A stretch of 64,000 nucleotides of DNA from Phytophthora colocasiae (lineage: Eukaryota > Oomycota > Peronosporomycetes > Peronosporales > Peronosporaceae). The stretch lies in assembly GCA_018806915.1 (NCBI GenBank), contig JAGKQI010000098.1, forward strand, positions 2,604,001 through 2,668,000, read 5' to 3'. Positions 1 to 64,000 of the stretch are shown here, piece after piece; positions within the stretch are counted from its first letter, which is position 1, and each line of letters begins with the position of its first letter. The position numbers and the translations under genes are program-made. The notes beneath the pieces were generated by a model that saw only the letters and a list, made by a program, of their open reading frames with translations, did not search any database and had not been told where the DNA came from.

Positions 1-85
1 GGCTGTGGTGTGTGTTGCGGTTTTGCGGTTGGTGTTTGTGTATGAGTGATTGTGATATTGTGAGTGTGTTTGTTGTGTTGTGCAA

Positions 86-156
86 GCGCCGTTGGTTTAG
101 TGGTAAAATATCTCGTTGCCAACGAGATGCCCCGGGTTCGATTCCCGGACGGCGCA
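86..156 (+). tRNA. tRNA-Gly (anticodon GCC), copy 1
   Basis: A 71-nt cloverleaf. The acceptor stem pairs GCGCCGT with ACGGCGC, with discriminator A. The anticodon stem-loop is TCTCG-TTGCCAA-CGAGA, giving anticodon GCC. The T arm is CCGGG-TTCGATT-CCCGG. The A box (TGGTTTAGTGG) and B box (GGTTCGATTCC) match the Pol III consensus. There is no intron and no encoded CCA. The first T4 run lies about 25 nt downstream, at the start of the TGCTGTTTT tract, so each tract supplies many Pol III terminators. Confidence 0.95.
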
Positions 157-652
157 TTCTCTTATGCCTCTGCTGCTCGCTTTTGCTGTTTTGCTGTTTT
201 GCTGTTTTGCTGTTTTGCTGTCTTGCTGTTTTGCTGTTTTGCTGTCTTGCTGTTTTGGTGTTTTCCTGTCTTGCTCTTTTGCTCTTTTGCTGTTTGCAAA
301 CATGGCGCGTCTGTCCAAGTCTGTCCAAGTCTGTCCAAGTCTGTCCAAGTCTGTCCAAGTCTGTCCGAGTCGATCCATCTGTAGCGACTGCTATACCATA
401 GCTGCCGCCACAGGTCGAGGTCGCTGCAGCTGGATTGGCTCGGATGACGTGGTACGACAGCATCGGTCGTTGAAGAGAAAGATGGCGCTGGAGGATATTT
501 GGGACGCCGATGGGGCTGTGGAGGTCGATTGGTGGCGTGCGATGGACGTGGCTGGAGCGTGTGATGCGGCTGTGGTGTGTGTTGCGGTTTTGCGGTTGGT
601 GTTTGTGTATGAGTGATTGTGATATTGTGAGTGTGTTTGTTGTGTTGTGCAA

Positions 653-723
653 GCGCCGTTGGTTTAGTGGTAAAATATCTCGTTGCCAACGAGATGCCCC
701 GGGTTCGATTCCCGGACGGCGCA
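653..723 (+). tRNA. tRNA-Gly (GCC), copy 2
   Basis: Identical to copy 1 over all 71 nt, with the same flanks. Confidence 0.95.
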
Positions 724-1219
724 TTCTCTTATGCCTCTGCTGCTCGCTTTTGCTGTTTTGCTGTTTTGCTGTTTTGCTGTTTTGCTGTCTTGTTGTCTTG
801 CTGTTTTGCTGTCTTGCTGTTTTGGTGTTTTCCTGTCTTGCTCTTTTGCTCTTTTGCTGTTTGCAAACATGGCGCGTCTGTCCAAGTCTGTCCAAGTCTG
901 TCCAAGTCTGTCCAAGTCTGTCCAAGTCTGTCCGAGTCGATCCATCTGTAGCGACTGCTATACCATAGCTGCCGCCACAGGTCGAGGTCGCTGCAGCTGG
1001 ATTGGCTCGGATGACGTGGTACGACAGCATCGGTCGTTGAAGAGAAAGATGGCGCTGGAGGATATTTGGGACGCCGATGGGGCTGTGGAGGTCGATTGGT
1101 GGCGTGCGATGGACGTGGCTGGAGCGTGTGATGCGGCTGTGGTGTGTGTTGCGGTTTTGCGGTTGGTGTTTGTGTATGAGTGATTGTGATATTGTGAGTG
1201 TGTTTGTTGTGTTGTGCAA

Positions 1220-1290
1220 GCGCCGTTGGTTTAGTGGTAAAATATCTCGTTGCCAACGAGATGCCCCGGGTTCGATTCCCGGACGGCGCA
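1220..1290 (+). tRNA. tRNA-Gly (GCC), copy 3
   Basis: Identical to copy 1. Its unit carries six CTGTCCAAGT decamers instead of five. Confidence 0.95.
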
Positions 1291-1796
1291 TTCTCTTATG
1301 CCTCTGCTGCTCGCTTTTGCTGTTTTGCTGTTTTGCTGTTTTGCTGTTTTGCTGTCTTGTTGTCTTGCTGTTTTGCTGTCTTGCTGTTTTGGTGTTTTCC
1401 TGTCTTGCTCTTTTGCTCTTTTGCTGTTTGCAAACATGGCGCGTCTGTCCAAGTCTGTCCAAGTCTGTCCAAGTCTGTCCAAGTCTGTCCAAGTCTGTCC
1501 AAGTCTGTCCGAGTCGATCCATCTGTAGCGACTGCTATACCATAGCTGCCGCCACAGGTCGAGGTCGCTGCAGCTGGATTGGCTCGGATGACGTGGTACG
1601 ACAGCATCGGTCGTTGAAGAGAAAGATGGCGCTGGAGGATATTTGGGACGCCGATGGGGCTGTGGAGGTCGATTGGTGGCGTGCGATGGACGTGGCTGGA
1701 GCGTGTGATGCGGCTGTGGTGTGTGTTGCGGTTTTGCGGTTGGTGTTTGTGTATGAGTGATTGTGATATTGTGAGTGTGTTTGTTGTGTTGTGCAA

Positions 1797-1866
1797 GCGC
1801 CGTTGGTTTAGTGGTAAAATATCTCGTTGCCAACGAGATGCCCGGGTTCGATTCCCGGACGGCGCA
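1797..1866 (+). tRNA. tRNA-Gly (GCC), copy 4, one base shorter
   Basis: As copy 1 but 70 nt: one C is missing from the C run before the T stem (GAGATGCCCGGG instead of GAGATGCCCCGGG). If the T stem is kept, the variable loop shrinks from four to three nucleotides. The A and B boxes are intact, so it may still be transcribed; whether the tRNA is functional is uncertain. Confidence 0.85.
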
Positions 1867-2372
1867 TTCTCTTATGCCTCTGCTGCTCGCTTTTGCTGTT
1901 TTGCTGTTTTGCTGTTTTGCTGTTTTGCTGTCTTGTTGTCTTGCTGTTTTGCTGTCTTGCTGTTTTGGTGTTTTCCTGTCTTGCTCTTTTGCTCTTTTGC
2001 TGTTTGCAAACATGGCGCGTCTGTCCAAGTCTGTCCAAGTCTGTCCAAGTCTGTCCAAGTCTGTCCAAGTCTGTCCAAGTCTGTCCGAGTCGATCCATCT
2101 GTAGCGACTGCTATACCATAGCTGCCGCCACAGGTCGAGGTCGCTGCAGCTGGATTGGCTCGGATGACGTGGTACGACAGCATCGGTCGTTGAAGAGAAA
2201 GATGGCGCTGGAGGATATTTGGGACGCCGATGGGGCTGTGGAGGTCGATTGGTGGCGTGCGATGGACGTGGCTGGAGCGTGTGATGCGGCTGTGGTGTGT
2301 GTTGCGGTTTTGCGGTTGGTGTTTGTGTATGAGTGATTGTGATATTGTGAGTGTGTTTGTTGTGTTGTGCAA

Positions 2373-2443
2373 GCGCCGTTGGTTTAGTGGTAAAATATCT
2401 CGTTGCCAACGAGATGCCCCGGGTTCGATTCCCGGACGGCGCA
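2373..2443 (+). tRNA. tRNA-Gly (GCC), copy 5
   Basis: Identical to copy 1. The TGCTGT tract that follows has its TGTCTTGTTGTC block shifted upstream relative to the other units. Confidence 0.95.
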
Positions 2444-2939
2444 TTCTCTTATGCCTCTGCTGCTCGCTTTTGCTGTTTTGCTGTCTTGTTGTCTTGCTGT
2501 TTTGCTGTTTTGCTGTTTTGCTGTTTTGCTGTCTTGCTGTTTTGGTGTTTTCCTGTCTTGCTCTTTTGCTCTTTTGCTGTTTGCAAACATGGCGCGTCTG
2601 TCCAAGTCTGTCCAAGTCTGTCCAAGTCTGTCCAAGTCTGTCCAAGTCTGTCCGAGTCGATCCATCTGTAGCGACTGCTATACCATAGCTGCCGCCACAG
2701 GTCGAGGTCGCTGCAGCTGGATTGGCTCGGATGACGTGGTACGACAGCATCGGTCGTTGAAGAGAAAGATGGCGCTGGAGGATATTTGGGACGCCGATGG
2801 GGCTGTGGAGGTCGATTGGTGGCGTGCGATGGACGTGGCTGGAGCGTGTGATGCGGCTGTGGTGTGTGTTGCGGTTTTGCGGTTGGTGTTTGTGTATGAG
2901 TGATTGTGATATTGTGAGTGTGTTTGTTGTGTTGTGCAA

Positions 2940-3010
2940 GCGCCGTTGGTTTAGTGGTAAAATATCTCGTTGCCAACGAGATGCCCCGGGTTCGATTCCC
3001 GGACGGCGCA
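2940..3010 (+). tRNA. tRNA-Gly (GCC), copy 6
   Basis: Identical to copy 1. The following tract carries a duplicated segment ending in GGTGTTTTCCTGTCTTGC. Confidence 0.95.
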
Positions 3011-3506
3011 TTCTCTTATGCCTCTGCTGCTCGCTTTTGCTGTTTTGCTGTTTTGCTGTCTTGCTGTTTTGGTGTTTTCCTGTCTTGCTCTTTTGCTCTT
3101 TTGCTGTTTTGGTGTTTTCCTGTCTTGCTCTTTTGCTCTTTTGCTGTTTGCAAACATGGCGCGTCTGTCCAAGTCTGTCCAAGTCTGTCCAAGTCTGTCC
3201 AAGTCTGTCCAAGTCTGTCCGAGTCGATCCATCTGTAGCGACTGCTATACCATAGCTGCCGCCACAGGTCGAGGTCGCTGCAGCTGGATTGGCTCGGATG
3301 ACGTGGTACGACAGCATCGGTCGTTGAAGAGAAAGATGGCGCTGGAGGATATTTGGGACGCCGATGGGGCTGTGGAGGTCGATTGGTGGCGTGCGATGGA
3401 CGTGGCTGGAGCGTGTGATGCGGCTGTGGTGTGTGTTGCGGTTTTGCGGTTGGTGTTTGTGTATGAGTGATTGTGATATTGTGAGTGTGTTTGTTGTGTT
3501 GTGCAA

Positions 3507-3577
3507 GCGCCGTTGGTTTAGTGGTAAAATATCTCGTTGCCAACGAGATGCCCCGGGTTCGATTCCCGGACGGCGCA
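3507..3577 (+). tRNA. tRNA-Gly (GCC), copy 7
   Basis: Identical to copy 1. Its unit is the shortest (559 bp), the loss being in the pyrimidine tract. Confidence 0.95.
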
Positions 3578-4065
3578 TTCTCTTATGCCTCTGCTGCTCG
3601 CTTTTGCTGTATTGCTGTCTTGTTGTCTTGCTGTTTTGCTGTCTTGCTGTTTTGCTGTCTTGCTGTTTTGGTGTTTTCCTGTCTTGCTCTTTTGCTCTTT
3701 TGCTGTTTGCAAACATGGCGCGTCTGTCCAAGTCTGTCCAAGTCTGTCCAAGTCTGTCCAAGTCTGTCCAAGTCTGTCCGAGTCGATCCATCTGTAGCGA
3801 CTGCTATACCATAGCTGCCGCCACAGGTCGAGGTCGCTGCAGCTGGATTGGCTCGGATGACGTGGTACGACAGCATCGGTCGTTGAAGAGAAAGATGGCG
3901 CTGGAGGATATTTGGGACGCCGATGGGGCTGTGGAGGTCGATTGGTGGCGTGCGATGGACGTGGCTGGAGCGTGTGATGCGGCTGTGGTGTGTGTTGCGG
4001 TTTTGCGGTTGGTGTTTGTGTATGAGTGATTGTGATATTGTGAGTGTGTTTGTTGTGTTGTGCAA

Positions 4066-4136
4066 GCGCCGTTGGTTTAGTGGTAAAATATCTCGTTGCC
4101 AACGAGATGCCCCGGGTTCGATTCCCGGACGGCGCA
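4066..4136 (+). tRNA. tRNA-Gly (GCC), copy 8
   Basis: Identical to copy 1. The immediate 3' flank differs (CTGCTGCGCTG in place of CTGCTGCTCGC). Confidence 0.95.
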
Positions 4137-4632
4137 TTCTCTTATGCCTCTGCTGCGCTGTTTTGCTGTTTTGCTGTTTTGCTGTTTTGCTGTTTTGCTG
4201 TCTTGTTGTCTTGCTGTTTTGCTGTCTTGCTGTTTTGGTGTTTTCCTGTCTTGCTCTTTTGCTCTTTTGCTGTTTGCAAACATGGCGCGTCTGTCCAAGT
4301 CTGTCCAAGTCTGTCCAAGTCTGTCCAAGTCTGTCCAAGTCTGTCCGAGTCGATCCATCTGTAGCGACTGCTATACCATAGCTGCCGCCACAGGTCGAGG
4401 TCGCTGCAGCTGGATTGGCTCGGATGACGTGGTACGACAGCATCGGTCGTTGAAGAGAAAGATGGCGCTGGAGGATATTTGGGACGCCGATGGGGCTGTG
4501 GAGGTCGATTGGTGGCGTGCGATGGACGTGGCTGGAGCGTGTGATGCGGCTGTGGTGTGTGTTGCGGTTTTGCGGTTGGTGTTTGTGTATGAGTGATTGT
4601 GATATTGTGAGTGTGTTTGTTGTGTTGTGCAA

Positions 4633-4703
4633 GCGCCGTTGGTTTAGTGGTAAAATATCTCGTTGCCAACGAGATGCCCCGGGTTCGATTCCCGGACGGC
4701 GCA
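4633..4703 (+). tRNA. tRNA-Gly (GCC), copy 9
   Basis: Identical to copy 1; its unit has six decamers (577 bp). Confidence 0.95.
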
Positions 4704-5209
4704 TTCTCTTATGCCTCTGCTGCTCGCTTTTGCTGTTTTGCTGTTTTGCTGTCTTGCTGTCTTGTTGTCTTGCTGTTTTGCTGTTTTGCTGTCTTGCTGT
4801 TTTGGTGTTTTCCTGTCTTGCTCTTTTGCTCTTTTGCTGTTTGCAAACATGGCGCGTCTGTCCAAGTCTGTCCAAGTCTGTCCAAGTCTGTCCAAGTCTG
4901 TCCAAGTCTGTCCAAGTCTGTCCGAGTCGATCCATCTGTAGCGACTGCTATACCATAGCTGCCGCCACAGGTCGAGGTCGCTGCAGCTGGATTGGCTCGG
5001 ATGACGTGGTACGACAGCATCGGTCGTTGAAGAGAAAGATGGCGCTGGAGGATATTTGGGACGCCGATGGGGCTGTGGAGGTCGATTGGTGGCGTGCGAT
5101 GGACGTGGCTGGAGCGTGTGATGCGGCTGTGGTGTGTGTTGCGGTTTTGCGGTTGGTGTTTGTGTATGAGTGATTGTGATATTGTGAGTGTGTTTGTTGT
5201 GTTGTGCAA

Positions 5210-5280
5210 GCGCCGTTGGTTTAGTGGTAAAATATCTCGTTGCCAACGAGATGCCCCGGGTTCGATTCCCGGACGGCGCA
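5210..5280 (+). tRNA. tRNA-Gly (GCC), copy 10
   Basis: Identical to copy 1; its unit has six decamers and a duplicated GGTGTTTTCC block in the tract. Confidence 0.95.
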
Positions 5281-5786
5281 TTCTCTTATGCCTCTGCTGC
5301 TCGCTTTTGCTGTTTTGCTGTTTTGCTGTCTTGTTGTCTTGCTGTCTTGCTGTTTTGGTGTTTTCCTGTCTTGCTGTTTTGGTGTTTTCCTGTCTTGCTC
5401 TTTTGCTCTTTTGCTGTTTGCAAACATGGCGCGTCTGTCCAAGTCTGTCCAAGTCTGTCCAAGTCTGTCCAAGTCTGTCCAAGTCTGTCCAAGTCTGTCC
5501 GAGTCGATCCATCTGTAGCGACTGCTATACCATAGCTGCCGCCACAGGTCGAGGTCGCTGCAGCTGGATTGGCTCGGATGACGTGGTACGACAGCATCGG
5601 TCGTTGAAGAGAAAGATGGCGCTGGAGGATATTTGGGACGCCGATGGGGCTGTGGAGGTCGATTGGTGGCGTGCGATGGACGTGGCTGGAGCGTGTGATG
5701 CGGCTGTGGTGTGTGTTGCGGTTTTGCGGTTGGTGTTTGTGTATGAGTGATTGTGATATTGTGAGTGTGTTTGTTGTGTTGTGCAA

Positions 5787-5857
5787 GCGCCGTTGGTTTA
5801 GTGGTAAAATATCTCGTTGCCAACGAGATGCCCCGGGTTCGATTCCCGGACGGCGCA
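5787..5857 (+). tRNA. tRNA-Gly (GCC), copy 11 (last)
   Basis: Identical to copy 1. Downstream, the tract and decamers decay (TTGCGAACATGGGGCG, two imperfect decamers) and the array ends. Confidence 0.95.
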
Positions 5858-6010
5858 TTCTCTTATGCCTCTGCTGCTCGCTTTTGCTGTTTTGCTGTTT
5901 TGCTGTCTTGTTGTCTTGCTGTCTTGCTGTTTTGCTGTTTTGCTGTCTTGTTGCCTTGCTGTTTGCGAACATGGGGCGTCTGTCCGAGTCTGTCCATGTC
6001 TGTAGCAACT

Positions 6011-7517
6011 ATTCCGCTTTAAGGATTTCACAACTATACCTACAGAAACTAAGTATCATGCACTGGACGTAGCGCACCCGCTCATACCCCAATTCGACTT
6101 TGCGCATCGTAGCATGCGTGTTCCGCACCCTGTTAACACCCATGGATTTCTGGTATCATACATGAAACTCTGATGTCACACCACGGGAGTCTGATGTACA
6201 TGAGTTTGATGTACACGACTCTGATGTACTCGACTCTGATATCCGACTCTGGCAACACAAGTCTGATGTGTCCGGCTTATACAAGCAATATTCCAGACAT
6301 TACCAGGTTCCGATGTACAAGCTTTGATGTGCAGACTCCACAGGATCAGACCCCAGTGTCACGACTCTGCTATCCTGGCTCTGGTGTACATGGCTCTGGT
6401 GTACATGGCTCTGACGTACATGACTATGATGACATGATTCCAGACCCCTGATGAGCAAGATACCAGACTCTGACAATCTGGAGTCCACCCCATACTGAAA
6501 CCAAGTGTATCCAACACGACCTCACGCATTCAAATGACACACAACCTGCCCATTCCTGTAATGACATCATAAAGTGTCGGCTCGACAAGATCTGCTGCAT
6601 CGACTACCATAGCGAGCCCAAGCGAAGATTCTTGAGTTATACTGAGCCCAAGGGTACCTGAGATATACCAGATAAGAAGACAGAAGACATAAGAGAGAGA
6701 TACGAGAGAGATAACCAGAATTCAATCTCGTTACGGTAAGTGTTATCTACCTGTTGCTTCCCGTAAGTACTAGACCACAGCAAGGCTTCGTGCTGTGTGA
6801 TCTCTCACCTTTCAAGTTCTTTAGGTGGAGATCAGTGTAACGTAGAGATCTGAGAGGACCCACCTATTCCATTTCCCAGTTGGATCGTATGTCTTGTCTC
6901 TAGGGGTACTCAATTCATTTTGTACGTTTGGACAGGTTCTGGGAGCTAGATAGTCGCTCTCCGGACGCTTGGTAGACTGTTGTATATAACCGATTGTATA
7001 TTGGTTATATTGATCTGTATATCAGAGGTTGGTGCGCGAAAGTAACGGGGATACCGGACAGACCAGGTGTCTGGTTATTCCCTAGTTGACCTGGAGTACT
7101 AGCCCACAGCTCAAGGGCCAGGAAAGAATAAGAGCAGCTACAAATTTGTATATCAGAACTCTATATTGCGGTTATCTCGGAAGTCTAGTAACAGGACTTC
7201 CCATTGAAGTATTAATTTCTATTTGACTCCAGAAGCTTCTGGTGAATGCTTGTGTTACCGGAAAACGTCCGACTCCCAACCGCTCCTGTGAGGATCAAAA
7301 GGACACCCGACGGTCTACGCAAATGACCCTCACTCTCACCCACACTCTCTCGACCCCGGCGAGGGCCATATTGCTAAGAAAACGAATCTATGAGGACAGC
7401 ACAATGTAACACACGCCCCTGCACCGCGGTAAGGATCGAAGTAAAGTACAGTGCAATTTCTCTTTATCTTGTTTAATGCGTTGAAAAACTGCAAATGTTG
7501 GTCTGTAGGCGACTGCA
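6011..7517. other. Gene-free stretch with degenerate repeats, possible LTR remnant
   Basis: No convincing coding sequence. From about 6170 to 6480 there is a degenerate minisatellite built on words such as CTCTGATGTACATGA. From about 6590 to 7320 the sequence is AT-rich, with repeated words (GAGCCCAAG twice, TGTATATCAG twice) and a GAGAGATA-rich segment. That resembles the LTR or leader of a retrotransposon, but I could not find matching LTR copies or a primer-binding site, so this is a weak inference. Confidence 0.3.
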
Positions 7518-7589
7518 ATGAAGAACTGGGAACATACTAACCGCTTAGGAGATCCATTTATATCTCTACAAATTTCTATTGCTTTCATA

Positions 7590-8190
7590 CTTTACCCCCT
7601 TAGGGTCTCCTGGTCGGGCTGGGGTGACGCCCTCCCGGGGGAACGGCGCAGCGGCGTCGTTCTCGGGGGCGCTAAGGCGGAAGACGCCGGCGCCTCCTGC
7701 TCTAATTTGGACAAGGACGTAGAGGCCAACGGTCTCCGGGCTGAGAACTTGGCAGGGCACAGCTCGGCCACGGGCGCGGACAAACCACGGGAGCTCAGTG
7801 CTCAGCCGACGACTCCCAGGGGCCAGATGACTACGGCATCGCGCCGGGAGACGCTTCGACGGCGAGGCGCGGGCGTCCGAGGGGGGAACGACGCGGAAGA
7901 CTCTTCGCCAAGGAAAGGAGATCAAGGGGGTCGGCACAAGGCGCAGCAGATTACGAGAACGCAGACAACAGGCGTACTGGCCGGAACTGACGTGGCCCCG
8001 GACCACGCAGCTGCTCGGAGGAGGGGTTAGTGGCCCGACGAAGAGCTAACCAAGACCACCAGACTAGCGAAGAGGAAGAAGCAGTGGGCGTGCCGCAACC
8101 AAAGCCGCCATGTCGCACATGCAGGGGGAGCCATCCATTCCAACGGATGCGAACGCACGAGGACCTGTAGGAGCCCAAACAGTGGACCGT
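7590..8190 (+). pseudogene. GC-rich retrotransposon gag-like remnant
   Basis: A GC-rich island in AT-rich surroundings. One frame is open from 7518 to 8030 (170 codons, rich in R, G, A and D). After a frame change at about 8030-8090, a CRTCRGSHPF segment resembles a degenerate CCHC zinc knuckle, such as closes a Gag protein; the last cysteine is missing. No protease, reverse transcriptase or integrase follows, because the segment is cut off by the pogo-like element at 8226. The family assignment is inference from composition and the knuckle-like motif. Confidence 0.3.
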
Positions 8191-8225
8191 CCACTTCTGG
8201 GGTGGATACGGTCCATTTTTGAGTG

Positions 8226-9190
8226 TACCGACTTCCTCTGTTTATAACGGTCACCCGTGTACATGGTACACCGTACCACCATGATCATGTATGTACAGAT
8301 GGCTACAGAATTAAAGAATTAAAAAAAAAAAACATAATAAAACTGTTATGTATCCGTCCGACCCAACTTCTCCTACATCTCTGTCTAGCACACATTGGCG
8401 TTCAAGAAGCTCAATAAGACCAGCTACTACCGTGTCGCTCTCACTAACCAACTCACGAAAGCATTTCTTGTACCCTTTCGCAATCACCTCGATCAAAAGA
8501 CTGTCTCAAGCCTCTCGTTTCTGTATCCATCTTGCCATTGTAGCTCGATCTGGAGCTTCCATTGAATACGGAGAACCTGGGGCATGAGCTCGGAGTTGTT
8601 CGCGCAGCTGAAAGCTTATTCCGAGATTTAAAAGCCGTAGACCAACTCCATGACGCGTCAAACTCAGTAACGCCATAGCTTGTAGCTACGTCTTTGGCCT
8701 CTAACGCTAACATCAGATTTGAAATAGGTACGCCCTCCTTTCGGAGGTCGTTTACCCATTTAACAAGTTCCTGCTTCTAGTGATAGTACAGTACCTACTC
8801 CTTTTGGACGAGCTTTCTTCTTTTTCTTCCCGTGCGGCATTTGACACTGCTCTTTGATTGTATCTTTTTCTCTAATCCACGACTCCACCAGCTTTCGCCG
8901 GGAGTCGTAGACGGCAGGACTCAGATCAGGATAGAACAGCCGTATAGCCTTGCGGATGTCTGGAGGCCCCCCACCGCATTTATCACGGCAAGTTTTTCTC
9001 CTGCCGTGAATGACGCTCGTCGTTTGCCGCGCATTGTCAACTTGAAATGACTGGTACACAAAAACGCGGTACCGTTGTGATTCGGTTTTGTACGACCGTT
9101 ATAAGCAGAGGAAATTCACTATTCTCTTTCTTGATTGTGATTGGCTGACCGTTACATGCAGGTGACCGGTATAAACAGAGGAAGTCGGTA
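8226..9190 (-). mobile_element. Pogo/Tc1-like DNA transposon A (965 bp, decayed)
   Basis: Bounded by inverted termini TACCGACTTCCTCTG and CAGAGGAAGTCGGTA, so the likely target duplication is TA and the TIR begins CCGACTTCC. Read on the minus strand it shows pieces of a pogo-like transposase in several frames. The N-terminal segment (about 9040-8960) contains FTAGEKLAVINAV, a psq/CENP-B-type helix-turn-helix. A middle segment (about 8965-8700) contains KLVESWIREKDTI and VKWVNDLRKEGVPIS. A third lies around 8700-8450. Stops and frameshifts interrupt the frame and the DDE catalytic core is absent, so the element is non-autonomous. Confidence 0.75.
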
Positions 9191-9426
9191 GTTACACAGT
9201 TACCGACTTCCTCTGTTTATACCGGTCACCTGCATGTAACGGTCAGCCAATCACAATCAAGAAAGAGAATAGTGAATTTCCCCTGCTTATAACGGTCGTA
9301 CAAAACCGAATCACAACGGTACCGCTTTTTTTACACTGACCAGTCATTTCAAGTTGATAATGCGCGGCAAACTACGAGCGTCATTCACGGCAGGAGACAA
9401 ACTTGCCGTGATAAATGCGGTGGGGA
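8965..9426. repeat. Large inverted repeat formed by head-to-head elements A and B
   Basis: Arms of about 225 bp (8965-9190 and 9201-9426) are near-perfect reverse complements around a 10-bp spacer. The first 130 bp of each arm differ at only a few positions. The transcript or single strand could fold into a very long hairpin. Confidence 0.85.
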
Positions 9427-9853
9427 AGACATGAAGAACCCAATACTGCTGTTGTGGGATGACTTCTCCAGATTGCGTGCGTGTTGGATCGTGAATCTGA
9501 GCGAACAACTCCGAGCTCATGCCCATAAGTTTTGTTTTCACCAGATCGAGCTACTATGGCAAGATGGATACGAGAGGCTTGGGTCGATCGAGGTTATAGC
9601 GAAAGGGTACAAGAAATGCTTTGGTGAGTTGGTTAGTGAGAGCGACACGGTAGCAGCTGATCTTATTGACCTCCTTCGAGTCCTTGAGCGCCAGTGTGTG
9701 CTGTATGGATCGGAGACGATATGGATACATAACAATTTATTTTAATTTTATGTTTTTTTTAACTTTAATTCTGTAGCCATCTGTACATACATGTTCATGG
9801 TGGTACGGTGTACCATGTACACGGGTGACCGTTATAAACAGAGGAAGTCGGTA
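9201..9853 (+). mobile_element. Pogo/Tc1-like non-autonomous element B (653 bp)
   Basis: Same termini as element A, in opposite orientation and separated from it by only 10 bp (GTTACACAGT). It keeps the N-terminal helix-turn-helix coding piece (FTAGDKLAVINAV, about 9385-9425) and a C-terminal piece read in other frames, with the middle and the catalytic core deleted. Almost identical to element C at 16827, so both are probably recent copies of one deletion derivative. Confidence 0.8.
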
Positions 9854-11550
9854 TATGTCAGTGTCACGCTATCCATCCAAAGCAGATAGGTGTATCGGCT
9901 CTCATCCTTAAATGGGTCACTAGCACCACCGAGAGACCCGGCAACGATGACACCTTCAGATGAGGATACTCCTATCGATTCAGATGTAGCTGAAACCGCT
10001 CAGCAGAGACACTAGCACCACCGAGAGACCCGGCAACGACGTCTCCGCCTTCATCACGGTGTTCACCTTGGCGCTGATCCAACATTGTGGCAGAGGCGAA
10101 CGGCTCTGGCAGGTAGTGTCCGTAGTACTCGGGTGAAACGCTCTTGAGGCATCGACTAACGATTGGGGCTTGGTCGCTTCTATAGGCGTAAGACTGACTA
10201 CGCCATTATAGCAAAACGGGCAACTCGCATCACTAGGTACCATGCAACGATTGCCACTCATAAACGACTCTTGATGCAGCTTCATCATGGTTCCCCTCAG
10301 TACTAGTTGTGAAGAACTGCTCCTCTTTGGTATATAGGAATGATCGAGATAGCCGTCACCGCAACCTGGTTGCCATCCCCGACGGGGCAGTCGTGGTTAT
10401 ACCCGATGTCGTCGGAGTGGTTGCAGTATTCGTCATAGTTTGCGACGAGCTCTGGTCACTTTGGCTAGGACGCCCACTACGGCTTTGCATCGCTTCTTGC
10501 ACGATACTAAACTTAACTTTGTGGTGCTCACGGATTAGAAGCTGGAACTCCCGCGAGAACAACGTGTATTGACTTCAGTAGTTGCCGGTAAATAGCAAAG
10601 TAATGTCTTAACTACTCTGCATAGACGATCTCGCCTACCGTAGTGGCAGTCCAGGGAGAAGCGTCCTTGATCTATTGAACAGTATCCTCTACAGCTGCAT
10701 GCTTCAGTCGTTGCGATCTGCTTAACTATGCCTGCTCGAATAGAGTATCCAGTCATGGGTTGGAAAAGCTGGGTACATGCATGCCATCATCACACCTCAG
10801 CGCTGTCCAAACGTTGCTGAAAACATAGTAGTTGCGGTTTTCGTCCAGAAAATTTGCAAAGCAAAGAAATTCGGTTTTCACCAGTGTTCGACACAGGTTT
10901 CGAGGTTTCATCGTCCCCAAGGTTTCAAGGTTCTTGCAGTCCCATCCATCGTGAAATTGGGTTATAGAATGTGAATTGTAGCTCTCGTATTCTATTGAAC
11001 AGCAACGTTCGATCTGGCCACTGAATTCGTTTCCACGTCGGTTTTGATGCGAGGCGGTGGAAATTTGGTCTGTTTATCGTTTTGATTCAGCGCCCGGGGG
11101 TTGCAGCACCAGTGAGCAATACTTCGACATATGCAGGCTTCCCATTTCCTTCAAGAACTCGACTTCTTCCTAGTTCAAGTCTCGGTAGCATCAAGTTGCA
11201 ACGTTTCAAGGTGATTTAAATCGACGAGTTGGTTTTGTCCTGTGATTTTGGTAGTGATGAGTGTGATACGCGTGAGAGTGGTGGTGTCTGCACCAATTTC
11301 CCCTCTAGGACAACACTCCACCATCAAATGTAATACATTTTCTATTTTTATAAATGCTCAACGACTATAGTATTTCGTCCCAGCAATGGTAGTGCCATAG
11401 CTCTGTAATCAGACACGTGCGCACACCCTCGCCCCGTGACTCTTGCTCACTAGCTTCACGTTCAAAACGTGACACAAGCTGTAAGGCTTCGTGTGCCGTC
11501 GACCAAGCAATCGGGTCAGTGTTCGTCAACCGACTTAGGAAAAGTGCTTT
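9854..11550. other. Gene-poor stretch with a 30-bp direct repeat
   Basis: No recognisable gene. A 30-bp sequence beginning CACTAGCACCACCGAGAG occurs at 9918-9947 and again at 10010-10039, so the 92 bp between repeat starts may be a decayed tandem duplication. Short ORFs on both strands (9980-10288 minus, 10356-10562 minus, 10777-10974 plus) have no motif that I recognise. Probably old transposon debris. Confidence 0.3.
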
Positions 11551-13112
11551 TTGGGGTTCCGCAATCCACATGGATTCTGCATGGTATATTTTGCAACGTT
11601 CACGTGGAGTTACTGGAGCTTGGACGGGACCTTTTTAGACGTCTGTCTATCCTTTAACATGCTTGGCATGAGGCGGAAGTACTACCCTGTTATTGCCGTT
11701 GTTCATGGATGCCTCGCTGTGATTCACCTGCTCTATCTGGTTTGGATGATTGGCTGGTCGTTCAAGAAACGAAGACCTGTCGTCGCTGTCTACAATGTTT
11801 CAACTAAACCTGAGTTATCAAAACTTGAGCCAGCAAGCTGGAATTATCAATCGGGCTTACCATACAGCACTCTCAAGAATGGGCGTTTTGGGCGTCGATG
11901 GTCCATATTTCGACTTAGTTTTAATGTTTCGTGAAATTGTGGAGACTGCACTTCAGACCCAGCAAGCCTACCGCATGAGTTTACTCCTGCCACGCGCTGA
12001 GCTGAATAGAGGCTATGTCGTTATGCTCGTTATTAATTGCTGGAGTACTGCTCTCATACACTCTACCTACAAGTTGGATGCAACGAAACGGAGGCTGTTG
12101 GCGGTCATTTGCGACTGCGCGCTCGATCTCGTGACTTCAGTGGGTATCACATCGATATTGCTGGCCACTTACTACCCAGAATTTGATTCGAACATCAGTG
12201 GGTTTCCAGGGTACAAATGGTATGAGGATATTTGGTTTGTGCACGTGCTTAGTGAGTTCAAACTTCTCCTGGTGAGCTCCTGGGGGGATCTACCTCTGCG
12301 AGTGATTTTTGACTTGAGTATGTTAAGCAACATGAACAATATCAAGAAATTACTCAGCATGCGAACCCCACAGAGATGGAAACCCAAGCTCAATCATCAA
12401 GTGATGGCTGTGTTGCCGATGAATCCCAGTTCCTGCGACGTCACAGACCCCCGAACACAGAGTAAATTGGGATTCACATTCTGAAATCACAAAAACCATT
12501 TTCCTCGTATGGGGAACTGCAATTCTGGCTCTTCACCTGTACGCAGACTCAATTTCGGAACTTCCTCAATGCCCGATGCAAGTTAAACCGTGGGCCACCT
12601 CCCTGACATCGTGTTCACTCCTCGTGGTTGACTGCTACAAGTCTGAAATAAACGGTTCCGAAGACGAGATCATTGCAGAATGGAGCAACTTCGACCCAAC
12701 AACTACAAATCGAGTGGTGATACGCCACTGTCCCAAACTCGAGATGCCGAGATTTCTAACCGCAAGTTGGGAGGGAGATGCAGCTCCGACACAGCTTCAT
12801 CACCCAAATATAATATCACTTTTACTGGTACGTGTGAATTTAACGAATGGTGAACTTCCGCCTGGCCTCCGAGGGGGTAATTTCCCGCAGCTATTGACGG
12901 ATTTCGAATTTTGCACTACAAACTTACGCACATTACCCGATGATTTTGACTTGAAATGGCCGCAATCCACCTCCATATACCTCGAGAACTGTCAATTCAC
13001 CGAAATTCCAGCTTCACTGGCGTGTGAATATAACGAATGGGGATCTTCCGCTTCACCATGTCCACAAGTTGTGTACTCCGCCAACATGTTTGCTAGAATT
13101 ACTACACACTAA
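11551..13112 (+). pseudogene. Frameshifted multi-pass membrane protein with LRR tail
   Basis: Three reading frames together give one protein-like sequence. Frame 1 (11551 to about 11780) has a hydrophobic segment around LAVIHLLYLVWMIGW. Frame 2 (about 11780-12480) has a conserved-looking block (GVDGPYFDLVLMFREIVE) and more membrane segments. Frame 3 (from about 12483 to 13112) begins with another membrane segment (IFLVWGTAILALHLY) and ends in leucine-rich repeats (LRTLPDDFDLKWPQ, FTEIPASLA). This order, membrane domain then LRRs, recalls a family expanded in Phytophthora. Two frame breaks and no clear start suggest a pseudogene, although a sequencing indel could explain one break. Family recognition is from memory. 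Confidence 0.5.
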
Positions 13113-13139
13113 CTTACTGTTAGTGCTGTTAGCAAACGT

Positions 13140-13440
13140 GTTACCCTGTTTGTTGTGGACTTCCTATATAACTACAGTACTATAGTAGTATTGTCCTGCG
13201 CAGCCGATGCGTCGCTGTCTTCAGTAGCTTCGTCTTCCAAGTCTTCAATCACGCTTCTCATGTAGTCCGTAGAGTCTCCAAACACGTTCTGCAGCAGCAG
13301 AAGAGGTAGGAACCGTAAAGAGTCTCGTTGCAATTGGAGCCAAGAGCGGGAATTCAGTCACACATTCAACATTCAACAGAACTGTGGGCTCAGGATCAGT
13401 AAGCGACGGGTGAGCGTCTAACTCCACCAACATGTTAGTA
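13140..13440 (-). pseudogene. hAT transposase C-terminal fragment
   Basis: The minus-strand frame at 13245-13433 contains FPLLAPIATRLFTVPTSSAA followed by AERVW, which matches the hAT C-terminal dimerisation motif (P-T-S-S-A-A-x-E-R-x-W/F). It breaks at a stop after LHEKRD. No TIRs are visible nearby. It is unlike the hAT element at 61.5-63.6 kb and is probably a separate, older insertion. Confidence 0.6.
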
Positions 13441-13594
13441 AAATTTACTACACACTAACTAACTGTTTATAAACAGGGTCGCCAACTCTACAGTTAGCGT
13501 TAGTGCGAACACTATCCACAACCCATCCCAATCTTTGACTTCAAGTCGTTTTACCGTGTCGCTCTTTGGCATACTTGGTGTGTGTGACTGAGAG

Positions 13595-13669
13595 TTTTCA
13601 ACCAATGATGAGACGTCGTTGAGCTGTATGTTTACCTCAACGACGTTGCGTCTCATCATTGGTTGAAAA
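13595..13669. repeat. Long imperfect hairpin 60 bp upstream of the CRN gene
   Basis: The left arm (13595-13623) and right arm (13636-13669) are inverted copies: a 20-bp block starting TTTTCAACCAATGATG and a 9-bp block GTCGTTGAG pair fully, with a 5-nt bulge (GCAAC on the reverse complement) and a 12-nt loop. It lies in the presumed promoter or 5' UTR of the CRN gene. Confidence 0.85.
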
Positions 13670-13728
13670 TCTAAGACACATGTCCGCTGAAGTGCTCCTC
13701 ATTCCAGAATCTGCCGGATCGAGGAAAG

Positions 13729-15655
13729 ATGGTGAAGCTTTTCTGTGAGATCGTTGGTGCGGCGGGCAGCGCGTTCCCCGTAGTCATCGGTGAGAGTGAT
13801 TCAGTGGGGGACCTGAAGGTGACGATCAAGGCATCGAAGAAGAACGACTTGAAGGATATCGACGCAGACAAGTTGCAGCTTTTCCTGGCGAAGACGGAGG
13901 ACGGCGCGTGGCTGACGGAGGCAGACGTGAAGAACGGTGTGAGTGACACCACTGGGCTGACGCCGTTGGACGTTGCGGGAGCGCCACTCAACTTGGTTGA
14001 CTTATCGGAGGAAGACGTGCGGTTCCGACTCACGAAGGACGATGTTAAAGCTAAAAAGACCCCTGTTCACGTGCTGGTGGTGGTTCCGAAGCAAACCAGT
14101 ACAGGAAAACGCACTCGTGGACAAGATTGGTTCGTTGACGACAGAATTGTGAAGAAGACTAAAGTGGATGGAGGCGAAATCCCGTATTTCACTATGGACC
14201 AGTTCCCGCTAATGGCACATCCGGTGAACCGATACAGAAAGATTATGGAGAGGGACGCGTACCGTGTGATCTATGAACAATTAATGGGCAGGGTGAAGGA
14301 GTCTTTTGAAACCCAATCCCCGGCCAATTTGGTTGTGACGGGAAATCCCGGCACGGGGAAGAGTTGGTTCTACCTCTACTGCATCTTTCAGCTAATATTG
14401 GGGGACAAAGAGGAAGTGAAGAAGCTCCCTGCTTTTGATTTGGTGCTGAATTTCGACGATGATTACCAATTGTACGACGCCAAAAACAAGGAGTTCATTG
14501 AATTGAACGCAGGTGGAGTTCATTGAATTGAACGCAGGTGAAGTTCATGTGCTGCGTCGCCAAGACCGTGTGCTTCGGCTCGTCGAGGCGAAATCGACGC
14601 ACCTTGTTGGTTGGAAAGGAGTCTCCATTCTATTTGCTTCCCCCGGACTGGGTGGAATGAACGACTACTTAAAAGTTGACTCTCGCAGGTATATTATGCC
14701 AGTGTGGACTTTCGACGAGCTGCAAGACTACAACTCCCTCCTTGATGACAACCTTAAACTCGCAGATGATGCTTTGATCGAGAGATCCGACAAGTTTGGT
14801 GGTATTGCCAGATCGGTCTTCGCTCTTTCGGAAAAGAGTGAGGAAGCACAACTGGAAACAGCAATTAAGTCGTTTGATGCGTCGAAGATCTTGTCATATG
14901 TCAAACTTGATCAGGCTGTGAGAGGCAGTATGTATAGCCACCGTGTTATCGCGATGATGCCAAGCACAGACGACTACGTTGACAAGTACTATTTTGATTT
15001 TTTGTCCGAATACATTGCTGAGAAAGTCATTTTCAGGATGTCTGACGATAGTGTCCAAGCGATGTCGCATTTTGCGATAGCACAAGCAGCTGACGACTCG
15101 GGATTCACAAGTGTGCTAGTGGGCAAAGTATACGAGTTGCTGTGTCACAGATGGTTTTCTGTTATACTGCCCATGCAGTCCGAGCCGTTCGTGCTAAACC
15201 TGCGTCCGCTGTCTTCAGCACCATTACGCACACTCACAATCAAGAAGATAAAAACAGAACGGTTTTCCGCTGTGAAAGATATCGCGAAGCTCCAACAGAA
15301 CACCTACTATCGTCCGACGGCAAAAAACTTTGGTGCTCTGGATGCATTCATCGTGGTCGAGAACGAGTGTTTTGGTTTGCAGATGACCATCAACCTGGAT
15401 CATGGAATCAATCATGCGGCACTGAAAAAGGTTTTAGAGGAGCTCAAAAAGTACCACAAGATTGCACAAGATCATTTCCACTTCGTGTTCCTGGTTCCAA
15501 GCAACTTGGCAGGTTCTTTCACGGAACAATCTCTCCGAACTACGAAGAATAAAGTGCACCAGAAACCAGGGGAATTAGCTAACGTCAACCAGTACGTTGC
15601 TGCATTCGACGTTATCAAGGCAAATCTAGCCACTTCCAACAAAACTGAGTCGTGA
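13729..15655 (+). pseudogene. CRN (crinkler) family effector gene, frame broken by 25-bp duplication
   Basis: The N-terminal part (13729-14526) has the CRN features in order: a ubiquitin-like leader, LQLFLAK at residues 49-55, a DWL-type region, and HVLVVVP at 114-120. A P-loop GNPGTGKS follows at about 205-212, as in CRNs whose C-terminal half is a P-loop NTPase. The second frame (14513-15655) continues the NTPase region and ends in a region resembling the restriction-endonuclease-fold tail of CRNs (NFGALDAF...FGLQMT). The frames are separated by an exact 25-bp tandem duplication (14490-14514 and 14515-14539), which shifts the frame by one. No other disabling change is visible. Known CRNs are host-directed proteins of oomycetes, many nuclear-targeted. 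A CTCATTCC initiator-like word lies at about 13694. An assembly error at the duplication is the main alternative. Confidence 0.85.
14490..14539. repeat. 25-bp exact tandem duplication inside the CRN gene
   Basis: GGAGTTCATTGAATTG plus nine further bases is present twice back to back. Since 25 is not a multiple of three, the second copy moves translation into a stop at 14526. Confidence 0.95.
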
Positions 15656-15880
15656 TGTGCCGATGGCAAAGGTGGCAGTGATGGTACTTTCGCTTGATAT
15701 GCAGCTCCATCTTTGATGGGATTTAAGGAGGTTTTAACAAGAAAAGAATTAAGCACAAAACCACTTGAACGGCGCTCAGCACGACGCCCGAGTCAACACG
15801 AACATGTCGTTTGGCTAAAATGCCATCGAGAACCCAAAACGAGCCATTCACCAAGTTCACATTGTGGCTGGGCCGATTTA
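15656..15880. other. Intergenic, nothing recognised
   Basis: Downstream of the CRN gene. No motif, repeat or open frame that I can support. Confidence 0.4.
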
Positions 15881-15894
15881 GTCTGCAGCTCGAG

Positions 15895-16240
15895 CTTCAT
15901 CGTCTGCAACGCACGTAGCCGACGACCTTCTCTTGGGCGTTGGACGCCAATGGCAGCGCAAAGAGCAGCACCAATAAGACCCCTATAGCTCCCTTTCGGT
16001 GCAATATGACACGGTCCGAGCTGAACCGGTAGAAGACGAGGGTGAAGGCCAGCGACGTGAGTGCCCGAAGGACATAACGGAGAAATATGTGCCTGCTGAG
16101 CGGCGTGTGAATCTGGCGGAAACGAGGAAACGGCGAGAAGAGCAGCACGATGGTCGTGACGGTGGCCGTGGCGTTGACGATGTCAAGTGAGAGCATCGTG
16201 GGTCGAGACGGGGATCACCCGAACGAGGTGATCGAGAGAC
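15895..16240 (-). pseudogene. Probable decayed SWEET (MtN3/saliva) sugar transporter fragment
   Basis: Two overlapping minus-strand frames share one apparent protein. The first reads ATVTTIVLLFSPFPRFRQIH, then the neighbouring frame reads RRSAGTYFSVMSFG, and the first frame resumes with SLAFTLVFYRF and a hydrophobic GAIGVLLVLLFALP. A membrane segment ending in SP-x-P, followed by a basic stretch with R-S-x-G-x-x-S-x-M, is a SWEET-type signature. At least two frame breaks and lack of the rest of the protein indicate a remnant. The assignment rests on motif memory only. Confidence 0.35.
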
Positions 16241-16826
16241 AGTAACAACCACCGAAGCGACGGGCTGAAGAAGTAAGAGCCATTCGTTTCACTGCACGCT
16301 CATCCCTGCTATCGACACTTTCTCGTTTACATTGCTGGTCGAAGCGATACGTTCGCGGGGCTTTACATACCTTAGCGCGAGTCGCACCGCTCGATTCTTG
16401 TAGCTGGAGCTTCCCGCTGGAGCCCACATCAGTGGAGCGTGGTATCTCGCATCCTCAACAGCTTAACTTCAGGTTGGCTCGGGCAAACTTTGGCGCGTGA
16501 GTGACGTTGGCTTGGGGGCGTTCTCGAGGCACCAGGTTCCGAGTCATCTGCACAAACTTGCTAAAGGTAGGTGAAGCTCCGGTGATCGCTTGAATTGGCC
16601 CACAAAGGCATTCCACGAAAATGTTAGGTCATTCGGATGACGTGTTTTCACAACACCACGCTTCTTGTAAAAGCGCCATCGACAGAACAGATCTATGAAG
16701 AACAGCTCTTGATCAAAATCGAATCGCCGACGCATATCAAGCTTCAGCGCGGGTAAGAACGCACTAGTGTCAAACTGAGGAACACAAAACAGCTTCGCGT
16801 CAACGCCGTCCACCTTCCAACCAACA
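16241..16826. other. Gene-poor stretch, unrecognised minus-strand ORF
   Basis: A minus-strand frame from about 16826 to 16544 (with WRFYKKRGVVKTRHPND) is open for about 94 codons up to the pogo-like element that interrupts it. I do not recognise it. Nothing else is visible. Confidence 0.25.
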
Positions 16827-17468
16827 TACCGACTTCCTCTGTTTATACCGGTCACCTGCATATAACGGTCAGCCAATCACAATCAAGAAAGAGAATAGTG
16901 AATTTCCCCTGCTTATAACGGTCGTACAAAACCGAATCACAACGGTACCGCTTTTTTTACACTGACCAGTCATTTCAAGTTGATAATGCGCGGCAAACTA
17001 CGAGCGTCATTCACGGCAGGAGACAAACTTGCCGTGATAAATGCGGTGGGGAAGACATGAAGAACCCAATACTGCTGTTGTGGGATGACTTCTCCAGATT
17101 GCGTGCGTGTTGGATCGTGAATCTGAGCGAACAACTCCGAGCTCATGCCCATAAGTTTTGTTTTCACCAGATCGAGCTACTATGGCAAGATGGATACGAG
17201 AGGCTTGGGTCGATCGAGGTTATAGCGAAAGGGTACAAGAAATGCTTTGGTGAGTTGGTTAGTGAGAGCGACACGGTAGCAGCTGATCTTATTGACCTCC
17301 TTCGAGTCCTTGAGCGCCAGTGTGTGCTGTATGGATCGGAGACGATATGGATACATAACAATTTATTTTAATTTTATGTTTAATTCTGTAGCCATCTGTA
17401 CATACATGTTCATGGTGGTACGGTGTACCATGTACACGGGTGACCGTTATAAACAGAGGAAGTCGGTA
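16827..17468 (+). mobile_element. Pogo/Tc1-like non-autonomous element C (642 bp)
   Basis: Near-identical copy of element B with the same termini (TACCGACTTCC and GGAAGTCGGTA). Visible differences are a CATGTAAC/CATATAAC change near the left end and loss of about 10 bp in a T-rich run near the right end. It carries the same remnant coding pieces as B. Its right end lies only 101 bp upstream of the sirtuin ATG, so it forms part of that gene's promoter region. Confidence 0.85.
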
Positions 17469-17569
17469 ACCACCGCACACCGTACCGTACCGTACCCTTA
17501 GGGTATCACCAACCCCCGTTTAAGTGCGACGGTGACGGCGTCGTGACGCTAGGGTATTTCGCAAAAGAG

Positions 17570-18596
17570 ATGCAGGCTCGAACAGCTAACAACGCTGTAG
17601 TTCGCGCGTCTGCAAGTGATGCTACTCAGCTTCGCAGGTTTCTGGATGCTGGTAGGGGCAAGACGGTGGTGCTGACGGGGGCAGGCATCTCGACGGACTC
17701 AGGTATCCCAGACTACCGAGGCCCCAATGGCGTGTACAACCGCAACAAGGACTTTCGTCCCATCCAATTCCAGGAGGTTGGTTCAACTGCCTTCTCATAA
17801 TATAATTATGCTTATAGCTTATTGTTATACAGTTCATTGGAGCGCACACGTATCGTCAACGATATTGGGCACGCAGTTTTCTCGGCTGGCCCAAGATCCT
17901 TAACACACAGCCCAATGGCTCTCATCATGCGTTGACAGCGCTGCAACAGACTGGCGCAGTCTCCAGTATCCTCACGCAAAATGTGGATCGCCTGCACACC
18001 AAGAGCGGTTCACACAGCGTCGTGGAGATGCACGGATCGCTGCATGAAGTGGAATGCCAAGGCTGCGGCCACGTGACACCACGTCAGAGTTACCAGGAAG
18101 CACTGGCGGAACTGAATCCACAGGTCGTCAAGTGGTCAGTTGAACATCCTGATAAAGAGGCGGGGGATGTGGCATCTAGCGATAAAGTGAACCCTGACGG
18201 TGATGTCGACATCTCGTGGGACTATGATAATTTCGTCTACCCCGCATGCGGCAAGTGTGGTGGCATTATGAAGCCCAGGTACGTGTGGAGTTTGATCTGA
18301 TGAGGTAGGCAGTTTTACTTATTTGCTGTTACTACGTCAGAGTCGTGTTTTTCGGTGAAAACATGCCAGCAGCGACGCGAACAGCAGCACTGGAACGTGT
18401 GGGTAATGCCAATGCTTTACTTGTCGTAGGCTCATCACTGAAGGTTTTCTCAGCCATGCGACTCATTAACCACGCTCATACTCTCAAGATTCCGATCGCC
18501 ATCCTGAACTTGGGACCGACACGTGGAGATGATTTGTGTAGCTTACGAATCGATAAGTCTAGCACCAGTGTACTCACCGAGGTGGTGGAGCTGTAG
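17570..18596 (+). CDS. SIRT4-type sirtuin (NAD-dependent deacylase)
   Basis: Proposed exons are 17570-17776, 17833-18278 and 18341-18596, joined by 56- and 62-bp GT-AG introns in phase 0 and phase 2, for about 302 residues. Sirtuins use NAD+ to remove acyl groups from lysine, or transfer ADP-ribose; SIRT4-like members are usually mitochondrial. The NAD-binding GAGIS and GIPDYRG motifs lie near the N-terminus, TQNVD and the catalytic HG follow, and two CxxC pairs (CQGC, CGKC) form the zinc site, ending with VVFFGE and GSSL. The join RPIQFQE|FIG and the following [13 protein letters not shown] are typical of the SIRT4 class. The ATG at 17570 is the first in frame; [14 protein letters not shown] could be a short mitochondrial presequence. 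A transposon copy ends 101 bp upstream. Confidence 0.9.
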
Positions 18597-18821
18597 TGAT
18601 AGAAAAAAACCCAGCACAAGCAGTTTAGAGCGGCTGCATACATGATAAAAACAACACTTGAATGACGGCAGCAGAAGTGTACCAAATCAAATTTGTGGAG
18701 GATGCAATATCTAGATCAACTCTGTCGTCGAATACCTTACACACGCAAAAACGCAGCAATCTCTTCACAAGGGAACCAGCAACAACAGCTCCGTGAGTCG
18801 TCAACACCTGCTGACTGCCAC

Positions 18822-20513
18822 TTAGCTCCAAACAGTACGCGTCGGTAGCACAGAAGAGGAACCTCCAACGGGTAGGTGCGGCTTCGCAGCGTTTCCAGAG
18901 TTCACCGAGTTGAGGGACGCCACTCGCTGCGTTAGCCAGCTAGGTCCCTGGGACTTCGCTGGCTCTTCCTTCCCCACCTCCGGAGTCGGAGCAACTTCAA
19001 CCTCTGCCTTTTCCGGTTCCGAAGCAGGTGTAGGCTCAGCAGGTGCAGGTTCAACAGGGGTCTCTGGCTCGACAGTCTTTGGCTCCGGCTTTGGCGACTT
19101 CTTTTCGCTGTTGGCTGCGTCTGCGTCAGCCGCAGCCTTTGCGGCTGTGTCGACGCGGAAAGTGATCGAATTAGAGTGGTCTAAAGGACGGCGTTCCATG
19201 ACGGACTGGCTGGCATTCGCTAGCACAGGGACTGCTGCAGCCGCCTCACGAAGCTGGGCATCCGAGAACTGGCGCAGATTCACAGTGGACTCCTTCACAC
19301 CTAGAAGCGGCCCGTTGTACTCGGGCATTGTCTTCTGGATCGTGCGGCCTAGCGCGTGGATGCACTGCGCCACCTGTCCAAGGTTCTTCTGATTGTACAG
19401 GTCAACCGTCTCGAACAGATCGAACTCGGCCACCCCAATGCCGCGGCATGCGCGCACGAAAGCACTCACATTTTCCATCTGCTTGAACGGCATCGATGAT
19501 GTCTGGATGCGTGGAATCAGACCAGGCTTGATCGTGTTCATCAACGTGCACAGCATTACGCCGTCCTTCAAGCTGTCGCCGAAATTGGCCAAGAACTTCT
19601 CGCCTAGAACGGCCTCGATCCACTCTTGAGCCTCTTCCTCAGCAGTAGGTCCAGAGTTGGCAGCTGCGCTGTTCAAGCCCGGGATCGACGACACCACTTT
19701 CTTGTCATCTAGCGAGGCCTTGTCCACATCGTCTGAAAGATCCGCTACCGTCGCATCCACTTCCTCCTTCGTCGGTACATGCTTAGTAGGCGACACCTCT
19801 CCCTCCGGCTGCGAGTCAAACGTCGTGAGCTTGTCCGCGCTGCGGAAGCGAGAGAGCTGCTCAATCTTCTCGGCGGACGGAGGAGGAGGCGGAGGTGGGG
19901 CACGGTACGCGCTCTGAGCGGCGTCAGCACCGAGCATAACTCGGTTCGAATGCGACGTATTCTGTCGCTTCATGGTGCGGAAACTGCCGAGCGTCTGTTG
20001 CGCCGGAATGTTCTTTCCACCTGCTAGTTGGTCGGACGTGAAACTGCGTTGGTTCTTGCTGCTCTCCTTGACGCCGAGCGTGGGCCCCTGGAAGTCCGGA
20101 TAGTTGCGCTGCACGGCGCGACCCAGCGCGAAGATGCAGCGCACGACGTTGCCCAAATCCTTGAGCTCGAAAAGGTCCACCGTCTCGAACAGGTCGAACT
20201 CGTTGACGCCCATGACGCGGCAGGCCTTGAGGAAAGCCGACACGTTCTCCATGAGCTTGAAGGGCATCTTGGATTTCGTCTCCACGCGTTTCACGACGCC
20301 CGGATGAATCTTGTTCGCTGTGGTACACAGGATGACGCCGTCGCGCAGTCCCTCACCGAAGTCGTCGCCGATCTGCAGCTCGGAAATGGTCTCAAGCCAC
20401 GCACGCGCCTCGTTCTCCATGTCGTAGTCGTACCGCTCGGCTGCCTTGCGCGCCAGCTCAGCATCCAGACCGTAGCCGCCTCCTCGAGCCTGTACGGGAG
20501 CGCGGGAGGCCAT
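18822..20513 (-). CDS. Calponin-like protein with two CH domains
   Basis: An intronless 563-residue protein. CH domain 1 (about 34-137) and CH domain 2 (about 292-398) are both of the single-CH calponin/transgelin type (DGVILCTTANKIHPG, DGVMLCTLMNTIKPG, FDLFETVDL in each). Each is followed by a short segment resembling a calponin repeat (FTSDQLAGGKNIP, FSDAQLREAA). A polyproline run lies at about 206-212, and the tail is rich in proline, glutamate and alanine. The role is inferred to be actin binding or bundling in the cytoplasm. The two halves are clearly duplicated. It is transcribed toward the sirtuin gene, with 225 bp between stops. Confidence 0.85.
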   Translation of the reverse strand: MASRAPVQARGGGYGLDAELARKAAERYDYDMENEARAWLETISELQIGDDFGEGLRDGVILCTTANKIHPGVVKRVETKSKMPFKLMENVSAFLKACRVMGVNEFDLFETVDLFELKDLGNVVRCIFALGRAVQRNYPDFQGPTLGVKESSKNQRSFTSDQLAGGKNIPAQQTLGSFRTMKRQNTSHSNRVMLGADAAQSAYRAPPPPPPPSAEKIEQLSRFRSADKLTTFDSQPEGEVSPTKHVPTKEEVDATVADLSDDVDKASLDDKKVVSSIPGLNSAAANSGPTAEEEAQEWIEAVLGEKFLANFGDSLKDGVMLCTLMNTIKPGLIPRIQTSSMPFKQMENVSAFVRACRGIGVAEFDLFETVDLYNQKNLGQVAQCIHALGRTIQKTMPEYNGPLLGVKESTVNLRQFSDAQLREAAAAVPVLANASQSVMERRPLDHSNSITFRVDTAAKAAADADAANSEKKSPKPEPKTVEPETPVEPAPAEPTPASEPEKAEVEVAPTPEVGKEEPAKSQGPSWLTQRVASLNSVNSGNAAKPHLPVGGSSSVLPTRTVWS

Positions 20514-20810
20514 GATAAGCTCTGGAGGGATTTTCTCTTGGCCGACGTCGGAGCACTTTTGCGCTGCTGAAGCAATTGGAAAGTGAGAGAGTCGTCAGGT
20601 CGGAATAGAGTCGGTATAAGCATTAGGATACACGAAAGAGTTAACTCTTTCATTGTTTCCTCTACCGACGACACCAGCTGTAATCACAGTGCACCAGTAT
20701 CCTCACTAGCGTATGGTGGTAAACATGGACGCGAATCATCTTGCTTCAACAACGTGTCGTTCCCTGTACGTGTAGCAATAAACTTCATATATAACGTTAA
20801 CGACATCAGC

Positions 20811-23540
20811 TTACGCCTCGTTCTGGTTCGACTGCGGGGCTGCTGAGTCCCAGGCCTGTGCCAGTCTCTTGGTCGATAGCAGCGGCTCCTTCTCCTCCTT
20901 CGATCCGGCGAAGACACCGCGTTGCGAAACCCCCACAGGCGTCGTTGGCCCACTCACCACTGTGGCTGAGTACAAAGTATGCGTGTTGCTGCCCCCACGA
21001 GCCGGAAGAGCGGCGGAAAACGCCAAGGACTCGGCAGTCGCGTTCGCCTTCTTCGCTGCGCGGTGGTAGAGCTTGGACTTGAAGGCGTACTCCTGCTGCA
21101 GCATATCGAGCTGTACTTTCGCCGGGACGCTGCGAATGATCTTCCAGAAGGTCCAGATCAGCAGCAACGAGAGATTTTCACACACGAGGATCATGACCAT
21201 CCGAGTGGTGAGTGAGAAGCACGCAAAGTCCGGGCCAAAGCGGAAGTGAGAGAAGTTGCCGCCCATGGCGTAGGTGATCTGGCTCGAGCAGGACGGTGAG
21301 AAGAACTCCATGGCGCCCGTGGAGATGAAGATGAGGCCGATGTTGACGATCACACCGGTTAGTGCAATGAAGTGAAGCATGTTGTGCCACTCACCAATGC
21401 CGGTTGCCTTGCGTGGAAACGGGCGGCGATTGGTCCTACACAGACGGAATCCGTCTCCGCGGGTCTTGAGGGCGTTCACGATCATGCAGGCAGCAGGCAT
21501 GAGAGGCCACAACATTGAGAACATCACCACAAAGCCAAACTGTACTGTCATGTGGTGATAATCATCGTACGGGTCGTAGTTTTCCTGCTCGCTTTCGAAC
21601 AAAATTGCGCGCGCCTTCGCGTTGAGTAGCTCCACCTCACGCTCGCTGTTTTCCAAGTAACGCGCCGACGATCGATTCAGTAGATGTGCGAGGTTGTCGC
21701 TACTGCGAGCCGGAACGTTCTCCGAGTCCTCGTTTCGGTATGACATTTCCGCGAGAAGACGGCGCTCACCCTGCGCCTTGACCATGGCCATAACTTTGCG
21801 ATCAGTGCCACGGAGACGCTGTTCGTAGTGTTTGCGATGAATCCATGGCACGACGACAGCAATGAGCAGATTCAGCAGCTGAGTAATAATGATAGGCGTG
21901 AGGAACAGGGTCTCCAAGTCGAGATGGTTGATGTCAAAGGTTACCCAGCCACGGCACGGGATGCAACGCGTCTCGCGAATCCCCATCTCATTCCATGCAG
22001 GCGGACACGAGTCACAATAGGCGCCAGAACGATCCATGTAAGGTCCGAAGCAGCAGTTGGCTGGGTCATTCCAGATTAAGGTGTTGAGGAAGTTGGTAAT
22101 TGTATCACCCGCACCCGGGACCACGTACACGAAGGCCAGAAGGAAAAACCATGTATAGTAGTTGAGGAAGTCCATGAGGAACAATTTGCGGATCATGGAC
22201 TTTTCGAACTGTTCAATGGTCTTCCAATTCTCCCACTCCGTGAACATGCGCGCAGCCTTCGTGACGATCACACTCCACTGGATAATATCCACAAACAGTC
22301 CGTAAAGAATACCGCCGCCCAGGATGTAAAACCATTGAGCTGAGAAGAGCCCCCGGTCCGGATAACGCACTTTTAGCACTTCAAACGCAGTGATCCAAAT
22401 AGCGATCACGAACATCATGATTGAGATCTGCACCACCATGAATGTGACCACAGCCAGGTACTTCGGATACCGTTTCCAGCCTGGATAATACTGGTCCGGC
22501 AAACCAGTCACCGGATTCACAAACGCGTCGCCCCGGAACTTCGGATTGCGATACACGACCGTGTTGGTATCAATGTTGTTCGCCCACATGTGGTTCAGTT
22601 CGTTGTTTCGACGAGACCAGGCCTTGAGAAAACCGTAGCTCCAGACTACCGAGATCAGCACAGCCCAGCCAACCAGCACACGCATGTACATGGGGATGCC
22701 CATGACTCCACGGAGACAGGTTAACAGCACACCCAGCAGAGCGATCGGCACCAATGCCTTATTGTAGAAATCCATGAACGCGAAGTAGTACCCGACTTTC
22801 TCCCCGAAGTGCGCTCTAACTTTCCGTAGGAAATTCTCTGATAGAAACTCCAGCTTCTGTGTCCCAATGAACGTCTTCAACAAGTATCTGTTGGTAGCTG
22901 GGTCATGAACAGGGAAAATCGAGCGCACATTCGGGTGATCTTCAGTGATCTTGGCCGTCTCTCTGATAATATGGTCGATCACTTGGATCCTCTCAGCAGG
23001 AGTGACAATGGGGCTGCTCTGTACCACCGAATCCACCTCCCGCGAGTTGCCACTGCGCATCCACGTCTGAAACCTCAACCTTCTCCCGTAAATGGCTAGC
23101 GCCTCGTCGTTTCCACGTATCAACAGCACAAAATACTTGCTGGCCTTCTTTCCATCAGCTTCTACCACACTAAAGTCTCCTTCCAGCATATCAACATCCA
23201 GACCACTGGCTACGAGCTTCTCAATGAGCTGTCCTTCCGCTCCAGTGGTAATGTCCACCGCCACATCAACGTCCGTTGTCTTCTTTTCCTTATTACTCAA
23301 CTGTCGATTCGTCACAATAGCAAAGTCATAGGTCGCCCCCTCCAGCTCCACCCCCTTCAGATATCGATACGTTCCAGGATTCTGACCAGGTTGTGGCGAC
23401 ACAGGTGACTCAAACGTCCACAGATTATCCTGCAACGCCAGGTCCATCGCTCCGGACGAGAGGTGGCGTTCACTGCGTCCTTGCGCTGGTCCGTTGATCG
23501 GCGCGGAGGTCACCTCAGGCGTAGCGTCGTCGTCTTCCAT
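20811..23540 (-). CDS. Anoctamin (TMEM16) family channel/scramblase
   Basis: An intronless 909-residue protein. The N-terminal third is soluble and the rest has about ten hydrophobic segments. The family hallmark GEKVGYYFAFMDFYN precedes the first membrane segment, and the terminal block (MVMILVCENLSLLLIWTFWK) matches the last anoctamin helices. Anoctamins are Ca2+-activated chloride channels or lipid scramblases of plasma membrane or endomembranes; the sequence alone does not say which this is. A cysteine-rich loop (around CCFGPYMDRSGAYCDSC) sits between helices. It starts from MEDDDATP; the gene upstream is divergent with about 240 bp between start codons. The 297 bp between its stop and the start of the calponin-like gene shows nothing notable. 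Confidence 0.85.
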   Translation of the reverse strand: MEDDDATPEVTSAPINGPAQGRSERHLSSGAMDLALQDNLWTFESPVSPQPGQNPGTYRYLKGVELEGATYDFAIVTNRQLSNKEKKTTDVDVAVDITTGAEGQLIEKLVASGLDVDMLEGDFSVVEADGKKASKYFVLLIRGNDEALAIYGRRLRFQTWMRSGNSREVDSVVQSSPIVTPAERIQVIDHIIRETAKITEDHPNVRSIFPVHDPATNRYLLKTFIGTQKLEFLSENFLRKVRAHFGEKVGYYFAFMDFYNKALVPIALLGVLLTCLRGVMGIPMYMRVLVGWAVLISVVWSYGFLKAWSRRNNELNHMWANNIDTNTVVYRNPKFRGDAFVNPVTGLPDQYYPGWKRYPKYLAVVTFMVVQISIMMFVIAIWITAFEVLKVRYPDRGLFSAQWFYILGGGILYGLFVDIIQWSVIVTKAARMFTEWENWKTIEQFEKSMIRKLFLMDFLNYYTWFFLLAFVYVVPGAGDTITNFLNTLIWNDPANCCFGPYMDRSGAYCDSCPPAWNEMGIRETRCIPCRGWVTFDINHLDLETLFLTPIIITQLLNLLIAVVVPWIHRKHYEQRLRGTDRKVMAMVKAQGERRLLAEMSYRNEDSENVPARSSDNLAHLLNRSSARYLENSEREVELLNAKARAILFESEQENYDPYDDYHHMTVQFGFVVMFSMLWPLMPAACMIVNALKTRGDGFRLCRTNRRPFPRKATGIGEWHNMLHFIALTGVIVNIGLIFISTGAMEFFSPSCSSQITYAMGGNFSHFRFGPDFACFSLTTRMVMILVCENLSLLLIWTFWKIIRSVPAKVQLDMLQQEYAFKSKLYHRAAKKANATAESLAFSAALPARGGSNTHTLYSATVVSGPTTPVGVSQRGVFAGSKEEKEPLLSTKRLAQAWDSAAPQSNQNEA

Positions 23541-23780
23541 CGTCTGGCAGTAGCAGCTGGAAGAAGGTCTGGTGGCACCTTTGTGGATCTCTCTGATTCG
23601 ATATGAGATGGCTACACTAAGTACTTCTGAAGTTGGCTACATCAGTTAGTAACGGTCATTTAGATACGTTTATCTAGAGCTGAGTATTTCTGATAATTTC
23701 TTTCCTCAGAAAGGCGTCTACACCTCGAAGCGACATAAGCCCAGTTGGTAACAAGAGAAGACGAACTGAAGCGATTTACG

Positions 23781-24962
23781 ATGGCTGCTCCTGCTGTAGC
23801 GGACGTGGAGTTTAAAGACGATAGTAGCTACGGCCAAGACCCCATCCAGGTGAGCTTAGTTACTCAGCTGCAACACCGGAAGGACCGCCTCTAACACATT
23901 TTCTTGTGTGTATTGCAGTCTGAAGAGAGCAGCAGCGACTCGGATAGCGAATATGAAATACTGTACCCAGGAGACGACGCTACGCAGGAGATCTTGAGCG
24001 ATAGCGAGTACTACGGCAAGTTCATGCCCAGAACAGACGCATTGTCTGAGTCCGTATTGCAATTCTGCGGGAGTTTCCCCGTGCGCATGGCGCCGTTGGT
24101 AGCTGCAGCTTTAGTACAGCGGTTCACAGATGTTCGCTTTAACTGGACCACCAAGACACTGCAGTCGTTCTTGGAGGTTGTATGCTGGACCAGCGTCACG
24201 TACGCGACCTATTCGCTGTACGGTGATATTCTACTAGCCTTGGAAGTCGGCACTTTCGTTGGTGCCATGATGTCCATATGCGACGAGGTTGTGCTGCAGT
24301 TCGTACGTGGGATGGCGCGCGTCATCCGCAATCAGCCCGGAGGCAGTGAGCTTCTGCAACGACTTGGCTTTGACGTGCCAAAGAACGGTAAATCCCCCAC
24401 TGATGGCCAGGAGATCACACTCATCAAGAACTTGGTGTTTGGCTACCTTGGTGTCGTGGCGGTGCGCGCGCTGTGGGAGAATTTCCACGATGTAAAGTTC
24501 TTCGCCTTGCTGACGGCGTGCACAGGCGTGGCCTTCGTGGTTCTCGCCGAGTTTTTCTGTCTCTGGTTGCCGACGCGGCGTGTTGGACTCACACTGCAGT
24601 CTCGCTTCACACAGGTGAAACGGAACTGGCAGGAGCACTGGTTCCGGTCCTTGGTGGAGATGCTTTGCTGGACATTGTCGACGAGTTACTTGTACTACAG
24701 CTCGGAAGACTTTTGGTGGGCTTTTCAATTGGGGACGCTGGTTGCAGTCGGTGTGAGTCTAAGCTCTGGCCTCGACCACCTCGCCGACATTAACATCAAC
24801 CAGATCGAGAAGACCGAGTACGGATTCTGGGAGGAGCGTGCGTTGGATGACCCGTTCATGGCGCTGGCAGCTCACTTGGTGAAGATTCAGCACACACTGG
24901 AGGCATTTGGACGCGCGGTAGAGGCGGAGGCCATGGATATGTACGAAAACTTTGGCGAGTAA
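23781..24962 (+). CDS. Uncharacterised multi-pass membrane protein with internal repeat
   Basis: Two exons, 23781-23849 and 23919-24962, with a 69-bp GT-AG phase-0 intron, giving about 370 residues. The N-terminal 60 residues are acidic and serine-rich (SEESSSDSDSEYE) and presumably cytosolic. The rest has about six hydrophobic segments. Two blocks look duplicated: one with SFLEVVCWTSVTYATYSLYG then LLALEVGTFVGAM, the other with SLVEMLCWTLSTSYLYYS then WWAFQLGTLVAVG. The shared pattern is S-L-x-E-x-x-C-W-T ... L-G-T-x-V. I do not recognise the family. It is divergent from the anoctamin gene and might share its promoter region. Confidence 0.75.
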
Positions 24963-25468
24963 GTTGTGCTGCACTCGAGTGAAGCGAAGATGGAAGAGAT
25001 ACATTCAAGACTGTACGATTGTTGGGGTTGCGACTGCGATGTTATCGCGCAGCGTCTCTAGGCACAGGTGAGCACTGCGATACTAACCCAAGCACGTGGT
25101 CATCTCCTCTAGCCTTACTGCGACTGTTACAGGTGCAAAGTTGGTTGGGGTTTCACAGTTATAGCAACCAGGTCGACCACGTCACTGTCGCGGTCTCCAA
25201 TTCGTCTTCAACTCGTCTTGGTCCAATTGGTTGCGTGCCGTATACTTACCTTCTGAATAAGCTAGCATCATTCCATCACATTAAGCTCACGTAAAGTAAA
25301 CAAGCCAAATCCGGTGCATGCACAGTTGTAGTTGTAGTTGCTGTTTGCAAAGCTGTCACATGTCCGGCGTCGTGTGCATACCTCTGCATCTTAGACCAGC
25401 GAATCGATGCCAGGAGCTTCAGTATCCAATTTCCCCCGTTAAGCCCAAGTCAAGTTCCTACATCAAAG
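24963..25468. other. Intergenic, nothing recognised
   Basis: About 500 bp between two plus-strand genes. A CCAATTGG word at 25222 and stretches of short pyrimidine runs are present. I see no gene or repeat. Confidence 0.5.
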
Positions 25469-26398
25469 ATGGCCCCCAACATGGACGCAGTCGTCGACGC
25501 CACGGCCCAAGTGCACGTGCGCAACAGCCACATCCTCGAGATGCACTCGGACGTGCTGTTCCACATTGGCCTCACATGCTCGCAGGAAGAGCGTCAGCAG
25601 GTGGTCAACACGTTCGGAGACGTCAAGTTCTTCATCACGGGCGGAAGTGCCGAACGCATGACCCATTTCGCACAGTCCGTGGCTAAGGAGCTGGGCATCG
25701 CCACGCCCTACGGCTACCAACTGGCTCCGATCGGCAGCACGTCGCGCTACACGCTGTTCAAGGTCGGCCCTGTGCTTGTGGCGAACCATGGCATCGGCAT
25801 GCCTTCCATCTCCATCCTGTTGCACGAAGTCACCAAGCTGCTCGAGTACGCCGGCGCACACGGAGCCACGTACATCCGCATGGGCACGAGCGGTGGCATT
25901 GGCGTTGAGCCTGGCACTGTCGTTATCACGTCCGAAGGTGTGAATAACAAGATGGAGTCCGTGGATGAGGTGGCAGTGCTTGGCTCTACTGTGCTGCGTC
26001 CGTCTATCTGTTCACCTGAAGTGCGTGAGGAGATCATCACTGCTGCGAAGGAGGTGGGTCTGCCCTACGCGGTGGGCAAGACGCTCAGCTGCAACGACTT
26101 CTACGAGGGTCAGGGCCGCTTGGACGGTGCCATCTGCGAGTACACGCTTGAAGACAAGATGGCGTTCCTGCAGAAGCTGGCCGACGCAGGTGTGCGCAAC
26201 ATCGAGATGGAGGCGCGTCTGATGGCCGGCTTCTGCCACAAGCTTAACATCCCCGTGGCGGTGGTCTGCGTGACGCTGCTGAACCGCCTGAACGGCGACC
26301 AGGTGCTCTCAAGCCACGAGACGCTGCAGGACTTCGAGCGACGCCCTGGCGCTGTGCTGCTGCACTACATCAAGTCGAAGGTGAACGCGTCGCCATAG
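25469..26398 (+). CDS. Uridine phosphorylase
   Basis: An intronless 309-residue protein of the NP-I nucleoside phosphorylase family. The predicted reaction is uridine + phosphate to uracil + ribose-1-phosphate, in cytosolic pyrimidine salvage. Visible motifs include GVEPGTVVI, the phosphate/ribose-site RMGTSGGIG, and the nucleoside-site block NIEMEARLMAGFC. The length and the eukaryote-style HILEMHSDVLFHIGL start resemble animal UPP1. The start ATGGCCCCC at 25469 has a good context; a second ATG lies four codons in. A purine nucleoside phosphorylase is less likely given the UPP-type N-terminus. Confidence 0.85.
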   Translation: MAPNMDAVVDATAQVHVRNSHILEMHSDVLFHIGLTCSQEERQQVVNTFGDVKFFITGGSAERMTHFAQSVAKELGIATPYGYQLAPIGSTSRYTLFKVGPVLVANHGIGMPSISILLHEVTKLLEYAGAHGATYIRMGTSGGIGVEPGTVVITSEGVNNKMESVDEVAVLGSTVLRPSICSPEVREEIITAAKEVGLPYAVGKTLSCNDFYEGQGRLDGAICEYTLEDKMAFLQKLADAGVRNIEMEARLMAGFCHKLNIPVAVVCVTLLNRLNGDQVLSSHETLQDFERRPGAVLLHYIKSKVNASP

Positions 26399-26716
26399 AT
26401 CGAGTATCTTCCGCAGAGATAGAACTGCATAAGTGCTGTAACTTGCAAATATAAATGCGTTATGCTACAAAGAAAAGTTTCCACTACTCCGTTGAACACG
26501 CAGAGACTGTAGCATTATCCGTTTCCAACTGAACCCGTGTGAGTCTATGAGCTCGTTCGGCTATCAAAGCCAAGTTGATCCATCACTGAGATTAACGACT
26601 CGCTGTTGGTAGCCACTTCAACGAGACGGAGGAACATTGCTGGCACGAGAGGATAACGGCCAAATCTGTCCTCACCACAGCGTTCACGAGCCCTTCCTTC
26701 ACTTTTCAATCTCGCC
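26399..26716. promoter_or_regulatory. Intergenic with possible initiator of the PP2C gene
   Basis: A CCTTCACTTTTCAATCTCGC stretch at about 26694-26713, just before the ATG, resembles the oomycete initiator (pyrimidine-TCA-pyrimidine rich). An AATAAA-like ATATAAATG at about 26449 may serve 3' end formation of the upstream gene. Both are weak pattern matches. Confidence 0.3.
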
Positions 26717-28135
26717 ATGTCCCGACCGTCGAACCCCATTTGCTTCCATTCGCAGTGGCGAGGCTCAGGCCTGACTGCGAGTGTGGCTGTGAGCGGGATT
26801 AGTGACATTGGCGGCGCTGACAACTGCGAGAACCAGGACGCATTCTTCACCTTCTACGATCCGAAAAACGCTGCTCTGGTAGTGGGGCTCTTCGACGGCC
26901 ACGGGAGAGACACAGGCCGCGAAGTCGCTCAAGCAGCCAAACGATACTTCGAGGCGCAGTTCCAGGGCTACTCACACGAAGACTACGCGAGACTGGAACG
27001 TGATCCAGAGGAATTCTTCCAGCAGCTCTTTGCCTCGTGTCATCTCGTTATCAAGTACACGCTGCGTGATCTCTATGAGCGAGCTGGTCATTCAGTGGAG
27101 GAGCATCAGCCGGAAGGATTTCTAGTGCGCCACAACTGGCACACAGGGACTGTGGCGAGTGTTCGTGGTGGCACCACTGCAACTATCGTGGTGATCTTGA
27201 ACGGTGGACAGAAGATATACTCGTCGAATGTGGGCGATTCAGCCGTTCTATTAGCCTCCATGGGTCCTGATTTACGTGTAGCGGATGTGAAAGTGCATGG
27301 AAGTGATGATACAGACGTGCACCAGCAAAACAAGTCGCTCCACGATTCCGCAAGAGATGAAGACGAGCTGGACAACAATCGCACACCGAAATCTGATCTC
27401 TTACTGATATCTGGGAACCACAGTCCTGAAAGTGCACATGAGTTTGCACGAGCTAGAACCACACGTTGCAGTTCGCTAGACCCAGCACTACCAGCTCTTC
27501 GGTTCGTATACGACAGCACAGAGCCGAAAAGTCGACGCTTTCCAGTCTTCACCTTGACCAGCAAAGGCGACTTGCAGTATCACCCAAGAGGCGACTACTA
27601 CAAGAACGTGCGTGACGAATGGGCAACAGTCGTTGCAACTCCGTTCGACTCGCTGTTCCCAGACGCATTGGCCTTCACGCGCTCACTCGGTGACTTCCAC
27701 ATGCACAGCTACGGCGTCAGCTGCGAGCCGACAGTGACGGAGCTCTCGCTCGAAAACGTCGTCATCAGAGATCTTGGACACTCAGCAAACAACCAAGAGG
27801 ACAACTACAGCACTAGTGCTGTTTATGACGACGAAGATCACACGAGCTATGCGTCGGATAACAGTGAGGACTCAGGTAAAAGGAACTTCATGCTGGTAGT
27901 GGCATCCGATGGAGTTTGGGACAATTGGAAATACCGAGATTTGCACTGCTTCCTCGACGATGCAAACCGTAACAAGAGCTTGTACCTGCACAGTCAAGTA
28001 AATGAGGACCATTCTCCAGTGGACGCTATCGTCTCCACTCTGATGAATGCCAACTTACAGCGTGCGAGCAGCTACTTCGCTGACCAAGCAGACAACATGA
28101 CGGCCGTTCTATGCAACTTCAGCTTCAAGACCTAA
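26717..28135 (+). CDS. PP2C-type serine/threonine phosphatase
   Basis: An intronless 472-residue PPM/PP2C metal-dependent phosphatase. The metal-binding motifs are visible in order: ENQDAFF near the start, GLFDGHGRDTG, GGTTATIVVI, SNVGDSAVLLAS, FTRSLGDFHMHSYG and VVASDGVWDNW, ending with ADQADNMTAVLCNF. A long insertion between the GDSA and RSLGD motifs (genomic about 27300-27600) is rich in serine, aspartate and arginine and looks disordered. Another insertion before the last motif holds acidic residues. The ATG at 26717 follows a CTCGCC context. Role: reversal of Ser/Thr phosphorylation, substrate unknown. Confidence 0.85.
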   Translation: MSRPSNPICFHSQWRGSGLTASVAVSGISDIGGADNCENQDAFFTFYDPKNAALVVGLFDGHGRDTGREVAQAAKRYFEAQFQGYSHEDYARLERDPEEFFQQLFASCHLVIKYTLRDLYERAGHSVEEHQPEGFLVRHNWHTGTVASVRGGTTATIVVILNGGQKIYSSNVGDSAVLLASMGPDLRVADVKVHGSDDTDVHQQNKSLHDSARDEDELDNNRTPKSDLLLISGNHSPESAHEFARARTTRCSSLDPALPALRFVYDSTEPKSRRFPVFTLTSKGDLQYHPRGDYYKNVRDEWATVVATPFDSLFPDALAFTRSLGDFHMHSYGVSCEPTVTELSLENVVIRDLGHSANNQEDNYSTSAVYDDEDHTSYASDNSEDSGKRNFMLVVASDGVWDNWKYRDLHCFLDDANRNKSLYLHSQVNEDHSPVDAIVSTLMNANLQRASSYFADQADNMTAVLCNFSFKT

Positions 28136-28243
28136 GATCAATCATACGATATGCGTATCAACAGGTAATAAATGTATGTCACACTACATTTTCATCACGC
28201 ATTCGCCACCGCAGATCACGAATCGATCGACCTCAAGAGGATC

Positions 28244-29606
28244 ATGATGCGCCGAGCGACGCAGAGCTTCAGCCAGCGATGCGTCTCCTTTACCAGACGG
28301 CCCAGTGCGTTGATGAGTGGCTCTAAGTGCTCATCCCGCGCTTTGGCAACCAGCGGCACCGGTAATTGAGATTTTTATTTGTCATTTTTGAGATTGACAA
28401 CACTTATCAATTATCTACTTATCTATTGCAGAACTCGAGTGGATGAAGAACCGGGACCCGTACTGTAATGTGGGAGAGTCTATTGTCGCTAAGATTGGCG
28501 TGAATCTGCACCAAAAGCCCAACCACCCGCTGCATATCATCAAGACGAAGATTGAGAGCTACTTTGACGACTTGCATGAAAACCACGGGTAAACTTTGGT
28601 TACAATGAAGGAAGGAATGTGAGGATATAGTTCTAATTCAGTTATGTTGTGTAGATCCCCCAAGTTCACTGTATTTGATGATCTGGACCCCGTGGTGACG
28701 ACCTACGACTGCTTCGACTCGATGCTCGTGCCCAAGGACCACGTGAGTCGCAAGGTCACGGACACCTACTACGTCGACCAGAACCGTGTGTTGCGTGCGC
28801 ACACTAGTGCACACGAAGTGGCCACCATGAAGAAGGGCTTCACGTCGTTCCTCGTTTCGGGCGACGTCTACCGCCGCGACGAGATCGATGCGAGTCATTA
28901 CCCGGTTTTCCACCAGATGGAAGGCGTGCGTATTTTCTCCGAGTTGGATGATGCCACACCCCGTGAAGAGAAGGTGGCACATGTGAAGGAGGAGCTGAAG
29001 AAAACACTGGAGGGAATGGCGAAGGAGCTCTTCGGCGACGTCGAGATGCGCTGGGTCGAGGCCTACTTCCCCTTTACGGAGCCATCGCTGGAGCTCGAGA
29101 TCTTCTTCAACGGTGATTGGCTCGAGGTGCTCGGTTGCGGTGTCCTTCAGCAGGAGATCGTGCGCAACGCTGGTCTTGGAGAGAACGTTGGCTGGGCGTT
29201 CGGGCTTGGCCTTGAGCGTCTCGCTATGGTTCTGTTCGACATTCCGGATATCCGTCTGTTCTGGTCTCAGGATAAGCGCTTCATCTCGCAGTTCAAGGAC
29301 GGACAGATCACTAAGTTCAAGCCGTACAGCAAATACCCTGCTTGCTTCAAAGACGTGAGCTTCTGGCATGACGACAACTTCCACGAGAATAACCTGTGTG
29401 AGGTTGTGCGTGACATTGCTGGTGATATGGTGGAACAGGTGGCCATTGTGGACGAGTTCACGCACCCCAAGACTCAGCGGAAAAGCAAGTGCTACCGTAT
29501 CACGTATCGTCACATGGACCGCAACCTTACAAATAGCGAGGTGGACGACATCCAGGAGATCGTTCGTGCCAAGATGGTGAAGGATCTCGAAGTTGAGCTT
29601 AGATAG
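28244..29606 (+). CDS. FARS2: Mitochondrial phenylalanyl-tRNA synthetase
   Basis: Three exons, 28244-28361, 28432-28588 and 28655-29606, with 70- and 66-bp introns; frame is kept across both joins, giving about 408 residues. It charges tRNA-Phe with phenylalanine in mitochondria. The single-chain organellar type is shown by one polypeptide carrying the class II core (LRAHTSAHE, then YRRDEIDASHYPVFHQMEG as motif 2, and GWAFGLGLERLAMVLFDIPD as motif 3) and a C-terminal ferredoxin-fold anticodon-binding domain (KPYSKYPACFKDVSFW to the end). The N-terminal RRATQSFSQRCVSFTRR is arginine/serine-rich like a mitochondrial presequence. Start could be 28244 or 28247. It lies 108 bp downstream of the PP2C stop. 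Confidence 0.9.
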
Positions 29607-29856
29607 ACTACAGGTGATGGATGACCCAGCCGGCTTTTACGTTTCCAGGTCAGATTAATGGAGAAAAAGCAACAACAAAGTGGGTGTTCAACACAGATAG
29701 AAGCTGGCTGTTTTGAGGTGGAATCCAGTTTCAAAACTGGTTTTCAAATGCTTAAAAGAACCGTTGCAGCAACTGAAACGGATGGAGTGAGGAGGCAGTC
29801 GCAATTGAAGACGAAATAAGTCCATTGTTGGCAATAGTAGCTCATTGCCTAACAAC

Positions 29857-32490
29857 ATGGAGGAGGTGACTACAGCAGGAGACTGGAAGAGGAGGTTTCA
29901 GAGGGAAACAAAGGTGAGTTTGCTCTTGCCTTCAGTAAGTCACCTATCTCTGATGTTGTTTAATTCTAAAGGTCAACAAAGAACTAGGCCGCCGACTGCG
30001 CGTACGCAACTGCCATCATTGGACAAGCTACATTGTAAACTCAGTACTTTACTGATCTTTGGCTTGCTGTTTTCTGTCAATGAAGGAGACGAAGCATCAA
30101 CTGGAAGAAGAAAAACTGCGTTTTCAAGAACTGACGGATCGCTACAAAAAACATCAGAATTGTGACGAGAAACTTAAGGTTAGTTGAAATTTTCAGTATC
30201 ACTACAGCTCAGTAGACTTACAACACATTATCTTTAGGGAAAATGCCTTAACTGCGAGCGACTTGCTGCGGAAAATGCAAGACTCAAACGAATTATTGGC
30301 GAGGCGAACGAAGAACCAACGCGTAGTACATTCACAGCAAAAAATGAGTTGACCCCAGAAAATCACAACCCAGAGTACGAGCACAACGAGGTGATGCCAG
30401 AGACTGCTGATAATGTACCCGCGCCGCAAGAACCTTCAAATCCAGCAAGCCAGGTCAAATCCCCATTAAACGCACATCCAAAAAAGAAACCACTTCAAGA
30501 TGAACCCGAGGTAGACGAAAGCAACCAGACGGATGATGGTTGCCACGTTTTCACAGACATTGACGACTCGTCCCTGGGTGATTTATTCAAATACGCAGTG
30601 GTGCTTGCTGGACCAGCGCCTCGCAAGACCAAGCCCAAGCCTCAACTGTCGTTGTCAGATCGCTTCAAGCCTTTAGATCTCTCACGCACACGAAACCCTC
30701 AAGAGAGTCTGGAACAAGTCGACCATGAGACTTCAAACGTTTACGATGAGAGGCCGCGAAGTGCACCACCAGGTAAGTGGAAGGCGATCTCTCCTAATGG
30801 AGGCAGCATGTGGTCGTTGAAGCGCCAGTCCCAGGCGGTACTAGATAATCTCAACGAGGAAAGAGCGCCATCTCCACTTAGACGTGCAGCCAATGGATTC
30901 TTCTCGAACTTCGTCCCCAATGGTCTACGGAGTGCACCACCGACCCCTCCTCTTCCGCTTCCTTCTCCTCCAGCCCCAGCTAAAGCTACGACCCCACCAA
31001 GACCCAGTACCCCTCCAGCATCCAAAGTCCTTTGTGTATACCCACCGAACGCTGGAGAAGTACAAGAACTCGAAGGTTTATTGGAGATTTGTTTCCCTTA
31101 TGGAGAGGAATCCCCACCTACAAGCGGCTTCTACCTGTCTCAACTTAAACGTTCACTGCAAGAGCGACATCGCACATATCGGAGCCCAGACTCCACGTTT
31201 GTTCTCACTATTGCAAGCGCCAGTAACCCTACAGAGATCACGTACGCCATTTGCGTCCGCTGCCCACTATTCCCCGATCAAGATGATGATGAAAACTCCG
31301 ATTCCGAGAACCCACCTCCTTCAGATGGGCCCACACAGTGTTGTCTGTGTTTACTGAGCCCATACCCGTTCTTTGGGCTGTTTTTTAAAGTGCTTTATGG
31401 GATCGCTGTGCTCTGGAATACGAAACGAAGAGAAAGAGTGACAAAAAAGGAAACGTCCTGTGATAACCTTGCTACGATGTTGGAGAAACCACTGGGTATG
31501 CTGGACTTTGTGGAGGTTTTTCAAGGAGTGATGGAGCGACTGAAGGAGATGCAGATCCCTTCCATGGGCGGTTGGAGTCGTATGGTGCTCTCCCCTCATG
31601 TCACTCACTTGGCATTTCACCGCCCGCACAGTGCGAGTCTCGTAGTGGAAAGGAGACATCTTGTGCTAGAATATGCAGCACCCACACTGTTCGGACTGCT
31701 GTCAGTGGATCAAGTGCTGTTCCTGCTTGGTTGTCTATGCTCGGAGAGAAAAGTGCTGGTCGTCTCCGACCACGTCAACGTTGTTAGCTCCTGTGTGCTA
31801 GCTCTGATCACACTACTCCATCCCTTACAATGGGCAGGTCCAGTGATCACAGTATTGCCCCCGAGGTTGAATGAACTGCTAGAAGCCCCAGTTCCTTTGA
31901 TTGCTGGACGAGTATCGATCAATTCGGCGTCGATACGGAACTTTTCGACTTTAGACCGACCGATGAAGGACGTGATTGAGATGAATATGGACCAGAACTC
32001 GCTACATATGCACGATGAGGATCTCACCACCTACCACGAACTGAAGCTACCGGAGTGTGACGAATTGGTTCATGAGCTGGAGCCTTTCTCTGCCTTGCTC
32101 TTTGGGAAACACAACGCTCCGGAGTTCCCTACTGTCCACCAGGATGAAGCCTGCAAGATCATGTGCGCTAGGATCCACCACCACATTGAATCTATCTGTG
32201 CTCTTGCCATGGCGGAGAAGGAAGGAGGCATTCTCATTGGAGCAGACTCCCCCTCAAAGCAACCGAATTCACCTGATTCGTCCCCATCCAGAGGATCCAT
32301 TACCCGCTTAGGAGCTGACCGACGCTGCAGTGCGATGGTTGCCGATTACATTAATCGGTTCCAGGAAACCCAAATGTTCAGTATGTTTACCATGCAGGCG
32401 CAAGATGCACTGAATGAAAGCGACGAGAGCGATGCCAACAGTGAAAACGACGGGCTTGTTGATGAAGAATATCACTACGCAGGAAATTAA
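29857..32490 (+). CDS. DENN-domain protein (probable Rab GEF)
   Basis: Proposed exons are 29857-29913, 29972-30034, 30086-30178 and 30238-32490, all joins in phase 0, about 821 residues. Exons 1-4 encode an N-terminal coiled coil (HQLEEEKLRFQELTDRYKKH, LAAENARLKRII). A disordered proline-rich region follows (APPTPPLPLPSPPAPAKATT), then the DENN module: the uDENN part with LCLLSPYPFFGLFFKVLYGI, and the central DENN with FGLLSVDQVLFLLGCLCSER and GPVITVLPPRL. DENN proteins act as guanine-nucleotide exchange factors for Rab GTPases at membranes; the partner here is unknown. The tail is acidic. A GCTCATTGCC word at 29840 resembles an oomycete initiator. Confidence 0.85.
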
Positions 32491-32905
32491 GGATCAATAA
32501 AGCCGTATAGAGATTACTGTATCGTTACACGTAGTTTTTTTTTATTGAGGGATGATAGGGAACAAATGGAGTCAGAATCAAGTATCGAGGACACTAGGAG
32601 GTGGAAGTATCCAACCTGTTTTCAATTTTTGGAACCCGATTCCAACTCAAGCAAAACTTTTGTGTTACGCGGGAGAACCATCACGATCCCGTAGTGTAAG
32701 ATGTCCTCAAGACTAGAGCAAAACGAGGTCGTTGTCGTGTCAGATATCCCCAAGGCTAGAGCGATATGAGGTCGTTGTCGTTAGACCACTAATTCTTGTG
32801 GATAGATAAGCGCCTTGGATTGCCCCAGTACGGCGCTAATTCAGCCGGACTTGTCCATTTCCTTGGCATTCGAGCATTTACCTCCTGCAACTCAAACTAC
32901 CAACA
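32491..32905. other. Intergenic with a short imperfect direct repeat
   Basis: Words of the form CTAGAGC-A-A-CGAGGTCGTTGTCG occur twice (about 32716-32736 and 32756-32780), and a diverged version lies at about 33348-33368 ahead of the second small-protein copy. This suggests that the upstream region of the small secreted gene was duplicated with it. Confidence 0.5.
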
Positions 32906-33070
32906 ATGACCAAGGTCGTCTTCCTCGCTGCTATTCTCCTCGCCATCGGAATGACCTACGCAGACGATGTCAACAACGTCGACGAGTTGCCACCCTTTGA
33001 GCCTGCCGAAGGAAGTGGCTTGGTGGTGAACGCGACGCTGGAAGAACGTTGCTGTCTGGATATGGTGTAA
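32906..33070 (+). CDS. Small secreted protein (54 residues)
   Basis: A very short intronless ORF. Residues 1-19 (MTKVVFLAAILLAIGMTYA) form a clear signal peptide with an A-x-A-like end, leaving a mature acidic peptide of about 35 residues that ends ERCCLDMV. One N-glycosylation-type NAT is present. No RxLR motif is visible. A frameshifted relative at 33484 with the same layout and the same RCCLD ending supports this as a real gene family. Function unknown; an apoplastic role is inferred only from the secretion signal. Confidence 0.6.
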   Translation: MTKVVFLAAILLAIGMTYADDVNNVDELPPFEPAEGSGLVVNATLEERCCLDMV

Positions 33071-33483
33071 CTGCGTCACTGCAATCTGTCTCAAGCTCCA
33101 AGAATTGAGAATCACGCTTTCCTTTCTTCTTTTCTAAACCTCATTGAAAAGTGCAAACCTGAACTCATGGTATTCTTTGAAGAGCATGATTTTATTTTCA
33201 CTTGTACATGTACTTGTCATACCCGAGTTACTCGAGAAAGGAGTCTAAAGTTACTGCTGCGGGTTGGTAGTGTTGGCTGCGGATGAAACTTCACAACTAC
33301 AGGTTTAACTAATTCAACAGCGAAAACAGGAAATCTACCTTGAGCAGTATCTAGAGTGATACGAGGTCAACCTAAATTCTTCGTGGGCCTATGATTGCTA
33401 CAGCCTTCAGGATGACCTGTGAGTTTCAAACATTTGCCTCCTTCAACTCAATTCACGCTTCAAGATAAAGCCAAGCTCTAACA

Positions 33484-33647
33484 ATGACTAAATTCTTCAT
33501 CCTCGATCTCTTCTCCTCGCAATCGGGATGATCCACGCGGAGGATGTCAACATCGATGTGCTGTCTTTCATTAGACCAGAAGAAGGAAGTGACCCGAACA
33601 CGACGTTGGAATACTCTGCCAGACGATGCTGTCTGGACGTGGCGTAA
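33484..33647 (+). pseudogene. Broken copy of the small secreted protein gene
   Basis: It starts ATGACTAAATTCTTCATCCTCG, like the gene at 32906, but one base is missing in the signal-peptide region, so the initial frame ends at about 33530. The rest is open in the next frame (AIGMIHAEDVN...ARRCCLDVA, stop at 33645-33647). The upstream sequence is also partly similar to that of the intact copy, pointing to a local duplication of several hundred base pairs. Confidence 0.6.
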
Positions 33648-34269
33648 TTGCATTAGGGAATTATCTTCGTTTCTAAGAAATCAAGAAGAAAAGCAACTCT
33701 TGTGTAGGAATTTCTTGTTACCACGTATTAAACTTCATCCATTCAGGGATCGAAACAGCCTTCAAACTTGAATGACGTGAAGTGTTACAGCAACTGACGA
33801 GAGAGAGGTATGGACGGATAAGAAGTTCACAGGCAGCACTTGGCCTCAGCAATGACGAAGTTGTCGATACGTGGGGCTAGTAGCTGGATAGCGCGTACTG
33901 CGAGCGCGATGGTGACAACGATGAACGTCAGTTTATCCATGGTGGTTTATGCGTTATCGGTGGCAAATTCCAAAGTGATAGCCAAAAACTCTAGGCTGTG
34001 CTACATGTAGTGGCGTGCGGCATTCGAACACAAAGTGACTTGGAGAAGGGCAACACCCCCATATCGAACGTGTCTAGCGTCAGCAATTTTGATGCGCATC
34101 CTTGCAGTAACATCCACTTGTCCTCGAATGTCCTCCAATGTGTAAACCACACAATTACAATCAACTTCAAGTTGGTGACGCTGACGACGTCAAGTTGAAG
34201 TGCATGTATCATTGACCGATGGTCTCATTATACTCAAGAAAGACACCAGCTACAGCTTAAGTGGATCCG
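33648..34269. other. Intergenic, nothing firmly recognised
   Basis: A short ORF at 33852-34010 begins MTKLS like the two small secreted proteins and is preceded by a similar CAGCAATGACGAAG context, but its downstream sequence is not similar, so I do not call it. A 17-bp inverted pair (TCAACTTCAAGTTG... / ...CAAGTTGAA) occurs around 34160-34198. Confidence 0.4.
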
Positions 34270-35422
34270 ATGAAGACGGCACGTGACTGTCGCGTTCTCA
34301 TTGTAGGCGGAGGCGTCATCGGCCTCACGACTGCGTTAGCGCTACTTCAGAGCGGCTTTGAGCGTGTGAAGATCGTGGCGGATCAGTTTGAGGGCATCAC
34401 GTCGCACGTGGCTGGGGGCTTGTGGATGCCGTTCGCTCTACCTGATGGCGTGGATACGTTTAGAACTCGTAAATGGTGTGAAGTGGCCTACAAGTGGCTG
34501 GAAGAGCTTCGTAAGGACAAGGGGGAGGCGTTAGGGATCCATCTCGTCCCAGGAGCGGAAGTGTCTGCTGTTGGGTCCCCTGAAGTGGTTAGAAGGGGTA
34601 ATTTACTGTGTGGAGGTTGGCTGGAGTGACTGAACATTGATGTGTGGATAGGTCCATCCGTACTGGGCGCATTGTGCTGAGAATTTCCGTCTGCTGAGTC
34701 AACAAGAAGCTACTGAGGTATCGTCTGGAGCTACTCACGGCTTTGCGTTCGATGCTCTCGTTTACAACCCCAAGTGCGTCGATGTCTTCCACTTTACTGC
34801 AATATCTTAATGTTTGACGTCGCTGCTGAATAGGTATTTCATGGCGTGGCTGCACGAAGAGATCCAGAAGCTGGGAGGTACTTTCGAGCACCGTAAAGTC
34901 AACTCCCTGGGCGAGGAAGACTGTGACCTGCTTGTAAACTGCTCCGGTTTGGCGGCGAAGGAGCTAGCAGGTGACGACACGATGTTTCCTATCCGTGGAC
35001 AGATCATCAACGTGTACAACCCGAAGTTGAATGAGCTCAAGGTGTCAATTGACAAGGACGGACAGCACGCGTACATCATTCCACGTCCAAACGGCGACGT
35101 TGTGCTTGGTGGCACCGTGCAGGAGCACAACTGGAGCACTGAGAGTGATGACAACGACGTTGCTGGTGTGTGGGAACGCTGTTGCCGTCTATGGCCGGAG
35201 GTTCACAACAGCAAGGTGATTGCCAAGATGGCTGGACTGAGGCCTGGGCGTACAGGTGGAGTTCGTCTCGAGATGCAGCCAATTCCAACCAAAAGAGGTT
35301 CAGTACTGATCCATAACTACGGTCATGGCGGATCAGGCCACACATTGCATTGGGGATGTGCACAGGAAGTGGCGGAGCTGGCAAAGCTGTGCTTTCCTGT
35401 TGCAACGACCAGTAAGCTGTAA
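34270..35422 (+). CDS. DAO: D-amino-acid / D-aspartate oxidase, peroxisomal
   Basis: Proposed exons are 34270-34584, 34652-34773 and 34834-35422, about 341 residues, the usual family length. The enzyme oxidises D-amino acids with FAD, giving a 2-oxo acid, ammonia and H2O2. The N-terminal dinucleotide fold reads VLIVGGGVIGLTTALALLQSG, SHVAGGLWMPF is the second FAD contact, and GLRPGRTGGVRLE then NYGHGGSGHTLHWG form the C-terminal FAD/substrate region. The last three residues are SKL, a canonical PTS1 peroxisome signal. The first intron donor is uncertain: 34585 (GTGGTT) keeps the frame, while the stronger-looking GTAATT at 34598 does not. D-Ala-type versus D-Asp-type specificity cannot be told. 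Confidence 0.88.
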
Positions 35423-35526
35423 AGCTGTGAATGAAGAGGAGTTCAGGTTCAGGTCTCAGGTTGTCAAAATGAGTAGAATTGAAACTACAAACTGAAATTG
35501 ATACAGTACATGAACGGAGTCACTGC

Positions 35527-36342
35527 TCACTCGAACTTCTTCAAATCAGCATGGCTCCACTCCTTGAGTCCCTTTCCACCATTCTCATAGTCCGACAGCA
35601 TGCCCTTGGCCACCGTCTTGGCATGGATCTGGTATGTCCCTGGGATCATCCACCCGAACATCTTCTCAGTGCCTCGAAGCAAGTCTCCACGTTGCAGCAT
35701 CCCTGGTCGGAAGATGGACGTACGCTCAAACAGCATCTGCTGCACTTTTTCCTCCACTTCGCCCTTGGTCTGCGGATACAGGAACCAACTGTCCTTGTTG
35801 GCACCTTGGGACGTCAACAGTCCCATGTACGGGACCCCAGCTGCCTTGGACAGGTTCGCAAACTTGACAACGTACTCCAGATCCACTGTAGCAATCATAA
35901 ACAAAACGTTAGCGCAACATACAGTAACGTCTCTGAGAACTTCTAGAGCTGTTCTACCTTTGCGGAAAGCTTCCGCCGAGCCTGCATCTTTACGGGTCGT
36001 TCCTAGACACGAGAAGGCAGCATCCACCTTGTCTGCAGATTTGATATCCGTCTCGGAGAGAGCGTCGAAGTCCACTTTGCGCACTTCCAGCTTGTTCTTG
36101 GCCGCATCAGCATCAAGAGACGGGAAAGTCGATCCCCAGGAAGATTCTGGGACGTCCCGACGCGCCAGAGCGATGACTTTTGTGCATCTAGCGGAGGAGA
36201 CGAGTTCGGCAACGAGGTCGCGCCCTACAGCTCCAGTAGAACCGATAACGAGCGCCACGTACGAAGACATTTGACTAGCGAGGAGATTGGTAAATGAGCT
36301 CATCGGAGTTTTAACAGCGTCTGCGACATGTGACGGTGGCAC
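35527..36342 (-). CDS. TIP30/HTATIP2-like NAD(P)-binding oxidoreductase 1
   Basis: A short-chain dehydrogenase-like protein. The nucleotide-binding motif is ALVIGSTGAVGRDL. Later blocks KDAGSAEAFRKV-D, GANKDSWFLYPQTKGEVEE and ERTSIFRPGML (Y-x-x-x-K active-site type and the RPG motif) are those of the HTATIP2/TIP30 group. A 72-bp intron at 35886-35957 (GT-AG on the minus strand) is likely: it matches an intron at the same place in the neighbouring paralogue, and removal restores K-V-D-L. It is a multiple of three without a stop, so retention would stay in frame. Start may be MSSFTNL or MSSYVAL rather than the first ATG. Confidence 0.8.
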   Translation of the reverse strand: MPPSHVADAVKTPMSSFTNLLASQMSSYVALVIGSTGAVGRDLVAELVSSARCTKVIALARRDVPESSWGSTFPSLDADAAKNKLEVRKVDFDALSETDIKSADKVDAAFSCLGTTRKDAGSAEAFRKGRTALEVLRDVTVCCANVLFMIATVDLEYVVKFANLSKAAGVPYMGLLTSQGANKDSWFLYPQTKGEVEEKVQQMLFERTSIFRPGMLQRGDLLRGTEKMFGWMIPGTYQIHAKTVAKGMLSDYENGGKGLKEWSHADLKKFE

Positions 36343-36562
36343 ACAATCATCCGGTATATACTGTACGTGTGGATTTTTTTGTAGGGATATTTTTTTTGAA
36401 AGTGGTCATCTTATTCATTAAGCCTTATCGACAGTTGCAGTTAAGAATAGTGGAGTTCCGATCTCGAATTTGAAAATCGAGTTCAGAACTGGCAATCTCC
36501 ATGTACAGCCAACTCTTCTGAAAAGGTCTACAGGTACAGAGACTCTCTTGTACTGCACAAGG

Positions 36563-37465
36563 CTACAGTTCAGACTGCTTATCCTTCACCGCTGCCACAA
36601 CCTCGTGCTTCTTCAAATCGGCGTTGCTCCATTCCTTCAGTCCCTTACCACCACTTTCAAAGTCGACAACCATTCCCTTGGCAATAGCACTAGTCGTAAT
36701 CTGAGCACAACACACATTATTACAGTATTCAGCTACTGTACCAATTACAAACAATATCGACACGACAGGAGAAACATACGCTCGGCAGAATGTATCCAGC
36801 CATCGCCTCGACAGTACGAGCAAGCTCCCTGCGGTTGATAAGCCCCGGTCGAAAAATCGAAGTTCTTTCAAACGCCAAGTTCTTGATGTTCTCCTCCACT
36901 TCACCCTTCGTCTGTGGGTACAAGAACCAACTGTCCTTGTTGGCATTCTGAACCAGAAAAGCACACGTCAAGAAGAGTATCCTAAATACCTAGAACTCTA
37001 CACCAGCCCTTACACTGGATGTCAAAAGACCAAAGTACGGCACTCCTGCATTCTTCACATACTCGGCAAACTTGGTCACGTACACGAGATCCACTATTTC
37101 AGTTATCCAAAAATTAGTTCCCTGATGCCATCCCAAATATTAAAATTCCTCAAACCTTTGCGAAAAGCTTCAGCCGATCCCGCATCTTTACGAGTTGTGC
37201 CTAAAGTCGAGAATGCCGCATCCACTTTGCCAGGGATTTTCTTCCAGTCGCGATGCAGTTCTTCAAAGTTCACGGGAATAATTTGCAGCTTGGTTTGAGC
37301 TGTAGTCACGTCCATCGAAGGGAAAGCATTCCCCCACTGTGTTTCTGGGACTTCTCGACGCGTAAGAGCAATTACTTTAGAACACGAAGGGGAATGCACC
37401 AGTTCAGCCACCAGTTCGCGACCGACGGCGCCTGTAGCACCCTGCACCAGAGCAACGTATCCCAT
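36563..37465 (-). CDS. TIP30/HTATIP2-like NAD(P)-binding oxidoreductase 2
   Basis: Tandem paralogue of the gene at 35527. Minus-strand exons are 37156-37465, 37014-37093, 36780-36947 and 36563-36700; phases fit at every join, giving 231 residues. It has ALVQGATGAVGREL at the nucleotide site, the shared KDAGSAEAFRK segment, NANKDSWFLYPQTKGEVEE and ERTSIFRPGLI. It has two more introns than its neighbour and a different C-terminus (KDKQSEL). The first intron is at the homologous position in both genes. Both likely act as cytosolic NAD(P)-dependent reductases or regulators; substrate unknown. Confidence 0.8.
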
Positions 37466-37626
37466 CGATAAATTTCTCGAAAAATGATTGTGAACAAGTT
37501 GCGGGAATGTTGCGAAAAAGTTGCGATAACGATGTTATGTTGCATTTAGAACGTCATGACATGGATACATTGAATTCTTCAAAAGACGAGAAGTGTCATC
37601 TTCTTCTTCAAAAGACAAACTCCAAC

Positions 37627-38122
37627 TTACACGCAACTGCTGCTGTCGGCCACGAACGTGCCGTCCGAGTTCTCGCAGCCACAGTCGCCCGTTGTGGGGT
37701 CTTTGATGCATCCAGTGCCCACGCCGCTATCAGTGGTAACGTCAAAATACAAACATTAGTATCTTTCAGCAAAAGAATCACATCGTTATCCTTTCTAACC
37801 TCCAGAAGAACGTCCAGCAGTCGTCGTTGTCCTCCATCTCATCCGACGTAGGCGATTCACATACGTACGCCGAACACGTGCCGTACGGGTAACCGTTGTT
37901 GCCGTCATACTGATGGTCCGTCACGAAAACGGCGAATGTTTGAGTCGTGGACGTACGGGTATTGTGCGAGCACTCGGCAGCCTGAATGGCCTTGGAGACC
38001 TTGGTTGCGCTGCAGTTGTACGTGTTTGGGCATTTGCCCTTGGTGTTGGAGCTGCATGGGTCGAGTGTTGCAGCAACTAGTGCGGGGGCGACGACAAAAG
38101 CGAGGAGACAAGTGAAACGCAT
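37627..38122 (-). CDS. Small cysteine-rich secreted protein (140 residues)
   Basis: Two minus-strand exons: 37800-38122 and 37627-37726, with a 73-bp intron in phase 2. Residues 1-18 (MRFTCLLAFVVAPALVAA) form a signal peptide. The mature chain has about ten cysteines (DPC, KGKC, NC, EC, TC, VC, DDC, GC, DCGC, SSSC), which suggests a disulfide-bonded extracellular fold. The second exon is found only after splicing and is supported by its cysteines (CIKDPTTGDCGC) and a good stop. No RxLR motif. I do not recognise the family. Function is unknown; an apoplastic role is possible. Confidence 0.7.
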
Positions 38123-38654
38123 CGTTATTACTGAAGACTTGGTGGCTGTGCTGAAAAAGGTAAAATGTAAAGTGAGTTGGCTCAGCCAACTTGGCTGCTT
38201 GGCGCTGGTCATTTTGACATCTTGACGATGCACGAGGAGGTTTTCCAGTGTTGTGAGTCGTTTACATCCTTACATCCGAACCGATCCTACTCTTTGTGGT
38301 TTTCGATTTGACAAAGAGGTACGTCTTGTGCCAGCTTTACAGATGGAAGTGTAGTGCTGATCAGGGATAGGAAAAATACAATATCATACGGATTGGAGGC
38401 CTTCATCCAAGCCAATAAATAATTGAGTTATTGCCAATTTTTTCGACAATGTCAACCAAGTCAGTAGGTCACATGAATATGTGACACTATGTCGTCTTTT
38501 CTCATGAGTTTTTGAACGAGTTGGTTGCTGTCGATGCGCCTGGATTCAGGAGGGGGGGTTACCTCGAGATCCCTCCCACCGCGTCCAACCTCTCCAACCA
38601 ACACACACAAGTCATAGTCCGAATTCCTCGACATCATACATACAACACACAAAT

Positions 38655-38908
38655 CAACTGATATAATATAATTCAGTTAGGAAATGACAAGCAACTGTAA
38701 TAACCCGTGTGCCCTGTGTGCAAACGTGGCCACACCACCCGTTTGGCGATAGTTCTCGCTACCATCCATTGGCAAACAACTGATATAATATACTACAGTA
38801 GTATTTCAGTTAGGAAATGACAAGCAACTGTAATAACCCGTGTGCCCTGTGTGCAAACGTGGCCACACCACCCGTTTGGCGATAGTTCTCGCTACCATCC
38901 ATTGGCAA
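38655..38908. repeat. Tandem duplication inside the left TIR
   Basis: Two adjacent copies, each starting CAACTGATATAATATA and ending CCATTGGCAAA. The second has an extra CTACAGTAGTATT segment, and the right TIR matches this longer version. Confidence 0.85.
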
Positions 38909-39018
38909 AGCAATCACACATGTCAACGACATTTGGCTATAGCCAAGATTGACCTATATAAAAAATTGCATGTTATTGGGGTTGAGGAGCAATAAATTAT
39001 TGCAATATGACATTGCCA

Positions 39019-39636
39019 ATATCGGCAATAGTTACGGAAAATTACCAAACCCTGGTGCTGATAGATTCCATCGTTGGTTTTGTAGGTCAATGTCTCTACA
39101 GACCAACACCTGGCATGTGTATGGCCCTCCCTGCCTCAGGAGATCAACACCTGGAGCTTACGTGCTGCACGTCAATGATTTCCAGATGACTCAAGGTGTT
39201 AGGTAGTTTTTTTCATCGGATCCAAAATACAGCCACTTGGAGGCCCAGCAGCCTAAGGGCACACGCACTCCATTTCTCCGAGAACTCCTTGCCATTGGGT
39301 CTTCCGGCACGTCCAGCGTCGGGTTGCGATCGAAGAAGCCGTCCGGACGGAATCCAAAACGACCGGCATGATCGGCCAGTCCTCGACTCGGGGGAAGTGC
39401 GTCAAGCTGAAAGTGTTCCAGACGACAATGTCTTCGCCGTTGACCGATCGGTTGGCCTTGGCGCCACTAGCCTTATACTTTGGTGAAGTCCCAACAGGAG
39501 ACCGCGACCTTTTCATTCTCAATTTCCCTTCAAAGCCAAACAACTAAGCTAAAAGCGAACAAGTGAAGCAACCTGTCCAAGGATGCAGCACTCTTCCCCA
39601 GGGTTTGGTAATTTTCCGTAACTATTGCCGATATTA
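39019..39636. mobile_element. Nested inverted-repeat insertion carrying a gene fragment
   Basis: A segment of about 620 bp flanked by a 37-bp inverted repeat (left starting ATATCGGCAATAGTTACGG, right ending CTATTGCCGATAT). In the right arm of the outer element the flanking words GCCAAT and AGAGACCTTTCGG are directly joined, whereas in the left arm this segment separates them. So it is an insertion into the outer element. It contains the copper amine oxidase fragment. Confidence 0.7.
39200..39560 (-). pseudogene. Copper amine oxidase C-terminal fragment
   Basis: The minus strand encodes [16 protein letters not shown], close to the well-conserved T-H-x-P-R-x-E-D-x-P-V-M-P block near the C-terminus of copper (quinone) amine oxidases. 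After a frame change at about 39345 it continues with [17 protein letters not shown], the expected following motif. The catalytic TPQ tyrosine and most of the enzyme are absent. It sits inside the nested inverted-repeat insertion, so it looks like a captured host gene piece. Not functional as an oxidase. Confidence 0.65.
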
Positions 39637-39900
39637 GAGACCTTTCGGAGCGGATTGGTTGTTGCGGGAACGACACGGTGCAAAATTATAGCTGCTTACT
39701 AATCACTTCCGGCCACGACCTTTCGTTCCAACATCCATGTTGGAAATACCGCCAACGGAGGCCTCGTATCCCACAACGATGTAGGTTGTGGAAATCTGTC
39801 TATGATGAAATTCTCCAGTTTTTGATGTAGAAGAGCTGCACTAAGTTCTACAGGTCTAGCCTCGCACCGCTCGAAGATCGCAAAGAATTCGAACTCGATC

Positions 39901-40233
39901 ATGGCGCTCTCCACACTCTCCCCCGCGCTATCGTCTGGGCAAGAGGCAACCGCGCTAGACACAAACTACAAGAACGGAGGTGCGGATGACGGAGATGATC
40001 ACTCGGCAAACGAAATTATCCCCGCTGTGGATCGCTCTGCTACACTCCCCAAGCGATTTGGCCCCGATGAAGACTACTTACACGCCATCCAGGTGAACAA
40101 GGACATGCCCTTTAAGGCAAAGTTTGGCAGCATCAGAAAAGCATGGCTGCTGCTGGTACGCTTAATGGAAGTCCAAACTTTAATCAGTAATAGATCTGTA
40201 AGCTGCATCAGTTTATCGCATTTAAATCTGTAG
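39901..40233 (+). CDS. Possible Myb-like transposon protein, partial
   Basis: A 110-codon frame. The segment RFGPDEDYLHAIQVNKDMPF followed by KAKFGSIRKAWLLLV has the spacing of a Myb/SANT-like helix set (acidic/aromatic first helix, tryptophan in the last). PIF/Harbinger elements typically carry a Myb-like second protein. The frame ends soon after, so the gene is truncated or needs splicing. Assignment is tentative. Confidence 0.3.
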   Translation: MALSTLSPALSSGQEATALDTNYKNGGADDGDDHSANEIIPAVDRSATLPKRFGPDEDYLHAIQVNKDMPFKAKFGSIRKAWLLLVRLMEVQTLISNRSVSCISLSHLNL

Positions 40234-40421
40234 TCTTCGAGCGCATTTGCATCCGTACACGTGTCGGGGCTAAAGCGAGAGTCAGGGACAAGGGGCCGCT
40301 CTACCGAAGGCCTGACCAGCAAAGCAGCACACAAGGCGTGATCGTAGCTGGAATCATGATAGTACAGCGCCATCATGAGAGCTGCCAAGCCCCTCGTTCG
40401 TGGTCTAGTTACTCGTGGCAT
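40200..40421 (-). pseudogene. Possible transposase N-terminal fragment
   Basis: Minus-strand frame with LAALMMALYYHDSSYDHAL and EDYRFKCDKLMQLTDLLLI, resembling the N-terminal region of PIF/Harbinger-type transposases before the DDE core. No DDE core is present. Its 3' part overlaps the plus-strand Myb-like frame antisense, so only about 75 codons are credible. Confidence 0.3.
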
Positions 40422-41120
40422 GATCCTTTGGTCGCGCTGTTCTTCGAGTGTCTGAGCTTAGGTGATAAAGAGTCACGAAGAGCCGTTCCCACATCTAAAG
40501 AGCTCCGAAAGAAAAAAAGCATTTGCAGGTTGCGGGTTGCACGAACGCGACAGTTGTACTCGCTGTTCCCGCAACCAACAACCAACATCCGCTCCGAAAG
40601 GTCTCTATTGGCAATATCATATTGCCATAATTTATTGCTCCTCAACCCCAATAACATGCAATTTTTTACACAGGTTAATCTTGGCTATAGCCAAATGTCG
40701 TTAACATGTGTGGTTGTTTTGGCAATGGATGGTAGCGAGAACTATCGCCAAACGGGTGGTGTGGCCACGTTTGCACACAGGGCACACGGGTTATTACAGT
40801 TGCTTGTCATTTCCTAACTGAAATACTACTGTAGTATATTATATCAGTTGATTTGTGTGTTGTATGTATGATGTCGAGGAAATCGGACTATGACTTGTGT
40901 GTGTTGGTCGGAGAGGTTGGACGCGGTGGGAGGGATCTCGAGGTAACCCCCCCCCCTCCTGAATCCACGCGCATCGACAGCAACCAACTCGTTCAAAAGT
41001 ACTCATGAGAAAAGACGACATAGTGTCACAATTCATGTGACCTATTGACTTGGTTGACATTGTCGAAAAATGTGGCAATAACTCATGATATTGTATTTTT
41101 CCTATCCCTGCTCTTCCCCC

Positions 41121-41619
41121 ATGATGACCCACAATTCCGCACGTGATATCATTACTTGGTACGCCTACGCCTCCGGTATCAAGGCCGGCAGGTAGGTGTT
41201 TACTCAGCGAACAAATTCTGGCCTGCATTCCGATCCCGACTCAATGTTAGTGGCAAGATGGCTCTCTTCGTGATGCCTGCATTAGCTGCGTTCACGATTG
41301 TGTCGGAAAACCGAATGGTTGCCGTTGCTCGCAACCCGGAAATGTATCTGGCGTCCATGACGCCCAACTTCGACAGTGCACAAGCCGACTTCACTGAAAA
41401 TGTACCAACGCGCTGCAAACTACTGGTATGACCATCCGTACCGAGTGTCGGAGTGCCACTTGTGGGTAGTTTGAAACGTCAATCCAGCGATCACAGCAGA
41501 TCATGCACACCCGCATCTACGGCCAATCTGCAGTGGTGGCCTTGCTTCTGGGCTCAATGGCATTCAGCGACTACATGAAGAAGAACGGCCACTTTGAGGA
41601 GGAGAGCAACGACAAGTAA
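41121..41619 (+). pseudogene. Frameshifted HIG1-domain-like gene
   Basis: Pieces of one small protein lie in several frames: TWYAYASGIKAG, then VYSANKFWPAFRSRLNVSGK continuing to FTIVSENRMVAVARNPE, then NYWYDHPYR, then a VGVPLVGSL piece, and finally TRIYGQSAVVALLLGSMAFS ending EEESNDK. The last block resembles the HIG1 domain of mitochondrial respiratory-supercomplex factors (R-x-x-x-Q-x-x-x-x-A-L-L). At least three frame breaks make it a pseudogene. It begins 10 bp after the end of the long-TIR transposon, which may have removed its promoter. Confidence 0.45.
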
Positions 41620-41726
41620 ATATGGCATTCTGGTAGCAGGTTGTAGAGTCTCAGATAGAGATACATGCCTGGAAATAATTCAACGAAGTAACCAACGGAA
41701 TACTTATCGTTCATTCGCGAGCGATC

Positions 41727-44700
41727 ATGATGTCGTGGACTTCTTTCGCAGTCGCCCACCAGCTTCTAACGATTGTTGCGTGGCAGGTAAGCATGAAGAT
41801 ATTTTACAAGTCCAATCCAAATCTCTAACGCCTTGATAGACTCTTGTACTGAGCTTCCAGTCGTCGCCATTGATAGTTGCGCTCGTGGCTCCGAATGAAT
41901 TGTTAGGAACTTGCTTAGACAATGCATGGGCAGCCTCAGTCTCGAAGAGTTTATCCATTTCAGCTACCGACCGCGACTCATTTGGCACACTTGTTCACCC
42001 TTACCTCCATGGAGCTCTCAGCACTCCTCGTTTCCGTGTGGATGATCAACGTACAGCTCGACCTCGGGATGAACTCTATCAGGAAGATTGTATGGCAGCA
42101 GACTCATTATTCTACGGTATTGGGGCTCGTATAGATGACAACGGCGACATTATTGAACCCGGTCGTGTAAATGGCTCCCTGGTGATGGAGATCGACACTT
42201 GGAGCTCGCATTCGCTCTCGACCATCGTTGTAGCCATCATTGCGCAAGAACTGGTACACTACCGTTTGATATTTTTTGGGTTTTGTGCTGCTAATTGACG
42301 CTTTGGTGATACTGTAGTTGGGCTATGAGGTTTCGTTCTTCCAAGCATCTGGATCAGTAGATATGACGCAGCGTATGTCCTCCGTTAGAACTGGCACCTG
42401 TGCACCCACACACGTTAACGTGGAAGTTTGGCTGGATGCAGCCACTCAACGCGCCCTTGCTGTTTACTACAACGAGTCTTCTTTTGTTGGGGGTATAGGA
42501 TACGACGGACTTTCAGGCCTTTTCGCGAGTACGTCTCTCATCAATACCGGACTCAGCGCTACGCCCTCGTTTAGTGCCGACTTCTGGAGAGACTATCGCG
42601 ACAAGGACGCATTAATTCACGAGCTTCGAGCTTCGATTCTCTTTAACAACCCCAAACACTATCCACCAGCAGAGTCTGGCTGTGCGGATGGAGTCTTGGG
42701 CTGTAAGAAATCCTGCTCCAAGTCCAAGGCCTGCACGTTGCGCGAAGCCCGAAATCGCGAATGTCTGGTTGTCATCATGATGGATGCATCGTATGACGTT
42801 GGTTACTTGCAAGCAGCGATGTCTAACAACGATATCCCAGCCTACTTCTGCTTTTTGGGCATCAGTGGAGCCGCGACATACGTCTCCGAGGCACTTGCGA
42901 ATAATATCCCTGTGGCATTTTATAATTACCAACCGGACGAGTTTTTCCAGCATCATGCAGGCAAAATCGAGCGCGTAGCGTTACCATGGGCAACACCGGA
43001 ACGAACAGCATTACATACCGGAGATTATGGAGAAAACGGATACGGAGAAGCCACCAACAACCCGGTACAGGCCGATTTCCCACGAGTTTTACTCGGTAAA
43101 TACCTTGCGAAGCTGTTGACATCGAGTGATGGTGGAATAGCAAGCCTTATGAACATGCTTACGATTCAGGAAAAAGATTTGGATAGCTTACTGAGTCGAT
43201 ATGATGAGCTCCGCACTGCAGGTAAGTTATCAAAGACCGAAAGTTACTTTACTGCGGCCTGCAATTGGCTTCGCGAACCTGAAAATTACGGGATCTGGAG
43301 TCAGTGGCTTGAACCTCTGCCAAATTGCGAGTATGATACGCACTACAGCTTCACTTTGGACGGATGCAACCCCGCTACTAATGCGGATGAATCGTTTCCT
43401 CGTCGTGCTAAGTTTTACTGGAGAACACCTCGCCCTGAAAATTCCCAACTGCCGTACAATTGTGATCCGTACCATTTGCCAAATTCTCGATTGCCCAGCA
43501 CTCTCGTTATTAGTCGCTCATGCTTGTGGCTTACACAAAACGTCAATGCATGGCTCATTTGGGCGTCGTTGGGCACGCAGCCAATCTGTGATACCAGTTA
43601 CTACACCTACGACGTCTCTGAGTGTGCAAGTTCAGGACTACGAGAGGTGACGTACCGATGGCTATTACCCGATAGTACGAATGTATCGCTCTCAAGCGAG
43701 TGTACTGACGGCAAAACGCTGCCTGAACCAGTGTTCATTGACTGCGAATACGTTCCCTACAGCACCGCAGCATCGAAGGCAGTGTTTGTGCTTGCGGCTT
43801 TGATTTCGTGCGTTCTGTTGCTATTAATTGGATTCGTTGTGTATGAACGGGATCAGCCTATCGTCAAGCGATCGCAGTACCAGTTCCTCGTGACAATGTT
43901 GACTGGTGGAGTGCTCATGTGCTGCGCAACGGTCCTGTACAGTGGTGCACCGTCACGGGTAGTGTGCTCATTGCGCCCAGCGTTGGTGTCCTGGGCTTTC
44001 ACGTTGATCTTCGGCTCGCTAGTGGTCAAGTCGATGCGTGTGTACCGCGTGTTCCTGTCAAGCGCCATGAAACGTGTCGTGTTATCGGCTGGGACGATGA
44101 TGAAGGTGTTAGCGGGGTTCTTGGTTGTTGATATCATCATTCTCGTGTCTTGGGAGCTTGTGTCTCCCTCGGAGGCCATTCTCAAGGCTGAAGCAGCAGC
44201 AGAAATCGGTGGACTCGATGTCGAACGTCTGCGGTGTGCATCCAGCAGCTCCGTATTCGTTGGGCTCTTGTTCTTCTGGAAAGCAGTCATGCTATTCGGA
44301 GGATTGTACCTCTCCATTTTGATCCGAAAAGTGTCGTCTGATTTCCAGGAGTCTGTGTGGATCTTCGCGTCTGCGTGTGTGGTGCTGTTCTCGAGTCTCT
44401 TGCTGCTCCCGATGGGCTATTTTGTGACACTTTCGGCTGTTGCATTCTTCCTCTTCTTCTCTTTCATCGTGCTGAGTGCCACCATGCTTGTCATTGGCCT
44501 AATGCTCGTACCAAAGATGCTTCGACTACGCGAACTAGCAACGACAAGTGGAAGGAGCGAAGTGTCGAAAAGTACAACGAAGGAAAATGGACAAGGGTCG
44601 TCTGGCTCAGAAGCAGATGGACAAGTTGCACCATTGCCACTGCGCTCTGGTACCAGTGGTGGAAGCAGAAGAGGAAGTAGAAGGAGCAGTAACAGCAAAC

Positions 44701-44849
44701 CCAACAAGAACGGCAAGTCGGACGCAGTCCGCGTCAGCCTCCGGGTACCCTCTACTGTCCGGAAGACCTCAATCAAAGTCGCACCACTAAGTTCTGCACA
44801 AGTTACGAGCCCAAAAGGCCCGACATCTTCATGGAAGAGGAAAAAATAA
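41727..44849 (+). CDS. Class C GPCR with OpuAC-like substrate-binding ectodomain
   Basis: Exons 41727-41786, 41840-42253 and 42318-44849 join in phase 0 to give 1001 residues. A short signal peptide (MMSWTSFAVAHQLLTIVAW) opens the protein. The long ectodomain begins with a segment (STIVVAIIAQEL then LGYEVSFFQASG) like bacterial glycine-betaine ABC transporter binding proteins (OpuAC), and includes a cysteine-rich insert (CADGVLGCKKSCSKSKAC). From about 43765 to 44530 are seven membrane helices, the first AVFVLAALISCVLLLLIGFV, with the TM3 region VCSLRPALVSWAFTLIFGSL as in GABA-B/mGluR-type receptors (7tm_3). The tail is basic and serine-rich. Inferred role: plasma-membrane receptor sensing an osmolyte or amine-like ligand through G proteins. 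Confidence 0.8.
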
Positions 44850-45019
44850 AATATACCAGTAGTACATGTGCACTTCAACAACCGATGCACCGAAATGTAT
44901 CCATATCGTAAATGATTGCGTCACACGAGACACGACCAATCAGCGTCCAACGTAGCTCTTGGGAATCGAAGCTCGACGTCATTCATCTATCACTACGGCA
45001 GCAGCTAAACAGTGTGAAC

Positions 45020-46370
45020 ATGAGACTTCCCAGTGGACTTTTCGGCTCGGTAGCGCGTTGTGGAGTTGCCACTCGCAGGTGCAATTGGCTGTCGAAGTTT
45101 GGTCGTTTGGCTGGGAGCGATAGTGACTGACAGTGTCTGGTTGTCCAATAATGCAGTAGTGCGCTGGCTCGACGAGAGAAGAGCACGCTGTCCTATCGAG
45201 TGTTTGAAGATACCAGTAGCGGCACGGCACCGACCAAGACAGCGCTAGTGATGCATGGAATTCTGGGTAAGAAGGGAGTTATTGGGGAGTTTAATATCAG
45301 AATGAAGACTTACACGCTCTTTGGACAGGGAACAAGCTCAACTGGCGCACGTTCTCGCAGAAGTGAGGGACAAACGCGAGGAATCAAGACTCAAAGAGTT
45401 ACTCATCTTTCATTTGTGCTGCAGATTGACAAAGGCAAACCCGGACTGGCGCTTTGTATGTTTGGACCTGCGCGGTGAGTTGTGTTCAAGTATACTTTAC
45501 TGTGTGAGAGTGTACTGAAGTGGCAGTTGTATTGGTGCAGGTCATGGTGACTCGCCGTCGTTCTCGGAGCCGCACAACCTGGAGGCATGCGCAGATGATG
45601 TGTTGTATGCTTTGCATCTGCATTTAGTTTGTGGCGTGTTGTGAGATGCTGATGGCTATTTGTTCCCAATGAAAACTGTAGCAAGTTGGCTGCGCATTTG
45701 AAGGTGGAGCCGACGGCAGTTCTTGGCCACTCGTTCGGGGGGAAAGTGGCGCTCACGTACCTTCAGCAGTGCATGAAACAAGATCGTGCACCGCCCAGTC
45801 AAGTCTGGGTTCTGGACTCGCTTCCTGGAACAGGTACTGCATTCCGTATTTTGCAAAAGTAAGTGAGATCTAACGATTCTTTGTGCAGGCAGCACGGACT
45901 ATGCGAGTCGTGATCTTACAAACTCCATTGAGACGATCCTGCCAGTTGTGAAGAAGATCCCGTTACCCATTCGCTCCAAGGCACAATTGGTGAAGGATCT
46001 GCAGGGCTACGGTGTTGCGCTGGGTGAAGCTCAGTGGCTCACCACAAATCTGCGTCTCACCAGCAAGAACCCGGAGCTCTATGAGTGGAAGATGGATGTG
46101 GATGTCATTGAGCAGCTCTTCCGTTCCTTCCTGGCCTCGGATCTCTGGCCAATCGTCGATGAACCACCCGCAACGGAGGGAAAAGATGTGGAGATCCACT
46201 TTGTCCACGCTTCCAAGAACAATATGTGGACGCATGAACTGCTTGATCGTCTGGACGCTCAACAAGAAAACCAGGTCTACCACCACTTTCTGGAGAAATC
46301 TGGCCACTGGGTGCACATTGACAACCCCGTTGGGCTCATGAAGATCATCGAGACCTACATGCTTCAATAG
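45020..46370 (+). CDS. ABHD11-type alpha/beta hydrolase
   Basis: Seven exons: 45020-45078, 45157-45266, 45329-45362, 45425-45474, 45541-45604, 45682-45833, 45889-46370. All phases agree, giving 316 residues. The fold is shown by LVMHGILGNKLNW (oxyanion region), the strand CLDLRGHGDS, the nucleophile elbow LGHSFGG (Ser), an acidic residue region near IHFVHASKN, and the catalytic His in KSGHWVHIDNP. This order matches ABHD11/acetyl-ester hydrolases, mostly mitochondrial; the N-terminal MRLPSGLFGSVARCGVATRR is basic and presequence-like. An in-frame upstream ATG at 44912 would add 36 residues. The very short exon 3 (34 bp) is supported by frame and by a conserved LNWRTF. Confidence 0.85.
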
Positions 46371-46512
46371 AGAATAAACAAAGAGAGAAAATGCTACTTT
46401 CTGTTGAAATGAAAGACGATGGTCAAGTTGAAGTGTGTTCGGTATCTGTATCCATTTCGCTAGTGCAACCATTCCATGCCAATCAAAAGATCGCGAAGCG
46501 ACACTAAAGATC

Positions 46513-47362
46513 ATGATGTACATGTTGCTGTATCTGTTGCTATTGTCCATTGAATGCGTCTCCAGTGCACGCATACCGCCTGAATTACCCCGTCAGTTCC
46601 AAGCGGAGGTGCAAGTGTTGTCACATCTCACAGATCCTCGCCAGGATTACCCACCGTCTATGGGGAGGATGAAGATCCAATACGACTTCGACCAACAGCT
46701 CGCAAGGGCCGAAATGCTGGAAGGATACAACGCAGGGAAGACATTCGTCCGACGATACGATCAGGTACTACACAGTTAAATAGGTGTGAGAGAGTATCGT
46801 GTTTTACAGTTCTGCATTGTTTTGATCGGCTAGAAACAAGAATTTATGGTAAAGAGTGGAGAGTTCCGAAAGTGCGAACGTGCATACTTGGGGGATGCTA
46901 TGCCAGCCCCAGAGATCCCTTTCGTCCAAGAATTTGTGGTGCGTCGCGGCTGTCTTTGGTTATGCTTGCTTTTGTATAGTTATTGAACACTTGTGTTTTA
47001 GGCGATGGAAAGTGTTCGAGGAAAAGTGTGTGAGCACTGGGTGCACACACATGAGAACGTCCGAGTACACGTGTACAGCGATGTTGCGTCAAGTGGTAAT
47101 GATAGTTTCTATCTGGATCGGTAAATCCTGTGATCACTTATTTGTGTTGCTGTACCTTGTAGTTCCAATTCGATTGACGGAGGAGAACGTTATCGACGGA
47201 CAGGCTACGATGCTGTTAACCTTTGAACTGATCAATGTTCACGTGGGGCCTCAAAATGTGTCGAGCTTTGTCATTCCGGATGGATATGAGCGCAGTGAGT
47301 GTATTCGAAACGTAGGAGGATTTCCGTATATCCACGCATTCCACCACTACTTACGATTTTAG
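46513..47362 (+). CDS. Secreted protein with LolA-like domain
   Basis: Four exons: 46513-46764, 46834-46938, 47002-47095 and 47163-47362, 216 residues. The first 18 residues (MMYMLLYLLLLSIECVSS) form a signal peptide. The body begins with a beta-rich pattern (MKIQYDFDQQLARAEMLEG, then KTFVRRYDQKQEFMV) like LolA-like modules that occur in secreted eukaryotic proteins, and ends with a conserved-looking GGFPYIHAFHHYLRF. Four or five cysteines are present. Inferred to be extracellular or endomembrane, possibly lipid-binding. The LolA-like label is based on pattern resemblance only. Confidence 0.65.
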
Positions 47363-47435
47363 TGCGAAGCAATTTGTAACTCAAAATGGTCAACATTCCA
47401 AGCAACAATGCTCTTGGGGCCTTCAATATCTACGC

Positions 47436-49218
47436 CTATCTCCAGTATTCACCAGATCCGCCCATGTAAGGGTTGTTTTGTTGCTGCTGCTGTTGTTGCT
47501 GCTGCTGCTGCTGCGTTGGGTCGAAGCTCATCTGTCTACCACCGAGAGGGGGAAGACCCATGTTGTTGTCCTGCTGTCCCATCGCAGAATTGGAGTACCC
47601 TGAGCCAAACGCGTTGGTGTCCTGTGGTGCACCGTAGTTGCCAAACTGGTCGCCATAGTATCCGGCAGTCGTGCCGTAGTTAAACCCACCAAAACCCATC
47701 GGCATTCCACCGGTGTTTGTGTTGTTTAGAGAGGCATCCTCCGGCTCGAATCCTTGGTGATACTGCTGCTGAGGAGGAGCTAAGTGGTGCATCTGCATTT
47801 GCTGCTGGGTACGGTACAAGTCCTGGTACGCGGGTTGCTGGAGTTGTTGCTGCTGGATTTGCTGGTCCTGTATCTGGTGGCTTTGCTGACTCACAACCTC
47901 CTTCATAATGTCCTGTGTAGAGTGGAATGCAGCGTTCAGCAGTGCCTGCGTTCCATCCGGAACATACTCATCTTCATCTGCAGCCTGATTGGTCTCAGTA
48001 GTCTCGGTATTCACTTCCGTCTGCAATGGCTGCTGTTGCGAGTACTGCTGCATTCCCTCATCCGGCCCAGCTTGGTGGTGCATCGCAAAAATATCGGCAG
48101 CAATGGCAGCATGTTCCTCGTTAACAACCACCGGAGCAGCAGCGCCATCGGTAGAGCCAGCGTTCTCGGCTGCAGTAGCGGTTGCATCGGCAGCCGTGGC
48201 ATTCTTCTCCTTCTCTTTTTCCTTGGCTTTTTCTTTCTCTTTCTCCTTTGCAGCCAGTTTCTGTTTCTTCCGTTCCTCTGCCTTCTGTGCCTTCTCCGAC
48301 TCAATCTGCTTGACTTCATTGATATCAATCATGGAAATTCGGCTTCTCTGTCTCTTGAATCTTCCAGCGTCTGCCTTCCGTCGGATTTCGGATGACAGCT
48401 CCGTCATGTTCTTCTTCTTGCTGATGGGAGGCTTCGGTGCCGTCTGCGTCAGCCTCGTCGATGCGGCCGCCGTCGTCGACGCTGAAGTTGCCATACCAGC
48501 CGACGGCCTAGCCATTTGCGGCCGATACAGCGGCTTCTTCACTGGCGACGTACCTAGCTCATCCTCCTTTCCGTTGACGTCATCGTCTTCCCCGCTCACA
48601 GTGAAGTGCGTAGCAGCTGTAGGCACCAACTGCGGCCGCAGTGACGGGTTCAACAATCCATTTTCCAGTGAATAAAAGTCGTCCAGTGCCACCTGCGACG
48701 CATTGCCACGTCTCTGAGGTGGAGCTGCCACCGTCTGCACCACTTTAGAGGCCGTAGCTTCTAGCTGAGCGTGCAGGTATGAGTCTGCGGGCTGACCGTC
48801 AGCCTGCAGCACCAAGAACTGCTTCACAATACCAGCACTGACCTTGACCCACTCCTCCGCGTCATTATCTGCTACTTGTAACAACGCATCTGCCTCTTTC
48901 TTGCCGGCAGCAGCTTCTGCTTCATCACGACGGACGCTCAGGAGCGACAACAGCAGACGAACCTAGTAGAAATAGGTTTAGTGCCTATTCTTATTTAAGG
49001 TCAAATATTTTTAGTCCTTTTACCTTAATGGGCGTCTCGAGGTGCGGGAAGCTGGCGCGCGCCTCTGCCAGCTTCGAGGGCGTGAGCAATGCGCCAAACT
49101 CGCGTGAACTCCACTCCACACGCAGCTTCTGCAGCAGCCACGCGTCGAACGAGGATGCGGGGTCTGTACGTGCCGCGGGGGGCGTCGTCACCTTCACTGG
49201 GGCTTGCAACACGTCCAT
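47436..49218 (-). CDS. NELF-A-like transcription elongation factor
   Basis: Two minus-strand exons (49024-49218 and 47436-48962) with a 61-bp intron in phase 0, 573 residues. The N-terminal helical domain (SFDAWLLQKLRVEWSSREFG, then RLLLSLLSVRRDE and WVKVSAGIVKQFLVLQ) has the layout of the NELF-A N-terminal domain. A basic block with RQRSRISMIDINEVKQIESE resembles the RNA polymerase II-contacting motif of NELF-A (K/R-rich then LLDISE/D). The middle is a K/E-rich coiled coil; the C-terminal third is low-complexity Q/N/G/Y and includes an uninterrupted run of 13 glutamines. Nuclear; would pause RNA polymerase II. Identification by architecture, moderate certainty. Confidence 0.6.
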
Positions 49219-49280
49219 TTCGAATTTGTGATTGGTATTATTATAGTCGACTCTTTTTTTTGTTCTATTTTATTTTTAAT

Positions 49281-49317
49281 ATATTTTTTTCAATATGGGC
49301 CATATTGAAAAAAATAT
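49281..49317. repeat. 37-bp perfect palindrome in a bidirectional promoter
   Basis: 18-bp arms (ATATTTTTTTCAATATGG and its reverse complement) flank a single G. The right arm ends 3 bp before the ATG at 49321. The whole spacer between the two divergent start codons is 102 bp. Confidence 0.9.
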
Positions 49318-49320
49318 TAT

Positions 49321-50268
49321 ATGGCTCGGAGCAGCAAGTTCGGCACAGTTAATTACTCGGCGGACGAGATGCGGCGTCTAAACGTCAATGTGCGCGCTGT
49401 GCTGCCTCTGGTGGGTGAGGACTGGCTGCGAGTGGCGTATTATTTCAATTACCAGCGACCTGAAGCTATTCCGTTCCGAGATGTGGAGAGTTTAAAGCGG
49501 AAATTTAAGAAAATGTATTGTTCTAGAGGGGAAAGTTTGCCTGATTACATTGTGGAGGCCAAGGAATTACGGGAAAAGATTCAACAGTCAACTAAGCAGA
49601 TAACGGGGACGGAGGAGCAGGAGAAGGAGCTGGAGGAGAATGAATTGGCGCTGAAATTGAGGCAGGTGGAGGAGGAATATCAAAAGATCTTAGACATGGA
49701 AGATAAGACGATGACAGACGAATCAGGTGCAACGTCAACGGCTGAAGTTATTGCACTATTGAGGCAGAGTGTGGAGAGGAAACGACATGCTGTTGAAGAG
49801 CAGGTAATGGATGAAAATGCTCGAATAAGGCGAGGGAGGAAGAAGCAGAAGGTGGAGAAGGTTTTATCATCGATTCATCAGGATCAGGGCGAACAGGAAA
49901 CGGAGAAACAGGCAGAAGTGTTAAGTTCCGGAAGATCAGACCAGCAAAATCAGGAAGAATCTTCGTTTAATGCTGCATCACCAGCTCTACCCCCGATGAC
50001 TCAGCCAGAGGATGCATCATCACTTAGAATATTGGAATTGATACTGCGAGCTTTGAATGCACAGCAAATAGAAAGTTCCCGACGATTCAAGGAGGAACAA
50101 GCTCGTCAAGAACAGGAAAAGCGTGAGCGCGAAGAACGTTGGCGTCAGACAGAACTTCGACGGTCTCGAGAACACCGTCAGCTCATGCTTGCAATGAGAG
50201 CACTACTAGGTGACCGATTTCCAGAGTCTCTAAAGCACTATCTGAACGAAGAAGACGCAACAAATTGA
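49321..50268 (+). CDS. DUF6818/Myb-like nuclear protein
   Basis: An intronless 315-residue protein. The N-terminal 70 residues (NYSADEMRRLNVNVRAVLPL, DWLRVAYYFN, FRDVESLKRKFKKMY) have the helical, tryptophan-containing layout of the Myb/SANT-like DUF6818 domain common in oomycetes. Long K/E/Q-rich coiled coils follow (KELEENELALKLRQVEEEYQ), a basic RRGRKKQK patch that could be a nuclear signal, and a C-terminal R/E/Q helix. Predicted to be a DNA-binding or chromatin-associated protein. It starts 102 bp from the divergent NELF-A-like gene, with a palindrome between them. Confidence 0.65.
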   Translation: MARSSKFGTVNYSADEMRRLNVNVRAVLPLVGEDWLRVAYYFNYQRPEAIPFRDVESLKRKFKKMYCSRGESLPDYIVEAKELREKIQQSTKQITGTEEQEKELEENELALKLRQVEEEYQKILDMEDKTMTDESGATSTAEVIALLRQSVERKRHAVEEQVMDENARIRRGRKKQKVEKVLSSIHQDQGEQETEKQAEVLSSGRSDQQNQEESSFNAASPALPPMTQPEDASSLRILELILRALNAQQIESSRRFKEEQARQEQEKREREERWRQTELRRSREHRQLMLAMRALLGDRFPESLKHYLNEEDATN

Positions 50269-50319
50269 AGTACTTCGAAGTATTCATCAAGTTACAGAAT
50301 ACAACTACCAGCCATAGAC

Positions 50320-51708
50320 TTAAAAGTCTTGGTCAGAATCGGAATTTGTCTCCGATCCCGATGCCCCTGATCCAGAACCCGATCCAGACTCTGATCCAGA
50401 TCCTGCTTCTGACCCTGAGTCATCATTATCAATGAGCTCTCCTGAATCTGCAAGTGAAACTTGGTCCGAGTCCGATCCGTCCGCAGCATTGCCGTTACCT
50501 CCACCACTTGGACGAGAACCACCGACAGCACTTTCATCGCTCGAGTCCTCTTCCTCGCTACTTCCACTGCCGCTGCCACTGATGCCATCCGAGCTACTGT
50601 CCTCATCGGACTCAGCTTTCTTCTTCACAGCGCTTCGACCCTTCTGGTTACTCCCTGAGGCGTTCGTTTGCCGTGTTTTCCCTCCACTATGTCTGCTGTT
50701 GTTGCTCTCCATCGCATCCAGCATGGAGTTCTCGATCTGGTCTTCCTGCTCGCCGCGTAAAATGGCCAACTCATCGTCACGGAATTTCTTCTGCAGCTTT
50801 TTGAGCGACCTGTCGTTCTCCGCGAGCTTCTTCATCTCACGACTGTTGTGCAAATCCAGCTCACGCTGCAGGTAGTCGAGGTTACGGAAGCGCTCGCAAT
50901 AGACGGCATACTGGCGCTCCAGCTCCTTCTCCAGCTTTTCATACTCGTCCATAAACGCCGGTCGAACGTGCTGCAAGCTCTTCAAGCGCTTCTCACTGCG
51001 CTCCAGATCTGTCTGCGCTTTCTTGATCTTCGCTGCCAGCGCCTTCTCCTCGGCATCCAACTCCACGACTTGGCGTTCAGTCAGCTCGACATTTTCTTGC
51101 AGATTCACCAGGATGTCCTGGATCGTTCGTTCAAGGAATTTCTGCTCACTGGAGTTTTCATGGTTTGTCGAGAGTGCATCCAAGAACCGGATAGCTTGTT
51201 GTCTTGCGTCACGGACGTCGAGCTCCGTCTCCAACAGATCGTAGAGCTTAGCGCCAGACTGTGTGATGTCTGATGCAAGTTGTCGAGTGGCTTTGGGGTC
51301 CTTAACCCGCGAGCCTAGCAGCGACTTGACCGAGATCTCGTCGTCGTCATCGTCAGGCTCCTGTTGTGTAGCCAAATCGATCCGCAATGCTTCATACAGC
51401 ACACGAGCGAGCTTGATCAGCTCTTTGACAGCGAAGCCGTCAGCTGCGTACAGTCTCTTGGGGTTCAATCGGATGCGAGCTTTCGCCAGCACTTCAGTCG
51501 CTACTTGAGTGAGAAACTCCACTCGGTCATCCTCTGTGTCGATCTCCTCCGTGATACTTGAGCTTGGGTCGTACTTCTTCACCATCCAGTAGAGCAGATC
51601 CGAGACCAACTCGAAGTTTGGCGCACGGAAGTTCTCCATCGAGATCGGCCGAGGATAACCCAACGCCCGCATCATCTCCGTCAGGTTTCGCAGTTCTCGG
51701 AACGACAT
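50320..51708 (-). CDS. CLUAP1: CLUAP1 / IFT38, intraflagellar transport subunit
   Basis: An intronless 462-residue protein. The N-terminus (MSFRELRNLTEMMRALGYPR, then ISMENFRAPNFELVSDLLYW and LNPKRLYAADGFAVKELIK) matches the calponin-homology-like domain of CLUAP1/IFT38/DYF-3. A long coiled coil follows (about residues 200-340), then an acidic serine-rich tail. In the IFT-B complex it carries cargo along flagellar microtubules; in oomycetes this would serve the motile zoospore. The tail's repeated GSGSGSE stretch is low complexity. It is convergent with the DUF6818 gene, with 51 bp between stops. Confidence 0.9.
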   Translation of the reverse strand: MSFRELRNLTEMMRALGYPRPISMENFRAPNFELVSDLLYWMVKKYDPSSSITEEIDTEDDRVEFLTQVATEVLAKARIRLNPKRLYAADGFAVKELIKLARVLYEALRIDLATQQEPDDDDDEISVKSLLGSRVKDPKATRQLASDITQSGAKLYDLLETELDVRDARQQAIRFLDALSTNHENSSEQKFLERTIQDILVNLQENVELTERQVVELDAEEKALAAKIKKAQTDLERSEKRLKSLQHVRPAFMDEYEKLEKELERQYAVYCERFRNLDYLQRELDLHNSREMKKLAENDRSLKKLQKKFRDDELAILRGEQEDQIENSMLDAMESNNSRHSGGKTRQTNASGSNQKGRSAVKKKAESDEDSSSDGISGSGSGSSEEEDSSDESAVGGSRPSGGGNGNAADGSDSDQVSLADSGELIDNDDSGSEAGSGSESGSGSGSGASGSETNSDSDQDF

Positions 51709-51791
51709 CGTCTACAGGTTCTTTAGGTTGACCTTATGACTGCTACTGGTCGCTTAGCCGTCGTTTCAAAGATCGCAGAGTTCAGAGACGT

Positions 51792-52880
51792 CTACTCTTG
51801 CCTATTCTTGCGTCTGTACCTCTCCAGCATCGTTGCATTACCTGAAGTGCCTCCCGTGTGGATGTACATGAGTTCCCGCTCAGTAGCGCCAAGCTGCGTA
51901 GTTTTTCCGTGATATGACACGATATCAGCAGTACAATTCCGTCCCAAAACCTCGTTGAGAACTCTTTCGTCCGAGAACAGAGTGTGCCAAGCGAAAGCGC
52001 CATACACGAGATCGAAGTCCACCTTGGTTTCTTGTAGCACCTCTTGGTACATGTCAAACTGCGGCCACCAGAGTCTCCCGAAGCGACTTTTCCTCTTAGG
52101 AATCAACACTCGAGGCAGCAATGCTGTATGAGGCTTCAGCATCGGATCCTCATTAATTAACTGCTGGAATTGCTGCTGCAAGTACTCAGCGTCACCGACA
52201 CACGGGACAGCGTACAACTTGATCTGTGGATGCAAATGTTGCGCCAAGTAAAGCGCTGTCGTCCCCGTACCACAAGGCAACACAACCGAGAACTGTTTGT
52301 CCGGCCATTGCGTCTGCACGTACTCGTTGATCTCTTCAGCCAAGAGTTTAACCCCATCTTGTGCTTCAGGAAAAGCTGCTCCTTGTGGCACATACAGACT
52401 CTTAAAACTCGAAGGAGGACGAATCTCTTCACTCAGAAACGCTGTAAAGTCGCGAGTACGAACCAGTTCATGATACACGTCCGGTTGAAGCTGTACATGA
52501 CGCATTCCGAGTGTCTGGGCCAGCTGTAGGTTCCCCTCCACTGGTTTCCTATCGTCCTTGAAACTCAACTCCCTACTGAAATACGTGAATGGCACATGAC
52601 GAGCATTGGCCAATTGAGCCAAAGCCAACATAGCGTTGCTCTGTGACCCACCAAAGCTGAACAAGTGCGTATCAGCGAAGAACTCGTCCCTCTGCTTGAC
52701 GAAATAATACATTTTGCGCATCTGGAATATGCACTGACATTAGACCAAATAGATAAGTAATCCCCTAAAGGCACTACCAACCTTATTGCCAGCTAGATGG
52801 AAGACATCATCTCTCTTGACATGCACTCTCTGTCCTCTGAACATCACTCTCGTCACAGGCGAATGAATCATTGACACCAT
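51792..52880 (-). CDS. PLP-dependent ACC deaminase / D-cysteine desulfhydrase family enzyme
   Basis: Two minus-strand exons (52782-52880 and 51792-52721) with a 60-bp phase-0 intron; 342 residues. VKRDDVFHLAGNK in exon 1 and MRKM at the start of exon 2 make the GNK-x-RK motif that holds the PLP-binding lysine. SFGGSQSNA is the next PLP-site motif and VLPCGTGTTALYLA the phosphate-binding loop; IHTGGTSGN lies near the C-terminus. The family deaminates 1-aminocyclopropane-1-carboxylate or D-cysteine. Which substrate is used cannot be told. If an ACC deaminase, it could affect plant ethylene. Start at 52880 gives MVSMIHSPVTRV. Confidence 0.8.
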
Positions 52881-53002
52881 TGCCTCTAAATGTAAAACTC
52901 TCTCATTCGTACTTAGTGATCTATCCCTACAACGCGACGAGGTTTCTTCCAGCGTCAGTTTCCGACTTATAGCTCAAGAGTCTTAAGGGGAGGGACTTTA
53001 CA

Positions 53003-55780
53003 ATGCGGCGTCTAAGCTCCAGAGGTGCGTATGCAATCTTTACCATTTACTTGATTTTTAGGTATTTAATTTGTGTGTCATAGGCGGCAAGAACTTCAGC
53101 CTCAAGAGCGAGGAGGACGTGGAGGAGCTCATGCAGACGCTCGTGGCCCAAATCCACGCCAAACTCAAGAGCGAACTCAATCTGCGAGAGATTTTCATCC
53201 CCAACTCCAAGGCGGAGGCGCGCTGTAGCATCTTCGTCTCACACAACTACGCGTCGTGTCCTAAGCTCTGCGTCTTCATGCAGCCTGGAGAAGGTTTGTC
53301 AGAATTATTTTTTATTTTTTTATTTTTTTATGTATTATTTTTTTTATATGATAGGGATGCAACCTGGTATGTGGAGTCGTACGATACATCCGAAGACTGG
53401 GTTTCAAGGCTCTATGATCCCGTACTTGAAGACGGCGATCCAAGGCGGGTACGGAGTGGTGATTCTAAACCCTAGCACCAATTTCTGCATGGTTAATGGT
53501 CATCGAGCCAAGATCCTGCACTCTTCTACACCTGAAGCGCACGTGTCGTATGTGTGGAAGAATTATATTGTGCCCAACGCGGCGCAGGAGATCAGCTTCA
53601 TCGTGCATGATAATGCTGGCGTCTTGTTGAAGACGTTTCTGTCCTCGTTCGGTGGACATGATCAGCAACGGATTGGTGGCATTGCCTTCATTGAATCAGC
53701 ACACCAGGTATCATCAGGAGACAGCAATGCAATGCGGGATTTACTGCGGGAGAAGGCCGTGAACTTTGAAGCCTCACCAGAACCAATGTTTACAGTCATT
53801 GGATCGTCCAAGGCTCGACTTGGATGCACGTCACTGTCGGTGGGACGCACTTCAGGTGAAGCGAACAACCGCGAGTGGACAGTTCACTCTGTGCAGACGT
53901 CAGCGTTCGTGTTCCTGCAGTCCATTGGCAGCGGGATTGAGGAATCACTGCATGCTATTCGTGCGACGTTCCCAAACAAACTCATTGTGACGGTGAATCG
54001 TGCACGTCTTACCGGACAGCCATACAACAATCCATTTGCAGTGGTGCAGTGCGCTGGGCAAAAGAAGGAAACTGTAGGCAGCCACAAGCACACAATGGAT
54101 CCCGAGTGGAACCAGACGTTCTCCTTCCCCGTCACATCCAGCGAAGCGAAGGTGGTCACTATCGTCAAGGACAGATCTTTCCCGATGAACACGTCGCTGG
54201 GTCAGGTGGTCGTGAGTATGAGTGAGGTGGGGCTCAACCGTGCCGACCGACGATGGTTCGCACTGCGGGATGAGAAGGTGCCAACGGCTCACGGTAATGG
54301 AGAAGTGGAGCTGACACTTGAGTGGGTACACGACACTTTCGTTGCTCGTTCCGATTCATTTATACGCGGGAACCGCATGCCGACACTGGAGGCTCAGCAG
54401 CGACCTCATAATGGCACTGGCGGTGGTGGTGACAACTGCTGTTATCTGTGCAAGACGACGTTTGTATTGCACCGACGTAGGTACTGCCGTATGTGCTTAC
54501 GTCTGGTTTGTACTTCTTGCTCCGATCGCTTGTTCCTTCCGGGATTCAGCGAACCGAAAAGGGTGTGTTCAGGTTGCTGTGATCTTCAAATGATGCTGCA
54601 CAATAAATTACCGCGTATGGGAGGCCCCAGCGGCCCAGGTTCTAAGGTTCCTTCTCAAGAGAAGCTGGATGAGCACGCACAGAGGATGGAGGCGATGCGG
54701 AAGCGTGAAGAAGCCGAGAAGCGGCCTCTGTCTATTAATGACTTCGATCTTCTTAAGGTTGTGGGCCGTGGAGCATTCGGTAAAGTGCTGCTGGTTCGCA
54801 AGAAAGAAGGCAAGAACTCTGGCCAGATTTACGCTATGAAAATCCTGGTCAAGTCGCACATTATCAAGAACGACCAGATTGAGAACACCAAGGCGGAGCA
54901 ACATATTCTAAAGGAGATCAGCCACCCGTACGTCGTGCGACTTCGGTACGCGTTCCAGAATGCCGACAAGCTGTATTTGATCATGGACTACTACCCTGGT
55001 GGCTCGATGTTCTATCACCTGCGCAAGTCCAAGCGATTCTCTGAAGAACGCACACGTTTGTACATGGCTCAACTGCTTACAGCTCTGATGCACTTGCACA
55101 GCAAACAAATCGCTTACCGAGATTTGAAACTGGAGAATATTCTGATGGATCCCAAGGGAAATATCGCCTTGACAGATTTCGGTTTGTCCAAGGAGGGGCA
55201 GATGGTCGAAGGTGCGATTCGTGCGTCTCAGTCGGACACAGGCATGAAAACCATTTGTGGTACGGCCGAGTACATGGCCCCGGAGCTGCTGCGCCATCAA
55301 CCGTACGGAAAAGTGGTCGATTGGTGGAGTTACGGTATTTTACTCTTTGAAATGCTCACGGGACGGACACCGTTCGTGGATCGCAACCGTCGGCAGATGT
55401 TCAAGAACATCATGCAGTCGGAGGTCATCTACCCTTCGCACATTTCACCCGTGGCGCGCTCTCTGATCTCCAAGTTGCTGAACCGCGATCCGGCTCGACG
55501 ACTCGGAGGCGGTCCCAATGGTGGACGCGACATCATGGCGCACCCGTTCTTCGAGGCCATCGACTGGGACAAGCTCATGCGTAGGGAGATCGAACCTCCA
55601 TTCGTCCCGGACGTCTCCAGTGTGGACGATATCACGAACGTGCCTGAGATGTTCCAGAACATGGCGGCTGTGGACTCTCCTGTGAACAACAAGAAAGGTG
55701 AAGGCCACCACTTCGACGATTTCACGTACCAAGAAGAAGGATACATTATGCGCGCGACGCACAACCCAAACGAGCACTAA
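53003..55780 (+). CDS. Arb2-C2-FYVE-AGC kinase fusion protein
   Basis: Three exons: 53003-53024, 53084-53293, 53355-55780; 885 residues. Domains in order: an Arb2/FAM172-like domain (about 10-275; CVFMQPGEGMQPGMWSR, GYGVVILNPS, VWKNYIVPNA); a C2 domain (about 285-400; KLIVTVNRARLTGQPYNNPF, DPEWNQTFSF); a FYVE-type zinc finger (about 440-485) with all eight cysteines in CxxC pairs and RRRYCRMC in place of the usual RHHCRxC; and an AGC kinase (about 542-812) with VVGRGAFGKV, AMK lysine 573, YRDLKLEN, DFG at 686-688 and TICGTAEYMAPE. The tail ends with the hydrophobic motif FDDFTY, as in S6K/AKT/SGK. The whole C2-FYVE-kinase part and most of Arb2 lie in one uninterrupted exon. Inferred: PI3P- or membrane-targeted kinase in TOR/PDK1-type signalling. 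Confidence 0.88.
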
Positions 55781-55823
55781 AAGCTACTTTCAATACATCC
55801 CCTGTATACTTGTTGTGCCTTAC

Positions 55824-56724
55824 TCAGCACTTCTTCTGCTTCTTGTTGGATGTTTCTCCATCTTCCGATGGAAGTCGCTGGCGCTTAAGATGAGGAGGAA
55901 GACTGGGTCCGATGGCCATTTCTTCCTTCTCCTTCACTTCAGCTTGCTCCTTGTTGTTACGCAAGTGTGGTGGGAGTTGCGGTCCTATTGCTGCTGCAGG
56001 TTCTTCCTTAGCAGGAGGACGTTGAGGTCCAGCAGGTCCACGAGCAGTTCGAACACTTTTATCCTTGACAACACTGCGTTGAAGATGTCGTCCATATTCC
56101 TGCAACTGACGGCGGAAGCTCTCGTTGGGGTTGGCCACTGAACGTCGCTCGATCACGAAATACAGAGCCTGCTCGAAGCTCATTGAGCGCAGCTTCATCA
56201 GGTAAGCTACGACCATAGAGGACGAGCGACTCACTCCTTTATTGCAGTGCACGAGGATCCGACCTGCCATTGACGCATAGTAAAAGGGAAAATACAGATC
56301 ACACGCCGTACTTGGCCATCGTTAGCAACGTAACCACTAAAGTCTAAAACACAGCAACAGCCATGTGATACCATAGTACTTGGCTTGGTCCATGAAGGCG
56401 ATGCAGCCTTCCAACACCCCAGATATGTCCTCAGCCTTATTGTCGAAGATGGGACAGCGTCTGTACGTGAAGAGCTTGTCTTTCTCGAAGAAATTGGGCA
56501 CTCCAGCCACCGGATCCATCTTCTTAGGCGGTGTCACCTGCACGAGAACATATTATTTAGTCCAAAGTGCCCACAACTAGCGATATTCGGCTTCGTACAT
56601 TCAAGATGTGGGTGATACGCAGACGCTGAAGCAGCTCCTTGTCGCGCGCATGAGCCCGGGAGCCAAGGAACACGTGGTCGAGGATCTGCGAAGGCTCCTT
56701 GTCGTCGTCCCGAGCCATCTTCAT
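55824..56724 (-). CDS. Dual-specificity protein phosphatase
   Basis: Minus-strand exons are 56599-56724, 56372-56537 and 55824-56263; phases fit; 243 residues. The N-terminal QILDHVFLGSRAHARDKELL and ITHILNV are typical DUSP openings; the signature HCNKGVSRSSS (HCxxGxxRS, catalytic Cys) follows, then VVAYLMKLRSMSFEQAL. The catalytic acid would lie in the exon 2 segment before AKYYG. The C-terminal 90 residues are disordered, with a twice-used IGP-x-LPPHL motif and a basic KRQRLPSEDGETSNKKQKKC end that could be nuclear. Role: removing phosphate from Tyr and Ser/Thr, substrate unknown. It is tail-to-tail with the kinase gene, 43 bp apart. Confidence 0.85.
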
Positions 56725-56842
56725 TCTTACAAATAATTATTAAAAATGCCTAAATGAATGGTTTGAGAAAATAATTATTGAAAATAAAATAATACCTAGG
56801 TCGCGTCTCTTCAAGTGCACAAGTAAAGGAGAACGTTGGGTA

Positions 56843-59800
56843 ATGGGCGGTCGGTTCTCCCGTGTGCAGTATCGAGAACAGGATGCAGCTGTCTTAAGTC
56901 ACTTGGTACTGCTCACTCAAGTCTGGTACGTTCTTCCTGTAGTCACGTGAAAAAAATACGATTTTTCATTCTGGTTCCATGGCTAGGGGGTTGGATGAGA
57001 TCGCGTTCCTGTCGACTCGTTTGCGTCGTCTTTCATTCAACTTCTGCTTAACTCTCCAGCAGTTTGAAGATTTCGTGGGTCTCCGTAGCAATCCGTTGTT
57101 CAAAACGATGCTGCATCGCTGGTTCTCCACATTCAAGAACATGCCGAGCAGCAACATCGTCAACGGCTTGGAATTCCTCACAGCGTTGGCACTTACTGCC
57201 ACCGACGGGAAACTGGAAGAGAAAGCAGGTGCCGTCTTCGATATCTTCGACTTTGACGACTCGGGAGCCATCACACGCGACGAACTGGGGATTTTGGTCA
57301 AGTCGGCGGTCCGAGGGCTCTCGAAAGCGACAAAAGGCCTCGGTCCAAGACTCGCAGCACTGTGTCCCATGAGTGAAGTGACTGAACTGACCCGTCAATG
57401 CTACGTGCACTGCGATCTGGATGACGAGCAGGAGCTACCTCGCGACCGGTTCGTGCTCTGGGTCAAACAGACGCCCAAGATCGTTAATTTACTGCGCTGC
57501 TTCGTACAACGCGAGTACATGACGGAGGAGGAGGCTGCTCTGGTACTACAACGTTGCGGTCGAGGGATGTTGGCGCGTCATGAAGCTGCTGAACGACGGC
57601 TAGAGATTCGGCTGGAAGTGGAGCAGGAGCTCTCCCAGGCAGCGCAGAAGATTCAGGACGTGGTGGTCACACGCAAGAAGAAACGCGAGCACTTACGACA
57701 GCAGAAGGTGGAGCAGTTCGCTCACCACGGCGCAGTTTATTCGTTCGGTTCAAATACACGAGCACAATTGGGTCACGCACATTTGGAGCTCTCTCGACAC
57801 ATCGCCTCGCCATTGCTAGCGGCCTTTTTCAAGAACAATGAGTTGCGGATATCTCGCGTAGCTCTCAGTGAGACCCATGCGAGTGCAGTAGCGTCCGACG
57901 GCCAAGTGTTTACGTGGGGTGCAGGTGTTCCGGGCTCCTTTGGCTTCCTCTTGCCGCCTCAAGATGGCACTTTTAGCGGAGGCGGTGTCATTCGCAAACA
58001 ACCTACTCGAGTGGACGATCTGAATGAAGTTGTCATTGCTGATTCACGCCTTGGTAGCCATCATTCCGTCGCTCTTAGTGCTGGTGGAGTCGTTTACACG
58101 TGGGGGTCTGGAGGCTACGGACAACTCGGACACGGCGACTTCGTGGGGACTGGAGAGGCGTCCGATGCCATTTTTCGATCCCAGTTCGACCCACACACAG
58201 GCCGAGAGTATCCGATGATCGATCTGCCGTTGCAACTTGACGCGAGTTACTTCGAGGAGATGCGAGTGACACAAGTGACCTGTGGTTACTACTTTACCCT
58301 GGCTGTGACTGAAGACGGTAGTGTCTTTAGTTGGGGTGAAGGTTCGGATGGTCAATTGGGGCTTGGATACTCAGATTCGTTCCGCGTTGGCTTCTTGGAC
58401 CCAAACATCAGCGGTAGTAACTTCGTGTACATGCCGAGTCCGACGCGAATTGACGCACTGAAAGAGCCTATCGACAGTGTTGCGGTTGGTGGGAACCACG
58501 TCTTTGCTGTTGGTCGCTCTCCAACAAGACACGTCTTTGAATGGGGAGCTTGGAAACGGCGTGGAGCTACAGATATGCGTGAAAGCGCATTTTATCCTTT
58601 AGAGAACACTGCTCTCTCGGCTCTGAACGTGCAGCAACTAGCAGTGGGTAAGGAGCACGCGCTGGCTTTGACTTCCTGTGTTCAAGTGTCTCTTACTGTC
58701 GACCAGTTCCCATATTGTCGATCTACTGAAGAGAAAGAAACTGAGAACGAGTCTCTACGAACCGTAGCGCTATGTGCGCGATTCGGATCTCAGCCGGCAC
58801 AATTGTCACGAGCGATTTCAGGCTCCGTCTTCGCTGTTCCACTGCCGATCGCTGAGTTCGGAGGTCCTTCTTCTGCTCTAAGTGCTGCAGTGTATAATCG
58901 ATCGGATTCTCACCTCCGGTCGAGCCTTGCGCGTTGTACGGGGAAGATCGCGCTGATTGATAGAGGGACAACTACAGGCTTTTGGATCTCCCTGCTCTTG
59001 GACTCTAAACGACCTGCAGAGCTACTGGAGATCCCTTGCATTCCAGCAACTTTTGGCCCTTCATTGAATACTTCGGGCGTGCACGCTCAACTGTTCTACT
59101 CGCCCGAGAGATTGTCAAGTCTAAGATTGTACGTTCGGCCAGATGAAGTCGTTGGTCGTATTGCCGTGTTGGAGTTTGGGCAAGATGACGTTGCCGTTGA
59201 CTCCAAAGCGGTAGATACAAGCGAACTCATTGGGCGTCTCATGAGCTCGCTCGTCTCGCTCGTCAAGGACGCACAAGCCGCAGGAGCAGTCGGAGTCGTG
59301 ATCATTTTTGATTTCCTAGATGCCGACGCCTTTGCCCTGGAAATGGACGAAGACGACGACAGGGACATGTTTACAATTCCTGCAGTTATGGTACGCAAGA
59401 GCCACTACGGTGAATTACTGCTTGGACAATTGCAAACGTCTGGAAAGCGACCTTGGTCAATACTGTCGAGCAAGGAAGACGTGCTGGGAAAGCAGGTGCC
59501 AGTGTTTTTTTTTTCATTTGATACTTTGGAGTTCTTGTGCTTACTTTTTACTGTTCATAGATAATGACTGCTCAGCAAGCTGGAGCCAAAGCGGTGATCG
59601 TCATGCAGACGCAGATTGCACCTGACCCAGTGAGAGTGAGGATACTTATTGCTTGTTGGTTTCTCCTGAACGAAATTTTTTTAACGTTGTTTTGCAGTTG
59701 GGAATGGATGTTTTTACTACGACTGAAGGTGAAAAGCCCCCGAGCAGCTCAGGAGTGAAGATACCTGTGGTCTCAGTCTCATACAAGGTGAGAGATTGCT

Positions 59801-60513
59801 ACTAGACTACAAAGGAAGAGTAAACTGGTAACAAATGTTTGGTTAGGTTGGCACTCAGATGAAGGAAAGCTTAGAGGGTGTAGAATCCGAAGACTCGCAG
59901 TGTCGTATAGCTCTGACCGGATCAGGTATGGTTTACGCTTGGGGACTCGGCGAAAACGGTCGTCTAGGACTGGTACGTGGCGACTTTGTGTCAACCATTT
60001 ACATCATTTGCTGACTGTTGTATACAAAAGGGGGATATCGAGAACGAGGAACTGTTTCAGTCAGGATATGACGGCGCTCGACAGACAAGTTATCAGTTCG
60101 TACCGGACCCGGAGGTCGTATCGACGCTACTTTTCAAGGAGATCTCTTACATTTCGTGCGGCGAAGAGCACTCCGCTGCTGTTTCCAGTACGTTCGTTGA
60201 GTTTCCACTTATTGTCTGATCCCAGCTGAAAAACTACTGTAGGTGATGGTGTACTGTATTGCTGGGGAAGTGGACGGCAGGGGAAGCTCGGCACGGGCTC
60301 CTTAGATGATGAAGATACTCCAGTGGCCATCGACGCATTGAGTTCCGTCAAGGTTGCTCGGGTTGAGTGCGGTATCAGCCAAACGGTGCGTACGAGTGCA
60401 ACTTGTAACGAACGACACCATTTCACTACATCTCTACTAACGATGGTATGGCATTGTACTTCATCCATTAGCTTGTAGTCACACAAAACCCCTCACTGCT
60501 GAGCAAAACGTAA
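56843..60513 (+). CDS. EF-hand / RCC1 propeller protein with inserted PA-like region
   Basis: Eight exons: 56843-56925, 56987-59495, 59561-59629, 59698-59787, 59847-59972, 60031-60187, 60243-60385, 60472-60513; all phases agree; 1072 residues. The N-terminal MGGRFSRVQYRE could be myristoylated. An EF-hand follows (FDIFDFDDSGAITRDELG), then an IQ-like motif (LVLQRCGRGMLARHEA). RCC1 blades read VYSFGSNTRAQLGH, VFTWGAGVPGSFGF, VYTWGSGGYGQLGHG, VFSWGEGSDGQLGLG and VFEWGAWKRRG. A segment of about 360 residues (58690-59790) contains KIALIDRGTTTGF and AQAAGAVGVVIIFDF, as in protease-associated domains, in two tandem-looking halves. Two more blades then follow (VYAWGLGENGRLGLG, LYCWGSGRQGKLGTG), making seven. 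Calcium-responsive scaffold is an inference. Confidence 0.8.
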
Positions 60514-60840
60514 TTCGTTTGCTTCGCTACCACTAACGAACGACGTCAAAACCCGCACGTGCTGCTGTTGGATCGAGATCTCACGTGCACAAGGATGCAT
60601 TGCGCAGTTGCTTTTTCATAAATGCCACAACCTCAGCAGGTGCGGAAGGCTTGATCGGTGACGAAGAAGCATCAGAAACTAATGATACCCTTTGAGGGTG
60701 CGGTTGAACTGGAGCCTGTAGCTGGCAAGGAAGCCCCTGCTCGTACAACGGATTCTCCACGGAGTTCTCGTGGTCGGGGACTATTCTGTCGATCGGCGGG
60801 TCATAGACATAGTGTATCCCGCAGACTACGTCGTGAATCA

Positions 60841-60897
60841 ACGGAAGAGTCTTCTCATTGACGGAGACCTTCACCGTCAATGAGAAGACTCTTCCGT
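60841..60897. repeat. Perfect hairpin, 24-bp arms, 9-nt loop
   Basis: Arms 60841-60864 and 60874-60897 are exact reverse complements (ACGGAAGAGTCTTCTCATTG and four more bases). Confidence 0.95.
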
Positions 60898-61023
60898 GAG
60901 AAAAGCCGAACTCGGTTAGCATGACCTTGAGCAGAGACTCCGCAGGGACTCGATCACACGTGTCTATCTCCACTTCAAACAGGGATACTACCTCGCCGTG
61001 AGTGAACTAGTCCGTTGGTGCTG

Positions 61024-61105
61024 GTGAAGTCGATTGAGGATGTCGACTTCACGGGGGTATTCTACGACCCCTCCTGCTCCATGACGAACAGGAGGATACC
61101 CCCGT
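61024..61105. repeat. Two adjoining short hairpins
   Basis: GTGAAGTCGA / TCGACTTCAC at 61024-61033 and 61043-61052, directly followed by ACGGGGGTAT / ATACCCCCGT at 61051-61060 and 61096-61105 with an inner CCTCCTG / CAGGAGG pair. Confidence 0.9.
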
Positions 61106-61788
61106 CACATGCGGCCTGTGATGTACCGCGTACTGAGTTCCGCCTGACATCTTCACGGGGGGTCCCATTGGCGCCAACGATGAGACTGATCGGGGACGCC
61201 TTGCCCACTCCAGCACTCCTTACGCTGCTGCTTTATCGTGGAAGTGGGTATCGCTTGTCAGATTGAAGGCATCGAAGAGAGGCAGCCAGAGACCAACAGG
61301 TAGTGTTCTACCCTGCGCGACCTTCTGTTGAACAAAGATAGAGAGATTCACTGCAATCATTTATGCGCATATCAAGTTTGACAGATGTGATAGTTGGGGC
61401 AAGTGCCCCAACATCCAGCGCGCTCAATGCGAAAAGAAGCGGCGAAAATTGGCAACAAGTAACAAGTTAGAAGGCATCAGTGCTTGGAAATATAGTATTT
61501 TTCTATCAAAATAAATATTATTGCTATTTGTAACTGACCAGTATTAATCTTCTCCCATGAATTTATTGGCAAGTTTTGCATTCTTAATTCAAGTAAAACC
61601 CCGAACAACTTGAAAAATGACTTAATACTGAGTTCAAGTATATTTCATTGCTCTCCTACCGTCCAGTCATCCAGAACACTTCGCTGTGGAGCTCTGTATT
61701 CCGCACAACAGCCCCTCTACCCCTGTAGTTCACTTTTCAACTCGACTTGTAACTCCGACCCTCTGTCCTCCCTATTCTACTGTGCGCG

Positions 61789-63399
61789 ATGACCAAGAAC
61801 TCCGACATCTGCCGCGTTCTCTACGCTTCCTTACCTGACAACTACTTCAAGTGCAAGTACTGCGGTACTGTGCGTCGCCAACAACCCTCAAGTGGCTACG
61901 GTAACCTCATTAGCCACTTGAGGGACAAGCACCCCGACTATGAGGCCGACTACGTCGCGCAACAAGCTCGCTGACCGCCAACCTACACTCTTTCGGCTTT
62001 GTCAGCGACAAGATTGCCAACATCTATCACTGGATGGAGTGGGTGGTCGACCGCAACTTGCCGCTGTCTGAGGTGGACCACCCTCTAACCCGTTCAATGT
62101 CTCGTCTAAAGCCCATATCCCCCAAGACGCTAAAAAAGTACCAGAGTGTGGCAACCGTGGCAGTGGAAAAAGCTATTGCGGCTAACATCCCACCGGAATT
62201 CGGTATCATGTTCGATGGCTGGCAGTGTTTGTCGGAGCACTATGTGGCGCTCATCGCTATATATTGGCGTAATAACGAGGTGCACTACGATCTACTTGCG
62301 TTAGCCCCGCTTGACGAGGCGGACCAATCAGCGGAGTCCCATTGCTCCTTCCTTCGGAATATTTTTCCGATTTTCGGCCAATCAGAGGAGAGGTTAAAAT
62401 TTCTAGTGGGCGACAACTGTGCAACCAATCAGCGCATGGCTACACTTCTCGGTGTCCCGTTGGTGGGGTGTGCGTCCCATCGTTTCAATCTGGCGTCCAA
62501 TCAGTTTTTGACTGAACACGAGGAGCTTGTGACGGCAGTGGTCACGCTGATGACGGCACTCCGGACTGTTAAGAATCGCGCGGAGCTCCGTCGCCATACG
62601 CCACTTGCTCCTCTTCGCGCCAACGCTACGCGCTGGAGCTCGACCTTTACGATGCTGGAACGGTATGTGCGAATCAGAGACGCTATCAAGCGCGTCGATG
62701 CCGTCTACGATCTAATCCCGAAGCCCGCTATGCATCGACGTATTGTCGCGCTTTATGAGACGCTAAAAACCTTTAACAGCGTCTGTAAGAAGCTCCAGGA
62801 CGAGGCCCTTACCATGGCCTCTGTGCGCGTTCTTTTCAACAAGATGGCAGAAATGTATCCCGTTACGGCTGTGTATTTGTCGCCGGACGCCAACATTGTC
62901 CACTCGCCTGCTTTCGAGAGTGCCGCGGTTAAGGTGCTTATGTTGCGGAACAAAATTTGAGTTGCTCGAATTAATTATATTTTGCTCTTCATCCATATAG
63001 GTTGCCGGAAATCGCGAAGGGGAATTAACAGAGGAGGAGCTACAAGCTCTGGAGCCGCTTAAATCTACGGCTGCATCAGGAGATGCTGCCCCTAATGACA
63101 GTCGCGTTGGGACCAGAACCAGAGCGCATCTCGGCGGCGAGGACTTTGCGACATCGCTGCTGCAGTCTGACAGCATCCCTGTCACTTCGACTCCACAGTA
63201 CAGCCCTTTGGTGAAGGCCATACCGCCGACGAGCAATCGGTGCGAGAGGCTCTTCTCGCAGTGCAAGCTGGTGATGACGCCTCAACGTTCATCGCTCCTT
63301 CCGGTGAATTTTGAGATGATCGAGTTTCTTCGGGTGAATCGGAAGTACTGGAATGCCAGCACGCTCATGGATGCGAGCGTTGAGGGCGAAGAAGAGTAA
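61789..63399 (+). pseudogene. BED-finger hAT transposase, one frameshift
   Basis: The first frame (61789-61974) encodes a BED-type zinc finger (CKYCG...LISHLRDKH). At about 61970 the reading frame must shift by one to continue into LHSFGFVSDKIANIYHWMEW and the 62034-62933 frame. That frame has hAT core features: IMFDGWQCLSEHYVAL (first acidic region), FLVGDNCATNQRMA and GCASHRFNLASNQF. A GT-AG intron at 62934-63000 then joins the C-terminal exon (63001-63399), which contains the dimerisation motif IPPTSNRCERLFSQCK. Only one clear defect is seen, so the element is young. A BED-finger exon junction or sequencing error could also explain the shift. Confidence 0.8.
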
Positions 63400-63548
63400 C
63401 CTTTACTCAGTAAACGGACACTCAGTGAGTACAATACATTAGTTATTGCTCATTACTGGTGGATGCGAGCGTTGAGGGCGAAGAAGAGTAACCTTTACTC
63501 AGTAAACGGACACTCAGTGAGTACAATACATTAGTTATTGCTCATTAC
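63368..63548. repeat. 92-bp tandem duplication at the hAT 3' end
   Basis: The block from TGGATGCGAGCG to ATTGCTCATTAC is present at 63368-63456 and 63460-63548 with no difference that I can see. The first copy contains the transposase stop. Confidence 0.95.
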
Positions 63549-63644
63549 TTTATTATTGCCTTCTTCGTGGAACAAGTATTTACTATTGCTCTACAGAACA
63601 GGCCGATCATTACTTTATTGTAATGTCCGAGCACTGGAAGGCAT

Positions 63645-63944
63645 CTTCATGTACATACCTGCCCTGCGTTCGTAGCGGAAGAGCGCATGTAGCGAGTGCA
63701 CCACCGCGATATAGCACTGCGTAAGGGACAATCATTTCGACACTTAGGGAGGGTCGCCTACGTCATCACCGCTCACTGGTCGCTGATTGGCTGAAAATCT
63801 GCGCTGATTACGCAACCCATAAAAATTAACAAAGCTAATGTAAATATGTCAATAGGTTCGTTAAAATCCCACCACTTAATCCGTACTATTCTCTATCACA
63901 GTTTTTGTCCATGACTGGCCATCATAATCGCATCAGCACGGACG
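63645..63944. other. Intergenic; 5' flank of the last gene
   Basis: Mostly unremarkable. The 8-bp hAT target duplication ends at 63644. An AT-rich stretch and a TTCTCTATCACAGTTTTTG pyrimidine-rich segment at about 63889-63907 may be the initiator region of the gene at 63945. Confidence 0.4.
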
Positions 63945-64000
63945 ATGGCTCGCGGGAAGAAGAAAGGAGGACGCCGCGGCGACGACTCGGACTCGGACAA
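63945..64000 (+). CDS. Start of an unidentified gene, cut by the window end
   Basis: ATG in a good context (GGACGATGGCT) followed by 56 open bases: MARGKKKGGRRGDDSDSD. The lysine/arginine-rich then aspartate/serine-rich start is like the disordered N-termini of translation factors such as eIF5B, but 18 residues are far too few to identify it. Confidence 0.45.
   Translation, partial: MARGKKKGGRRGDDSDSD

Follow-up and report, generated by a model that had tools for sequence, protein, structure and literature searches.

The question raised by this locus is whether a single gene of Phytophthora colocasiae encodes an AGC kinase that carries an Arb2-type domain, a C2 domain and a FYVE-like zinc finger in one polypeptide, as an earlier note had proposed, and what such a protein might do. 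Within the window, the whole 64,000-nucleotide stretch that was analysed, splice enumeration reproduced an 885-residue model from three exons and two GT-AG introns, both of which are based on reading frame, splice signals, and agreement with the models of relatives. The MRRLSSR N-terminus is common to the window protein and relatives P0001, P0003, P0004, and P0006. Exons 1 and 2 encode about the first 78 residues, including a third of Arb2; the last exon, at 2,426 bp, holds about two-thirds of Arb2 together with the C2 domain, finger, and kinase in one uninterrupted frame, in agreement with the proposal that almost all of the protein lies in a single exon of about 2.4 kb. The features are as follows.

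53003..53024, + strand: exon 1, starting MRRLSSR (splice enumeration and N-termini of relatives)
53025-53083 and 53294-53354, + strand: introns, both GT-AG
53084..53293, + strand: exon 2, first part of Arb2 (splice enumeration and relatives' models)
53095..53785, + strand: Arb2 (PF22749), span including intron 53294-53354; residues 12-221; 94.8 bits against a cut-off of 26.8
53355..55780, + strand: exon 3 including the stop; rest of Arb2, C2, finger, kinase, and C-tail (ORF and splice enumeration)
53978..54265, + strand: C2, residues 286-381; Pfam 43.5 bits against 22, and fold matches of a relative's model
54434..54583, + strand: FYVE-like zinc finger, residues 438-487; eight Cys; Pfam 28.5 bits against 27.8
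54473-54490, + strand: RRRYCR finger motif, residues 451-456
54749..55552, + strand: AGC kinase catalytic domain, residues 543-810; Pkinase 238.4 bits against 31.7, and PDB matches
55553..55777, + strand: AGC C-tail, with turn motif DSP 851-853 (Ser852) and hydrophobic motif FDDFTY
55712-55729, + strand: FDDFTY hydrophobic motif, residues 864-869, Thr868

Two neighboring ORFs lie on the minus strand. The one just downstream (55824-56270), convergent with the kinase gene, reads HCNKGVSRS, which we take to be a dual-specificity-phosphatase-like signature. The divergent one (51792-52721) has its first ATG roughly 280 bp upstream of where the kinase gene starts and, on visual inspection, resembles a desulfhydrase or deaminase of the PLP-dependent type.

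Domains were scored by Pfam scan against curated cut-offs, with matches listed at E up to 1. The proposed Arb2-type N-terminus is borne out by PF22749, but not by the family originally named, PF09757, which scores 17.8 bits and falls under its cut-off of 26.6. The C2 domain, RRRYCR finger, AGC kinase, and FDDFTY motif were all recovered, the finger exceeding its cut-off by only 0.7 bit. Pkinase_C scored below its cut-off (15.2 against 20.9 bits), and the scan revealed no PH domain (E up to 1) and no C1 domain in the window protein. A search with the Arb2-C2 part as query found 34 relatives, whose named sources are all oomycetes (Phytophthora, Nothophytophthora, Bremia, Peronospora, Hyaloperonospora, an incomplete name beginning “Plas”, Globisporangium, Pythium, Albugo, Thraustotheca, Saprolegnia, and Aphanomyces).

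The kinase motifs are complete, with K573, YRDxKxEN at 665-672 (Asp667), DFG at 684-689 (Asp685), and MAPE at 718. The T-loop Thr710 is present (codon 55250-55252), its surrounding KTICGTAEY is found again in 23 of the 34 relatives, and the hydrophobic motif HF(D/E)DF(T/S)(Y/F) is kept in 28. Phosphorylation of Thr710, a PDK1-type site, and of Thr868 would switch the kinase on, as in AKT, S6K, and SGK. The nearest solved kinases in a PDB search were AKT2 (RAC-beta; 311.6 bits), S6K1 (304.9 bits), and RSK1 (301.7 bits), scores too close to call for the closest of the three. The kinase had been described as AKT/S6K-like, which holds for the similarity of the catalytic domain, but there is no PH domain and no specific grouping with AKT in a kinase tree: RAC-beta, the sole animal kinase included, falls outside the Arb2-kinase branch with weak support (88/51).

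The whole genome (92.5 Mb) was searched in six frames, exon by exon, with the PF22749 profile. This gave 11 matches in nine loci, and at all nine a kinase domain is encoded in the same ORF; no stand-alone Arb2 gene was found by this search. PF09757 gave no match anywhere in the genome, the window gene included, and in both searches matches occurred in 0 of 14 control genomes. Two loci, L022 (G000:C1) and L023 (G000:C9), are near-identical Arb2-kinase copies that could be assembly haplotype copies or a young duplicate. Since L022 is a near-copy of L023 with a broken kinase frame, the genome holds eight distinct Arb2-kinase genes. Three have an Arb2-kinase architecture (L020, L023, and L024) and three an Arb2-FYVE-kinase architecture (L021, with RRHHCR, L026, and L027), while L025 encodes a triple PH followed by Arb2 and kinase, and the window gene encodes Arb2-C2-FYVE-kinase. 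Four finger-bearing Arb2-AGC kinases were found in this genome, two of them with fingers under the cut-off of 27.8 bits (L026, 25.5 bits; L027, 19.7 bits). In L025 (1338-5801, + strand, G000:C36), a possible zinc ribbon, also under cut-off, accompanies the three PH stretches before Arb2.

The closest named relatives of the paralogues include a P. oleae protein at 98% and a P. citrophthora protein at 99%, and the P. sojae protein P0038 is 92% identical to a paralogue; these searches scored only candidates sharing most words, so that non-oomycete relatives may be missed. In one of them, 1 of the 31 matches (P0065) was a FYVE protein with no Arb2 or kinase call.

A tree of 40 kinase domains was built from those 30 of the 121 kinase matches that had loci (window gene included), nine homologues, and RAC-beta, leaving out L022 and the truncated P0063. 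Of 17 Arb2-kinase rows, comprising paralogues and orthologues, 14 cluster in one branch (support 97/94), and the L020-type rows L040 (the kinase of L020), P0067, and P0100 lie beside this main branch at an open fork. A single clade of all 17 rows is not rejected (p-AU 0.245); the corresponding value for the FYVE-bearing rows as one clade is 0.081. From this branch and the p-AU of the joint clade, a single ancient Arb2-kinase join with later swapping of the other modules is possible. Among the other kinases, L033 and L035 (G000:C75) have kinase domains that are identical in the tree and lie about 110 kb apart on the same contig, and L044 (409-2535, + strand, G000:C90) is an AGC-type kinase ORF in which the kinase is preceded by DEP (49 bits) and by a C2 that scores 26 bits against a cut-off of 22.

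On balance, we favor reading the window protein as an intact-looking, oomycete-typical Arb2-AGC kinase that would be activated by phosphorylation, gated or targeted by Arb2, and brought into membrane contact by the C2 domain and finger. Sequence and predicted structure show the order of the domains, their conservation in oomycetes, a full set of kinase motifs, the fold of Arb2 and its replaced nucleophile, the non-canonical FYVE motif, and the existence of Arb2-kinase paralogues.

The earlier note had suggested a membrane-recruited AKT/S6K-like kinase and pointed to PI3P binding by FYVE fingers. A different view of the finger is accordingly that it binds PI3P and acts like the PX domain of SGK3, yielding an endosomal AKT/SGK3-like kinase. 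Consistent with this, reading of the window sequence finds all eight zinc-ligand Cys and the RVC, and paralogue L021 retains RRHHCR. However, the window finger has RRRYCR instead of the canonical R(R/K)HHCR and contains no WxxD before the first Cys. The relatives resemble it: among the 33 of 34 with a recognized finger, the motif is RRRYCR in 18, RRRHCR in eight, RKRYCR in five, and RKKYCR in two. Its strongly basic form, R(R/K)(R/K)(Y/H)CR, is thus kept in 33 of 33, a point in favor of lipid-directed recruitment, but RHHCR occurs in none, the first motif His is always Arg or Lys, and WxxD is absent throughout (12 residues before the first Cys examined). These motifs leave the proposed PI3P recruitment unsupported. 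No FYVE structures appeared among the listed fold rows, which is uninformative, the list being taken up by matches of the Arb2, C2, and esterase types.

The fold matches of a relative's predicted model confirm the C2 fold. C2 domains that bind Ca2+ usually have SDP-type loops and a cluster of Asp in loops 1 and 3. Read by eye against this pattern, 19 aligned relatives show NNP or HNP in place of the SDP-type Asp, with a single invariant Asp in loop 3. For the P. sojae FYVE-AGC kinase PsZFPK1, a GFP fusion gave a cytoplasmic signal that peaked in the nucleus, as did the empty vector, and removal of the FYVE finger or the N-terminus made no difference (PMC10381902), which is evidence against simple membrane recruitment in PsZFPK1; the finger-independence also tells against the PI3P view, although the RRIPCS finger of that protein diverges further. 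Given the non-canonical finger, the C2 loops, and this localization, PI3P-specific recruitment appears possible but is not favored, and we regard the endosomal kinase as rather unlikely. In the Arb2-gated kinase that we prefer, the C2 domain and the basic finger would mediate contact with membranes, probably without a need for Ca2+ and without the PI3P specificity of a classical FYVE domain.

The Arb2 domain adopts an alpha/beta-hydrolase-like fold in the predicted models of relatives, in agreement with solved Arb2 domains. The full-length model of P0006 was of low overall quality (mean pLDDT 54) and its Foldseek matches were taken up by kinases; P0001, which has no kinase in its gene model, was therefore modelled as well (mean pLDDT 74.7). 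Top fold matches of the Arb2 part of the relatives' models were histone-deacetylase entries, Clr3 first, and structural alignments to four deacetylase entries gave 12-17% identity. At the sequence level, a profile of seven paralogue Arb2 domains matches 5ikk (Clr3) with an E of 2.2e-6 over a partial domain (profile positions 54-188). A sequence search of the PDB with the Arb2 part alone gave three matches (E 0.084-0.5), which were taken for chance.

In the Arb2 alignment, where we assumed that a GxSxG elbow marks the nucleophile column, the window protein has Asp163, and an active Arb2 hydrolase was rejected for this protein on that account. The other paralogues contain Ser (L020, L021, and L027), Gly (L023 and L024), Ala (L025), or Arg (L026, whose ORF contains only the later part of Arb2), and the alignment of 19 orthologues of the window gene reads 16 Asp, two Glu, and one Asn. 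Because the column varies among Asp, Ser, Gly, Ala, and Arg, serine-hydrolase catalysis, as judged from the alignment, cannot be the shared task of Arb2 across the paralogues, though enzymatic activity is still conceivable for the three with Ser. The deacetylase Arb2 domain is reported to be inactive and to facilitate protein contacts, likewise without a triad (PMC11878206), and FAM172A homodimerises, as shown earlier for Hda1 and Clr3, and directly binds AGO2 (PMC10205598). No paper that treats FAM172A, Arb2, and hydrolase in combination came up in a literature search. From the replaced nucleophile and these two reports, we infer that Arb2 here is probably a docking or dimerising module, a pseudohydrolase platform for self-association or partner binding that would gate or target the kinase.

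The same precedents allow Arb2 to be viewed as an adaptor for silencing, one that would take the kinase to Argonaute or chromatin in the manner of FAM172A with AGO2. The relatedness of its fold to Clr3 Arb2 and the direct FAM172A-AGO2 binding (PMC10205598) agree with such a role, but Arb2 is accompanied by lipid-type modules in this protein, and the literature consulted in part contains no link of an oomycete Arb2 kinase to small RNAs; we consider this highly improbable. The docking or dimerising function remains our preferred reading of the domain.

Among the 34 relatives, precomputed Pfam calls place Arb2, C2, FYVE, and kinase together in 19, from Phytophthora to Saprolegnia, and the architecture is therefore no annotation join. 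A kinase call is absent in eight, three of which have no FYVE call either; in two more only the FYVE call is missing, in four Arb2 is missing, and one is a PX-Arb2-kinase. In P0001-P0003 and P0007, all among the eight, the kinase C-tail follows directly, a sign of spurious introns. Some database models of these kinases thus seem to have been deprived of the kinase by such introns and call for caution. Two further models, the PX-Arb2-kinase of Pythium insidiosum (P0034) and a deaminase-Arb2-C2-FYVE-kinase of Albugo laibachii (P0021), are probably merged gene models or artefacts. Two genes or an annotation chimaera, which the kinase-less models of eight relatives might suggest, can be dismissed with near certainty in view of the single open frame from most of Arb2 to the kinase, the retained C-tails, and the 19 complete relatives. 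Together these results indicate, at the level of sequence, that the window gene encodes one protein with the order Arb2, C2, FYVE-like finger, and AGC kinase, as originally proposed.

Five FYVE-AGC kinases, PsZFPK1-5, have been described in P. sojae (PMC10381902, 2023). PsZFPK1 has the finger motif RRIPCS, T-loop T602, and a natural Ala at 766, and its function was not restored by a protein without region 2-321 (PMC10381902). The paralogue L027 (2363-5329, - strand, G000:C8) encodes Arb2, a FYVE finger that likewise reads RRIPCS, and an AGC kinase whose hydrophobic motif contains Ala, and the T-loop to hydrophobic-motif spacing is 164 residues in both L027 and PsZFPK1. These three landmarks, rather than the sequence of PsZFPK1, suggest that the two match. 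The Arb2 stretch of L027 corresponds to about residues 20-334 in PsZFPK1 numbering, nearly all of which is covered by the deletion, suggesting that the essential N-terminal region of PsZFPK1 may be Arb2. In addition, PsZFPK4 (model 360424) is P0038, for which precomputed Pfam lists PF22749 Arb2, FYVE, and kinase. By the P0038 domains and the L027 landmarks, the five PsZFPKs therefore include at least one Arb2 kinase and probably a second. A fifth FYVE-AGC kinase was not found among 30 kinase loci of the present genome, all Pfam-scanned in part or whole except L050 and L057.

More broadly, an Arb2-regulated oomycete AGC-kinase subfamily with a swappable FYVE-like finger, C2, or triple PH could be envisaged, in which Arb2, mostly lacking the hydrolase nucleophile, binds Argonaute or chromatin and couples membrane or nutrient signals to silencing. 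We think it very unlikely in this form; the milder version, an Arb2-regulated subfamily with no silencing link, we judge evenly balanced. If true, the FYVE-AGC and Arb2-AGC kinases of oomycetes would overlap, with Arb2 as their common front end, the essential region of PsZFPK1 would gain a name and a testable job, and one could ask in what way a pseudohydrolase of the silencing type controls a kinase of the growth type in oomycetes, few of whose AGC kinases carry the usual PH or PX (six in P. infestans; PMC3019232). As far as can be seen, the full architecture and its conservation, the number of Arb2 kinases in one genome, the kinase ORF at every Arb2 locus found, and the reading of the essential PsZFPK1 N-terminus are new.

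Among known systems, the AGC kinase PITG_06776 of P. infestans was described as having Arb2 at its N-terminus, a domain then known from no other kinase (PMC3019232, 2010). The same source names P. ramorum, P. sojae, and H. arabidopsidis as having orthologues, and it counts Arb2 in two P. infestans AGC kinases, FYVE in two, and C2 in one. PITG_06776 shares with the window protein, which belongs among the Arb2-AGC kinases, the N-terminal Arb2, the kinase type, and orthologues in other oomycetes; compared by description, Arb2 is the only extra domain mentioned for PITG_06776 in the available parts of that paper. The claim that no described kinase combines these domains is therefore wrong for Arb2 with a kinase (PMC3019232), and FYVE with an AGC kinase has been described too (PMC10381902). 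The complete string did not occur in the open-licence literature as covered by titles, abstract openings, and parts of key papers. PsZFPK1-5 likewise join a finger to an AGC kinase and are described by these two modules, Arb2 and C2 being unnamed in the available parts of PMC10381902, and PsZFPK1 has RRIPCS and a hydrophobic-motif Ala whereas the window protein has RRRYCR and Thr. The Arb2 domains of Clr3, Hda1, and FAM172A share the alpha/beta-hydrolase-like fold, and the triad is missing in the deacetylase Arb2 too; in Clr3 and Hda1, however, Arb2 is fused to a deacetylase rather than a kinase, at the low structural-alignment identity given above. AKT/RAC, S6K, and SGK3 resemble the window protein in the catalytic domain, T-loop, and turn and hydrophobic motifs, but the latter has Arb2, C2, and a finger in front and no PH or PX. 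Conventional PKC also combines C2 with an AGC kinase, and identity with PKC was rejected on the missing C1; unlike PKC, the window protein has Arb2 and a FYVE-like finger, and its C2 is seemingly poor in Ca2+-binding Asp.
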